DNA of 49,800 nucleotides, taken from assembly GCA_017962565.1 (NCBI GenBank), contig JAGCVC010000003.1, forward strand, positions 1 to 49,800, written 5' to 3'. Source of the stretch: Alphaproteobacteria bacterium. Lineage in GTDB: Bacteria; Pseudomonadota; Alphaproteobacteria; CAAHEQ01; UBA3637. Numbering within the stretch: position 1 is the first letter of the stretch; the number at the start of each line of letters is the position of its first letter. Positions 1 to 49,800 of this stretch are shown piece after piece. The notes under the pieces were generated by a model that was not told the origin of the DNA, did no database searches, and saw nothing but the letters and a program-made list of their open reading frames with translations. Both the position numbers and the translations under genes were made by a program.

Positions 1-14
1 GCTATATTTACAGA

Positions 15-140
15 AGCTTTCCCTCCTCCTTTTACCGTGCTTCATCCCTTATATAGCTACTTACACTTCCTCCTCTCCTTTTTTTATATCTCATCCCTCC
101 TTAAATACTTTAAGCCCTTCCCCTCCAGGATGGGCTTTTT
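15..140 (+). ncRNA. Candidate C/U-rich small RNA
   Basis: This gene-free stretch is strongly pyrimidine-rich on the plus strand. It carries four anti-Shine-Dalgarno-like CCTCC motifs, at about 22-29, 67-73, 95-100 and 120-126; the last lies in the loop of a terminator hairpin. A TATATT hexamer at 3-8 could be a -10 box, with its -35 box lying outside the window. Exposed CCUCC motifs are typical of several alphaproteobacterial trans-acting sRNAs. The layout (possible -10, repeated CCUCC, terminator) fits an sRNA of about 125 nt. It could instead be the 3' untranslated region of a gene to the left. The 5' end is a guess. Confidence 0.35.
112..140 (+). terminator. Rho-independent terminator
   Basis: AAGCCC (112-117) pairs with GGGCTT (132-137) around a 14-nt C-rich loop and is followed by a short T-run. 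It ends transcription from the left just before the promoter of the next gene. Confidence 0.5.
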
Positions 141-157
141 GGTTTACTAAAAAGATA

Positions 158-186
158 TTGCCTTAAATGCTAATCTATTTTATGAT
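158..186 (+). promoter_or_regulatory. Sigma70-type promoter for binding-protein gene
   Basis: TTGCCT (158-163), a 17-bp spacer and TATGAT (181-186). The predicted start of transcription near 193 lies downstream of an in-frame ATG at 167 and upstream of the ATG at 212, so it decides in favour of the latter. Confidence 0.6.
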
Positions 187-211
187 AAAACGCATAGAAA
201 GGATAAGAAAT

Positions 212-1303
212 ATGAAGAAAATATTGATTGTATTGCTTGTTGTTTTATGTATTTTTGCAATTAGTTGGAACACATATCAAGAAAAAATGAAATCAGAAAG
301 TGGTGTTTTTACAATTAAAGCCGTTATTCCTTTGACTGGTCCACTTTCTATTTATGCAGGGGATTTAAAAAAAGGACTGGATCTTGCACAAAGAGAAATT
401 GATACAAAGTATGGTTTGGGAAAAGTTAAGATTGAATTAGAAGATTCTGCCAGTAATCCTTCAACAGTTATAAGTGTCTATCAACAAAAAATCGCCGGAC
501 AAAAAAATCAAGCGATGGTGTTCATTTATTCGTCAACAGCTAGAGCATTAAAACCATTATTGGATGGTTCTGTTATTTCTGTAGTAACAGCTGCGGCCGG
601 TTCAAATGTTGCGGATACAGATAAAAAGCTATATCAAATTACTTTGACTTTGAAAGATATGATGTCAAGTATCAATGCTTTTGTTGAAAAAAAGGGAGCA
701 AAAACGGCATCTATCATGTATTCGACAGATGATTATGGTGTGGAAGGTTCGACCAGCTTTAGAGAATATTTTCAAAACAACGGAGGTCAGATCTTTGATG
801 AAATTCCAATTGGTATGACAGAAGCCGACTTTAGATTACAAATTTTAAAGGCGTTAGAAAAAAATCCGGAAGTATTCTTTGTAATTGGCTCGGGTAGAAG
901 TTATTTCGCTGCATTAACACAACTTGTCAGTTTAGGATATAAAGGAATAATTATCACAGATTATAGTGCTACGTGGCCTGATTTTTATAAAAATAATCCG
1001 GAGATTTCTGAACATATTTACAGCGTAACTTCAGTTGAATCTGATAACTTTCAAGAAAAATATAAACCATTGGGAATGAATGTGTTAAGTATAGCCCCTA
1101 TTTATGATATTGCTGTTATTTTGGCCGATGCTTATATGTCGTCAAATGGCGATGTCGAAAAGATGACAGCATATATCAACAATTTGAAAGACTACAATGG
1201 TGCGTTGGGTAAACTTACAATGCAACCACAAGGAAATGTTCATCTTCAGACGCAAATTGTAACTGTACGTAATGGTGAACTTGTTCCTGTGGATAAGGAC
1301 TAA
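212..1303 (+). CDS. Periplasmic binding protein type 1 (LivK-like)
   Basis: A 363-aa protein of the family that binds branched-chain amino acids, amides or other small ligands for ABC uptake (Peripla_BP_6 type). The N-terminus is a basic MKK followed by one hydrophobic helix (about residues 4-20). No lipobox with G/A/S before Cys is seen, so it is an uncleaved anchor or a signal peptide. The mature part starts with the family-typical 'AVIPLTGPLSIYAGD'. The ATG at 212 has AAAGGA eight bases upstream and lies downstream of the promoter. No permease or ATPase gene is adjacent, and a paralogue lies at 46903-48021. The ligand cannot be deduced; an orphan sensor or chaperone role is possible. Confidence 0.8.
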   Translation: MKKILIVLLVVLCIFAISWNTYQEKMKSESGVFTIKAVIPLTGPLSIYAGDLKKGLDLAQREIDTKYGLGKVKIELEDSASNPSTVISVYQQKIAGQKNQAMVFIYSSTARALKPLLDGSVISVVTAAAGSNVADTDKKLYQITLTLKDMMSSINAFVEKKGAKTASIMYSTDDYGVEGSTSFREYFQNNGGQIFDEIPIGMTEADFRLQILKALEKNPEVFFVIGSGRSYFAALTQLVSLGYKGIIITDYSATWPDFYKNNPEISEHIYSVTSVESDNFQEKYKPLGMNVLSIAPIYDIAVILADAYMSSNGDVEKMTAYINNLKDYNGALGKLTMQPQGNVHLQTQIVTVRNGELVPVDKD

Positions 1304-1337
1304 AAGATATTTCAGATTAAAAAAGGAGAAAATAAAT

Positions 1338-1928
1338 ATGACATATTTGGATGATTTGGAAAGACTGAGTGATTTAAGGGATAAAGGGATTATTTCCCAA
1401 AAAGCTTTTGAAGAAAAAAAGGAAGCTATTTTGTCGCAGGTCGATGGAAAAACAACAAAAGTTAATTTTAAATCCACAAAAACCCGCGTTTGGTTGGTGA
1501 TTTGTTTGGGTATTTTCTGCATATTATTTATGGGCGGAAGAATCGGGTATAAAGAGGCAACAAATCGCCATCGAGCTAATCAGATTTTAGATTATGTGTC
1601 CCGTTGTGCTGTAATGGCTCAAACAATGGGTGACGGATATACAATCGGTAATTTTACAAAGGAATGGAATGAAGAAAAACAAATTTATGAAAATTCTCTT
1701 TCTAACACGAATTGCCAAGCATTGATGCGTATGGAAGAGGCCCCGTTGCATCTTTATTCAGGTGATTTTATAGTCTATGCAGCTCAATCAGAAGATAAAA
1801 CTTTCAAAATTGAAACGCCGCCGATTCATTCAAAAGAAATTCGTTTATTATTACTTAATCGTGCTAACAGCGTTGTTGGAATAAGAAAGACACACAGCAA
1901 CAGTATGGAATTTACGTTCCAAAAATAA
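1338..1928 (+). CDS. SHOCT-like domain membrane protein
   Basis: A 196-aa protein of unknown function. Residues about 3-32 ('LDDLERLSDLRDKGIISQKA' onward) match the short SHOCT-like helical module, here N-terminal. A basic stretch and one transmembrane helix follow (about residues 50-70), then a probably extracytoplasmic region of about 125 residues with two Cys. The ATG at 1338 is preceded by AAAAGGAGAA. It starts 34 bases after the binding-protein gene and has no promoter of its own that I can see, so the two are probably cotranscribed. The 3' end abuts convergent tsaC. Confidence 0.7.
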   Translation: MTYLDDLERLSDLRDKGIISQKAFEEKKEAILSQVDGKTTKVNFKSTKTRVWLVICLGIFCILFMGGRIGYKEATNRHRANQILDYVSRCAVMAQTMGDGYTIGNFTKEWNEEKQIYENSLSNTNCQALMRMEEAPLHLYSGDFIVYAAQSEDKTFKIETPPIHSKEIRLLLLNRANSVVGIRKTHSNSMEFTFQK

Positions 1929-1929
1929 A

Positions 1930-2856
1930 TCATTTTTCACGGGGTTGGCTGGCACGCTTTAAACGGTCATTGATGGCATAGCCTAAACCACGCATAGGAA
2001 TAGGCATAACAGCAATTCCAGTGTACTTATCGCAATCCAATTGATGCATCATAGAAAATAAATTGGCTGCAGCTTGCTTTAAATCGCCCGTAGGGGATAA
2101 ATTTAGTGTTGCGGCGGGTGAATGCCCAAAACCGAGTAAAGCCTCTCCCTGTGATGCTTTTGCGGCGTTCATACGTAATGGTAAATGCGGTGCATAATGA
2201 CTCTTTATTTGACCGGGGCTGTGCGGCGCATCCTCATCCCGTTCCGGCCGGATAACCGGTCCGATTAATGATTCTATATCTTCAATGGGCAATCCGCCAT
2301 AGCGTAAAACAGCAACTTTATCTTCGTCACAAAGTAAAACAGTGGATTCTACACCAACTTGACAAGCTCCACCATCCAAAATAAAAGGTGCTTCATCACC
2401 ATAGTCTTGAATAATATGTTCGGGCGTTGTCGGGCTGATACGACCGGATTTATTGGCTGACGGTGCAACAATCGGTTTGCCAAAAGCACGAATTAATTCA
2501 AGAGCAATCGGATTATTCGGACAACGTACCGCCAAAGTATCCAAGCCGGCAGAAGCCAACAGAGAAACAGTGCAATCCGTCTTGCGCTTTAAAACCAAAG
2601 TCAACGGACCGGGCCAAAAAGTATCCATTAATTTTTGAGCCACTGGGGTAATTTGGACATATTTCGATGCCATTGCTGTCGAATCGACATGTGCAATCAG
2701 CGGATTGAAAGACGGACGTCCTTTTTTTTCATAAATACTGGCTGTTGCGGTATCGTTGGTTGCATCCGCCCCTAATCCGTACACGGTTTCAGTCGGAAAC
2801 GCAACCAACCCGCCTTGATCCAAAAGCTTTACAGCTTCTTTTATTTTGCTATTCAT
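1930..2856 (-). CDS. tsaC: L-threonylcarbamoyladenylate synthase (TsaC/Sua5)
   Basis: Makes threonylcarbamoyl-AMP from threonine, bicarbonate and ATP, the first step of the universal t6A37 modification of ANN-decoding tRNAs. The 308-aa length is that of the two-domain Sua5 form. The N-terminal YrdC domain opens with 'GGLVAFPTETVYGLGADATN'; the nucleotide-site segment 'PIVAPSANKSGRISPTT' and 'GVESTVL' follow. A C-terminal Sua5 domain comes after a linker containing 'SPGQIKSHYAPHLPL'. Single gene, convergent with the SHOCT gene and one base away from its stop. No clear Shine-Dalgarno sequence precedes the ATG. Confidence 0.95.
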   Translation of the reverse strand: MNSKIKEAVKLLDQGGLVAFPTETVYGLGADATNDTATASIYEKKGRPSFNPLIAHVDSTAMASKYVQITPVAQKLMDTFWPGPLTLVLKRKTDCTVSLLASAGLDTLAVRCPNNPIALELIRAFGKPIVAPSANKSGRISPTTPEHIIQDYGDEAPFILDGGACQVGVESTVLLCDEDKVAVLRYGGLPIEDIESLIGPVIRPERDEDAPHSPGQIKSHYAPHLPLRMNAAKASQGEALLGFGHSPAATLNLSPTGDLKQAAANLFSMMHQLDCDKYTGIAVMPIPMRGLGYAINDRLKRASQPREK

Positions 2857-2891
2857 TTATACTTTTATATATGCTTTCTTTTAAAACTTTT

Positions 2892-2914
2892 GGCGGGTGT
2901 TGATGACACCCGCC
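2892..2914 (-). terminator. Hairpin after the prepilin-like operon
   Basis: A perfect 9-bp stem, GGCGGGTGT / ACACCCGCC, with a 5-base loop, 27 bases past the stop codon of the prepilin-like gene. On the minus strand the tract after the stem is AAAAGTTTT rather than a clean T-run, so it may be a weak terminator or an mRNA 3'-end stabiliser. Confidence 0.45.
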
Positions 2915-2940
2915 GTTGATTAATACAAATTCAAACGCTT

Positions 2941-5094
2941 TTACTTGCTTCGACTTTCAGGGTGTGCACGGCAATATTCTTGAAGATTAATCATGGTTGC
3001 ACCACCTAAATAAAACTCCCATTCGCTGTGTGTCGTATCATAATTTCTGTACGGCATTGCAGTAAGATTCCCTTCCACACTACTGATTACCGGTACTATA
3101 TCGTAAGCATAGTTTCTAGTATCCGGACATGGTAATTTGTTAGATAGGTTTTTTACAGTACACTTACCATACGTTAACCCACAGACTCTTTCTGCAACGA
3201 GTAAGACATGACTTCTTAATACGCTTTCCGTCATTCCACCAGCTCCAAACACTTCATCAGCAAAAGTGGAACTACAATAATTTCGACACGCTTGATGTAT
3301 AGATACATTTCTCGAACAAAAGGCATAAGCCGGATTGCTTGCATCACTAACGCCGTTATACCAAGTACAACCGTCACCATTTTCATCCGTTGGAGCATGA
3401 TTCATAACTGCGTTATAGTTTGGATCAATAACTCTTGCTATATTGTCGCAATATCTAAAACATCCTTGACGTATCGATACTCCGTCGGCTGATTCCGCCG
3501 CTGTTAAATGAGGGATACTGTAGTTAAATACAGAATGACAGGTTGCCCCACCCGGTGTACTTCCGTTCCGATTGTATCTTTGGAATTGAGCTACAGTAAA
3601 TCCAGAATTTGCTCCGCCTGAGCACCAAGCTTGACCGCCAGTTGGGTTGCCAGCACCATTGGTCCCGTTTGCATTATTACATTGAACGCCGATAACTCCA
3701 CCTTTTTTTGTAATCCAACAGTATAATTCTGATGACATTAGAACTTCATTTGGTAAAGCAGCTGCCAGTCGTCTGTTATTCAATCCGCTTATTATGATAT
3801 CATCTGTTAAAGTCATGCGATTTATGACAGATGTGGATGTCGGATCTAACATGAATTCACTAACGCATTGTTGTTTGTCATCCAACCATGCACAGCCGCG
3901 TCCGTATACTTCTTCACAAAGTTCTTTTGTTGTTCCAGTCCAATCAGCGCAACCATAACATGTATTATTCACCCACGAACAACCCGGAATAAAATTACAA
4001 GTATTTTGTGTTTGTCCACTACAACTGAATTCTACAACACCTCCGTTACAAGTGGAAAGCCCATCATCCCACGTACAACCTTCAACCGATGTACATGTCG
4101 TTTTATCTCTTAACTGTTCGCAATAGAATCGTGTTGTTCTAACACCAGTCATAATACGACCCTTAACACGAACTTCTTTTGTTTCCGGATTGACTTCAAA
4201 GAACGGGTCGCATTCATCTTCACCACCTGATGTATCTGCTTCATGGGCATAAAGTGTCAACGATCTTTTTCTGAAATCACGAATACAACCGTTGTTTGAT
4301 CTATCAACTGTGAAAAGATCCTTTGCAGCAATACGCTCGGCTGCAATAAGTTCTGATTGAACTGTTGTTGCATCCAAATGTTGCCAACGAACATCCTTTA
4401 AGATGGTTGAAGATGAAATGTTGTTAAAGAAGGTAACAACTGCGGCAGCATATTCACCATATTCACCTTTGTCCAATGAAACATCATCAAGTGCAATATT
4501 CCAAGAACCATGCATACCTTCAATCAACCCATCTTTTGATTTAAAAGAAACAACACCACCTTCAGCGCCGATTAAGGATGCAATTTTTGCTTTACGGCGC
4601 AAGCTGTTTCCATAGGCACTTTGACCTTCTACAATCAAAGCGTATAAGACTGGTCTGTAGTCACATGTACCACCTGTATCGCAATTGGTCGGTAAAGTGT
4701 AACCGTAAATACGAATTTGATATTCATTTAATATATCTCCGGTAACATCTGTCGCAGGTAAATATTTTGAAAATTCTCCTTCTATTTCCGGATCATTTCC
4801 GGCATAACATTCTGTGGCCACCGGTTTTCCACCACTTGTAAGATATTTGTATCTTCCTTTTTCTGCATCCCAGAGACCTTCACAATACTCTTGAGCAATT
4901 TTATCTTCATATGCTTCCAAATAAGCGGTCATGCCATCTTTTATCATGCGCATTTCAGTTGCAATCTGAGCTGTAATTATTTCTTCGTTACGGCGATGTA
5001 CCTGTTGAAACAAAATCGGTGTTATCAACGTTAACAGGCCTATAACAGCCATCATTTCTACTAACAAGGAACCTTTTTGTTTTTTCTTAATCAT
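2941..5094 (-). CDS. Large prepilin-like protein with Cys/Trp modules
   Basis: A 717-aa protein of unknown function. The N-terminus reads as a type IV prepilin signal: basic leader ending in KG (residue 8), then SLLVE with Glu at +5 and a hydrophobic helix to about residue 30. A prepilin peptidase would be expected to cut after Gly8. The rest is predicted extracytoplasmic. Residues 325-410 hold three successive modules of the form C-x(7-10)-C-x(5-7)-C-x-W-x(5-6)-C (Cys 325/334/340/349, 358/366/372/379, 382/393/401/410). The C-terminal 260 residues are again Cys-rich, implying many disulfides. At this size it is far larger than a major pilin; a minor-pilin or tip-adhesin role is inference. AAAGGAAG precedes the ATG. 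It is the second gene of an operon, 22 bases after its partner. Confidence 0.75.
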   Translation of the reverse strand: MIKKKQKGSLLVEMMAVIGLLTLITPILFQQVHRRNEEIITAQIATEMRMIKDGMTAYLEAYEDKIAQEYCEGLWDAEKGRYKYLTSGGKPVATECYAGNDPEIEGEFSKYLPATDVTGDILNEYQIRIYGYTLPTNCDTGGTCDYRPVLYALIVEGQSAYGNSLRRKAKIASLIGAEGGVVSFKSKDGLIEGMHGSWNIALDDVSLDKGEYGEYAAAVVTFFNNISSSTILKDVRWQHLDATTVQSELIAAERIAAKDLFTVDRSNNGCIRDFRKRSLTLYAHEADTSGGEDECDPFFEVNPETKEVRVKGRIMTGVRTTRFYCEQLRDKTTCTSVEGCTWDDGLSTCNGGVVEFSCSGQTQNTCNFIPGCSWVNNTCYGCADWTGTTKELCEEVYGRGCAWLDDKQQCVSEFMLDPTSTSVINRMTLTDDIIISGLNNRRLAAALPNEVLMSSELYCWITKKGGVIGVQCNNANGTNGAGNPTGGQAWCSGGANSGFTVAQFQRYNRNGSTPGGATCHSVFNYSIPHLTAAESADGVSIRQGCFRYCDNIARVIDPNYNAVMNHAPTDENGDGCTWYNGVSDASNPAYAFCSRNVSIHQACRNYCSSTFADEVFGAGGMTESVLRSHVLLVAERVCGLTYGKCTVKNLSNKLPCPDTRNYAYDIVPVISSVEGNLTAMPYRNYDTTHSEWEFYLGGATMINLQEYCRAHPESRSK

Positions 5095-5116
5095 TTTCTG
5101 ACTTCCTTTCTTTGTT

Positions 5117-6358
5117 TTATAACTCTGATTGTGAACTGCTCTGTACAGGATGTCTTACAATATCCCCACAAGTGCCTTTACATTCACCAGATGTTCCACT
5201 TAATCCATCTGGTGTTATTTTAGGATACCATACACATCCTATATCAATTGCTGCATTGCAAGTTCCGGATGAAGTGTATTGCTCACATGCGCTGACGCAA
5301 GCATTGTTATTCCACCGACAACCGTATTTAAGTCCGTCTTTACCATCTGAAGCCGTCCCACAAGCTGTAATTGGTGAGCAAGTACATCTTTTATCAGTTG
5401 AACTCCACGAACAATTAACTGCGTTACAACTGGCTTCATCGGCCAAATCATCTGATACATTATCCCAATTTCTTTCGTTACAGCATCCAACATAAGTTAA
5501 TTTTAATTCCGTAATGCAAAGTAAGTGCGTTCTGTCGCCAATCTTACCTGCAGTATCTCCAACGGCGACTACATTATAGTTGTTTGTAAACGTTCTTGGA
5601 AGAGTAACTAACGGGCCTCTTGTATTGGACAAAACAAATTCGGCATTATATGGATCATAAGCTTTTGCATCTCCTTCATCAGTAAAAGAAGGATAATGGG
5701 CTCTGCTGGCTACAATACCGCAGTTTGTTGTTAAATGTGCTTTGTTTCGAATTTTTGTTTCCGTTGAATCGTAAAGTGTAGTTAACATGTTATGGTCATA
5801 ATTTGCCAAAAAAGTACTTTCCCCTAAAGCACGTTCCAACATCGTCATTTGCCGTGGACCATATTCGCTGCCGATTGCATCTAATGACATGATAGTTATA
5901 ATAAAATCACTTGTGTTATTTCCGCAAAATGCACTGGCTTTTGCAGTTTGATTGTTGACGCAAAGTAATAAAGATTGCGGACGTAAATTATACTGTCTGA
6001 CCGCATCGGGCATAAAAATTCCAAAGGAAGGATCGGAATATTGCGCTTCCGATAAAAGACCGGGTTTTTCAGCATTTTCATCAGCGTTCGGATCTGCCTT
6101 AAAAAATTTTGGCCATGCGGGAAAATTTGCATTTGCCATCTCGTAGCGCATTCTGTTTCTTCCGCGGGCTGCATCTTGTTTAATAGGGGTTATTCTAGTG
6201 GTTGCGGCCTGAACGGCAGCGCTATGTTGAGCAACCAGTTCAAATATCAAAGACTGCGCTTCGGGTTTATCAACTAAATTTATTGCATCCGATCTGGGAT
6301 AAAACGAATAAAACAATATACTTGCTAAAAAAGTCAGTACAACCAGTAAATAAGCCAT
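5117..6358 (-). CDS. Membrane-anchored Cys/Trp-module protein
   Basis: A 413-aa protein of unknown function. One N-terminal transmembrane helix (about residues 2-18) is followed by a helical stretch rich in Ala/Gln and a long extracytoplasmic part. The C-terminal third contains Cys-rich modules of the kind found in the downstream gene, with core pieces 'NCSWSSTDKRC', 'GCRWNNNAC' and 'GCVWYP'. The N-terminus lacks a G-x4-E prepilin site, so it is not an obvious pilin but may assemble with one. The ATG at 6358 has AAGGGAG upstream and lies just downstream of a consensus promoter. An in-frame start at 6451 is rejected because it lies upstream of that promoter. First gene of a two-gene operon. 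Confidence 0.7.
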   Translation of the reverse strand: MAYLLVVLTFLASILFYSFYPRSDAINLVDKPEAQSLIFELVAQHSAAVQAATTRITPIKQDAARGRNRMRYEMANANFPAWPKFFKADPNADENAEKPGLLSEAQYSDPSFGIFMPDAVRQYNLRPQSLLLCVNNQTAKASAFCGNNTSDFIITIMSLDAIGSEYGPRQMTMLERALGESTFLANYDHNMLTTLYDSTETKIRNKAHLTTNCGIVASRAHYPSFTDEGDAKAYDPYNAEFVLSNTRGPLVTLPRTFTNNYNVVAVGDTAGKIGDRTHLLCITELKLTYVGCCNERNWDNVSDDLADEASCNAVNCSWSSTDKRCTCSPITACGTASDGKDGLKYGCRWNNNACVSACEQYTSSGTCNAAIDIGCVWYPKITPDGLSGTSGECKGTCGDIVRHPVQSSSQSEL

Positions 6359-6389
6359 AAAAACTCCCTTTTTTCTTAAATTTTTTTTG

Positions 6390-6418
6390 ATTATAGACTC
6401 TTTTATTTTTAAATTCAA
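6390..6418 (-). promoter_or_regulatory. Strong sigma70-type promoter of prepilin-like operon
   Basis: Minus strand: TTGAAT (6418-6413), 17-bp spacer, TATAAT (6395-6390). Transcription would start near 6383, about 25 bases before the ATG at 6358. Confidence 0.65.
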
Positions 6419-6462
6419 ATAAAAAATGCATTTTTTTGGTAAAAAATACATTTTATTTTGTT

Positions 6463-7143
6463 CTATACAAAAGAATGCAGATAACGTGCGTTTTCAGACA
6501 GCCATTTTTTTGCTTTTTGTGTTTGCCCGCCTAAATTCTTGACATGTCCCCAAAATAAAGCCGAATGATCCATGTATGACAAATGAGCAACTTCATGAAT
6601 AATGACATAATCCAAAACGAATGTAGGAGCTAATCCTAAACGCCAACAAAACGATAACCCGTGTGACGAAGAACAGCTGCCCCAACGAGATGATGTGTCT
6701 CGAATAGTGATTTTATGAATGTCTTTACCGGCATCTTTTGCAACTTCATTTGCTTTTGAACAAATGTAATCATAAGTCTGCTTTTTAATAAAGTCTTTTA
6801 CCCGCCGATGCAGATGTTCCGGTACGCCGGAAACAATTAACTTTCCATCACTGATATGTGTAGGGCATCGTTCTTTTGTGGAAGTTATAACAACGTTTTC
6901 GCCCAATACGGATATATGCATACCATCCTGAAAATACTGTTTTGCTGGGGTCATCTCGATGCTTTTTTTTAACCATACCAAATGCGATTGAACAAAGCTT
7001 TTTGCCATAAATAAAGGACATAGGAAAGGAATAGACAGTTGTGGCAAACCTGACTTTGTATCTATTTTTAAAGACAAAGTACGTTTACCTTTTTTACGAA
7101 TGATTTCGATATCTATGCCGTCAATATTTATAAATCGTCCCAT
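6463..7143 (-). CDS. YgjP/DUF45-family zinc metallopeptidase-like protein
   Basis: A 226-aa protein of the DUF45 (YgjP-like, SprT/WLM-related) family. The zinc-binding motif HEVAH lies at residues 183-187, with a further conserved His at 193 ('MDHSALFW'). The family signature 'SSRWGSCSSS' is at 151-160. The N-terminal half is a beta-rich region typical of the family. Soluble, no signal peptide. The physiological substrate is not established by sequence. Its start lies 16 bases inside the upstream YcgN-like gene, so the two are translationally coupled. Confidence 0.88.
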   Translation of the reverse strand: MGRFINIDGIDIEIIRKKGKRTLSLKIDTKSGLPQLSIPFLCPLFMAKSFVQSHLVWLKKSIEMTPAKQYFQDGMHISVLGENVVITSTKERCPTHISDGKLIVSGVPEHLHRRVKDFIKKQTYDYICSKANEVAKDAGKDIHKITIRDTSSRWGSCSSSHGLSFCWRLGLAPTFVLDYVIIHEVAHLSYMDHSALFWGHVKNLGGQTQKAKKWLSENARYLHSFV

Positions 7144-7568
7144 TTTACTACATATTCCTCATAATTATAGGGTTCACAATAACTGATGGCTCGATTTTTA
7201 ACAGAAATACCGGCTGTATGGATGGAATTTTTCTTTTTAGTAACTAACGGATGCCATGGGGGAAGTGTATGTTTTTTTAAAACCCACAAATATGCGCATG
7301 TTTTTGGAAGCCATTTTTTGCATTTTTTTAAGTTTTGAGGCGTTAATTTAATACATCCCGGAACATATTTCCAACGATTTTCGTAGTCTTTACAACGTCC
7401 GGAGCAAATATCCAAAAGAGGACAAGCAATTTTTGTGAATCTTATTCGGAAAAGACCGATTTTCATTAAACAGCACTTACCGCAACGGTCACATATACTT
7501 TCCCATTGTTCATCGGTCATTTCATTTAATTTTTTTGTTTCCCAAAAGGGTTTTTCTTCTGCTTTCAT
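7128..7568 (-). CDS. YcgN/UPF0260 Cys-cluster protein
   Basis: A 146-aa protein of the UPF0260 (YcgN, YkgJ-related) family. It shows the conserved 'PFWETKKLNEMTDEQWESIC' start, the CxxCGxCC cluster ('CDRCGKCC'), 'CPLLDICSGRCKDYENR' and 'WLPKTCAYLWV', all typical of putative Fe-S or zinc Cys-cluster proteins of unknown role. The ATG at 7568 was chosen because homology begins there. No Shine-Dalgarno sequence is seen, and the -10 box (7581-7576) would put the transcript start at or next to the ATG, so the mRNA may be leaderless. First gene of a pair with the DUF45 gene. Confidence 0.88.
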   Translation of the reverse strand: MKAEEKPFWETKKLNEMTDEQWESICDRCGKCCLMKIGLFRIRFTKIACPLLDICSGRCKDYENRWKYVPGCIKLTPQNLKKCKKWLPKTCAYLWVLKKHTLPPWHPLVTKKKNSIHTAGISVKNRAISYCEPYNYEEYVVKWDDL

Positions 7569-7575
7569 ATCTAAA

Positions 7576-7603
7576 ATTATAAAATTTTTAAAAAAAATAT
7601 CAA
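7576..7603 (-). promoter_or_regulatory. Promoter of YcgN-DUF45 pair
   Basis: Minus strand: TTGATA (7603-7598), 16-bp spacer, TATAAT (7581-7576). Divergent from the plus-strand promoter at 7619-7647. The predicted start of transcription coincides with the ATG at 7568. Confidence 0.55.
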
Positions 7604-7618
7604 ATGAAAATATTTTTA

Positions 7619-7647
7619 GTGACAAAACGAAGTTTTTGAGTTATAAT
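7619..7647 (+). promoter_or_regulatory. Near-consensus promoter of small membrane-protein unit
   Basis: GTGACA (7619-7624), 17-bp spacer, TATAAT (7642-7647). It serves the two small membrane-protein genes that follow. Confidence 0.65.
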
Positions 7648-7670
7648 ATAAAGAGAACGGAAGGAGAAAA

Positions 7671-7862
7671 ATGTTAAGATTCATTTTTAGTATGCTGTTT
7701 TATGGTGTTGTATTGGGATGTATAGCTGTACTTGCCCTGTGGTTTTTTGCGGGTATGACTATACAGCAATCGTTTGATTGGTTAAGTGAGAAAATCAGAA
7801 ATGCACCGACTGCGATAGTGACTGAAGTTGAACATTCTTCTAATGCAGTAAAAAGACTTTGA
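7671..7862 (+). CDS. Small single-pass membrane protein
   Basis: A 63-aa protein, not recognised. One long hydrophobic helix (about residues 3-29, including Phe/Leu/Val runs and Cys17) is followed by a short amphipathic tail with several charged residues. AAGGAG stands just before the ATG, and it is the first gene after a near-consensus promoter. The next gene starts 12 bases downstream, so the two products are probably made together. No signal-peptidase site is evident; the tail may lie on either side of the membrane. Confidence 0.65.
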   Translation: MLRFIFSMLFYGVVLGCIAVLALWFFAGMTIQQSFDWLSEKIRNAPTAIVTEVEHSSNAVKRL

Positions 7863-7874
7863 TGTGGGGTTAAA

Positions 7875-8459
7875 ATGACGGGTAAAGATATTCTTCGTTA
7901 CCTAAATCCAATTCGTTGGTTTAGGGCGCTTTTTTCTAATATATTGACATTTTTTTTATTACTTAATCAGTTTTTTGCCATTATTTTCGGATGTATTGTT
8001 GTAATTTTCATCGCATGGTTTTTCTATGATCGATATTCAAATTACACATATGGTGACGGTGCGGACAATACTCGCTACAAAGTGAAAGTTTTTCAGAAAG
8101 CAGAGCAGTATAAAAGTCCTTTGATGCAAGGCAATGCAGAATTATCAAAAAAATTAAAGGCTCTTTATGTAGCTAAAATCAACGCAGAAGAAGCAGAAAG
8201 AGAACGGCAGAAAGAAGAGCAAAAAGCTAAAAAAGAAGCCCAACAGGAGGCTCAACAAGAAATTCAACAGGAACTTCAACAGGAAGAGCAAGAATTGTTA
8301 AAAAAACAGGCCGAAGAACAAGAACAACGGGCTAGTTTAAATCCGAATGCGGCCATAATTCAACGATCCCAAACAAATTATCAGGAAGAAAGGGCTACTC
8401 GCCCATATCGTTCGATTCAAAGTGAAGTGCAACACCGTCTTGGTGGAAAAAGAAATTAA
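7875..8459 (+). CDS. Membrane protein with Glu/Gln-rich coiled coil
   Basis: A 194-aa protein, not recognised. A basic N-terminus is followed by a hydrophobic region of about residues 18-50 (one long or two closely spaced helices). Residues about 98-150 form an uninterrupted, highly charged Glu/Gln/Lys/Ala helix with repeated QQE units, a likely coiled coil. The tail is polar and disordered-looking. The topology superficially recalls an ATP synthase b subunit, and the gene precedes the F1 operon, but a terminator lies between them and no b-subunit signature is present. A structural or scaffolding role is a guess. Confidence 0.6.
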   Translation: MTGKDILRYLNPIRWFRALFSNILTFFLLLNQFFAIIFGCIVVIFIAWFFYDRYSNYTYGDGADNTRYKVKVFQKAEQYKSPLMQGNAELSKKLKALYVAKINAEEAERERQKEEQKAKKEAQQEAQQEIQQELQQEEQELLKKQAEEQEQRASLNPNAAIIQRSQTNYQEERATRPYRSIQSEVQHRLGGKRN

Positions 8460-8462
8460 TTG

Positions 8463-8490
8463 AAGCGCAAAAAGCTTGCGACTTTTTTTT
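8463..8490 (+). terminator. Rho-independent terminator before F1 operon
   Basis: AAGCGCAA (8463-8470) pairs with TTGCG-A-CTT (8476-8484), 8 bp with one bulged A, followed by eight T. It separates the two-gene unit at 7671-8459 from atpA. Confidence 0.75.
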
Positions 8491-8504
8491 GTTTGTGCTA
8501 CAAG
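8476..8504 (+). promoter_or_regulatory. Possible F1-operon promoter
   Basis: TTGCGA (8476-8481), 17-bp spacer, TACAAG (8499-8504), overlapping the terminator arm. An alternative -10, TATAAA at 8511-8516, has only TTTGTT as its -35. Some promoter must lie in the 43 bases between terminator and atpA if the operon is expressed on its own. Confidence 0.25.
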
Positions 8505-8533
8505 TAAAAATATAAACAAAAAAGGGGAGCAAA

Positions 8534-10357
8534 ATGCCGAAAAAAGCTCAAAATATTTGTGAACAGTTGTCTGTAAATGTGGTTGTTGCCGCGCCATTGA
8601 CTGCTACGTATGAAAAAAAGATAACCGATTTATTGGAAAAGAAACTTGGAATTGGTAAAGTTTTATTGAATGTTAAGGTCAATCCGAATTTGTTGGGTGG
8701 ATTCCAATTGCAAATTGCTTCGACTTTGATAGATGCATCGGTCAGTAAAAAATTACTTTCTTTACAGAAGATTTTAGAACAAAAGCAATTAGGACAGGTA
8801 ACACCTGAAAGTTTCGAAGATTTATTGAGCAATTTAAACAAAGACGGAAAAATTAAAACCGAAATTATGAATGTCGGTCATGTTTCTTCCGTAAAAGACG
8901 GTATTGTTCGTGTAACGGGTATGCGTCATGTGCGAGCCGGTGAATTGATTGAATTTCCGAACAATCTTCAAGGAATTGTTTTTAATTTAAGTAAAGATAT
9001 TACGGATGTTGTCTTGCTGTCTTCATCCGGTTGTTTGAATGAAGGTGATTTGGCTGTTCAAACGGGAAATGTTATTAAAGTTCCTGTTGGTTTTGGCTTA
9101 ATAGGACGTGTTGTTAATGCTTTGGGTGAAGCAATTGACGGAAATGGTCCGATTCGTTGTGAAAAAAAGATGCCTTTAGAGGCAGCTGTTCCCGGTATTA
9201 TTGACAGACAACCTGTTTTTAAGCCTTTTCAAACGGGGTTAAAAGTAATTGACACATTGGTTCCAATCGGTTTGGGACAACGTGAATTAATTGTGGGCGA
9301 TCGTCAGACAGGAAAAACATCAATTATTATTGATTCGATTTTAAATCAAAAACAATTAAACGATAATGCCAGGGATGAGAAAGATAAAATATACTGCGTT
9401 TATGTTTGTATAGGGCAAAAACAATCAACCGTGGCGGAAGTAGTACGTGTTTTGCAAAACATGGGGGCTATGGATTATACATGCGTTGTCTGCGCAAATG
9501 CTTCTGATAGTGCATCTTTGCAATATATTGCACCGTTTACGGGAACAACCATAGCAGAATATTTCCGCGATAATGGAATGAACGCTGTTGTTTTTTATGA
9601 TGATTTATCTAAGCATGCTAACGCATATCGCCAAATCTCATTGTTGTTGAGACGGCCACCCGGGCGTGAAGCTTATCCGGGTGATATTTTCTATTTGCAT
9701 TCGCGTTTGTTGGAACGTGCTGCAATGTTGAGTGAGGAAAAAGGCGGTGGGTCTTTGACTGCGATTCCGGTTGTTGAAACGCAAGAAGGTGATTTATCTT
9801 CATATATTCCGACAAATGTTATTTCAATTACAGATGGTCAGATTTTTTTGGAAAATTCCTTGTTCCATCAAGGAATTCGTCCTGCCGTTAACGTTGGATT
9901 ATCCGTCAGCCGTGTCGGTTCAAAAGCACAACGTCCTTTATTGGCAAAAATTGCCGGTTCTATGAAATTGGAATTGGCTCAATATCGTGAAATGTTATCA
10001 TTTGCACAGATAGCTTCCGATTTGGATTCAACAACACAAGAATTGCTTCAAAAGGGAATCCGTTTGACTGAAGTGTTAAAACAACGTGTTTATAAACCGC
10101 TTTCTTTCGTTGATGAATTTATCAGTATATATGCTGTTGTTAAGGGTTATTATGCTTCGATGGATCAAAAAGATATTTTGGATTTTGAACAGATTATGTT
10201 GGAAAAAATGCACTTAAATTATCCTGACTTGGTGGAAGGAATCGAAAGTGCAGGAAAATCGATGTCCCCCAACGAAATAAAGCAATTAGATGAAGCCCTT
10301 AAAGAAATTATTTCTGAATATATGAAAAGTACGCAAATGAAGGAGCAAGGCTTCTGA
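8534..10357 (+). CDS. atpA: ATP synthase F1 alpha subunit with fused delta C-terminal domain
   Basis: A 607-aa protein in two parts. Residues 1-85 match the C-terminal domain of the F1 delta subunit (AtpH): 'VVVAAPLT' near 16-23, NPNLLGG at 50-56 and IDASV at 66-70, as in AtpH tails. Residues from about 91 onward are a complete alpha subunit of normal length (about 515 aa), with Walker A GDRQTGKT (255-262) and the arginine finger R460 in SVSRVG. The six-helix delta N-terminal domain is absent, and a terminator immediately upstream leaves no room for it. Normally delta is one copy per F1 and alpha three, so this fusion would give three delta domains per enzyme. AAAGGGGAG precedes the ATG. The stop overlaps the atpG start (TGATG). 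Confidence 0.93.
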   Translation: MPKKAQNICEQLSVNVVVAAPLTATYEKKITDLLEKKLGIGKVLLNVKVNPNLLGGFQLQIASTLIDASVSKKLLSLQKILEQKQLGQVTPESFEDLLSNLNKDGKIKTEIMNVGHVSSVKDGIVRVTGMRHVRAGELIEFPNNLQGIVFNLSKDITDVVLLSSSGCLNEGDLAVQTGNVIKVPVGFGLIGRVVNALGEAIDGNGPIRCEKKMPLEAAVPGIIDRQPVFKPFQTGLKVIDTLVPIGLGQRELIVGDRQTGKTSIIIDSILNQKQLNDNARDEKDKIYCVYVCIGQKQSTVAEVVRVLQNMGAMDYTCVVCANASDSASLQYIAPFTGTTIAEYFRDNGMNAVVFYDDLSKHANAYRQISLLLRRPPGREAYPGDIFYLHSRLLERAAMLSEEKGGGSLTAIPVVETQEGDLSSYIPTNVISITDGQIFLENSLFHQGIRPAVNVGLSVSRVGSKAQRPLLAKIAGSMKLELAQYREMLSFAQIASDLDSTTQELLQKGIRLTEVLKQRVYKPLSFVDEFISIYAVVKGYYASMDQKDILDFEQIMLEKMHLNYPDLVEGIESAGKSMSPNEIKQLDEALKEIISEYMKSTQMKEQGF

Positions 10358-11439
10358 TGAGTGGATTGAAACAATTGAAATTGCAATTGGGCACGATTCA
10401 AACGACAATGAAAATCACGTCTGCTATGAAAATGATTTCTGTGTCGAATTTGCGTAAATCACATAGTTTGTTATTGGATACGTACCCTTATTTGGATGAA
10501 ATAACACGAATGTTACGCCGTTTGGTTCGCAGTGTTTCTTACCGTCAAGAGCAGCTGATTAAACAAGGTTCAAATGAAGTAATTCAATTACCGGCATTGT
10601 TAAAAGGACATGATGAGGTAAAAAAACACTTTGTTGTTTGTGTTACTTCTGATGAAGGCTTATGCGGTCGTTTTAATGCCAGCGTCATCAATAAAACGCA
10701 AAGAGTTATTGATTATTTGGAAAATCAAATTAATCATCAAGTAACGGCTGTTTGTTTTGGTTCGCGTGGCGGTGAATTATTAAAAAGAAAATATCCGAAT
10801 TTACCGATTCATATTATCGGACAAAAGGCAAATAAAAACAGCGAATTATTTCAAGAAGCAGAAAAAGTTGCATTAACTTTAATGGATATGTTTTATCGAG
10901 AATTATTTGATGAATGCACAGTTGTTTATAGTGAATTTGAAAGTGCCGCAGTTCAACATATCAAAGTTGAACAGATTATTCCCTTGCAAACTTTTCAGCA
11001 TGAAGATAAATGGGAGTTTTTAAACCAAAGTGAAGATCCTGATTATGTTAAACGTGATGTGCTTGGGCAAAAAAAATTGCGTCCTGCCAATGCGTTATTT
11101 TTTACGGCTATCGGCGGACAAAACATCAAATCGCCTTTAGGTTCGGTTGACGCGGATGCTTTGTTAAAAGAATCAACTCGTTTGCCTGATTCGTATGATT
11201 ATGAAAGTTCTGATTTGAAAATTTTGGATTATACTTTGCCGTTGTTTGTGGAAGAACACGTTTATAAAGTTTTACTCAATACAATGGCTTCGGAAAGTGC
11301 TTCAAGAATGATAGCCATGGAAAGTGCATCCAAAAATGCAACAGATATGGTTAAAAAAATAAATAAAAAATACCACCGTAAACGTCAAGAATTGGTTACA
11401 AAAGATTTGACGGAAGTCGTTGCTGGTTCTGTGAATTAA
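10357..11439 (+). CDS. atpG: ATP synthase F1 gamma subunit, enlarged
   Basis: The central rotor shaft of F1, 360 aa against about 290 usually. The N-terminal helix 'QTTMKITSAMKMISVSNLRK' and the C-terminal helix ('MASESASRMIAMESASKNAT' to 'LTEVVAGSVN') are canonical. The Rossmann-like core contains 'VTSDEGLCGRFNASV'. The extra length lies mainly between about residues 220 and 275 ('EDKWEFLNQSEDPDYVKRD' onward), before the C-terminal helix, with a smaller insertion near 65-85. Start coupled to atpA by a TGATG overlap. Confidence 0.95.
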   Translation: MSGLKQLKLQLGTIQTTMKITSAMKMISVSNLRKSHSLLLDTYPYLDEITRMLRRLVRSVSYRQEQLIKQGSNEVIQLPALLKGHDEVKKHFVVCVTSDEGLCGRFNASVINKTQRVIDYLENQINHQVTAVCFGSRGGELLKRKYPNLPIHIIGQKANKNSELFQEAEKVALTLMDMFYRELFDECTVVYSEFESAAVQHIKVEQIIPLQTFQHEDKWEFLNQSEDPDYVKRDVLGQKKLRPANALFFTAIGGQNIKSPLGSVDADALLKESTRLPDSYDYESSDLKILDYTLPLFVEEHVYKVLLNTMASESASRMIAMESASKNATDMVKKINKKYHRKRQELVTKDLTEVVAGSVN

Positions 11440-11451
11440 AGGAGATATTAA

Positions 11452-12933
<1,482 letters not shown>

Positions 12934-12934
12934 T

Positions 12935-13375
12935 ATGCCGGAAACATTAAAAATTGACGGTAAAATGAATGTGCATATTATATCTCCGACTCACAGTGTA
13001 TTGGATGATATTGCAGATAAGATTTTATTGCCAACGGAAAATGGCGATATAATGATCTTAAAAAACAGAGCCCCTTTATTTGTTGCAACACAAATCGGAT
13101 TGATGTGGGTGTATAATGTCGGGCAAAGACCAAAAGCATACTATATTTCAAACGGCATTGCCGAAATCAGACGTGATATTTGCTCTGTTTTAGCTTGGGG
13201 TGTTGAAGCAAATAAAATTGATAAAGTAAAAATTCATGAAAGACGATTGAATTTAGAAGCCGAATTAACAAAATTTCATTCCGAAATACAAAAAAAGCAG
13301 GTGCAACAAAGGATAGACTTTTTGAAAGCATTGGAAAACAGACCGTCTTTATTAGTGCCTCCCAATTTTGAATAG
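12935..13375 (+). CDS. atpC: ATP synthase F1 epsilon subunit
   Basis: A 146-aa rotor-base subunit that couples F1 to the c-ring and can inhibit ATP hydrolysis. The N-terminal beta-sandwich is recognisable from 'MNVHIISPTHSVLDDIADKI' and 'LPTENGDIMILKNRAPLFV'. A C-terminal helical hairpin follows (about residues 95-135). The ATG at 12935 begins one base after the atpD stop; an in-frame ATG at 12908 inside atpD is rejected. Last gene of the F1 operon. Confidence 0.9.
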   Translation: MPETLKIDGKMNVHIISPTHSVLDDIADKILLPTENGDIMILKNRAPLFVATQIGLMWVYNVGQRPKAYYISNGIAEIRRDICSVLAWGVEANKIDKVKIHERRLNLEAELTKFHSEIQKKQVQQRIDFLKALENRPSLLVPPNFE

Positions 13376-13378
13376 ATA

Positions 13379-13405
13379 TTGACTTTTACTGTATTTTTCT
13401 ATACC
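13379..13405 (+). promoter_or_regulatory. Possible promoter of GT41 gene
   Basis: TTGACT (13379-13384), then TATACC (13400-13405) at 15-bp spacing; TACCCT at 13402-13407 gives 17 bp. It lies in the 66-base gap after atpC. Confidence 0.35.
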
Positions 13406-13441
13406 CTTATTTCAATAAAATTTAGATTGATAGGAAAGAAA

Positions 13442-15022
13442 ATGAGCCAAATAAAAGAATTTATAAATCAAGGGTCTACCTTTGCAATGTCGGGTAAATT
13501 TCGTTTAGCGGAAATAGAGTATTTAAAAGCTTTACAACTGGAACCGGATAATTTAATTGTTTTATCGAATTTGATGAAAGTACGGCTTGTTCAAAAACGC
13601 TTTGATGGTGCGTTGACTTATTATCAACGACTTATACAATTAGAGCCCCACAATATTGATACTATTGTAGAAGCTTTACTTCTTGCAGAAATGCGGTGTA
13701 TATGGGATGAAAGTGAAAAGTTAATTTCATCTTTGAGAAGAGCATTAGATGAGTTGCCCTCCTTTAATACAGAAAGTTTTTTAATGACTTTACCTCATAC
13801 ATTTCAAGATTTGTATGAGTGGACGAAAAAAAGAACTTTGGGAGATACTAAATTACAAGAAATTTTATCTCAAAAAAGCTTTGATCATTCTAAACACAAA
13901 GTCGGGAAAAAGATAAAAGTCGGTTATTTTATAACGGAATTAGGTCCTTTCCCCTGCGGATTGGTAATGCGGAGTTTTTTGGAAAATCACAATCATGAAG
14001 ATTTCGAATGGCACTGTTTTTGTTTCAAAGATTTATCCCAAGAAAAAGGAGATTGGCAAAAATCGTTAATTGAACAGGAAGTCAAATGTTTTGATTATTT
14101 TCACGACATGTCAAATATGGTTGATGAAAAACAAATAGCCCAGAAAATATATGATGAAAAAATTGATATCATTATTGACGTTAATATGTTGGGAAATAAA
14201 AAATGGCGGGCGTTAGCTTATAAACCGGCTCCTGTTGTTGTCGGTTTTTTGGGGGTGGCATCAACAACCGGTTTACCATACTATGATTATTTAATCGGGG
14301 ATAAAGAAACAATTCCGGAAAATCAACGTCAGTACTTCAATGAAAAAATCATGGATATGCCCTTTTGTTATCATCCGGCAGATGGAGAATTGGATAAAAT
14401 CACTATGCGTGTTGCAAAACAAGATCTTATGTTGCCGGAAAATAAAGTTATTTATTGTTCATTTGTTACTCCGTTTAAAATTACGCCTAAATATTTTGAT
14501 ATGTGGTGTCGGATATTAAAGGCGGTTCCCGAATCTGTTTTATGGCTGCGATCTCGTGAGGATGCAGAGGAAGATAATTTGCGCAGAGAAGCAATGAAAA
14601 GGGGAATTTCTCCGGACAGAATAATCTTTTTAGTCGGTATAGACAACAGAGCATTGTTCTTAAGCTGCTTTAAATTGGCGGATTTATCTTTGGACACGGA
14701 AATTTGGCAATCACATTCAACTTGTTTGGAAAGTCTGGGGTGCGGAGTTCCTTTATTAACGTGTACGGGAGACAGTTTTTGTTCAAGAGTTCCGACAGCT
14801 ATGTTAAAAGCTTTCGGCCTTCCGGAAATGGTGTGTGAAAATATGCAAGAATACGAAGAAAAAGCAATTGATTTAGGGTTGCATCCGGAAAAATTAAGAG
14901 CTTTGAAAATCAAAACAAGAGCTTTGAATACGCCACATAATCCTTTATTTGATATGAAACAATACGCATATCACTTTGAAGATAATTTAAAAAAGATGCT
15001 TCATGAAAAGGGTTTAAGATAG
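13442..15022 (+). CDS. TPR protein with GT41 (O-GlcNAc transferase-like) domain
   Basis: A 526-aa protein. The N-terminal 100 residues contain TPR repeats ('AMSGKFRLAEIEYLKALQLE', then 'KRFDGALTYYQRLIQLEPHN'). After a spacer, residues from about 160 to the end match the SPINDLY/OGT glycosyltransferase family 41: 'KIKVGYFITELG', 'GFLGVASTTGLPYYDYLIGD' and the UDP-sugar-site region 'LDTEIWQSHSTCLESLGCGV'. Bacterial members transfer a sugar, often GlcNAc, to protein Ser/Thr or Asn; here neither donor nor target is known. The ATG at 13442 has AGGAAAG upstream. Its stop overlaps convergent rlmN by 9 bases. Confidence 0.85.
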   Translation: MSQIKEFINQGSTFAMSGKFRLAEIEYLKALQLEPDNLIVLSNLMKVRLVQKRFDGALTYYQRLIQLEPHNIDTIVEALLLAEMRCIWDESEKLISSLRRALDELPSFNTESFLMTLPHTFQDLYEWTKKRTLGDTKLQEILSQKSFDHSKHKVGKKIKVGYFITELGPFPCGLVMRSFLENHNHEDFEWHCFCFKDLSQEKGDWQKSLIEQEVKCFDYFHDMSNMVDEKQIAQKIYDEKIDIIIDVNMLGNKKWRALAYKPAPVVVGFLGVASTTGLPYYDYLIGDKETIPENQRQYFNEKIMDMPFCYHPADGELDKITMRVAKQDLMLPENKVIYCSFVTPFKITPKYFDMWCRILKAVPESVLWLRSREDAEEDNLRREAMKRGISPDRIIFLVGIDNRALFLSCFKLADLSLDTEIWQSHSTCLESLGCGVPLLTCTGDSFCSRVPTAMLKAFGLPEMVCENMQEYEEKAIDLGLHPEKLRALKIKTRALNTPHNPLFDMKQYAYHFEDNLKKMLHEKGLR

Positions 15023-15031
15023 AGCATCTTT
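14992..15031. terminator. Bidirectional terminator in overlapping gene ends
   Basis: AAAGATGCT (14992-15000) pairs with AGCATCTTT (15023-15031), a perfect 9-bp stem with a 22-base loop. It spans the overlapping 3' ends of the GT41 gene and rlmN. A T-run follows on the minus strand (TTTTTTAAATT) and CTTTT on the plus strand. Confidence 0.45.
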
Positions 15032-16081
15032 CTTTTGCATAGCAGATTTTAACTGTCCGCACGCTGCCATAATGTCTTGACCGCGTGATAAACGGATTGG
15101 TGCTGCCAAGTAAGCATCCTCCAACACTTTTGCAAATCGATGTATTTGGTTGTTAGACGAAGGTTCAAATGCACATCCGTTCCACGGATTAAACGGAATT
15201 AAATTGAACTTAACTTCCAATCCCTTTACCAATTCAATCAGTTCTTTTGCGTTTTGGATAGAATCATTTATGTCTTTTAATAAAACATATTCCATAGTAA
15301 TGTATTGACGATGCGGTAAGCGCGCCTGATATTCATGACAAGCTTTAATAAGTACTTCCAATGGGTACTTTTTATTGATAGGCATAATTTGATTACGGAT
15401 GGTGTTATTGGGCGCGTGTAAACTGATTGCCAATTTAACACCTAAATCCGTTGCTAAATCGGGTATTTTATCCGCTATGCCGCAAGTCGAAACAGTAATA
15501 CGGCGTTTGGATAAGGCAATTCCTTCTCCATCCATTAAAATACGCATGGCTTGTACCATATTGTCGTAATTCATCAACGGTTCACCCATACCCATTACAA
15601 CAACATTTGATAAAAATCGAGTTTCGTTTGCCGGCGTTGGCCATTCACCGTAACTGTCACGGGCGGCCATAAATTGGCCGACAATTTCGCCGGCTGTTAA
15701 ATTACGCAGCATTTTTTGTGTGCCGGTATGGCAAAATTTACACCCCATTAAACAACCAACTTGCGTTGATAAACAAACAGCACCTCTGTCTTCTTCGGGA
15801 ATATAGACGGTTTCCACTTGTTGCCCGTCAGCAAAACGAAATAACCATTTGCGCGTACCGTCCGTTGAATTTTTTTCGACAATAACTTCCGGTCTGGAAA
15901 CAATGAAATTTTCAGCCATTTTTTCTTGCATAGCTTTTGATAAAGACGACATCTTGGAAAAATCGTGTTCGCCCTTATTATAAATCCATTGCCAAAGTTG
16001 CTTTGTCCGAAAAGGTTTTTCACCCATTTCGGTCAGAATATTTGTTAATTGTTCTCTTGATAAACCGACTAAATCCTGCAT
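15014..16081 (-). CDS. rlmN: 23S rRNA A2503 / tRNA A37 C2-methyltransferase RlmN
   Basis: Radical-SAM enzyme that methylates C2 of A2503 in 23S rRNA and A37 of some tRNAs, 355 aa (family-typical). The radical-SAM cluster CxxxCxxC is at Cys110/114/117 ('CLMGCKFC'). Family motifs 'NVVVMGMGEPLMNYDNM', 'STCGIADKIPDLA' and 'LAISLHAPN' are present, and the C-terminal methyl-carrying Cys region 'RGQDIMAACGQL' is intact. Start coupled to ialB through TAATG (1-base overlap). Confidence 0.97.
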   Translation of the reverse strand: MQDLVGLSREQLTNILTEMGEKPFRTKQLWQWIYNKGEHDFSKMSSLSKAMQEKMAENFIVSRPEVIVEKNSTDGTRKWLFRFADGQQVETVYIPEEDRGAVCLSTQVGCLMGCKFCHTGTQKMLRNLTAGEIVGQFMAARDSYGEWPTPANETRFLSNVVVMGMGEPLMNYDNMVQAMRILMDGEGIALSKRRITVSTCGIADKIPDLATDLGVKLAISLHAPNNTIRNQIMPINKKYPLEVLIKACHEYQARLPHRQYITMEYVLLKDINDSIQNAKELIELVKGLEVKFNLIPFNPWNGCAFEPSSNNQIHRFAKVLEDAYLAAPIRLSRGQDIMAACGQLKSAMQKKDALS

Positions 16082-16590
16082 TATTTTTTACCGCAAGCTT
16101 TATCGATTGCATTAGCAGCCCTTGTAAAGCCTTTTAAAGAAAAAGTATCAATTGTTGTATTGCCCAAGGAAGATTTTCCGGTAATAACGGCTTTATCACC
16201 GGCTTTCATTAAAGAATAAAGTTGAGAATCAATTTTTGAATCGGTTGCCCATGCTGTATCTTCGTGTGTAAACAATTTGATGGCGGGTTGCTTGTCAATT
16301 TGAATTTCGGCAGAAGAGCCTTTTTTATAGTTATAACCGGCTGTTAAACTGAGCACGTTAAATGCTTTTTCTTTTGGACGATGAGCTACAATTAAGAAAA
16401 TTTCACCGCGTTTTTTATATTTGCCTTCAGATTTTTGCGGTGTAGATGCCATATAACATAGGGAAGCTCCGTTTTCTTTCATTTTATATGCTGTCCAATC
16501 TCCAAATACGCCCAATAATTGACGATCTGCCGCATTTGCAATGGTGCTGCACAGCAACAAACATGAAGCAAACAAAGCAATTTTTTTCAT
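16081..16590 (-). CDS. IalB-family (invasion-associated locus B) exported protein
   Basis: A 169-aa exported protein of the IalB family, common in alphaproteobacteria and first named in Bartonella. Signal peptide of about 20 residues ending in 'IANA'. Then 'FGDWTAY', a Cys-containing 'GASLCYMAST', and a C-terminal 'KGFTRAANAIDKACGKK' as in the family. Two Cys in the mature part could form a disulfide. Function is not defined; the name should not be read as proof of invasion. AAGGAG precedes the ATG, and rlmN is cotranscribed downstream. Confidence 0.88.
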   Translation of the reverse strand: MKKIALFASCLLLCSTIANAADRQLLGVFGDWTAYKMKENGASLCYMASTPQKSEGKYKKRGEIFLIVAHRPKEKAFNVLSLTAGYNYKKGSSAEIQIDKQPAIKLFTHEDTAWATDSKIDSQLYSLMKAGDKAVITGKSSLGNTTIDTFSLKGFTRAANAIDKACGKK

Positions 16591-16614
16591 TTTGCATCTC
16601 CTTTATTTTTAATT

Positions 16615-16650
16615 AAAATAGAGTTTATATCGAAAAATTTCAAATGACAA
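16615..16650 (-). promoter_or_regulatory. Probable ialB-rlmN promoter region
   Basis: Minus strand offers TTGTCA (16650-16645) with TATAAA (16629-16624) at 15 bp, or TTGAAA (16643-16638) with TATTTT (16620-16615) at 17 bp. One of these probably drives ialB-rlmN; I cannot decide which. Confidence 0.35.
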
Positions 16651-16669
16651 GTTTTATTGTTTAAGGTAA

Positions 16670-17917
16670 CTAAATTTTTTGTAGTAAAGCCATAAAGAAT
16701 CCGTCTTTATTTTGAAACGGAAAGGTTCGAATAAAACCGTCTTTACGAATAAAAGGTTTTAATACCGGGTTTTGTATCGGACAAACTTTAAACAAATCAC
16801 GAACTTGTTCGATTATTTTTTCCCCTTCTTCTTGTTGCAAAGAGCATGTGCAATAAACAACTTGTCCTTTTGGCTTTATCAATCGATAAGCTGTTTTTAA
16901 TAATTTTAATTGTGCTTGGTTGAGCTTTTGCACATCTTCAAAGCTACGATGAAAATATAAATCAGGATGACGGCGAATGGTTCCCGTTGCCGAGCAGGGA
17001 GCATCTATTAAGATAGCATCATAAATGTCTTTTCCATCGATTTTGTTAGCATCTTGGACAAATAAATTTGCTTTGTAATTTAATCGGGTAAGATTTTCTT
17101 TTACACGTTCCATTCTTTTTTCGGATATGTCAAAAGCATCGACTTTTGCTCCACGGGCAATCAAAGAGGCTGTCTTTCCTCCGGGGGCTGCACAAAAATC
17201 GGCAACTTTTTTGCCTTTTAAATCGTCAAAAAGTAAAACCGGCATGGCTGCTGCGGCATCTTGGACCCACCAAGCACCTTGTAAAAACCCGTCAAGTTCA
17301 GGAATATAGACATTTTCTGGCAATTCAACAGAACCCGTTTCATTCAATTTTCCATTTAATTTTTCAGCCCAAATGGAAGGAGTTTCTTTAACACTGACAA
17401 AAGTCGCCGGTTGTGTCAAATTTGCAACAGCAATATCATGTGCGACTTTTTTACCGTAAGCTTTAATCCAACTGTCCAATAACCATTTGGGTGTGTTTAA
17501 TGTTTCGGAAATGTTTTTGAAATCTTCAATATTTCTGCAACACGATCTTAATACTGCATTGACCAGTTTTGAATAAAAATCCAATTTTTGTTGTTTCGTC
17601 AAATCTACGGCAGTTGAAACGGCTGCATGAGAGGGAACTTGCATAAACAAAATCTGACAAACAGCCAAACGTAAAATGTTTTGAACATTTTGGGCTTTTG
17701 GGGGTAATTTTTTTTCAATTAGTTGGTTTAAAACATTGTCAATTTGTCCTATTCGGCGCAGGCAAGTTGTAACTAACATGCGCGTAAAAGCTTTATCCCG
17801 TTCATTTAAACAAGAACTTTGTTTGTCAAATTCATCATCTAAGTTTTGATTTTTATTCAAAACACGTGACAGAATATTTAAAGCAATTTGCCGACTTTTT
17901 AAGACTTCATCATTCAT
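16670..17917 (-). CDS. rsmB: 16S rRNA m5C967 methyltransferase RsmB
   Basis: SAM-dependent enzyme methylating C967 of 16S rRNA, 415 aa. The N-terminal NusB-like RNA-binding domain spans about residues 1-135. The C-terminal Rossmann domain has 'ADFCAAPGGKTASL' (239-252), the catalytic 'DAPCSATGTIRRHPD' with Cys308, and a second Cys358 in 'YCTCSL'. It begins 5 bases after ftsZ and so is the last gene of the dcw transcript, where many alphaproteobacteria have lpxC. Confidence 0.95.
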   Translation of the reverse strand: MNDEVLKSRQIALNILSRVLNKNQNLDDEFDKQSSCLNERDKAFTRMLVTTCLRRIGQIDNVLNQLIEKKLPPKAQNVQNILRLAVCQILFMQVPSHAAVSTAVDLTKQQKLDFYSKLVNAVLRSCCRNIEDFKNISETLNTPKWLLDSWIKAYGKKVAHDIAVANLTQPATFVSVKETPSIWAEKLNGKLNETGSVELPENVYIPELDGFLQGAWWVQDAAAAMPVLLFDDLKGKKVADFCAAPGGKTASLIARGAKVDAFDISEKRMERVKENLTRLNYKANLFVQDANKIDGKDIYDAILIDAPCSATGTIRRHPDLYFHRSFEDVQKLNQAQLKLLKTAYRLIKPKGQVVYCTCSLQQEEGEKIIEQVRDLFKVCPIQNPVLKPFIRKDGFIRTFPFQNKDGFFMALLQKI

Positions 17918-17922
17918 GTTTT

Positions 17923-19497
17923 TTATTTACGTAAGAAAGCCGGAATAATTAATTCATCCTCACTTGGCAATTGAGGAATTTTTCTTTCTGTTGTTTGTTC
18001 TTTTTCGGTTTTTAAACGTTTCTTACTTTTTTCCACCAAATTTTTTTCACTCCAAAAAGAAAATAAACCCCATCCGCGTTCTTTGGCGGGAATTTGAGAA
18101 TCTTTTGAAACCGGTATTTCCGAATTCTCTTCTTTTTCAAAAGAATTTACAAGGTTTGGAAATAAATCGGTCGGTTGTTCGCTTTGTTGCTCCAATTCTT
18201 CTTCATCAATGACGGATTCAATTGGTGCTTGCGGAATAAAAGATTCTTCCGGAGGTACAGGATAATCAGGAGTTTTTTCTTCCTCTTCAATAACTGCATC
18301 TTCCTGAATAAGTTGTTCTTTTTGAGCGGGTGTAACAAGCAAAGAAGGTGGATTTTGTTCTTCTTGTTCTGATGGCTTCCATTCTTGTTTTTCTTCCGGT
18401 GTTGTCGGTGTTACAATAATGGGTTCTTGTTCAGGATTCAACAGACGTATTGTTTCCGGAGCTTTTGGTTCTTTATTTTGTTCCAAACCGGTTGCAACAA
18501 CGGATACACGAATTTTATCGCCTAAATTTTCATCCAAGCAAATGCCGAAAATGATGTTGGCATCTTCATCAACTTCTTGACGAATCCGTTCTGTTGCTTC
18601 TTCGGCTTCTGTCAAAGAAATATCTTTACCAGATAAGCTGATCAAAACACCTTTTGCGCCTTTCATTGATACATCCAACAAAGGATTGACAATTGCTTTT
18701 TCGGTTGCTTCTAAAGCTCTGTTTTCGCCACTGGCTTCACCGGAACCCATAATGGCTTTACCCATACCCTGTGTAACTGTTTTAAAGTCAGCAAAATCAA
18801 CGTGGATTTCCATTGTTGTCATCATCAAATCAGTAATTGATTTAACACCTTGATACAAAATGTCGTTGGCCATTTTAAAAGCTTCTTTAATGGTCGTTTG
18901 CGGTTTTGCAATTAAAAACAAATTTTGATTTGGAACAGTTATTAAGGTGTCAACGTATTTTGATAATTCTTCAATGCCGGCTTCAGCGACACGCATACGT
19001 TTGCTACCTTCCATGCGGAAAGGCTTTGTAACAACACCAACGGTTAAAATACCCATATCTTTTGCTATTTTTGCAACAACAGGAGAAGCCCCCGTTCCCG
19101 TTCCGCCACCCATACCGGCAGCAATAAATAGCAAATTAACACCCTGTAAAGCTTCTTTAATTTTGTCGGCACTTTCTTCGGCAGCCGCTTTTCCGATTTC
19201 AGGATTTGAACCTGCTCCTAATCCCTGTGTAATAGCGGCACCCAACTGGATTCGTTCATGTGTTAAAGATTTTGCCATCACTTGAGCATCTGTGTTTGCA
19301 ACAACAAAACGTGTGCCGGTTAAACCGGATTCAATCATGCTGTCAATTGCGTTACCACCGGCACCGCCAACACCGATAACACAAATGTTTGGTGTCATCA
19401 AAATTTCCGGCACGACTTCTGGTAAGCCAATGTTTAAATCATTATTCGTTTGTTGATCCTTTTCAGGAAGCGTAATTAAAAATTCTGCGTTATCCAC
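17923..19497 (-). CDS. ftsZ: Cell division GTPase FtsZ
   Basis: Tubulin homologue that forms the Z ring, 524 aa. GTPase domain about residues 35-340 with 'VGGAGGNAI' and the signature GGGTGTG at 130-136. A long acidic Glu/Gln/Pro-rich linker follows (about 350-510). The C-terminal peptide 'DELIIPAFLRK' is the binding site for FtsA and other partners. The long linker resembles other alphaproteobacterial FtsZ proteins. The start is GTG (19497-19495) with AAAGGG upstream, 22 bases inside ftsA. Confidence 0.97.
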   Translation of the reverse strand: MDNAEFLITLPEKDQQTNNDLNIGLPEVVPEILMTPNICVIGVGGAGGNAIDSMIESGLTGTRFVVANTDAQVMAKSLTHERIQLGAAITQGLGAGSNPEIGKAAAEESADKIKEALQGVNLLFIAAGMGGGTGTGASPVVAKIAKDMGILTVGVVTKPFRMEGSKRMRVAEAGIEELSKYVDTLITVPNQNLFLIAKPQTTIKEAFKMANDILYQGVKSITDLMMTTMEIHVDFADFKTVTQGMGKAIMGSGEASGENRALEATEKAIVNPLLDVSMKGAKGVLISLSGKDISLTEAEEATERIRQEVDEDANIIFGICLDENLGDKIRVSVVATGLEQNKEPKAPETIRLLNPEQEPIIVTPTTPEEKQEWKPSEQEEQNPPSLLVTPAQKEQLIQEDAVIEEEEKTPDYPVPPEESFIPQAPIESVIDEEELEQQSEQPTDLFPNLVNSFEKEENSEIPVSKDSQIPAKERGWGLFSFWSEKNLVEKSKKRLKTEKEQTTERKIPQLPSEDELIIPAFLRK

Positions 19498-20726
19498 TTG
19501 AACACCCTTTTAATCCAATTTTCTTTTTGTTGTTGTTTTATTTTTTTATCTTCTTTCTGTATACGATGATTGAGCGCATAAAGCAATAGCCCAATTGCAG
19601 TTGACATTGTTGTCATTGGTAAAACCTCCGATAACCCTTTGATATATATGGGTTTTCCGCAACGAACCTGTGCGTCTAAAAGTGTGGAAGCTTTCTCTCG
19701 TAAGCCGGATGTCAGGCTGAAACCACCGCATAAAACGACTCGCCGAGTCGCAAAATCTTCTTTTTCTTGCTCCATCAAATACATTTTTAGGAAATCAAAA
19801 ATTTGCTCAATTCGCGCCAACATAATCGATATTAACGTTTTGCGTGAAATAGTTGTGGATGAGGCTTCATCTTCTTCCCCAATTAAAGGTAATGTAACGG
19901 TGGCTTTTTCATCACTGGAAGACACAAATGCACAACCATTCAGTGTTTTAGCACGTTCGGCATCTTTTATAGGCGTTTTTAAAATATAGGAAATATCTTT
20001 TGTAACTAAATTTCCGCCTAAAGGTAAAATAGCGGCATAGCGAATAAATCCGTTTGAAAAAATTGCCATGGAAGCAATTCCGCTGCCGATGTCTATTAAT
20101 GTCGTACCATTGTCTTTTTCACTTTGGGATAAAACAGAAAGAGCAGATGCATAGGGTGTTGCAACTTTTGCTGCAATCCAAACATGGCAACGTTCCAAAG
20201 CCATCGATAAATTACGAATCTGCGCTAAAGGTGCCGTTATTAAATGTAATGTGACACCCAATGTTTTTCCGGAAAGCCCAGTCGGTTCATCTTCTATATC
20301 AGATTGTCCGTCCAATGTGTAAGAAACGGGAATTTGGTGAATAATTTCCATTTCTTTTAAATCCACTTTTGACAAAGCCGTATCAATGACTTTTCGTACA
20401 TCGGACGGGATAATAACACGTGTATCAGGAATGGTTATTTGGGCAGATACATAAACAGATTTTAATTGTGGGGAAGAGATATTTACAATAACAGATTCCA
20501 CCCTTTTTTTTGCTTTTGATTCGGCATCAATAATTGCGTCTTGAATAGAACCAGCCGCTTGTCCGATGTTAACAATAACACCGTTTTTTATTCCTTGCGA
20601 TTGAGCACAGCCCATACCGATAATATGAATGTTATCGTCAGAAACTTTTGCAATCATACAACATACTTTGCCCGAACCAATATCCAAAGCCGTCACATAT
20701 CCGTTTTTGATTAAATTGCGGGCCAT
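19476..20726 (-). CDS. ftsA: Cell division protein FtsA
   Basis: Actin-like ATPase that tethers FtsZ to the membrane, 416 aa. Phosphate-1 motif 'ALDIGSGKVCCMI', SHS2 (1C) region around 'GVIVNIGQAAGSIQDAI', 'TTLIDIGSGIASMAIF' and 'VVLCGGFSLTSGLRE'. The C-terminus ends in an amphipathic basic stretch 'ENWIKRVFKWITQNF', the membrane-targeting sequence. Starts at a TAATG overlap with ftsQ. Confidence 0.96.
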   Translation of the reverse strand: MARNLIKNGYVTALDIGSGKVCCMIAKVSDDNIHIIGMGCAQSQGIKNGVIVNIGQAAGSIQDAIIDAESKAKKRVESVIVNISSPQLKSVYVSAQITIPDTRVIIPSDVRKVIDTALSKVDLKEMEIIHQIPVSYTLDGQSDIEDEPTGLSGKTLGVTLHLITAPLAQIRNLSMALERCHVWIAAKVATPYASALSVLSQSEKDNGTTLIDIGSGIASMAIFSNGFIRYAAILPLGGNLVTKDISYILKTPIKDAERAKTLNGCAFVSSSDEKATVTLPLIGEEDEASSTTISRKTLISIMLARIEQIFDFLKMYLMEQEKEDFATRRVVLCGGFSLTSGLREKASTLLDAQVRCGKPIYIKGLSEVLPMTTMSTAIGLLLYALNHRIQKEDKKIKQQQKENWIKRVFKWITQNF

Positions 20727-21592
20727 TATTTATCTCCTTTTTTCAAAGAGGTGATTGCTTCTTTTCCGTCTGCTTTGATAATAATTCTATCATCAAAACG
20801 TAAATCCAATAACTCGATTTGTCTGTCTAAAACATGTTTACTTTTTTGCAATTCTTCTAATCTATCTAAGGATTCTTCCAAATCTAAATCAGGTAATAAA
20901 ACTTTTTTTCCGTTATTAATATCGTCAATGTATAAATCCCATCTTCTGTTATCTACCCATTTAACAGATTGAATTCGATTGTAAATGGATTCATGTTTTT
21001 CCAACACTTCAATCAAATGTGGGGTTTGTTTCGGTGCATTATTTCCAACAACAAGCAATAAGTATTCGGAACATTCCGGACATATAGCGTTAATGGGATT
21101 GCCTTGCTCATCCAAAGGATAATATTTTTTATTTGTTTGCCATAAAGCAATAGGCTTTTTTTCAACTAAATCGATATACAAAATATCCGGCAACTGTCTG
21201 CGAACAACAACATCTTTTACCCAAGGAAGATTTTTAAAACTTTCTTGAATTTGCTGAATATCAAAGGTTGTGATTACGCGTCCTTTGGGAACATTTAATC
21301 CAAGACAAGATTCTTCCGGAATGTCAAAAATACGACAAACATCCGTGATGGGCGTACGATTTCTTCCCGTGATTAAAACTTCGTTTAATGTAAATCCGGC
21401 ATCTTTCAGTCCGCTTTGAACATTTGTAGTTAATTGATCCCATTTTTTTGCCCAAAAGCCCGAATAATATCCCCAAATGTTAAAGCCCAAAAAACAAAGA
21501 ATTATCAAAATCCAAAAAGATATCCATACGCGGTGTAAAAACGTATGAAATGAAAAAGGTTTTGATGTCTTTGTCTTTTTTACTTTTCGCAT
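20726..21592 (-). CDS. ftsQ: Cell division protein FtsQ
   Basis: Bitopic divisome protein, 288 aa. Basic cytoplasmic N-terminus, a transmembrane helix at about residues 26-47, then a POTRA domain beginning 'LNEVLITGRNRTPITDVC' and the FtsQ beta domain ('LPWVKDVVVRRQLPDILYID', 'KKPIALWQTNKKYYPLDEQG'). Three to four Cys in the periplasmic part are unusual. Overlaps ddl by 13 bases. Confidence 0.93.
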   Translation of the reverse strand: MRKVKKTKTSKPFSFHTFLHRVWISFWILIILCFLGFNIWGYYSGFWAKKWDQLTTNVQSGLKDAGFTLNEVLITGRNRTPITDVCRIFDIPEESCLGLNVPKGRVITTFDIQQIQESFKNLPWVKDVVVRRQLPDILYIDLVEKKPIALWQTNKKYYPLDEQGNPINAICPECSEYLLLVVGNNAPKQTPHLIEVLEKHESIYNRIQSVKWVDNRRWDLYIDDINNGKKVLLPDLDLEESLDRLEELQKSKHVLDRQIELLDLRFDDRIIIKADGKEAITSLKKGDK

Positions 21593-22503
21593 GTGGCTTC
21601 CTCTACCAATAAAGATACCAAATCTTCGTAAGAAATACCAGCATATTTTGCACTTTCGGGTAATAAAGATAATTTTGTCATTCCCGGTTGTGTATTTATT
21701 TCCAATGCAACAATATGAACATTCTGCGGATTTGTTACATCATCATAGCGGAAATCAGTACGCGTTGCACCGCGACAACCTAAGACTTTATGTGCTTTTT
21801 CGGCATATTGTTTCATCATGTTGGCATACTTTTCCGGTATGGGGGCGGGTACTAAATGATCTGTGCGATTATCCGTGTATTTATTTTCGTAATCATAAAA
21901 ACCGGTTTTCGGACATATTTCCGTAACGCCCAATGCTTTTCCATCTAAAACACTAACCGTCATTTCACGACCAGGAACATATGCTTCCAACATTACCTTT
22001 GCACCTGCAAACGGCCAAGTATTAATTAAATCTTGTTCTTGTTGATCGTTTTCTATAATGTAAACACCCAAAGCAGAACCTTCATTAATTGGCTTTACAA
22101 CATAAGGATAAGGCAGAGTATCTTTTTGTTTGATGTCATACAAAGTAACAATTTTTTCCGGAGCAACCGGAATTCCGGCCAATCCGAATAACATTTTTGC
22201 ATAGTGTTTATCCATGCCGATAGCAGATGCCAACAATCCGGAATGTGTATAAGGAATACCCATTAAATTCAACAATCCTTGAATGTTTCCATCTTCGCCA
22301 AAACGACCATGCAAGGCATTAAATACAACGTCTGGTTTGATTTGTTGTAACGTTTGCACCAAGTCGGCTATATCAGAGGTTACTTTAACCAGGTGTGCAT
22401 CATAACCTTTTTTCAACAAGGCATTAAAAACGCCTTGACCGGTTTGCATAGAAACTTCTTTTTCACCTGATACACCATAAGCCAACACAACAACTTTTTT
22501 CAT
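21580..22503 (-). CDS. ddl: D-alanine--D-alanine ligase
   Basis: ATP-grasp enzyme joining two D-Ala for the peptidoglycan stem peptide, 307 aa. N-terminal 'SGEKEVSMQTG', the 'FNALHGRFGEDGNIQGLLNL' segment, 'PYVVKPINEGSALGVYI' and C-terminal 'ALEINTQPGMTKLSLLPESA' are diagnostic. Starts directly after the murB stop with no gap. Cytoplasmic; its product is used by the MurF part of the fusion upstream in the cluster. Confidence 0.96.
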   Translation of the reverse strand: MKKVVVLAYGVSGEKEVSMQTGQGVFNALLKKGYDAHLVKVTSDIADLVQTLQQIKPDVVFNALHGRFGEDGNIQGLLNLMGIPYTHSGLLASAIGMDKHYAKMLFGLAGIPVAPEKIVTLYDIKQKDTLPYPYVVKPINEGSALGVYIIENDQQEQDLINTWPFAGAKVMLEAYVPGREMTVSVLDGKALGVTEICPKTGFYDYENKYTDNRTDHLVPAPIPEKYANMMKQYAEKAHKVLGCRGATRTDFRYDDVTNPQNVHIVALEINTQPGMTKLSLLPESAKYAGISYEDLVSLLVEEATCEK

Positions 22504-23445
22504 TTAATCGTCCTCCGGTTGTTTGGGCAACCCGACTCGTTTGACTTCCCATTCCAACATAACACCGCATTTGTCATAAACACGTTTACGTATTTCTTCT
22601 CCTAGTCCTTCCACATCAGCGCAAGATGCTTTGCCATTATTGATTAAAAAGTTAGCATGTTTTGGTGAAATACTGGCATCACCGATCTTTAAGTCACGGC
22701 AGCCCGCTTTATCAATTAAAGACCATGCAGTCAATCCAATCGGGTTTTTGAATGTTGAACCACAGGTTTTGACACCAAAGGGTTGAGAAGATTCTCTTTT
22801 GCCTTTAAAATCTTGCATTTTTGCCATAATTTTTTCCGGACTTTCCGGTGTGCCTTTGAACGTTGCCCCGACAAAAATCCAATCGTCCGGCAAAGCGTTT
22901 TCGCGATATTTAAAAAAGTCAGATTGGGGTGTCATTTCTTGAATTTGACCGGAACTATCCACTACACGAACAGATACCAAAATATCTTTTATTTCAGATC
23001 CGTAAGCGCCGGCATTCATACGCAAAGCACCACCGATCGTTCCTGGTATTCCGCATAAGAATTCAAAACCGGATAAACCGTTTTTTTGCGCAAAACGGGA
23101 CAAATCCATACTTAACAAACCGGCGCCGCAAATAATATGGTCGCCGTCTATGGAAATATTTGCAAATGATTTGCCCAAATGAATAGTTACGCCCGGAACG
23201 CCACCATCCCGAACAATAACATTTGAACCACCACCCAAAATTAAGATAGGAATTTCCGGTTTGTTTTTTATAAAATTGCATAAATCCTTTTCATCTTGCG
23301 GTTCAAAATAAAATTCGGCATTACCACCTACACCCATCCACGTTTTTTTGGATAAGGGAACATTGGTTTTGATTTCTGCTTTTGTCGGCGGAAAAACAAA
23401 ATGGATATGTTTTGAAAATAATTTTTGAAAAATATTAAAGAACAT
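22504..23445 (-). CDS. murB: UDP-N-acetylenolpyruvoylglucosamine reductase MurB
   Basis: FAD/NADPH enzyme that reduces UDP-GlcNAc-enolpyruvate to UDP-MurNAc, 313 aa. FAD-binding 'PILILGGGSNVIVRDGGVPG' and 'FEFLCGIPGTIGGALRMNAG', proton-donor Ser in 'TCGSTFKNP', and the final Glu in 'MLEWEVKRVG'. About 30 residues precede the usual 'NVPLSKKTWMGVGGNAEF' start. AAAGGA precedes the ATG; overlaps murC by 11 bases. murA is not in the window. Confidence 0.96.
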   Translation of the reverse strand: MFFNIFQKLFSKHIHFVFPPTKAEIKTNVPLSKKTWMGVGGNAEFYFEPQDEKDLCNFIKNKPEIPILILGGGSNVIVRDGGVPGVTIHLGKSFANISIDGDHIICGAGLLSMDLSRFAQKNGLSGFEFLCGIPGTIGGALRMNAGAYGSEIKDILVSVRVVDSSGQIQEMTPQSDFFKYRENALPDDWIFVGATFKGTPESPEKIMAKMQDFKGKRESSQPFGVKTCGSTFKNPIGLTAWSLIDKAGCRDLKIGDASISPKHANFLINNGKASCADVEGLGEEIRKRVYDKCGVMLEWEVKRVGLPKQPEDD

Positions 23446-24829
23446 TTTTATCCTTTCTTTGTTTCAAATTTTCCGGTAAAGCTTTCATCCATCCGGATAT
23501 ACTTCCGGCACCTAAACCGATGACTAAATCACCGCTACAAGCCATATCGGCTATTTTATCAGTTAAATCTGTTTGATCATTGATGGCAATCACGTTCGGA
23601 TGATGAACTTTTTTGATGAAAGTTTCTTTATTGATATTTTTTATGGGTTGTTCTCCGGCTGCGTAAACATCTGTTACCAACAATATGTCTGCATCATTAA
23701 AAGCATGAGTAAATTCATCCATCAAATCTGAAAGCCGAGAATAACGATGCGGTTGAAAAACAGCAATAACTTTGTTATTTGGCATAGCTTCTTTAGCCGC
23801 ACGTAAGGTTGCTTTAATTTCCTGCGGGTGATGCGCATAATCATCATAAATTAAAATACCGTCAAATTCGCCGCGTTTTGTGAAGCGTCTTTGCACGCCT
23901 TGAAATGAAGCAAAACTAGCACGAATTTTTTCAATCGGCATGCCTAATCGTTCAACAACGGCAAATGCCGCTAACGCATTTAATATGTTATGCCGTCCGA
24001 ACATAGGTAAAACAAAACCGGGATAAACAGTATCTCCTTTAACAATGTCAAAATGCATATTGTCAGATTTGATTTGAATATTAGTTGCACGAATGAAAGC
24101 ATATTCATTTAATCCGTACGAAATAATATGACGATGTTTAATTTTCTTTACGGTTTCTTTTACAACCGGATGATCCGTGCAAACAACACAAAAACCATAA
24201 AAAGAAGTTGTTTGTAAGAAATGTAAATATGCCGAATTCATATTTTCAACAGAACCGTAATAATCCAAATGTTCAGGATCCATGCTGGTAACAACGGAAA
24301 CGGTTTTGTTTAACCGTAAAAAGCTGCCATCCGATTCGTCGGCTTCCACAACCATCCAATCGGTTTTGCCCAATATGCTGTTTGTTTGGTAATTATTCAT
24401 AACGCCGCCGATAATACAAGAGGGCGCAAAACCACCCGATATCATCAAATGAGAAATCATAGATGAGGTTGTTGTTTTACCATGTGTGCCGGCAACGGCA
24501 ATGCCTTGCTTATAACGCATAATTTGAGCCAACATTTCGGCACGGTGTCCGATAGGCAATTCTTTTTTTATAGCTTCCTGTAATTCAATATTATCCGAAT
24601 GAATGGCGGATGAAATAATAACAACATCCACGTTATCTAAAACGGAAGGATCTTTTTGTCCGATAAAAACGGGAATACCTCTTTTGACTAAACGTTTGGT
24701 GTTGTCATTTTCGACATCGTTTGAACCTTGAACACGAATTCCCAAAGCTTGTAAATCTTCTGCAATGGCGCTCATGCCGATGCCACCGATACCAATAAAA
24801 TGAACAAGCTTATCCTTAAAATAAATCAT
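23435..24829 (-). CDS. murC: UDP-N-acetylmuramate--L-alanine ligase MurC
   Basis: Adds L-Ala to UDP-MurNAc, 464 aa. N-terminal Rossmann 'VHFIGIGGIGMSAIAEDL', ATP loop 'AGTHGKTTTSSMISHL', 'VVEADESDGSFL', 'DDYAHHPQEIKATL' and 'VFQPHRYSRLSDLMDEFTHA', all canonical for MurC rather than other Mur ligases. ATGA overlap with murG. It is the only free-standing Mur ligase in the window. Confidence 0.97.
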   Translation of the reverse strand: MIYFKDKLVHFIGIGGIGMSAIAEDLQALGIRVQGSNDVENDNTKRLVKRGIPVFIGQKDPSVLDNVDVVIISSAIHSDNIELQEAIKKELPIGHRAEMLAQIMRYKQGIAVAGTHGKTTTSSMISHLMISGGFAPSCIIGGVMNNYQTNSILGKTDWMVVEADESDGSFLRLNKTVSVVTSMDPEHLDYYGSVENMNSAYLHFLQTTSFYGFCVVCTDHPVVKETVKKIKHRHIISYGLNEYAFIRATNIQIKSDNMHFDIVKGDTVYPGFVLPMFGRHNILNALAAFAVVERLGMPIEKIRASFASFQGVQRRFTKRGEFDGILIYDDYAHHPQEIKATLRAAKEAMPNNKVIAVFQPHRYSRLSDLMDEFTHAFNDADILLVTDVYAAGEQPIKNINKETFIKKVHHPNVIAINDQTDLTDKIADMACSGDLVIGLGAGSISGWMKALPENLKQRKDKNVL

Positions 24830-25932
24830 TTCTTTTTATCCTTTAAAATATTGATAATCGCATCAGATAAAACTTTTTCGGCACTTGTTTTCGGTTTTGT
24901 ATTTAAAGCGCATTCGGCAGCGTTTAATAACACTGCTGGATTTTCCATTAAAGATGTCAACCGTTCTGTGATAATTTCTGGCGTTGTTTCTTTTTCAACC
25001 ATTAACCAACCGGCTCCATTGGCAGTCCAAATGCGTGCATTTTCTGTTTGATGATCATCAGCGGCAGTTGGTAAAGGAATTAACAAAGCAGGGCGACCTA
25101 ATGCTGAAAATTCCGCCAAACTGGAAGAACCGGAACGAGATATTACCAAATGTGTTTCAGATAAAATTTCCGGTACGTTATCAAAAAACGGTGATAAATT
25201 AATCGACTTAATTCCGGAGTTTCTGTATTCTTCTTGAACACGATCCATATCTTCAGCACGAACTTGTTGTGTTAAAACTAATTTAGCTTTTAATTCAGGG
25301 GATAAAGCAACCAATGCTTTTGGTAAAATATCGGAAAAAGCTCTTGCTCCCTGACTGCCACCCATGATGAATAATCTGAATTCTTTTGTATCTGTCGGAT
25401 AAGGTACGCCGGCTTTTTTTGTAATTTGAGGACGAACAGGCATACCCGTTTGTATGGTGTTTGTCCCATGCGGAATCTGTTTTGTCGGTGTAAAGGTTGT
25501 TGCAATCAGGCAAGTCCGGCGTGCAAGTAAACGATTTGCCCGTCCTAACACTGCATTTTGTTCATGCAATGCAACCGGAATATGCAAAAATTGTGCAGCT
25601 AATACAGTCGGCACAGAAGCATATCCGCCAAAGCCAATAACCAGTTGCGGACGTAATCTTAACAGTACGCGAACAGCTTGCAATGTACCATATGCTAATT
25701 TAACGGCCGCATTAAATTTTCCTAACAATGTTTTACCTGTGACGGAAGTAGCACAGATATAATGAATCGGTAATGTTGCCAATGTTCCGGATATTCTTTT
25801 TTGGACGCGTTTGTCCGTAACAAATACCAATTTATAATCGCTTTCTTTTTTCAAATAAGAAGCCACAGCTTCTGCCGGAAAAATATGTCCGCCTGTACCG
25901 CCTGTGGTCAATACGATTAACTTCTTTTTCAT
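24826..25932 (-). CDS. murG: Lipid II-forming GlcNAc transferase MurG
   Basis: Peripheral inner-membrane GT-B enzyme that adds GlcNAc to lipid I, 368 aa. Glycine-rich 'TTGGTGGHIFPAEAVASYLK', 'VIGFGGYASVPTVLAAQ', 'ALHEQNAVLGRANRLLARR', 'MGGSQGARAFSDILP' and donor-site 'VISRSGSSSLAEFSALGRPA'. ATGA overlaps with ftsW upstream and murC downstream. Confidence 0.97.
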   Translation of the reverse strand: MKKKLIVLTTGGTGGHIFPAEAVASYLKKESDYKLVFVTDKRVQKRISGTLATLPIHYICATSVTGKTLLGKFNAAVKLAYGTLQAVRVLLRLRPQLVIGFGGYASVPTVLAAQFLHIPVALHEQNAVLGRANRLLARRTCLIATTFTPTKQIPHGTNTIQTGMPVRPQITKKAGVPYPTDTKEFRLFIMGGSQGARAFSDILPKALVALSPELKAKLVLTQQVRAEDMDRVQEEYRNSGIKSINLSPFFDNVPEILSETHLVISRSGSSSLAEFSALGRPALLIPLPTAADDHQTENARIWTANGAGWLMVEKETTPEIITERLTSLMENPAVLLNAAECALNTKPKTSAEKVLSDAIINILKDKKK

Positions 25933-27065
25933 TCTAATCCTCCTTGTGTCGGATGTCTGCGTGTTAAAGACAAAATAACGCCCAAACCGAAAGCCAAAGA
26001 AAGCAAGGACGAACCACCATAAGAAATAAAGGGTAATGTCATACCTTTCGTTGGAATCAATTCTAACGTTGATGCCATATTTATAAATGCTTGTACACCA
26101 AATTGAGTTAAAAGTCCAGCCACAGCAAGCATATTAAATAAATTTTTTTCTTTACTCATGACATAAAAACCTCTGAAAACAATAAAGGCAAATAATACAA
26201 CAATGAATATGCCCAATATAAATCCGTATTCTTCTGCGGCAACGGCTAATATAAAATCCGTATGTGCATCGGGCAAATCGCCTTTGACAATACCTTCTCC
26301 CGGTCCTCTGCCAAACCAACCTGCATTATGCAGTGCTTCCAAAGATTTTTTAACCTGAAACGAATCTCCTGTTTCCGGATTTAAAAAACGATCAATACGA
26401 CTGTGAACATGCGGCAGAAATAAATAAGCTGCACACACGCCTCCGACAGCAAGAACAGACAATACAATAATCCACAAAAAAGAAATACCTGCTAAAAATA
26501 ACTGAGATCCCCAGATAGCAGAAATGGTAATGGACATACCAAAGTCAGGTTGTAATAACAATAAAGCAATGACTGCTGCGTAGATTCCTCCAGCAATGGG
26601 AATACCCGGAAATCCTTTTATTAAACGACCAGAAGCAAAAATCCATGCACAAACAACAGCAAATGCCGGTTTAATAAATTCAGACGGTTGAATTGAACCG
26701 CCCGGGAAGTAAAGCCATCTTTTTGCACCTTTGACTTCTACTCCGAAAAGCAATGTTCCGATAAGCAAAATAAAAAAACAAACGAAAACCAAAAAAGCAA
26801 TTCGCCGAATATGTTTTGGTGATAACATGGAAACTCCAAACATCAGTACGATGGATGGGACTAAAAAGAACAATTGCTTTTTTACAAAATAAAAAGTGTC
26901 TTTTGATTTAATAACCTTTTCTGCAACAACCGGATAGGCAGAAAAGGCTAAAAATATACCGCAAATAATTAACGCTAAAATTGCCCACAACAATCCGCGA
27001 TCAAGTGTACGCGCCCACTCAACAAAAAAAGATTTTATTTTCAAATATTCCTTTTTTATTGTCAT
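25929..27065 (-). CDS. ftsW: SEDS peptidoglycan polymerase FtsW
   Basis: Polytopic lipid II polymerase of the divisome, 378 aa, with about ten hydrophobic segments. Family signatures: 'GAKRWLYFPGGSIQPSEFIK', 'LLLQPDFGMSITISAIW', 'NPETGDSFQVKKSLEALHNA' and 'LPFISYGGSSLLSLAFGLGV'. It works with FtsI encoded in the same operon. The gene follows mraY directly through an ATGA overlap, at the place where other alphaproteobacteria have murD. Confidence 0.96.
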   Translation of the reverse strand: MTIKKEYLKIKSFFVEWARTLDRGLLWAILALIICGIFLAFSAYPVVAEKVIKSKDTFYFVKKQLFFLVPSIVLMFGVSMLSPKHIRRIAFLVFVCFFILLIGTLLFGVEVKGAKRWLYFPGGSIQPSEFIKPAFAVVCAWIFASGRLIKGFPGIPIAGGIYAAVIALLLLQPDFGMSITISAIWGSQLFLAGISFLWIIVLSVLAVGGVCAAYLFLPHVHSRIDRFLNPETGDSFQVKKSLEALHNAGWFGRGPGEGIVKGDLPDAHTDFILAVAAEEYGFILGIFIVVLFAFIVFRGFYVMSKEKNLFNMLAVAGLLTQFGVQAFINMASTLELIPTKGMTLPFISYGGSSLLSLAFGLGVILSLTRRHPTQGGLE

Positions 27066-28102
27066 AATAAGCTAGCCAAACCGATTAACCCCATGATAAA
27101 TGCAAAAGCCCAAAAGGTGCGAACAACTTTTACCTCACTCCACCCCATTTTTTCAAAATGGTGATGAATAGGTGCCATTAAAAAAACACGTTTATGTCGG
27201 TATTTATATGAGCCGACTTGAATCATATCCGATAATGCTTCAATAACGAATAAAGCACCGATAACAGCCAATAAAATTTCTTGACGAGTAACGATGGCAA
27301 TCATTCCCAAGGCGGCTCCAAGCCCCAAAGCACCGACATCGCCCATAAAAATCTTAGCAGGTTTTTTATTGTAACATAAAAAGGCCGCTAAAGCACCAAT
27401 ACAGGCGCTTGCAAAGATAGAAACTGCCCCGACATTTTGTAAATAAGGTAAATTGAATGAATCACTTAAATGCGGGCAACCGGAAATAAAACCGAATAAT
27501 CCGAAACAGAAAAAAGCAATTATTAAAGGAAGACTGACTAATCCGTCCAATCCGTCCGTTAAGTTGACGGCATTTGTTGTTCCGGTAAAAACAACAGCAG
27601 CAAAGGCCACGTAAAAAAGGCCCAATTGAATAAATACATTTGTTAAATAGGGAACGCGAACAGCTGTTGAAAGGTCACTTGGTGTCAAGTAAATAGCAGC
27701 TACAACAGCAAGTGTTCCTGTGACAAATTCTGCAAATAAACGTTGCCGGCCGGTAATGCCTTTTGATGAATGACTTTTTAATTTTAAGTAATCATCATAG
27801 AAACCTAAACAACCCATAACAATTGTAACTCCCATCAAAATCCAAATAAAACCGTTTGAAAGTGGGGCAAACAGTAAAACGGATAAAATGATGGATAATA
27901 GAATAACCAATCCGCCCATAGTTGGTGTTCCTTGTTTTTTTAAATGGGTTTGAGGTCCATCATCACGTATGGGTTGACTTTGCTTTAATGCATGCATCAG
28001 GCGGATGAAAAAAGGCATGCTGAAAAAACAAAGAATAAAAGCGGTTAATAGAGCAAAAAAGCTATTTCCTAAAATACACTCTGGCAAAAAGTAGTTAAGC
28101 AT
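27062..28102 (-). CDS. mraY: Phospho-MurNAc-pentapeptide transferase MraY
   Basis: Polytopic enzyme forming lipid I on undecaprenyl phosphate, 346 aa. Signature segments: 'GTPTMGGLVILLSIILSVL', 'GFYDDYLKLKSHSSKGITGR', 'TNAVNLTDGLDGLVSLPLI', 'FMGDVGALGLGAALG' and 'HHHFEKMGWSEVKVVRTFW', including the catalytic Asp and His residues. Overlaps the murE::murF gene by 8 bases and ftsW by 4. Confidence 0.97.
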   Translation of the reverse strand: MLNYFLPECILGNSFFALLTAFILCFFSMPFFIRLMHALKQSQPIRDDGPQTHLKKQGTPTMGGLVILLSIILSVLLFAPLSNGFIWILMGVTIVMGCLGFYDDYLKLKSHSSKGITGRQRLFAEFVTGTLAVVAAIYLTPSDLSTAVRVPYLTNVFIQLGLFYVAFAAVVFTGTTNAVNLTDGLDGLVSLPLIIAFFCFGLFGFISGCPHLSDSFNLPYLQNVGAVSIFASACIGALAAFLCYNKKPAKIFMGDVGALGLGAALGMIAIVTRQEILLAVIGALFVIEALSDMIQVGSYKYRHKRVFLMAPIHHHFEKMGWSEVKVVRTFWAFAFIMGLIGLASLL

Positions 28103-30902
28103 TTAACTTCTCCAATAAAGTAAATAATTTCATACTGTTTGAACCTTTGATTAAAACAGTATCGCCATCCTTTAATGATTTTAATAAAGGTTCTACAACA
28201 TCATCAACTGTTTTTCCGTCAAATCCTTTTTTGTTATCAGGTAAAACATCATACAGTTTTTTCATTTCATCACCGACTGTAAAGACCAAATCGACACCAT
28301 TCTGAGTAATGGGATCCTTTAAAGCAACGTGCAATTCTGTTGATTTTTCTCCCAATTCCAACATATCACCCAATACGGCAATTTTACGTCCGGTAGCCAT
28401 TCCTAAAACATTCAAAGATGCTGTCATAGAACTTGGATTTGCATTATAGGCATCATCAATAAATGTTACTTTTTTGTCGTTAATTTCAACACAAACATGT
28501 GCTCCGCGACCTTTTAATGGCTTCATTTCTTTTAAATTTTGGATTGCCTTATCTATATCAGCACCTAAAGCCAAAACAACACCCAAAACACCCAACGCAT
28601 TTTGAACAAAATGTAATCCGGTCATTTGCAATTCCAATTGTTTTACTTGACCATTAATTTGTATAGTTGCTTTGGAACCGTTTACATCTGCTTGATAATT
28701 TAGCAAACGAACAGTCGAATCATTTGTGCTTCCGAAAGAATAAACATGAGCTATTTCATTTTCTCTGGCTTTTTCTTTTAAGAAATTGAATTGGTCATTA
28801 TCTCTGTTTAAGAAAACAGCTCCGTTTTTATTCATATGTCTGAAGATTTCAGCTTTTGCGGAAGCAATATCTTGCAAATCTTTGAAAAATTCGTGATGAG
28901 CAGATCCAATCATTGTAATTAAAGTAATGTCCGGTTTTACCAAATAAGATAAGTACTCCATTTCCCCGGTATGATTCATACCCATTTCGATAATTGCCCA
29001 ATCAGCTAATCTGGATAAACGTGCTAATGTTAAGGGAACTCCCCATTGATTGTTTAAGTTACCTACTGTCGCATGAACAGTACCTTGATCTTTTAGAGCT
29101 AAAGTCAACATTTCTTTTGATGTTGTTTTCCCGGAGCTGCCTGTAATACCGATTTTCAATGCGCGGGCATTTTGTGCGGCATAACGAGCCATATCTTCCA
29201 ACGCCTCATCCGTATTGACAACAAAGAATAATTTTTCCGTTTGAATAACATCGTCAATATCATGACTGACAACGGCCGCAACAGCACCTTTGCGCAAAGC
29301 TTCTTTTACAAAACCATGACCATCAATTTTTTCACCCTTCAAGGCAACAAATATATCGCCCGGTTGAATCGTCCGTGAATCGATAGAAACACCGTATCCG
29401 ATAAACGTTTTATACACTTTTCCGCCGGTTGCTGTTTTTAATTCTTCACTGGTCCACAAAGGAACTTCTTGTTGGCTTCTTAAAGCTAAAATAGCCTGAA
29501 TACGATCATTGAACGGATGTGTAAAACCATTAATTATCTGACCTTCTTCATGACCTTTTCCGGCAATCAAGAGGCAATCCCCTTTTTTCAATAAATGTAT
29601 TCCGCGATAAATGGCCTTTGCCCGATCTCCTATTTGATGGGCATTGGGACAACCTTGCATGATTTGCTCACGAATTTTGGCTGCATCTTCATAACGGGGA
29701 TTATCATCTGTAACAATTACATAATCAGCTAATTTTTCTGCAATTTCTCCCATGATTTTGCGTTTGCCGTTGTCACGATTTCCACCACAACCGAATATAA
29801 CAAACAAACGTCCAGATGTTTGTTTTTTAAGCGAATTTAATGCTGTTTCCAAACCATCCGGTGTATGTGCATAATCAACAAAAATAGTTGCCCCCGTATT
29901 TGTTTTTGCAACTAATTCCATACGACCGGCAGGACTTTTTAATGTCTTTAATGTATTGACAATTTCTTGGGGTTTAAAACCACAGGCTAAAACAAGACCT
30001 ATGGCTGTTAGTACGTTAATTCCTTGAAAATTACCGGCAACAGGAAAATCAACATCATACTTTTTGCCCAAAATCATAATGGATAATTCTTGACCTGTTT
30101 CATACAGTTTTTGGGAAATTAGCTGAATTTCCGTTCCGTTTTTTCCGTAGGAAATAACTTTTAATCCTTTTTCTTCACAAGCTTCTTTTATCTGAGGATA
30201 TTCCGGAATATCAGCATTTAATACAGCTGTTTCATCAGTTAATTCGGTGAATAATCTCATTTTGGTTGCCAAATAATTTTCCATGGTTTTATGGTAATCC
30301 AAATGATCCCGTGTCAGATTCGTAAAAGCAGAAGCTTTAAAATGTAATCCGTCCAAACGAAATTGATCTAATCCATGGCTGGACGCTTCCATTGCTGCAT
30401 AATCTACGCCACTTTCTGCTAAAGCTTGTAAATCTTGATTTAAAGTGATGCTATCTGATGTTGTCATTCCGGCATAGGATTGATATTCATCAGATTGAAC
30501 ACCTAAGGTTCCGATGCTGGCAGATTTTTTACCTAAAGCCTTCAAAATTTCTCTGACAAAAAAGACGGTTGATGTTTTGCCGTTTGTTCCGGTTACACCC
30601 AATAATGTTTCAGGTCTTGGTTTGTAAAATACGGTTGCAATTCTGGCAACAGCTTTACGGATGTTTGGTGTTTCAAAAACGGGAATGTCTGCCGGAATGG
30701 TGTTTTCGCATAAAATAGCAACAGCGCCTGCTTTGATAGCATCAGGAATGAATCTTTCGCCGTTTTCTTTAGAGCCCTGCAAAGCAATAAATAAATCGCC
30801 CTTTTTAACTTTTCTGGAATCGCATGCTAATCCTGAAATTTCAATATCCGCCTCAAATGGCGTTGCAATGTTAGCTTCTTTAAATAGTTGCGATAAAATC
30901 AT
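28095..30902 (-). CDS. murE-murF: MurE::MurF fusion (meso-DAP ligase / D-Ala-D-Ala ligase)
   Basis: One 935-aa reading frame with two complete Mur ligases. MurE part: about residues 1-475, ATP loop 'GVTGTNGKTS' (102-111) and DNPR at 400-403, the motif that marks meso-diaminopimelate as substrate. MurF part: from about residue 481, 'SIDSRTIQPGDIFVALKGEK', ATP loop 'GITGSSGKTT' (585-594), then 'IDDAYNANPSSMTASL' and 'VLGDMLELGEKS'. The linker is only a few residues. The protein should convert UDP-MurNAc-dipeptide to the pentapeptide. GAGG precedes the ATG. Fusions of these two are known in a few other bacteria, but separate genes are the rule. Confidence 0.95.
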   Translation of the reverse strand: MILSQLFKEANIATPFEADIEISGLACDSRKVKKGDLFIALQGSKENGERFIPDAIKAGAVAILCENTIPADIPVFETPNIRKAVARIATVFYKPRPETLLGVTGTNGKTSTVFFVREILKALGKKSASIGTLGVQSDEYQSYAGMTTSDSITLNQDLQALAESGVDYAAMEASSHGLDQFRLDGLHFKASAFTNLTRDHLDYHKTMENYLATKMRLFTELTDETAVLNADIPEYPQIKEACEEKGLKVISYGKNGTEIQLISQKLYETGQELSIMILGKKYDVDFPVAGNFQGINVLTAIGLVLACGFKPQEIVNTLKTLKSPAGRMELVAKTNTGATIFVDYAHTPDGLETALNSLKKQTSGRLFVIFGCGGNRDNGKRKIMGEIAEKLADYVIVTDDNPRYEDAAKIREQIMQGCPNAHQIGDRAKAIYRGIHLLKKGDCLLIAGKGHEEGQIINGFTHPFNDRIQAILALRSQQEVPLWTSEELKTATGGKVYKTFIGYGVSIDSRTIQPGDIFVALKGEKIDGHGFVKEALRKGAVAAVVSHDIDDVIQTEKLFFVVNTDEALEDMARYAAQNARALKIGITGSSGKTTSKEMLTLALKDQGTVHATVGNLNNQWGVPLTLARLSRLADWAIIEMGMNHTGEMEYLSYLVKPDITLITMIGSAHHEFFKDLQDIASAKAEIFRHMNKNGAVFLNRDNDQFNFLKEKARENEIAHVYSFGSTNDSTVRLLNYQADVNGSKATIQINGQVKQLELQMTGLHFVQNALGVLGVVLALGADIDKAIQNLKEMKPLKGRGAHVCVEINDKKVTFIDDAYNANPSSMTASLNVLGMATGRKIAVLGDMLELGEKSTELHVALKDPITQNGVDLVFTVGDEMKKLYDVLPDNKKGFDGKTVDDVVEPLLKSLKDGDTVLIKGSNSMKLFTLLEKLNA

Positions 30903-30905
30903 TTT

Positions 30906-32648
30906 TTACCTCTTTTTCTTTTCACGAATATAAGTGTATGCGCTTTCCATATAAGCAGGTTTTTCCATGTCTTCTTTTGGTTCTACTCCCAAAATCGGAG
31001 CAATGGCTTCAATTATTTGTCCCCCTGTTGGACAGGCATTCCACCCGGCCGTATTGAAATACCAGTCTTCTTTACGTTTTGCCGGATTCTCTATCATAAC
31101 ATATACGATATATTTCGGATTGTCCATCGGAAAAGCACCAATAAATGAAGTTCTTACTTTTCCTTCAATATATCGACCGTTTAACGGGTTTTGCATTTGA
31201 GCCGTTCCAGTCTTCCCAATTACGTTGTATCCTTTGATGTTTGCGCGTTTTCCGGAACCGACTTCCACAACACCACGTAACATGTGACGCATGCGGTTAG
31301 ATGTTTTTGGACTGATAACTTGTTCATAAACGGCATCTTTATTTCCATCTTTTAAGAATGTTGGAAAGCGGTACAGCCCGCCATTTATAAGTGCACTGAA
31401 TGCACTGACTAAATGAAGCGGAGAAACAGACAAACCATAACCATAACTGATGGTTGCCATTTCAACATCGTCCCATTTTTTTTGAACAATTGGACGCCCC
31501 ATTTCCGACAAATCAACATCTAGAACAGATAAAAAATGAAAGCGATTTAAAAATTCTTTTTGGACGGCGGGTCCGAATGTTTGAGCAATTTTTGCTGTGC
31601 CAATATTACTAGAATATATCAAAACCTCAGGAACATTTAAAACGCGATTTTCCGCTTGAAAGTCAGTAATAGTACGTCCGCGAGCAAGTTTATACGGGCT
31701 GAATGCTTCTATTGTTGATGTGGGCGTAATAGAACCGGATTCTAACCCAATCGCGACAGTGAACGGTTTCATCACAGAACCCAATTCATACATGCCATTG
31801 GTAGGTTTACATTCTGTTGGTACAATAGGTGTTTTGTTCAAATCAAAATCGGGTAAAGATACCATTGCTAACACTTCGGCATTTTGTACATCAAAAACCA
31901 AAGAAACACCACCATCGGCACTGAACTTTTGAACGGCGGCTGATAAAATGGAATGAACAGTTTCTTGAATACGAACATCTACGGATAAAACCAATGGTTC
32001 TTCCGATTGGGTTAAGCGTTCATCATATTGCATTTCTAACCCGGCAATTCCGACATTATCCACATTTGTGAAACCCAATAAATGTGAAAAAAGGCTGCTT
32101 TGCGGATAAACACGACGTTCGGATGCATCAAAATTTAATTGAGGATATCCTAAATGATTAACTGCATATTGTTCTTCTGGAGTTAAGTTACGGCGCAGGT
32201 ATTCAAAGCTGTGACCTGTTTCTATTTTTTTCATTAAATCTTTTTTATTCATATCCGGGAAAACAGACATTAAATCGTTTACTAATTCATCCGGATGAGG
32301 CATATATCGCGCATCAACGTATAAATTAACAATGGGCAAACTGGTTGCCAAAATATGCCCGTTTCTGTCCACAATATTTGCACGTTTGACAGGGGATATC
32401 ATACTCAAAGTACTTTTATATGGGGGGCGAATCCTTTGCTCCAATACTGTTTGCTTAAATAAAGCCAGACCGATTATGCAAAAAGCGATTGTGAAGATGG
32501 ATGCTAAAACCATCATTCTTGTTCGGCCGGTTTTAAGGGCGTGAACGGTAATTGAGTCCAAAAAACGATAATCATCACTTTCTTTTAATGGAATTTCTTT
32601 GCCTATCGGATAAAGTTCTTCTTTATTTTTATGCCAAAAACAAAACAT
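30906..32648 (-). CDS. ftsI: Division transpeptidase FtsI (PBP3)
   Basis: Class B penicillin-binding protein that cross-links septal peptidoglycan, 580 aa. Cytoplasmic N-terminus, transmembrane helix about residues 43-66, a dimerisation domain ('RANIVDRNGHILATSLP'), and a transpeptidase domain with SVMK near 291, SSN near 346 and KTG near 479. I take the ATG at 32648, which forms TGATG with the ftsL stop; a TTG three bases upstream is possible. Confidence 0.95.
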   Translation of the reverse strand: MFCFWHKNKEELYPIGKEIPLKESDDYRFLDSITVHALKTGRTRMMVLASIFTIAFCIIGLALFKQTVLEQRIRPPYKSTLSMISPVKRANIVDRNGHILATSLPIVNLYVDARYMPHPDELVNDLMSVFPDMNKKDLMKKIETGHSFEYLRRNLTPEEQYAVNHLGYPQLNFDASERRVYPQSSLFSHLLGFTNVDNVGIAGLEMQYDERLTQSEEPLVLSVDVRIQETVHSILSAAVQKFSADGGVSLVFDVQNAEVLAMVSLPDFDLNKTPIVPTECKPTNGMYELGSVMKPFTVAIGLESGSITPTSTIEAFSPYKLARGRTITDFQAENRVLNVPEVLIYSSNIGTAKIAQTFGPAVQKEFLNRFHFLSVLDVDLSEMGRPIVQKKWDDVEMATISYGYGLSVSPLHLVSAFSALINGGLYRFPTFLKDGNKDAVYEQVISPKTSNRMRHMLRGVVEVGSGKRANIKGYNVIGKTGTAQMQNPLNGRYIEGKVRTSFIGAFPMDNPKYIVYVMIENPAKRKEDWYFNTAGWNACPTGGQIIEAIAPILGVEPKEDMEKPAYMESAYTYIREKKKR

Positions 32649-32944
32649 CAAACACCCCCTTGTTTTTCTTCAAAGGCGATGTCATTCCAATGAATGATTT
32701 GGGCCGGTTTGATTTTTTGTAAAGAGGTGTTTTTTTCGACCAATATACGTAACCGTTTGGCATCACTTAAGTTCGTCCATTCGGCTCGTAAAATGTGGAT
32801 ACTACGGTTATTTTGTACAATCTGTCTGTGCATACGGGCCAAAGATTTTTCTTTGCTGACAACATGATATTTTAAGATAAACATTCCGGATGTAGTCAAG
32901 AATGCCATTAAACCAAACAGAAAATAAAAAATAAACCTTTTCAT
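32648..32944 (-). CDS. ftsL: Cell division protein FtsL
   Basis: A 98-aa bitopic protein: short basic N-terminus, one transmembrane helix (about 4-24), then a heptad-like coiled coil through about residue 70 and the 'NLSDAKRLRILVEKNTSL' segment typical of FtsL ahead of its short tail. Sequence conservation in this family is weak; position between rsmH and ftsI and the topology support the call. ATGA overlap with rsmH. Confidence 0.85.
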   Translation of the reverse strand: MKRFIFYFLFGLMAFLTTSGMFILKYHVVSKEKSLARMHRQIVQNNRSIHILRAEWTNLSDAKRLRILVEKNTSLQKIKPAQIIHWNDIAFEEKQGGV

Positions 32945-33873
32945 TTTACCTGCCTTTGCCGAATGGCACTACGTAAATGAGCCGAACGTGAACGAGGATT
33001 TTTTTTGATTTCATCTTCGCTTGCCGATAGAGGCTTTTTAAAAGCCAATTTGAAAGGTGTGTTTTGTTGTTCGGTTGTTGGTTTATATTTATTGATGTGT
33101 TGATTTGGTGCAGTTGCATTTTGCAAAAAGTTTTTAACAATTCTGTCTTCTAAAGAATGAAAAGTAACAACCGATAAAATCCCATCATTTTTTAAGATCT
33201 TTTCTGCACCTTTTAATCCGCGTTCCAATTCTCCTAATTCATCATTGACAAAAATTCGTAAGGCTTGAAAGGTTCGTGTTGCCGAATCAATATCACCGGC
33301 TTTATGGGGCATTACTTTATGGATGACATTTGCCAATTCCATGGTTGTTTCAAATGGCTTTATTTGACGTGCTTGAGTAATTGCTTTGGCAATTTTTCGT
33401 GAAAAACGTTCTTCTCCATATTGATAAATAATGTCAGCCAATTGCTCTTCGTCAAACGAATTAACAATGTCTGCAGCTGTTTGCCCGCTTTGTCCCATAC
33501 GCATATCAAGCGGGCCGTCTTTTTGAAAAGAAAATCCCCGTTCCGGACGATCAATTTGCATAGAGGAAACACCTATGTCCAAAACGACTCCGTCAACTTG
33601 CTCGGATACAAGCTTTTCCATATCTCCGAACTGTCCGTTTAACAATGTCAAACGTGGAGCATATTTTTTTACCAAATCTTGTCCGGCTGCAATGGCGGTT
33701 TCATCCCGATCAATTGCAATAACCCGAACTGTTGGTTCGGCATCCAAGATCGCTTGTGTATATCCCCCCGCACCAAAAGTGCCGTCAACATAAATCCCGC
33801 CCTTTTTTATATGCAGGGATTGAATAACTTCATTTAATAAAACAGGAATATGCGGACGTTTATTCATTTTCAA
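32941..33873 (-). CDS. rsmH: 16S rRNA m4C1402 methyltransferase RsmH (MraW)
   Basis: Methylates N4 of C1402 in 16S rRNA, 310 aa. 'HIPVLLNEVIQSLHIKKGG', the SAM loop 'VDGTFGAGGYTQAILD', 'DGVVLDIGVSSMQIDRPERG', 'GPLDMRMGQSGQTAADIVN' and 'VVTFHSLEDRIVKNFL' are diagnostic. Two starts compete: TTG at 33873, with AAGG at good spacing, and ATG two codons later at 33867, where the spacing is too long. First gene of the dcw cluster; mraZ, often upstream, is absent. Confidence 0.96.
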   Translation of the reverse strand: MKMNKRPHIPVLLNEVIQSLHIKKGGIYVDGTFGAGGYTQAILDAEPTVRVIAIDRDETAIAAGQDLVKKYAPRLTLLNGQFGDMEKLVSEQVDGVVLDIGVSSMQIDRPERGFSFQKDGPLDMRMGQSGQTAADIVNSFDEEQLADIIYQYGEERFSRKIAKAITQARQIKPFETTMELANVIHKVMPHKAGDIDSATRTFQALRIFVNDELGELERGLKGAEKILKNDGILSVVTFHSLEDRIVKNFLQNATAPNQHINKYKPTTEQQNTPFKLAFKKPLSASEDEIKKNPRSRSAHLRSAIRQRQVK

Positions 33874-33898
33874 TTAGTACCTTTTTATGTATTTCTAA

Positions 33899-33927
33899 GG
33901 GATAGCATGGGACAGCGCGAGTGTCAA
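33899..33927 (-). promoter_or_regulatory. Probable dcw-cluster promoter
   Basis: Minus strand: perfect TTGACA (33927-33922), 17-bp spacer, TATCCC (33904-33899). The -10 box is poor in its second half. The transcript would start about 20 bases before rsmH, and no other convincing promoter is seen in the following 17 kb of overlapping genes. Confidence 0.45.
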
Positions 33928-34043
33928 TAAAAAAAAGAGGTTTAAACAAAGAAAGCGACTATAAAAATTGCTTGCTGATATGCATGACGGCATTTGGTAC
34001 TATTTTGCTCTTTATTTTAAAAAGGATTTTCAACATTTATAGA

Positions 34044-34055
34044 CTATTTAAATAG
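34044..34055. repeat. 12-bp palindrome between dcw cluster and dnaB
   Basis: CTATTTAAATAG, a perfect palindrome in the 258-base divergent intergenic region, about 20 bases upstream of the dnaB -35 box. It could be an operator, or chance in AT-rich DNA. The rest of this region holds the two divergent promoters and nothing else I recognise. Confidence 0.3.
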
Positions 34056-34073
34056 CTCGGATACATAAAATGA

Positions 34074-34102
34074 TTTACTTTTTTTGATTTTTTGTGTACG
34101 AT
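34074..34102 (+). promoter_or_regulatory. Possible dnaB promoter
   Basis: TTTACT (34074-34079), 17-bp spacer, TACGAT (34097-34102), 30 bases before the dnaB ATG. Confidence 0.4.
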
Positions 34103-34131
34103 AAACGAAAAAGTTTAGCAAAGGACAAAAA

Positions 34132-35598
34132 ATGACCGAGATATCAACAGAAAATTCAAATATGCGCTTGTTACCTCAAAGCATTGAAGCAGAACAAGCA
34201 TTGTTAGGTGCGATTTTGACAAACAATCGTGCAATGGAAAAGGTAGTTGAATTTTTAAAACCGGAACATTTTGCCAGTGCGGCTCACGGAAAAATTTATA
34301 GAGCTTGTCAAATATTGTCGGAACGTGGTCGTTTGGCCGACCCGATTACTCTAAAAGATTTTTTTACCAGTGAAGGTTCTTTGGAAGAAGTCGGGGGAGC
34401 GGATTATTTGTTCCAATTAGCAGCTTCCTCTACAACAACAATTAATGCGGGCGACTACGGTACGCAAATTTTTGATCGGTACATGCGCCGTCAATTGATA
34501 GCTTTGGGAACGGACGTTGTTAATGATGCATTTGAAATTTCTTTAGATAATCCGGCTATTCATCAAATCGAGTCGGCAGAGAAAATGCTTTACGATTTAG
34601 CTGATGAAGGTGAATTGGAAGGCGGACCACAACAACTTTCCGCAGGGGCAACTCAATTATTACAAACAACACAAGAAGCAATGAACAACCCGAACGGTGT
34701 TGGCGGTGTGCCGACCGGTTTAGTGGATATGGATGCTCTGTTGGGCGGATTGCATGATTCAAATTTAATTATTATTGCCGGTCGTCCTGGTATGGGAAAA
34801 ACAGCATTGGCGACTTGTATTGCTACCAATGTTGCAGAACATTTCAAAGAGCAGAATAAAAAAAATGCAGAAAAAAAGAGTGTTGCTTTTTTCTCGTTGG
34901 AAATGTCCTCTGCTGAATTAGCCGGTCGTGTTTTATCCAACTATACGCAAATTGAAGGTAATCGAATTTCTTCGGGTAAAGTGACCGTCCCGGAATTCGA
35001 AAAATTGGCCGAATCGATCAAAAGTTTAAATGAATTGCCATTGATGGTTGATGAAACTCCTGGTATGACAGTAACGGCTATTAAAAATCGTGCACGTCGT
35101 ATGAAACGTGATAAAGAACACGGTTTAGGATTGATCGTAATTGACTATTTGCAATTGGTTCAAGAAAGCGGACGTGCCGAAAATCGTGTGCAAGCTTTGT
35201 CCGAGATGACTCGTTCTTTAAAGGTAATGGCAAAAGAATTAGGTGTGCCGGTTATCGTGCTATCACAGTTAAGTCGTTTAGTCGAATCGCGTGATAATAA
35301 ACGTCCTCAATTGTCTGATTTGCGTGAATCCGGCTCTATCGAACAAGATGCAGATATTGTCATGTTTGTTTTCCGTGAAGCATATTATTTGGAAAATGAA
35401 AAACCTGTTCAAAGAGAAAAAGAAAGCGGTGAAAATTTCCAAAAGCGTTGTCAGGAATGGGAACAAAAGAAAATAGATCTAGCAAAGCGTGCAGAAGTTA
35501 ATATTGCAAAAAACCGACATGGTGAGACAAGAACCGTTAATTTGTACTTTGACGGACGGTATACGTTCTTTGGTAATTTGGCAAAAGAAAACAGTTAA
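34132..35598 (+). CDS. dnaB: Replicative DNA helicase DnaB
   Basis: Hexameric helicase that unwinds the replication fork and recruits primase, 488 aa. N-terminal domain starting 'LPQSIEAEQALLGAILTNN'. RecA-like C-terminal domain with Walker A 'AGRPGMGKTALA', 'FSLEMSSAELAGRVLSNYT', Walker B 'LIVIDYLQLVQ' and 'ELGVPVIVLSQLSRLVESR'. A charged insertion ('QREKESGENFQKRCQEWEQK') before the last motif occurs in related bacteria. AAAGGA precedes the ATG. rnr follows after 17 bases. Confidence 0.97.
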   Translation: MTEISTENSNMRLLPQSIEAEQALLGAILTNNRAMEKVVEFLKPEHFASAAHGKIYRACQILSERGRLADPITLKDFFTSEGSLEEVGGADYLFQLAASSTTTINAGDYGTQIFDRYMRRQLIALGTDVVNDAFEISLDNPAIHQIESAEKMLYDLADEGELEGGPQQLSAGATQLLQTTQEAMNNPNGVGGVPTGLVDMDALLGGLHDSNLIIIAGRPGMGKTALATCIATNVAEHFKEQNKKNAEKKSVAFFSLEMSSAELAGRVLSNYTQIEGNRISSGKVTVPEFEKLAESIKSLNELPLMVDETPGMTVTAIKNRARRMKRDKEHGLGLIVIDYLQLVQESGRAENRVQALSEMTRSLKVMAKELGVPVIVLSQLSRLVESRDNKRPQLSDLRESGSIEQDADIVMFVFREAYYLENEKPVQREKESGENFQKRCQEWEQKKIDLAKRAEVNIAKNRHGETRTVNLYFDGRYTFFGNLAKENS

Positions 35599-35615
35599 AT
35601 TTTGAGGAATAGAAA

Positions 35616-37751
35616 GTGGCAAAAAAAGCAACACATTTACCAACCCAGGATGAATTGATTGCTTTTTTAAACGATCAAGGCAAGGAAATGTCCAAACGCG
35701 AAATTGCGCGTAGCTTTGGTGCTAAAGGTGAAGCCAGAGAATATTTAAAACACTTGCTTAAAGAAATTGAAAATCAAGGTTTGGTCGAACGACGTGGCCG
35801 GCATTTTAAAATGCAAGGTTTGTTACCGGACAGAATCGCCGTGGAAATTACAGGTCAGGTTTCTGACGGTTCTTTGGTCGGTCGTCCTTTGCATTGGAAA
35901 CAGGAAGAAGAGCCACCTCAAATTTTGTTGACTGCTGAAAAAATGAAGCCCCAGCCGAAAGTGGGGGATGTGGTACAGGCTAAAATCCATCGTTTAAATC
36001 AACATTTATACGAAGGCGAAGCGTTAAAACAGTTGTCTTCTGCGGACAATAAAATGGTGGGAGTTTTGTTTGACGGGCGTATTGTTTCCGTGGACAGACG
36101 GTTTAAAGAAGCCTTTTTAATGGACAATACCTTTCCGAAAGATTTAAAAGCAGGTGATTTGGTTTTGGTCGAAATTCCGGAACGCAGAACGGCTCATCCG
36201 GTTGCTCGATTTATCGAAAAAATAGGTAAATCAACCGATGCACATGCAGCCAGTTTAATTTCCATTTTTGCACATCATTTGCCGATTGCCTTTACAAAAG
36301 CGGGGTTAGAAGAAGCAAAAAAAGCAAAATTACCGCCACTTGGAAAAAGAACGGATTTGCGTGCAATTCCTTTTGTAACCATTGACGGAAAAGATGCACG
36401 TGATTTTGATGATGCTGTTTTTGCCGAACCGGATATGGATGATAAAAACAAAGGCGGTTGGCATATTTACGTTGCTATTGCAGATGTTGCTTGGTTTGTT
36501 CGAAGCGGTGATGCATTGGATAAAGATGCTTTTTTGCGCGGTAATTCAACCTATTTTCCGGACAGAGTTTTACCAATGTTGCCGGAGGAGTTATCAAACG
36601 GTTTATGTTCTTTAAATCCAAATCAAGACAGACCGGCTATGGTTTGTGAAGTTTGGATTGATAAGTTAGGACGAAAACTAAAATCACGTTTTTTGCGTGC
36701 AATGATCAAATCAAAAGCGCGATTGAATTATGATGAAGTGGAAGCGGACTTTAAAGGAAAAACGAAAATTGCCGGTCTAGGTGATTTAATCGATAATTTG
36801 AAAGGAACTTATCAATCTTTGTTGAAAGCACGTCAAACACGTGGTGTTTTGGAATTGGATGTGCCGGAACGACAAGTTATTTTAAATGATAAAGGACAAG
36901 TGCTTGAAATAAAATTGCGTGAACGTTTTGACAGCCACAAAATGATTGAAGAATTAATGATTCTTTCCAATGTTGCGGCGGCTGAAACTTTGGAAAAATT
37001 AAAATTGCCAACTATGTATCGTGTACACGACAGACCCAGTGAAGAAAAAATGGGAATTTTACAAAGATTTTTGAAGGGTTTTGGTCTATCATTAAAAGGA
37101 AAAACAGCAACCAAGCCGCAAGATTTTAATGATATTCTATATTCCAAAAAGGCTTTGGCATCATCCGTTGTTATCAATGAAATGGTTTTGCGTACACAGG
37201 CTCAAGCCGAATACAGTCCCGAAAATATAGGTCATTTTGGTTTGGCGTTAGATAAATATGCGCATTTTACATCTCCTATTCGGCGTTATGCTGATATTTT
37301 GGTCCATCGTGCATTGATTGCCGGATTAAAACTTGGGGAAGGCGGATTAAGTGATGATGAAGCAAAGGCGTTTGATAAAATGGCAGAACATATTTCAGCC
37401 ACTGAACGACAATCGGCTGCTGCGGAACAAGATGCCGTTGATCGTTATGTTGCTGCTTTTTTGGCAAACAGAACAGGGGAATTATTCGAAGTGCGTATTT
37501 CCAGCGTAACGCGCTTTGGTTTGTTTGTCAGTATTGATGAATACGGAGCAGACGGCTTAATCCCCATCAGTGCATTGGCCGGTGATTATTACATCTATGA
37601 TGAAAATAACGAAACATTACGCGGAACAGGATCGGGTCGTATTTTTGAACGCGGACAGGTCTTGGATGCAATTTTAAAAGAAGCCGTTCCTTTAACGGGC
37701 GGCTTGTTATTTTCGCCGGTTTTGAAAAGACGCAAGGCAAAACGAAAATAG
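35616..37751 (+). CDS. rnr: Ribonuclease R
   Basis: Processive 3'-5' exoribonuclease of structured RNA, 711 aa. N-terminal winged helix ('EMSKREIARSFGAKGEAREY'), cold-shock domains, the RNB catalytic domain with metal-binding 'TIDGKDARDFDDAVFAEPD' and 'DRVLPMLPEELSNGLCSLNP', 'HFTSPIRRYADILVHRAL', and a C-terminal S1 domain ('VRISSVTRFGLFVSIDEYGA') with a short basic tail. GTG start preceded by GAGG. Probably cotranscribed with dnaB. Confidence 0.96.
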   Translation: MAKKATHLPTQDELIAFLNDQGKEMSKREIARSFGAKGEAREYLKHLLKEIENQGLVERRGRHFKMQGLLPDRIAVEITGQVSDGSLVGRPLHWKQEEEPPQILLTAEKMKPQPKVGDVVQAKIHRLNQHLYEGEALKQLSSADNKMVGVLFDGRIVSVDRRFKEAFLMDNTFPKDLKAGDLVLVEIPERRTAHPVARFIEKIGKSTDAHAASLISIFAHHLPIAFTKAGLEEAKKAKLPPLGKRTDLRAIPFVTIDGKDARDFDDAVFAEPDMDDKNKGGWHIYVAIADVAWFVRSGDALDKDAFLRGNSTYFPDRVLPMLPEELSNGLCSLNPNQDRPAMVCEVWIDKLGRKLKSRFLRAMIKSKARLNYDEVEADFKGKTKIAGLGDLIDNLKGTYQSLLKARQTRGVLELDVPERQVILNDKGQVLEIKLRERFDSHKMIEELMILSNVAAAETLEKLKLPTMYRVHDRPSEEKMGILQRFLKGFGLSLKGKTATKPQDFNDILYSKKALASSVVINEMVLRTQAQAEYSPENIGHFGLALDKYAHFTSPIRRYADILVHRALIAGLKLGEGGLSDDEAKAFDKMAEHISATERQSAAAEQDAVDRYVAAFLANRTGELFEVRISSVTRFGLFVSIDEYGADGLIPISALAGDYYIYDENNETLRGTGSGRIFERGQVLDAILKEAVPLTGGLLFSPVLKRRKAKRK

Positions 37752-37811
37752 TTGAATTTTTGCCAAAAATATGATAGTATTCCAATTGTGCTGAATGGTG
37801 AAGGCCTTGTT

Positions 37812-39641
37812 ATGCAACAATTATTTGATGAATACATATTCCAACTGACAAAGGTATATACTGAAGTATTAGAAGAAGTCAGTTTAATGTCTAAAGTGAT
37901 GTCGTCTCAAGCGATGTCAAATAAAAATGAAACACCTTTGGGACATGTTGTCAGATTGGATGAAAATATTTCAATATTGAAGAGAAAATATCCTCAATAT
38001 GATTATATAACACAAGCCGTTTTCGAAAATGAAGAAATGTTCGATAATAAAAAGGGAAATATAATTTTATTTCCCGAATTTTTTCCGGAATATGGTGAAA
38101 AAGAAACAGCCATAAAATCTTTTTTGATGAGGGGGATTGCGCCTGTTCTTAAAGAAAAGGAAAGTGATTTTTTATTAAATCATTTTGAAAAAAATGGAAT
38201 TAATGAAGGTTGTTGGAGCGGATGTTTTGCAGCTATTTATAAAAATCATCAATTTTTACGTCCGAAGGCAATGTCGTTGTTTTACAATTTTCTTGATAAA
38301 AAAGACGTGTTAAAAGCAGCTTGTGGAAAAGATGTGATATCTATTTTTGACAAAAGTCAGACTTCCGTTCAGAACGTAATAAAATTATTACAAAAAATAT
38401 ATGAAAAATCCAATCCGAATTACAGTTTTATTTCCGAAAAAAAACTGTTGGATGATTTGCATTTTTTTCATCATCTTTCTTTAAATGAAATTCCCAGGGA
38501 ATATACGTTTGTCAGAATGCTTTATCATACTAGGTATTTAAATTCTTGTGAATTTGAAGCGGCTTGCTCAAACATGAGTGTTTCAAAAATAACGGATTAT
38601 GATTTCAGTTTGGCACAACGTATTCTACCGCGTTTGTTAGTGTATTTGTCAAGGGTGCCGTATGAAGAAGCAGTCAGCATTGTGCGGAGTAAAAAAAATT
38701 ATGTTCCAGCGACTTATTTGGAAAATGGACGTTGGTTGGCCGAATATGCATTGGCTTTTGCAGAAATTTTCGGAGTAAAATATGATGCATATTTAAATAA
38801 AGTCTTACCTTATTTAAAACTTGATGAAGCCGGTTCTTTTATCAAAGATATTGATTATGGCAATCCGAAGAATAAAGAACTAGGAAAGTTTTTGATGAAT
38901 AATGTTGTCTATCAAAAATCAAATAATTTTAACGGAATACATGATACAACTGAATTAGAAAAAATCTGTCGTGCATGGAAGAATATTCCTTTAGACGGAA
39001 TTAAAGCAAAAAAATACAGAAAAGTTTTAAGTTTATGCGATACATATTTTTATAAGAGAATCAATCATATTCCTTTTTCCAGAGAGGCAATATATTGGAA
39101 TATGTTGGAAAAAGATTATATCAAAGCCGAAAAAATATACATGGATGCTCAACAATCTCCAACACCGTTTGATACGCAAACAGTTTGGGAAAGCGGTGAA
39201 TATAGAGGACGTTTTTTACCGCGTTCAGATGTCAGGGTCGGTTTTTTTGGTCACTATACAGGTTGTTGTCAACATTATACAGGGACAGGGAGCAGCGCGG
39301 CAATTTCTTGTGTCAAAGATCCTTCTTCTCAATTGTTTGTTATTGAAAAGAAAGGGCGAATTATTGCAGGATCTTTTGTTTGGCAAACAGATGTCAAGGA
39401 TCAACGATGCGTCTGCTTCGATTCAGTTGAAGTTTTGGGCAGTTATGAAGGAAGAAAAGAAATATATAATATCTATCAAATGGTTTACAATGATCTGTGC
39501 AAAAAATATCGCAAGGTTACATTTGGAAAAACACCATTTGAATTAGTAAATCAAGTAAGACCTTTACCCATTCCAAAAGATGTCTATACAGATGCGCGGG
39601 CTCAGTTTGTTTTGCCTGTTTTGCAAAAAGAAAAAAATTAA
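37812..39641 (+). CDS. Large protein of unknown function, possible C-terminal acetyltransferase fold
   Basis: A 609-aa protein I do not recognise. No signal peptide or membrane helix. The first 400 residues look largely alpha-helical. The C-terminal 150 residues contain 'DVRVGFFGHYTGCCQHYTG', 'QLFVIEKKGRIIAGSFVWQT' and 'CVCFDSVEVLGSYEGRKEI', a strand-strand-helix pattern that recalls GNAT-type N-acyltransferases; this is tentative. The ATG at 37812 has AAGG seven bases upstream; a longer frame from 37752 has only a TTG start. Its stop shares TTAA with the convergent mutT stop. Confidence 0.65.
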   Translation: MQQLFDEYIFQLTKVYTEVLEEVSLMSKVMSSQAMSNKNETPLGHVVRLDENISILKRKYPQYDYITQAVFENEEMFDNKKGNIILFPEFFPEYGEKETAIKSFLMRGIAPVLKEKESDFLLNHFEKNGINEGCWSGCFAAIYKNHQFLRPKAMSLFYNFLDKKDVLKAACGKDVISIFDKSQTSVQNVIKLLQKIYEKSNPNYSFISEKKLLDDLHFFHHLSLNEIPREYTFVRMLYHTRYLNSCEFEAACSNMSVSKITDYDFSLAQRILPRLLVYLSRVPYEEAVSIVRSKKNYVPATYLENGRWLAEYALAFAEIFGVKYDAYLNKVLPYLKLDEAGSFIKDIDYGNPKNKELGKFLMNNVVYQKSNNFNGIHDTTELEKICRAWKNIPLDGIKAKKYRKVLSLCDTYFYKRINHIPFSREAIYWNMLEKDYIKAEKIYMDAQQSPTPFDTQTVWESGEYRGRFLPRSDVRVGFFGHYTGCCQHYTGTGSSAAISCVKDPSSQLFVIEKKGRIIAGSFVWQTDVKDQRCVCFDSVEVLGSYEGRKEIYNIYQMVYNDLCKKYRKVTFGKTPFELVNQVRPLPIPKDVYTDARAQFVLPVLQKEKN

Positions 39642-40030
39642 ATTTTTAAAAGCTTGATAACAGGAATGTCTGCGCCGGAAAATTCATACTTTTCCATTTC
39701 TTCAACATCAACAAAAGCATATTGTTCATGATCACAGATTTTTATTTTTCCCTTCCCATCCCATGTAGCCGAATAAACATACATTTTTAAATCAAAGGTC
39801 GGATAAGCAAAAGTATGCTCCATCAAGTATTTTCCAACTTGAATGTCTATATTAAATTCTTCTTTAATTTCACGTAATAAGGTTTGTTCACATGTTTCCC
39901 CCGGTTCTATTTTTCCGCCGGGAAACTCCCAAAATCCACCCAAGGATTTATCTTTGCGTCTTTGAGCAATTAAGATTTTGCTCTTATAATAAATAACACC
40001 GGCTGTGACAGTAACAAGTTTTCGTTCCAT
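39638..40030 (-). CDS. mutT: MutT-type Nudix hydrolase (8-oxo-dGTP diphosphatase)
   Basis: Cleaves oxidised nucleotides such as 8-oxo-dGTP before they enter DNA, 130 aa. A complete Nudix box starts at GGKIEPGE and runs through 'LLREIKEEFNI'. N-terminal 'VTAGVIYYKSKILIAQRR' and 'LGGFWEFPGG' are MutT-like. Other Nudix substrates cannot be excluded. Single gene; overlaps the convergent orphan gene by 4 bases. Confidence 0.88.
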   Translation of the reverse strand: MERKLVTVTAGVIYYKSKILIAQRRKDKSLGGFWEFPGGKIEPGETCEQTLLREIKEEFNIDIQVGKYLMEHTFAYPTFDLKMYVYSATWDGKGKIKICDHEQYAFVDVEEMEKYEFSGADIPVIKLLKI

Positions 40031-40050
40031 TTTTTAACCTCTAACAACAA

Positions 40051-40078
40051 AGCATATATTTTTATTGATGAAAGTAAA
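40051..40078 (-). promoter_or_regulatory. Possible mutT promoter
   Basis: Minus strand: TTTACT (40078-40073), 16-bp spacer, TATGCT (40056-40051), about 20 bases before the mutT ATG. Confidence 0.4.
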
Positions 40079-40137
40079 GAGTTAAGTCTGCAATAATGAT
40101 AAAAAAGATGCTTTTATGCATCCAAATTAAAAAACTT

Positions 40138-40166
40138 TTGACAAATGAATAAAAATAGAGTAAAAC
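40138..40166 (+). promoter_or_regulatory. tRNA-Arg promoter
   Basis: Perfect TTGACA (40138-40143), 17-bp spacer, TAAAAC (40161-40166), ending 10 bases before the tRNA. Confidence 0.6.
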
Positions 40167-40176
40167 AAAATCCGAC

Positions 40177-40253
40177 GGTCTCGTAGCTCAGCTGGATAGA
40201 GCAACAGCCTTCTAAGCTGTGGGTCGCAGGTTCGAATCCTGCCGGGATCGCCA
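40177..40253 (+). tRNA. tRNA-Arg (TCT anticodon)
   Basis: A 77-nt cloverleaf with encoded CCA. Acceptor GGTCTCG/CGGGATC includes two G-U pairs; D stem GCTC/GAGC; anticodon stem ACAGC/GCTGT with loop CTTCTAA, anticodon TCT at 40211-40213; T arm GCAGG-TTCGAAT-CCTGC. Reads AGA codons. Own promoter and terminator. Confidence 0.97.
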
Positions 40254-40262
40254 TTTTTTTTG

Positions 40263-40288
40263 CCGTTCTTTTTAAGAGCGGTTTTTTT
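40263..40288 (+). terminator. Terminator of tRNA-Arg
   Basis: CCGTTCT (40263-40269) pairs with AGAGCGG (40275-40281), 7 bp with one G-U, followed by seven T. Confidence 0.8.
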
Positions 40289-40304
40289 ATTTGCAGAATT
40301 ATAC

Positions 40305-40333
40305 TTGTATTTAAAATTTTATTGTTCTATACT
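40305..40333 (+). promoter_or_regulatory. Promoter of glycine-zipper lipoprotein gene
   Basis: TTGTAT (40305-40310), 17-bp spacer, TATACT (40328-40333). The start of transcription lies downstream of an in-frame start at 40322, supporting the ATG at 40367. Confidence 0.6.
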
Positions 40334-40366
40334 AGGACATATTTGTTTACAAGAAAGGAGAAAAAA

Positions 40367-40840
40367 ATGAAAAAATTTTTAGTTAGTTGCTTTATGATTT
40401 TGTTTTTGGCCGCTTGCGGTGTTGGAAATACAAATACAACATATCAGCGCGGACAAATCGGAAAACGCGGTTCCACTTCTACCGGTACAATTGTGTCAAT
40501 GGAAGTAATTGATATTGAAGGAACAGAAGGTGTTGGAACTATTGCCGGTGGTATTGCAGGTGGTGCTGCCGGATCAATGGTTGGTGGTAAACCGGCTGTC
40601 AATTTGATTGGTGCTGTCGGCGGTGCCGTTGTTGGTGGTATGATTGGTGCTAAAGCGGAAAAAGCAATCACAAGTGATACGGCTTTTGAATTCTTGGTTC
40701 AAGAAGATAAATCCGGCGACGTTATTTCTATTGTCCAATCAAATGAATTAGGATTGCAACCGGGTGACCATGTTATTTTGATTGAATTGGATGGTGTAAC
40801 CCGTATTCGTTCAAAAATGGTTGGATATCAAAAACGTTAA
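40367..40840 (+). CDS. Glycine-zipper lipoprotein (SlyB-like)
   Basis: A 157-aa outer-membrane-type lipoprotein. Signal peptide with lipobox LAAC (Cys about residue 18). A Gly/Ala-rich glycine-zipper segment follows ('GTIAGGIAGGAAGSMVGG' and 'IGAVGGAVVGGMIGAKA'), then a small beta-rich domain ('FEFLVQEDKSGDVISIVQSN'). The architecture matches SlyB/Rick_17kDa_Anti-type lipoproteins, which affect envelope integrity. AAAGGAG precedes the ATG. Monocistronic. Confidence 0.85.
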   Translation: MKKFLVSCFMILFLAACGVGNTNTTYQRGQIGKRGSTSTGTIVSMEVIDIEGTEGVGTIAGGIAGGAAGSMVGGKPAVNLIGAVGGAVVGGMIGAKAEKAITSDTAFEFLVQEDKSGDVISIVQSNELGLQPGDHVILIELDGVTRIRSKMVGYQKR

Positions 40841-40860
40841 TAAATCCGATTTAAATTTAA

Positions 40861-40892
40861 AAGTCCTCATCTTTTTGATGGGGACTTTTTTT
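40861..40892 (+). terminator. Terminator of lipoprotein gene
   Basis: AAGTCCTCAT (40861-40870) pairs over ten positions with ATGGGGACTT (40878-40887), one G-U, followed by a T-run. Confidence 0.88.
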
Positions 40893-40995
40893 ATGATTTA
40901 AAGAAAAAACTTTCATCAATTCAAAACAAAAACAAAAAATTTTAAATAAAATGTAAAAAAATTATTTTTTTTCTTGCAATATAAAAAAAAAGAAA

Positions 40996-41010
40996 TTAAC
41001 CTATTGTTAA
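40996..41010 (+). promoter_or_regulatory. CtrA box upstream of ctrA
   Basis: TTAA-N7-TTAA, the full CtrA recognition pattern, beginning TTAACC. Two further TTAA half-sites follow at 41017-41020 and 41029-41032. The box sits where a -35 element would be if TAATAA (41018-41023) is the -10, as in CtrA-activated promoters. It implies autoregulation. The rest of 40893-41044 is AT-rich with no gene. Confidence 0.6.
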
Positions 41011-41044
41011 TAATTGTTAATAACTTTGTTAAAGAGAGGGGCAA

Positions 41045-41731
41045 ATGCGCGTATTATTAATAGAAGACGACAAATCGATGGCTCAAAATATCAATACGAT
41101 TTTGACCAAAGAAGGTATGGTTGTTGATGTTTCCAATACCGGGGAAGATGGGAGCGAATACGGCAAGTTATATGATTATGACATCATTATTTTGGATTTG
41201 ATGTTGCCGGATATGGACGGAATCGAAGTTTTGAAAAAATTCCGTTTGGATAAAATTGCAACTCCGGTTTTAATTTTGTCGGGTTTAACAGCTCCTGATA
41301 AGAAAGTTCAAGGATTTATGAACGGCGCAGATGATTATTTAACAAAGCCATTTGACAGATCAGAATTAATTGCCCGAATCAAAGCCATTGTTCGTCGTTC
41401 GCAAGGTCATTCTCGTTCTATTTTGAATGTCGGAAAATTGGAAATTAATTTGGATTCTAAAACAGTTTCCGTTGGCGGAGAAATTGTCCATTTGACCGGT
41501 AAAGAATTTGCTATTTTGGAATTGTTGGCTTTGCGTCAAGGAACAACTTTGAACAAAGAGCAATTCTTAAACCACTTGTACGGCGGTATGGATGAGCCGG
41601 AAGTAAAAATTATCGATGTGTTCATTTGCAAATTGCGTAAGAAATTGCAAGAAGCTACCGGTGGTGATGATTACATCGGTACAATCTGGGGACGCGGATA
41701 TTTATTACAAGCGCCTGAAGATAAAAAATAA
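41045..41731 (+). CDS. ctrA: Cell-cycle response regulator CtrA
   Basis: OmpR-family regulator, 228 aa. Receiver domain with Asp51 as the phosphoacceptor ('[16 protein letters not shown]'), acidic pocket 'IEDD' and Lys in '[13 protein letters not shown]'. DNA-binding domain '[20 protein letters not shown]' and '[20 protein letters not shown]' is nearly identical to Caulobacter CtrA, as is the N-terminus MRVLLIEDD. In alphaproteobacteria it is phosphorylated through the CckA-ChpT relay and controls division, motility or replication genes; its targets here are unknown. The C-terminus lacks the Ala-Ala degradation tag seen in Caulobacter. GAGAGGGGC precedes the ATG. Confidence 0.95.
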
Positions 41732-41750
41732 TAACATCCTGTGAAAAAGT

Positions 41751-41778
41751 TCAACCCCAAATGATTATTTGGGGTTGA
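41751..41778 (-). terminator. trpS terminator overlapping its stop codon
   Basis: A perfect 12-bp inverted repeat, TCAACCCCAAAT / ATTTGGGGTTGA, with a 4-base loop. It encodes the last codons and stop of trpS. On the minus strand it is followed by ACTTTTTC, good for termination; on the plus strand it may stabilise the ctrA mRNA end. Confidence 0.75.
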
Positions 41779-42763
41779 TTCCTATTTTGGAACGGATAAT
41801 TTGAATGCCTTCTTGTGCAATCGGGCGAACCTTTGCAGCACCTTGTCGCAGAATATCAAACACATCATCCGGATGTTGTTTTAATTCTTCGTACTTTTCA
41901 CGACACGGGCCGAAAAATTCTATAAATTTGTTATACAGTTCTGCTTTTGCTTCTCCGTAAGAAATACCTGCTTTGAATTTTTCAGCAAATGCGGCTGTTT
42001 CTTCCGGTGTTGCCAATTCTTTATACACCATATAAATCAAGTTGCCTTCCGTTTCTTTCGGTTCTGATGCACCTTTGCAATCCGTTTTGATAGAATTGAT
42101 GATTTTTTTGATGCGATTATCCGGTTCAAATAACGGAATAGTATTTCCGTAACTTTTGCTCATTTTACGTCCGTCCAATCCGGGTAAAGTTGCTACATCT
42201 TCTTTTAAATACGGTTCCGGAATTTTAAATGTTTTACCAAAGATGTTGTTAAATTTAATGGCTAAATCGCGGGTGTATTCAATGTGTTGAACTTGATCTT
42301 TTCCTACCGGTACATAATCCACATTAAACATTAAAATATCAGCTGCCATTAAAACAGGATAATTGAACAATCCCATATTAACGGTATCATCTGCTTCGCG
42401 ACCTTCTTCCAAGTTCTTTTCCACAACAGCTTTATAAGCATGTGCGCGATTCATAAAACCTTTTGGACAGACGCAATCCAAAATCAAAGTTAATTCGAAA
42501 ATTTCCGGAATGTCGGATTGGCGATAAAACATTGTGCGTGACGGATCCAATCCCAAAGCCAAATAAGATAAAGCAACTTCAAAAACCAATTCGCGCATTA
42601 ATTTTTGATCTTGAATAAAATTTAAAGCATGATAATCGGCAATAAACAAATATGAATTAAAATCCGGACGAGCAGCCAAATCCAAGCAAGGTTTTAACAT
42701 ACCTAGATAATTGCCTAAATGCGGACGTCCTGTTGGTTTAATTCCTGATAATATAGTTTTCAT
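41765..42763 (-). CDS. trpS: Tryptophanyl-tRNA synthetase
   Basis: Class I synthetase charging tRNA-Trp, 332 aa. 'SGIKPTGRPHLGNYLG' carries the HIGH-type motif (HLGN), and 'LDGRKMSKSYGNTIPL' carries KMSKS. 'VPVGKDQVQHIEYTRDLA' is diagnostic of TrpRS. AAGGAG precedes the ATG. Expressed from its own promoter at 42978-42950 through a leader with a Trp-rich peptide and attenuator. Confidence 0.97.
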   Translation of the reverse strand: MKTILSGIKPTGRPHLGNYLGMLKPCLDLAARPDFNSYLFIADYHALNFIQDQKLMRELVFEVALSYLALGLDPSRTMFYRQSDIPEIFELTLILDCVCPKGFMNRAHAYKAVVEKNLEEGREADDTVNMGLFNYPVLMAADILMFNVDYVPVGKDQVQHIEYTRDLAIKFNNIFGKTFKIPEPYLKEDVATLPGLDGRKMSKSYGNTIPLFEPDNRIKKIINSIKTDCKGASEPKETEGNLIYMVYKELATPEETAAFAEKFKAGISYGEAKAELYNKFIEFFGPCREKYEELKQHPDDVFDILRQGAAKVRPIAQEGIQIIRSKIGINPK

Positions 42764-42811
42764 TTTTTTACTCCTTCATTTTTTTTGTTAATAATTGCCG
42801 CCCATCAAATC

Positions 42812-42838
42812 AAAAAAGCCGTCCATTTGATAGACGGC
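42812..42838 (-). terminator. trpS attenuator terminator (segments 3:4)
   Basis: Minus strand: GCCGTC (42838-42833), 9-base loop TATCAAATG, GACGGC (42823-42818), then TTTTTT (42817-42812). It stands between the leader peptide and trpS, 48 bases before the trpS ATG, with no other gene to terminate except the short leader. Confidence 0.85.
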
Positions 42839-42880
42839 CCGTTTTTTTGTTCTTCATATAAACATATCAAATCAGCCCGT

Positions 42881-42931
42881 CTAAATCGACCGGCGCCACC
42901 AACAAAAAGATGTTATTTGATACGAATACAT
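42881..42931 (-). CDS. trpS leader peptide
   Basis: A 16-codon frame, MYSYQITSFCWWRRSI, with tandem TGG codons at positions 11-12 (42901-42896) and stop TAG at 42883-42881 in the loop of the 1:2 hairpin. AGAGG lies 7 bases before the ATG, near the predicted 5' end of the transcript. Trp is rare overall, so two in 16 codons next to a trpS terminator is a strong sign of a sensing peptide. Its product need have no function of its own. Confidence 0.82.
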   Translation of the reverse strand: MYSYQITSFCWWRRSI

Positions 42932-42949
42932 TTAACTACCTCTGTTTCC

Positions 42950-42978
42950 TTTATAACAAGTCTTAAAATAGCTGTCAA
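42950..42978 (-). promoter_or_regulatory. Consensus trpS promoter
   Basis: Minus strand: TTGACA (42978-42973), 17-bp spacer, TATAAA (42955-42950), starting 10 bases after the stop of the outer-membrane protein gene. The transcript start near 42943 places the leader-peptide ribosome site at the very 5' end. Confidence 0.75.
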
Positions 42979-42987
42979 GTCTTTTTA

Positions 42988-43542
42988 TTAATATTCAAAG
43001 CGCAATCCGCCAAAATAGGAATAAGCTTTTAAATCATACTTTTGATTGCCTATTTCTGCTTTACCATAGTCTGAATAGCGCCCACCGACATCCAAAAAGA
43101 CATTTTCAGTGAACTCCAATTCCAGACCGATTCCGGCTTGCCATGCAAAAGATTTGCTTTTGTTTGAATTTGTTCCGACAGACATGTCATGGAAAGCACA
43201 TCCGGCACCACCCATTATGTATGGGTGAAAAAAGCTGCGTATCGGTGGAGAAAAATAAAGATTACCCATGGCGACGTTATCTTCTATTTTTGTTGTTTTT
43301 CCTTGATAACGACGTTCCGGGTGGAAAGTATATTCGCCTTCCAACCTAAAGAATGAGTAATGATATCCAACAAATGCACCGAACAAAAAATCCGTTTGAC
43401 CTTCATCTAAGTTTACAGATGTGTTTTCAATTTTAAGTTTTTCCGCACCGCCACGTAGACCAAAAAATACATTTGCATTCGCTGTTGAAGCTATACCCAA
43501 TGCCAGTAAAGCAACCAATCCGGTTAAGATAAATTTTTTCAT
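42988..43542 (-). CDS. Outer-membrane beta-barrel protein
   Basis: A 184-aa protein of the small outer-membrane beta-barrel type (OMP_b-brl-like). Signal peptide of about 23 residues ending 'STANA'. Alternating aromatic strands such as 'FLFGAFVGYHYSFFRLEGEY', 'HPYIMGGAGCAFHD' and 'VFLDVGGRYSDYG', with a terminal 'YFGGLRFEY' ending in an aromatic residue, the BAM recognition feature. About eight strands. The ATG at 43542 has AAAGGG upstream; an in-frame ATG 15 bases earlier would place that site inside the gene. Role unknown. Confidence 0.82.
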   Translation of the reverse strand: MKKFILTGLVALLALGIASTANANVFFGLRGGAEKLKIENTSVNLDEGQTDFLFGAFVGYHYSFFRLEGEYTFHPERRYQGKTTKIEDNVAMGNLYFSPPIRSFFHPYIMGGAGCAFHDMSVGTNSNKSKSFAWQAGIGLELEFTENVFLDVGGRYSDYGKAEIGNQKYDLKAYSYFGGLRFEY

Positions 43543-43601
43543 TTTTAACCCTTTCATACCAAGATAAGTTTATTATTAGCATACTTTTGATAAAAGTAAA
43601 A

Positions 43602-44237
43602 CTAAATTTTTTCAGGATTTGCAAAAAAACGTTCTAAATGATCTACAAATTGCCAAACGTGATAGCCATCAATAAACATGTGTGTTAACAGCATGGAATA
43701 GGGTAAAATCATGTTTTCCCCCTTTAATTTTCCCCAAGTCATTAACGGCATAGACTGGTGTGGTTCGCAAAGCGCATTATCACAAGCTGTAAAAGAAAAC
43801 CAAGGAACACAATTCAAACAAACCAAGCCTTTTGTTTTGTCGTCATTGTCATCCGGAATAATGTTTGATTTTGCATTTTCAATTCTTTTTTTCGTTTCTT
43901 TGTTAAATTCATCAAATGTTGGCAAATAAGGGCATTCTACCATTGTAAATTGATGGTTGGGGTCATTTGGAATCATTACAGGTGTTATGGCGGACAATTC
44001 TTCCATATCGTAAACACGTTCATCAATCAGCCGATGACGAAATTGTTCTGTTTCGTTGGATGCTTTTAAAAATGCGTACAAACAGAAAATAAAGAAAGAA
44101 AAATGATTTTCCTTACAAAAATGATAGGCTTTTTTGGCTTCAACTTCTAAAGATACACTAAAAAGGGACGAAAAAAAGCTTTTATAATACAAAAAATAAT
44201 CTTTTCTATACCATGTGTTAATATCGATTTCTTTCAT
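43602..44237 (-). CDS. Chloramphenicol acetyltransferase-family protein
   Basis: A 211-aa member of the CAT fold family. 'INTWYRKDYFLYY' at the start, 'VPWFSFTACDNA' in the middle, and the catalytic-type motif HMFIDG (HxxxDG) near residue 188, followed by 'YHVWQFVDHLERFF', line up with CAT enzymes. Usual CAT has two His in HHxxxDG; here the first is Thr and the catalytic His is kept. Whether it acetylates chloramphenicol or another substrate is unknown. The ATG at 44237 has GAAGGA seven bases upstream. Upstream in-frame codons run into antisense tRNA-Ser and are not part of it. Confidence 0.82.
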   Translation of the reverse strand: MKEIDINTWYRKDYFLYYKSFFSSLFSVSLEVEAKKAYHFCKENHFSFFIFCLYAFLKASNETEQFRHRLIDERVYDMEELSAITPVMIPNDPNHQFTMVECPYLPTFDEFNKETKKRIENAKSNIIPDDNDDKTKGLVCLNCVPWFSFTACDNALCEPHQSMPLMTWGKLKGENMILPYSMLLTHMFIDGYHVWQFVDHLERFFANPEKI

Positions 44238-44268
44238 GTTGCAATCCTTCAATAAAAAAACTTTAAGT

Positions 44269-44297
44269 ATTTTATATAAAAAAATTTGCCGTGTCGA
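44269..44297 (-). promoter_or_regulatory. Promoter of CAT-family gene
   Basis: Minus strand: TCGACA (44297-44292), 17-bp spacer, TAAAAT (44274-44269); divergent from the tRNA-Ser promoter. Confidence 0.55.
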
Positions 44298-44307
44298 GTT
44301 TTTTTGA

Positions 44308-44336
44308 TTGACGAATCTTTTATTTTCGTTTATAAG
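44308..44336 (+). promoter_or_regulatory. tRNA-Ser promoter
   Basis: TTGACG (44308-44313), 17-bp spacer, TATAAG (44331-44336), ending 11 bases before the tRNA. Confidence 0.65.
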
Positions 44337-44347
44337 AATAAGGCACT

Positions 44348-44434
44348 GGAGCGTTGGCAGAGTGGTAATGCAGCGGATTGCTAATCCGTCATCGTGAAAG
44401 CGATGCAGAGGTTCGAGTCCTCTACGCTCCGCCA
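44348..44434 (+). tRNA. tRNA-Ser (GCT anticodon)
   Basis: An 87-nt class II tRNA with encoded CCA. Acceptor GGAGCGT/ACGCTCC perfect; anticodon stem GCGGA/TCCGT with loop TTGCTAA, anticodon GCT at 44380-44382; long variable arm CATCG-TGAAAG-CGATG; T loop TTCGAGT. Reads AGC/AGT. Confidence 0.97.
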
Positions 44435-44444
44435 CTAAAATTAA

Positions 44445-44470
44445 AGGGTCAGTGATGGCTCTTTTTTTTT
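44445..44470 (+). terminator. Terminator of tRNA-Ser
   Basis: AGGGTC (44445-44450) pairs with GGCTCT (44457-44462), 6 bp with two G-U, followed by a long T-run. Confidence 0.6.
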
Positions 44471-44547
44471 ATTTTACAAGCACTTGTAAGGATTCAAAGC
44501 TTTTATCATTTTCAATCCTTTTTTCAGAAAAACAACGATATTTTTAA

Positions 44548-44576
44548 TTGCATTAAAATGAATAATTTTGTATAGT
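44548..44576 (+). promoter_or_regulatory. Promoter of amidohydrolase gene
   Basis: TTGCAT (44548-44553), 17-bp spacer, TATAGT (44571-44576). Confidence 0.55.
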
Positions 44577-44600
44577 ACGGGGCAGGAGTTGAAAGTTTTT

Positions 44601-45842
44601 ATGATTTTATTGAAAAATGTTTTTTTGAATGGGAATGTTTGCGATATCTTAATTGATGGAAACAAAATTGCCAAAATAGCAGATAAGTTAAGTACAGTAA
44701 CAGATGAAATTGTGGACTGTAGCGATAAAGCTATTTTGCCTTCTTTTTGCAATACGCATACGCATGCCAGTATGATGTTCTTACGTGGTATCGGTGAAGA
44801 TAAAAACCTGTTTGATTGGCTGAAACAAGACATTTTTCCACGGGAAGCCAAATTAAAACCGGAACATATTTATCCTCTTTCCAGATATGCTATTTTGGAA
44901 ATGATAAAGACAGGAACAACCTGTTTTACGGATATGTATTTTTATGTTCCCGAAACTCTAAGAGCAGTACAAAACATGGGAATTCGCGCTGTTTTACCTT
45001 ATTTGGGAATGGATTTTTTTGATGATAAGAAAACAGAATCTTCTATTCAACAGGCAATTCAGCATTTAAAAGAGCCTTCTAGAAATTTAAAAATTAAAAA
45101 AGCGATTTGTTGTCACTCTGTTTATACTTGTTCACAACGGTTAATTCAAGAATTTTCCAATTTAGCAAAAAAATATGATGCTTATTTGCAAATTCATGTT
45201 TCAGAAACGCAAAAAGAAGTAGATGATTGTGTCCAAAAATATGGCTGTCGCCCTGTTGAACTTTTATATAAATGGGGATTTATGGGGCCAAAAACATTTT
45301 TTGCCCATGCGGTTCATTTAAATGACGATGAAATAGAGTTGGTTAAAAAAACGGGGACGGTTTTGGGACATTGCCCAACTTCCAATTTAAAGTTAGGTTC
45401 AGGCCAAATGCCTTTACAGAAGTATCTGAATGCCGGTTTGAAAGTGACATTGGGAACGGATGGTGTTTCATCTAACAATTCGCTTTCTATGATTTCGGAA
45501 ATGAAAGTGGCGGCGCTATCAGCTAAAAACAAAGCAGATTCTGTTTTAGCTGCAACGGTTGATGATGCTTTTCGTATGGCAACACAAAACGGATTTGAAG
45601 CGTTTGGAATTAATGCAGGAGAAATCAAAGAAGGGAATTTGGCTGACTTTATATTGGTGGATATGAATAATCAATTTTTACTGCCAAACAACAACCTTAA
45701 ATCAAATATGATTTATGCGGCAGACAGTTCTTGTATTACAGATGTTTTTTGTGATGGAATACCCGTTATGAGGGACAGAAAAATTCCCCACGAAGCAGAG
45801 ATTATTTCTGATTTTAAACAAGTTTGTTCAGACCTTTCATAA
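44601..45842 (+). CDS. MTA/SAH deaminase-type amidohydrolase (MtaD-like)
   Basis: Metal-dependent amidohydrolase, 413 aa, of the 5'-methylthioadenosine / S-adenosylhomocysteine deaminase (TrzN/AtzA-related) family. 'LPSFCNTHTHASMMFLRGIG' carries the metal-binding HxH; 'LQIHVSETQKEVDD' and 'FFAHAVHLNDDE' carry further His; 'VTLGTDGVSSNNSLSM' carries the metal-binding Asp. A small beta-sandwich is formed by the two ends. Likely role: purine deamination in methionine/adenosine salvage; other substrates are possible. AGGAG lies 12 bases before the ATG, somewhat far. Monocistronic. Confidence 0.88.
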   Translation: MILLKNVFLNGNVCDILIDGNKIAKIADKLSTVTDEIVDCSDKAILPSFCNTHTHASMMFLRGIGEDKNLFDWLKQDIFPREAKLKPEHIYPLSRYAILEMIKTGTTCFTDMYFYVPETLRAVQNMGIRAVLPYLGMDFFDDKKTESSIQQAIQHLKEPSRNLKIKKAICCHSVYTCSQRLIQEFSNLAKKYDAYLQIHVSETQKEVDDCVQKYGCRPVELLYKWGFMGPKTFFAHAVHLNDDEIELVKKTGTVLGHCPTSNLKLGSGQMPLQKYLNAGLKVTLGTDGVSSNNSLSMISEMKVAALSAKNKADSVLAATVDDAFRMATQNGFEAFGINAGEIKEGNLADFILVDMNNQFLLPNNNLKSNMIYAADSSCITDVFCDGIPVMRDRKIPHEAEIISDFKQVCSDLS

Positions 45843-45873
45843 ATAAAAATGGATAAAATTGTTTTGCCACTTT

Positions 45874-45908
45874 AATAAAAAAATCCCCCAACAAGCGTTA
45901 GGGGATTT
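45874..45908 (-). terminator. Terminator of outer-membrane protein gene
   Basis: Minus strand: AAATCCCC (45908-45901) pairs with GGGGATTT (45888-45881), 12-base loop, followed by a run of T on the minus strand. It may also act on the plus-strand amidohydrolase transcript. Confidence 0.75.
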
Positions 45909-45924
45909 CAAAAAGGCTTTCAAA

Positions 45925-46686
45925 TTAGAAAGCAACTTTTAATCCGGCGCCGACTGTGTAGTCACGTTCGACTCTTATGAAGTCTCTCTTTGTTTTTTCA
46001 TATAACAAATAATCACCAAAAATTCGGACGGACATATTTTTATTAATTGAATACGATAAGGCAGCATCCAAAGTATATGCTCCTTTAACAACCGGATTGG
46101 ATACTTCATGTCCATACTTTAAACCGGTGTCCAAACCGATTTTTTTTGTTAATTCTGTATAGGCCGCAACGCGAAGATCCGTGGTCGGATCGTTATCTTT
46201 TCCATTGTTGAGTGTGTTTGACCATTCAACCTCTGCATATGGTGTTACTTTATCCAATTTGACACCACCTTTGGCGCTGAAACTGTAGAATTTGTTTACA
46301 TCAGTATATTTATATTTGTTTTGGCCATATTCTACACCAATTTGAGCAAATAATTGTCCGTTATTGATGACATTATATGTCGTACCTACAGCCCACCAAT
46401 TTCCCGTATTGTGTGGAGCATTAAAGTTTTCTTTCATCCAATCTTTCTCAAGATCTAAATACACTGTCCAGTCATTTGTTATACCATAGAGAACTTCTTC
46501 TGCCACTGTATGTTCATAAGCGTTCCAAGCGCCTTCACGCCAATTTGTTCGTTCAAATGAATATGTTGTATCGGAAGCAAATTGTCCTTTGGATGGTCCC
46601 CAGAATGGGTGGTCTAAGTCGTAAGCCATTGCACCAGAAGCTGCTAAAACAACAGCACCAGCTAATAAAAATTGTGTTAATTTCAT
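45925..46686 (-). CDS. Outer-membrane beta-barrel protein
   Basis: A 253-aa predicted outer-membrane beta-barrel. Signal peptide of about 21 residues ending 'GAMA', then repeated amphipathic strands ('VLYGITNDWTVYLDLEK', 'WWAVGTTYNVINNGQLFAQI', 'TPYAEVEWSNTLNNGKDN') and a terminal strand 'YTVGAGLKVAF' ending in Phe. I count roughly ten to twelve strands. Not closely similar to the barrel at 42988-43542. AAAGGAG precedes the ATG at 46686; a longer frame from 46749 lacks a ribosome site. Role unknown. Confidence 0.8.
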   Translation of the reverse strand: MKLTQFLLAGAVVLAASGAMAYDLDHPFWGPSKGQFASDTTYSFERTNWREGAWNAYEHTVAEEVLYGITNDWTVYLDLEKDWMKENFNAPHNTGNWWAVGTTYNVINNGQLFAQIGVEYGQNKYKYTDVNKFYSFSAKGGVKLDKVTPYAEVEWSNTLNNGKDNDPTTDLRVAAYTELTKKIGLDTGLKYGHEVSNPVVKGAYTLDAALSYSINKNMSVRIFGDYLLYEKTKRDFIRVERDYTVGAGLKVAF

Positions 46687-46837
46687 GATTTTTCTCCTTT
46701 TTTTAATTAAATACAAGAGTATGTTTGCATGTAATGGACTGTTTGTCAATACCTTCTTTGTTAAAAAAGAACGAGAAAAACAAAATGGTTTTGATTTTTG
46801 TTTTTAACAAGTTAATTTGGGCTCAATTTTTTAAAAC

Positions 46838-46866
46838 TTGCTATTAAATTGTTTTTTATGTAAAAT
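46838..46866 (+). promoter_or_regulatory. Promoter of second binding-protein gene
   Basis: TTGCTA (46838-46843), 17-bp spacer, TAAAAT (46861-46866), 36 bases before the ATG. Confidence 0.55.
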
Positions 46867-46902
46867 TATCTCAACACTATAGAAGTAAAAAGGAATTTTG
46901 TT

Positions 46903-48021
46903 ATGAAAAAAGTTAACTGGAAAAGTATCGTTGGATGGGGTGTCGCGGCGTTAGTCGTTGTTTGTATTATCGGAACAAATATGCACCAACAAAGGCAATT
47001 AGAAACAGGAAAGAGAAATTTATATGCTTTGTTGCCTTTAACAGGGGTAATTGCGCAACCCGGACAAGATTATAAAGCAGCAATGGAAGTATCCTATAAG
47101 AATTTGAAGAATCCAAAAATAAATATCGTATATATTGACTCTCAGTTTCAACCGACACAAGCAGTAACGGCTTTGCAACAGGCAACACTGGATGATGAAC
47201 ATCCGTTAGTTTTGGCATGGACATTGGCTATTGCCTCTGCTGTTATTCCACAAGTGGGTGATAAAGGATTTATCTTTTCCGGTTCAACAGTTGAACATGA
47301 TGATTTAAAGAAAAACAACAATTATGAACGGCTTTCAACAACGTCAACAAAGGGTGTTCAGTTAATTGTTGATTATCTGTCAAAGAATCATAAAAAGGTG
47401 GCATTGGTTCACTCTAATGATGTTTATGGACATGCAAACAAAGGTGCTTTTGTGAAGCATATTCAAAACTATCCTTTGGAATATGTCGTTATGGATTTTG
47501 AAAACAAATCACTGTCAATGCGTGATTTAGTATATAAGTTATTGGCCAAAAATCCTGATCTTGACGCTATTTTCATATCAGCTCCTGCTTCTCATGGTTT
47601 TTTGGAATTTTTTAAAGAATTAAAGAGCCAAGGTTTCAAAGGTGAAGTTTTGGCAGATATTGCTTTTAGTCAGAAATTTGTTTTTGATACATTGGGAGAA
47701 CTTGCTGAAGATATTGTATTTGTGACATTGGAACCACAATTAACAGAACCGAGAAATCAAAAAGCAACAGAATTCAGAAAATTGGCTCTTGATAATGGAT
47801 TGTACCCATCATTCACGTCCATAGAAGCTTATGACATGGTGATGGTAATCAACCATATGATTGAAAATAATATTCCGCTTACACAGGAAAGTTTTTTAAA
47901 GATGAAAAAATTTCTCGGCGCTGCAGGTGAAATTTTATTTACGGACAAAGGGGATGCAGTTTATCCTTTTATTTTAGCAACAATCAAGAACGGTAAAATC
48001 ATTCCTGTAGAAAATGAATAA
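46903..48021 (+). CDS. Periplasmic binding protein type 1 (LivK-like), paralogue
   Basis: A 372-aa paralogue of the protein at 212-1303, with the same plan: basic N-terminus, one hydrophobic helix (about 10-27), 'LYALLPLTGVIAQPGQDYKA' at the start of the binding fold, two alpha/beta lobes ('KKVALVHSNDVYGHANKGA', 'FKGEVLADIAFSQKF') and a similar C-terminal end ('ATIKNGKIIPVENE' against 'VTVRNGELVPVDKD'). No transporter genes adjoin it. The ligand is unknown. AAGGA lies 10 bases before the ATG. Monocistronic by position. Confidence 0.8.
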   Translation: MKKVNWKSIVGWGVAALVVVCIIGTNMHQQRQLETGKRNLYALLPLTGVIAQPGQDYKAAMEVSYKNLKNPKINIVYIDSQFQPTQAVTALQQATLDDEHPLVLAWTLAIASAVIPQVGDKGFIFSGSTVEHDDLKKNNNYERLSTTSTKGVQLIVDYLSKNHKKVALVHSNDVYGHANKGAFVKHIQNYPLEYVVMDFENKSLSMRDLVYKLLAKNPDLDAIFISAPASHGFLEFFKELKSQGFKGEVLADIAFSQKFVFDTLGELAEDIVFVTLEPQLTEPRNQKATEFRKLALDNGLYPSFTSIEAYDMVMVINHMIENNIPLTQESFLKMKKFLGAAGEILFTDKGDAVYPFILATIKNGKIIPVENE

Positions 48022-48107
48022 AAATAATTGATAGATATAGTTTCTATAAACTCAAAGCAGTCTTTTCTCTACTGAAAGTCTGTGCTTATGTTACATATAA
48101 ATAATAC

Positions 48108-48136
48108 TTGATTTTCAGGTTGTTTTTTTATATGAT
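48108..48136 (+). promoter_or_regulatory. Promoter of NifU-like/GGGtGRT operon
   Basis: TTGATT (48108-48113), 17-bp spacer, TATGAT (48131-48136), 32 bases before the ATG. Confidence 0.6.
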
Positions 48137-48168
48137 GAGTCCGTTTAGTTTTTTAGAAAGGAAAGAAT

Positions 48169-48873
48169 ATGGATTGTAAATATCAATGCACACCGGCCGT
48201 AGAGCAAATGTGCCCGATAGCCAAAGGTGTTCATCATAAAAGTGCCCCGATTCCTGAAGAAGGAAAGTGGGTTAGTTCTGCTCAGATCAGTGATATCTCC
48301 GGTTTAACACATGGATGTGGTTGCTGTGCGCCTCAACAAGGAACTTGTAAATTGACACTTAATGTCAAAGACGGCGTAATTCAAGAAGCTTTAGTGGAAA
48401 CAATCGGATGCTCCGGCATGACACATTCAGCAGCTATGGCGGCTGAAATTTTGCCGGGAAAAACGATTTTGGAAGCTTTGAATACAGATTTGGTTTGTGA
48501 CGCTATCAACGTGGCAATGCGTGAATTATTTTTACAAATTGTTTATGGTCGTACTCAAACGGCGTTTTCCGAAAATGGTTTGCCAATTGGTGCCGGTATG
48601 GAAGATTTGGGTAAAGGTCTTCGTTCTATGGTAGGAACAATGTATTCCACAACCGTAAAAGGACCACGTTATTTGGAAATGACTGAAGGTTATGTTTTGG
48701 AACAAGGTTTGGATGAAAATAATGAAATTATCGGATACAAATTTGTTCATGTAGGAAAAATGTTAGAGGCAATCCGCAAGGGTGTTTCTCCTGAAGAAGC
48801 TTTTACGCAAAATGTCAAAACTTATGGTCGTTTTGATGAAGCAGTCAAAAAAATTGATCCGAGAAAGGAGTAA
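48169..48873 (+). CDS. NifU-like iron-sulfur scaffold protein
   Basis: A 234-aa protein related to the NifU/IscU N-terminal scaffold family, of the type found beside GGGtGRT proteins. Cys-rich start ('CKYQCTPAVEQMCPIAKG'), then 'HGCGCCAPQQGTC', 'VETIGCSGMTHSAAMAAEIL' and 'LVCDAINVAMRELF', the last two recalling the conserved scaffold Cys regions. Probable role: building or carrying a labile Fe-S cluster, perhaps for the neighbour. A ribosome site GAAAGG precedes the ATG. The next gene begins 3 bases after its stop. Confidence 0.82.
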   Translation: MDCKYQCTPAVEQMCPIAKGVHHKSAPIPEEGKWVSSAQISDISGLTHGCGCCAPQQGTCKLTLNVKDGVIQEALVETIGCSGMTHSAAMAAEILPGKTILEALNTDLVCDAINVAMRELFLQIVYGRTQTAFSENGLPIGAGMEDLGKGLRSMVGTMYSTTVKGPRYLEMTEGYVLEQGLDENNEIIGYKFVHVGKMLEAIRKGVSPEEAFTQNVKTYGRFDEAVKKIDPRKE

Positions 48874-48876
48874 GCT

Positions 48877-49800
48877 ATGGTAGAATTTGAAGGTTATGAA
48901 CGTCGGATTGCTAAAATTAACAAAGTTTTGGCCGAATATGGATTGAAGGATTTAGAAGAAGCTAAAGCTTTATGTGATTCAAAAGGTGTTGACGTTTCTA
49001 AGTTAGTTAAAGGTATCCAACCGATTGCATTTGAAAATGCCGTATGGGCTTATACATTGGGTGCTGCAATTGCCATTAAAAAGGGTGTAAAAACAGCATC
49101 AGAAGCAGCTAAGATGTTGGGTGTTGGATTACAGGCTTTCTGTGTGCCGGGTTCGGTTGCCGATCAACGTAAAGTCGGTTTGGGACATGGTAATTTGGCT
49201 GCTATGTTGCTCAGTGAAGAAAGTAAATGTTTCTGCTTCTTGGCAGGTCATGAATCCTTTGCCGCTGCGGAAGGTGCTATCGGTATTGCCCGTTCAGCAA
49301 ACAAAGTCCGTAAGGAACCTTTGCGCGTTATTTTAAACGGTCTTGGTAAAGATGCTGCTTACATTATTTCACGCATTAACGGATTTACTTTTGTTGAAAC
49401 ACAATATGACTACTATACAGGTGAATTGAAGATTGTTTCCGAAAAAGCTTTCTCAAACGGGGACAAGGCAAAAGTTCGTTGCTATGGTGCTGATGATGTC
49501 AGCGAAGGTGTTGCTATCATGATTAAAGAAGGGGTTGATGTTTCCATTACCGGAAATTCAACAAACCCGACACGTTTCCAACACCCTGTTGCCGGTACAT
49601 ATAAAAAGTGGGCAACAGAAAACGGTCGTAAATATTTCTCTGTTGCCAGCGGTGGTGGTACAGGTCGTACGCTTCATCCGGATAATGTCGCAGCCGGTCC
49701 GGCTTCTTATGGTATGACAGATACAATGTGTCGTATGCATTCAGACGCACAATTTGCGGGATATTCATCAGTTCCGGCTCACGTCGAGATGATGGGACTA
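48877..49800 (+). CDS. GGGtGRT-family protein (3'-truncated by window)
   Basis: The frame is open through the window end (308 codons seen). It carries the name-giving motif in 'SVASGGGTGRTLHPDN' (near residue 265), and AAAGGAG precedes the ATG. The family is of unknown function; members occur next to an Fe-S scaffold protein, mainly in anaerobes. Soluble, no signal peptide. The close spacing with the NifU-like gene indicates joint function, perhaps an Fe-S-dependent enzyme; that is inference. Confidence 0.85.
   Translation, partial: MVEFEGYERRIAKINKVLAEYGLKDLEEAKALCDSKGVDVSKLVKGIQPIAFENAVWAYTLGAAIAIKKGVKTASEAAKMLGVGLQAFCVPGSVADQRKVGLGHGNLAAMLLSEESKCFCFLAGHESFAAAEGAIGIARSANKVRKEPLRVILNGLGKDAAYIISRINGFTFVETQYDYYTGELKIVSEKAFSNGDKAKVRCYGADDVSEGVAIMIKEGVDVSITGNSTNPTRFQHPVAGTYKKWATENGRKYFSVASGGGTGRTLHPDNVAAGPASYGMTDTMCRMHSDAQFAGYSSVPAHVEMMGL

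Follow-up and report, generated by a model that had tools for sequence, protein, structure and literature searches.

A putative tryptophan-sensing attenuator upstream of the only tryptophanyl-tRNA synthetase gene found in a probably auxotrophic alphaproteobacterium

We analyzed a 49,800-nucleotide stretch of an alphaproteobacterial genome (hereafter the window) and propose, with high confidence and based on its sequence and on modelled folding, that a ribosome-mediated transcription attenuator sensing charged tRNA-Trp controls trpS, which encodes tryptophanyl-tRNA synthetase (TrpRS). This mechanism had been put forward in an initial annotation, and it is now strongly supported by conserved Trp codons, covarying helices, a modelled spacing that fits ribosome stalling, and the lack of a T-box signal.

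Results

Anatomy of the trpS locus

The trpS gene lies on the minus strand of the window (41765–42763), as do the leader elements described below, and its product matched TIGR00233 at 284 bits and, as nearest PDB chain, 5tev at 344 bits. A gene for the cell-cycle response regulator CtrA (41045–41731, NCBIfam 374 bits), convergent with trpS, supports an alphaproteobacterial origin of the stretch.

Direct reading of the sequence upstream of trpS identified a −35 element TTGACA (42973–42978), a 17-nt spacer, and a −10 element TATAAA (42950–42955). This pair was missed by a consensus promoter scanner, which requires a final T that TATAAA lacks. The promoter is followed by a ribosome-binding site, AGAGG (42939–42943), and by a leader peptide ORF of 16 codons (MYSYQITSFCWWRRSI, then a TAG stop; 42881–42931, with its ATG at 42931) that was also delineated from four orthologous loci. 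Its codons read ATG TAT TCG TAT CAA ATA ACA TCT TTT TGT TGG TGG CGC CGG TCG ATT TAG, and the tandem TGG TGG (42896–42901) is the proposed sensor. Further downstream, direct reading and a terminator scan both placed an intrinsic terminator, in which an 11-pair hairpin (42840–42816) is followed by a T-run (42812–42817). Promoter, ribosome site, Trp-tandem leader, and T-run terminator had all been described in the initial annotation, and all were found where it had placed them on the minus strand.

The 138-nt leader RNA folds at z = −4.9, with equal stability reached in 0 of 200 shuffles. The ribosome-binding site of trpS itself (AAGGAG, 42776–42771) is unpaired in the predicted fold, which favours control at the level of transcription.

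Conservation of the leader in relatives

We next compared this region across a sample of 43 genomes from the same order, in which four other genomes (G001, G010, G011, and G012) encode an orthologous trpS (82–90% identity). In all four loci the leader is exactly 16 codons long, has TGG TGG at codons 11–12, and ends in a TAG stop, so that the Trp pair is invariant in 5 of 5 loci. The leader peptides are MYSYQITSFCWWRRSI in the window and MYLCLNTNFRWWRWSE, MFLFQKAQKIWWCLSI, MFLFQKAQKNWWCLSI, and MFLFQKAQKNWWRLSI in the relatives; between the two genera represented, little is retained except Met, the Trp pair, and Ser-15, and most other residues differ. The flanking signals are conserved as well: TTGACA or TTGACT occurs at a comparable distance upstream of the leader in 4/4 relatives, −10 counterparts (TATAGT, TAAAAT, TAAACT) could be recognized by inspection, the leader ribosome site retains a purine-rich AAGG/GAGG, and T-runs are present at the terminator in 4/4 relatives. 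The remaining trpS genes of the order, across the 43 genomes, are without such a leader, except for the second trpS of one genome (G014). Two genomes of the order, G004 and G006, each encode two different trpS genes, and the copies concerned (L004 and L008) are without a leader with tandem Trp codons (WW leader).

Alternative helices and covariation

The leader can be divided into segments forming four helices. Segment 1a (leader codons 3–7, 42913–42924) pairs with segment 2b (42863–42874), and segment 1b (codons 13–15, 42888–42894) pairs with segment 2a (42875–42882) in a protector hairpin. Segment 2a may instead pair with segment 3, the 5′ arm of the terminator (42830–42840), to form an antiterminator, while segments 3 and 4 (the 3′ arm, 42816–42826) form the terminator. 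These assignments rest on covariation counts, complemented by the folding model for segment 2a and by the terminator scan for segments 3 and 4.

All four helices are retained across the four distinct leader sequences, from two genera, on which counts were based with the register set by the fixed-length leader, and both sides have changed in 11 of 35 pairs. Helix 1a:2b carries most of this signal (45 of 48 cells paired; both sides changed in 7 of 12 pairs), followed by 2a:3 (24 of 28; two such pairs), with a single pair of this kind each in 1b:2a (26 of 28 cells) and 3:4 (35 of 36 cells). When one partner was slid by 1–3 bases, paired cells dropped to at most 26/48 (1a:2b), 15/28 (1b:2a), 15/28 (2a:3), and 23/36 (3:4); this control somewhat favours the named helices, which were defined by inspection on the same sequences, and the changes on both sides are therefore the stronger part of the evidence. 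Segment 3 changes between lineages and still pairs with both 2a and 4, and one 2a:3 pair reads G-C, G-U, and A-U across three lineages. A segment-swap duplex test of 1:2 on a single locus (L001) was less clear than the register-based count, with 7% of shuffles equally good.

Aligning the trpS upstream regions of relatives had been proposed at the outset as a check, and a lack of conservation of the Trp codons or of the alternative pairings in close relatives as grounds for rejection; the Trp codons and these pairings are instead kept in the four relatives, with covarying 1:2, 2:3, and 3:4 stems. Two details of the original model needed revision. A hairpin formed by segments 1 and 2 does exist, as annotated, with a stem in two parts (1a:2b and 1b:2a) and the stop codon at the edge of the 1b:2a loop rather than within a simple 1:2 loop. 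Likewise, segment 2 can indeed pair with the terminator arm, the antiterminator conserved in relatives being AGACGG/CCGUCU (2a:3), whereas its pairing with the loop of the terminator is confined to the window: a duplex between segment 2b and that loop (AUUUGAUA/UAUCAAAU), considered as an antiterminator, was absent in relatives on inspection.

Folding with imposed ribosome positions

We then folded the leaders of four loci (L001, L002, L006, and L009) with a ribosome footprint of assumed size imposed at defined positions. With the ribosome at the Trp codons and segment 4 not yet transcribed, the 2a:3 antiterminator formed at probability 1.00 in all four; when the footprint was placed on the stop codon instead, 2a:3 fell to 0.00 and the 3:4 terminator rose to 1.00, again in all four. 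In the model, the full transcript without a ribosome forms the terminator, and the protector, antiterminator, and terminator helices are mutually exclusive states. The spacing initially described thus holds under the assumed footprint, a modelled ribosome freeing segment 2 when at the Trp codons and covering it when at the stop. Once segment 4 is present in the stalled state, the antiterminator wins outright in L006 and L009; the terminator is thermodynamically preferred in L001, L002, and a more distant locus, L048 (see below), so that there the antiterminator would have to act kinetically, by forming first. In L009 without a ribosome and before segment 4, the antiterminator was populated at 0.49.

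These patterns are consistent with the following mechanism. As long as charged tRNA-Trp is plentiful, the leading ribosome would reach the UAG at codon 17 and mask segment 2a, leaving segments 3 and 4 to form the terminator, and transcription would end short of trpS. If charged tRNA-Trp runs short, through either Trp shortage or too little TrpRS, we infer that the ribosome would stall at codons 11–12 and mask 1a and 1b; segment 2a could then pair with the newly emerging segment 3, which would pre-empt the terminator and allow transcription of trpS. If the leader is not translated, the 1:2 hairpin would form, making termination the default.

Alternative explanations

The hairpin at 42840–42816 could in principle be nothing more than the terminator of the preceding gene, which encodes an outer-membrane-type protein (42988–43557), with the leader ORF arising by chance and trpS transcribed from its own downstream promoter. 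That gene has the same orientation, its end lies 57 nt upstream of the leader ATG, and no second terminator was reported between the two. However, a near-consensus promoter sits between this gene and the leader, and the only same-strand promoter-like site past the terminator matches weakly (9/12) and overlaps the start codon. In addition, the leader ORF and its Trp codons are conserved, and three further helices covary, in relatives. We regard this explanation as highly improbable. We give even less credence, close to none, to a T-box or another switch driven by a trans-acting factor (TRAP-like) in place of ribosome stalling. In Firmicutes, aminoacyl-tRNA synthetase genes are usually controlled by T-boxes (PMC1262725), but a T-box needs no ORF such as the conserved tandem-Trp one, which fits stalling, and Rfam scans returned no T-box match at E-values up to 10. 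Overall, no Rfam cis-element, T-box included, scored above threshold at the locus, and the best low-threshold match by E-value was Trp_leader (RF00513), aligned over the full model length at 19.8 bits (E = 0.08), below its gathering threshold of 41 bits.

The attenuator might also work as proposed while its leader peptide, or the released leader RNA, additionally acts in trans. The peTrpL/rnTrpL system of Sinorhizobium meliloti offers an alphaproteobacterial precedent (PMC7298713), yet the leader peptide here is scarcely conserved apart from its Trp codons, and a conserved peptide function is thus unlikely; we regard such an additional role as very doubtful. Attenuation by ribosome stalling at the Trp codons therefore remains our preferred reading.

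Uniqueness in the genome and tryptophan auxotrophy

The whole assembly (1.35 Mb including small overlaps) was scanned for short ORFs that start with ATG and have a ribosome site. Among 1927 short ORFs preceded by a Shine–Dalgarno site, five contained WW (two of these nested), and the trpS leader was the sole one followed by a terminator and then an ORF; this uniqueness argues against the element being a by-product of a loose pattern. The pheS gene was also considered as a second attenuated synthetase gene and rejected, its hairpin being the terminator of the preceding gene with no Phe leader.

The genome is 97% complete, and trpS is a single-copy gene and the only TrpRS gene found in it. Searches in which positive controls were matched found no trpA or trpB, either here or in the order's other genomes with the leader, and no chorismate-binding enzyme in this genome; the organism is thus very probably auxotrophic for Trp. 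Given this probable auxotrophy and a sole trpS, the attenuator would control charging capacity rather than synthesis.

Origin of the leader-bearing trpS

A maximum-likelihood tree of 112 trpS proteins placed the five leader-bearing genes in a clade of their own (100/99), separate from the order's 28 main trpS genes. The leader thus occurs together with a trpS lineage that is foreign to the order, which suggests that enzyme and regulation can be passed on as a unit. The sister of this clade (100/97) is L048, a gene of a Kiloniellaceae MAG; this is a join between two long branches of the kind that may be false. L048 is preceded by a leader (MIKSPNRDLRNWWWPS) containing WWW with a terminator downstream, and its protector hairpin has the same shape as in the window clade, including a G.G mismatch and a six-base loop with the stop. 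In the folding model, a ribosome at its Trp codons yields the antiterminator before segment 4 is transcribed, and this is lost with the ribosome at the stop. Gene and leader of L048 and of the window clade likely share an origin. The L048 genome also contains pieces of a second trpS, and for this reason the L048 gene looks auxiliary.

Beyond this lineage, 110 further alphaproteobacterial trpS upstream regions yielded one more convincing WW leader (L253), and the trpS genes most similar to that of the window in a 385-genome sample of the class yielded none; the trpS Trp leader is accordingly a sporadic rather than general feature of the class. A loose WW/WxW filter had flagged 20 of these 110 loci, most of which resemble overlapping coding frames or GC-rich chance matches.

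L253 (from G329, a 0.9 Mb alphaproteobacterial genome) has a leader, MVKTKKTFSKFTWWRF, at −135, with a hairpin (GGCGUUUUUAACGCC) right at the Trp codons. An unrelated gene, the second trpS of G014 (L005), has a leader, MRTQLTFCSFIWWL, at −126, the Trp codons of which run into a hairpin (GGCUGUAAUUACAGCC) that contains the stop, with no clear T-run terminator. The two arrangements are alike in their small hairpin, stop in the loop, and missing clear T-run, and are associated with unrelated trpS genes; they may represent a different Trp-leader design.

A segment beyond the terminator

Duplex energies pointed to a further 15-base segment (segment 5, 42797–42811), located past the T-run and complementary to segment 3. 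The duplex between the two reaches −22 to −23 kcal/mol in L001, L006, and L009, with 0 of 3000 shuffles as good, and this complementarity is absent in L002, the fourth lineage compared. Segment 5 is transcribed after the T-run and hence too late to influence whether transcription stops at 42812, and it may instead shape the read-through mRNA.

Discussion

Control of trpS by attenuation was initially thought to be rarely or never described, which proved incorrect given several cases from Streptomyces: a Trp attenuator is predicted upstream of S. avermitilis trpS2 (PMC1262725), a trpL2-trpS attenuator is listed for S. lividans (PMC8079986), and the title of Vecchione & Sello 2010, as cited in PMC4787780, refers to attenuation of an auxiliary, antibiotic-resistant trpRS gene in Streptomyces. 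These systems resemble the one in the window in that a tryptophanyl-tRNA synthetase gene is preceded by a leader ORF with Trp coding capacity and by alternative hairpins. They differ in that the regulated gene is trpS2 in S. avermitilis, or an auxiliary one according to the title by Vecchione & Sello, whereas in the window it is the only TrpRS of a probable auxotroph; in addition, the leader of S. lividans contains a single Trp codon (MMTRTCTQLWRAA) and lacks a U-rich tract, in contrast to the tandem codons and intrinsic terminator found here. Proteobacterial trp operon attenuators (RF00513; S. meliloti trpL-trpE(G), PMC7298713) share the tandem Trp codons, the 1:2/2:3/3:4 architecture, and the T-run. 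However, they control biosynthesis, whereas the element described here would control charging, in a genome where trp biosynthesis genes were not found. The gammaproteobacterial pheST attenuator (PMC1262725) is similarly a classical attenuator through which an amino acid controls the gene for its cognate synthetase, although with a different amino acid, gene, and lineage. Finally, ribosome profiling data (PMC4117421) include a translated small leader ORF mapped on the trpS mRNA of Caulobacter crescentus, comparable to the window in the presence of such an ORF on an alphaproteobacterial trpS mRNA.

In the literature we found no paper joining trpS, attenuator, and alphaproteobacteria. This combination of mechanism and target is hence known, and what is new, as far as could be checked, is a sole TrpRS under a Trp attenuator in alphaproteobacteria that are probably Trp auxotrophs. 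One tentative scenario, which we consider possible and rather less than evenly likely, is that trpS and its Trp attenuator constitute a horizontally acquired unit, retained as an additional copy by some free-living alphaproteobacteria and having displaced the resident TrpRS in genome-reduced Trp auxotrophs, with segment 5 adding a further, previously undescribed switch in the read-through mRNA. If this were true, an essential synthetase would have come under termination control in a clade of auxotrophs.

Taken together, these results would extend Trp-leader attenuation of a synthetase gene, as described for Streptomyces, to a small-genome alphaproteobacterial clade in which trp synthesis genes were not found. 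There, the switch could tune charging capacity only, and not synthesis, which would make this clade a clean case for asking why more TrpRS should be made when charged tRNA-Trp is low.
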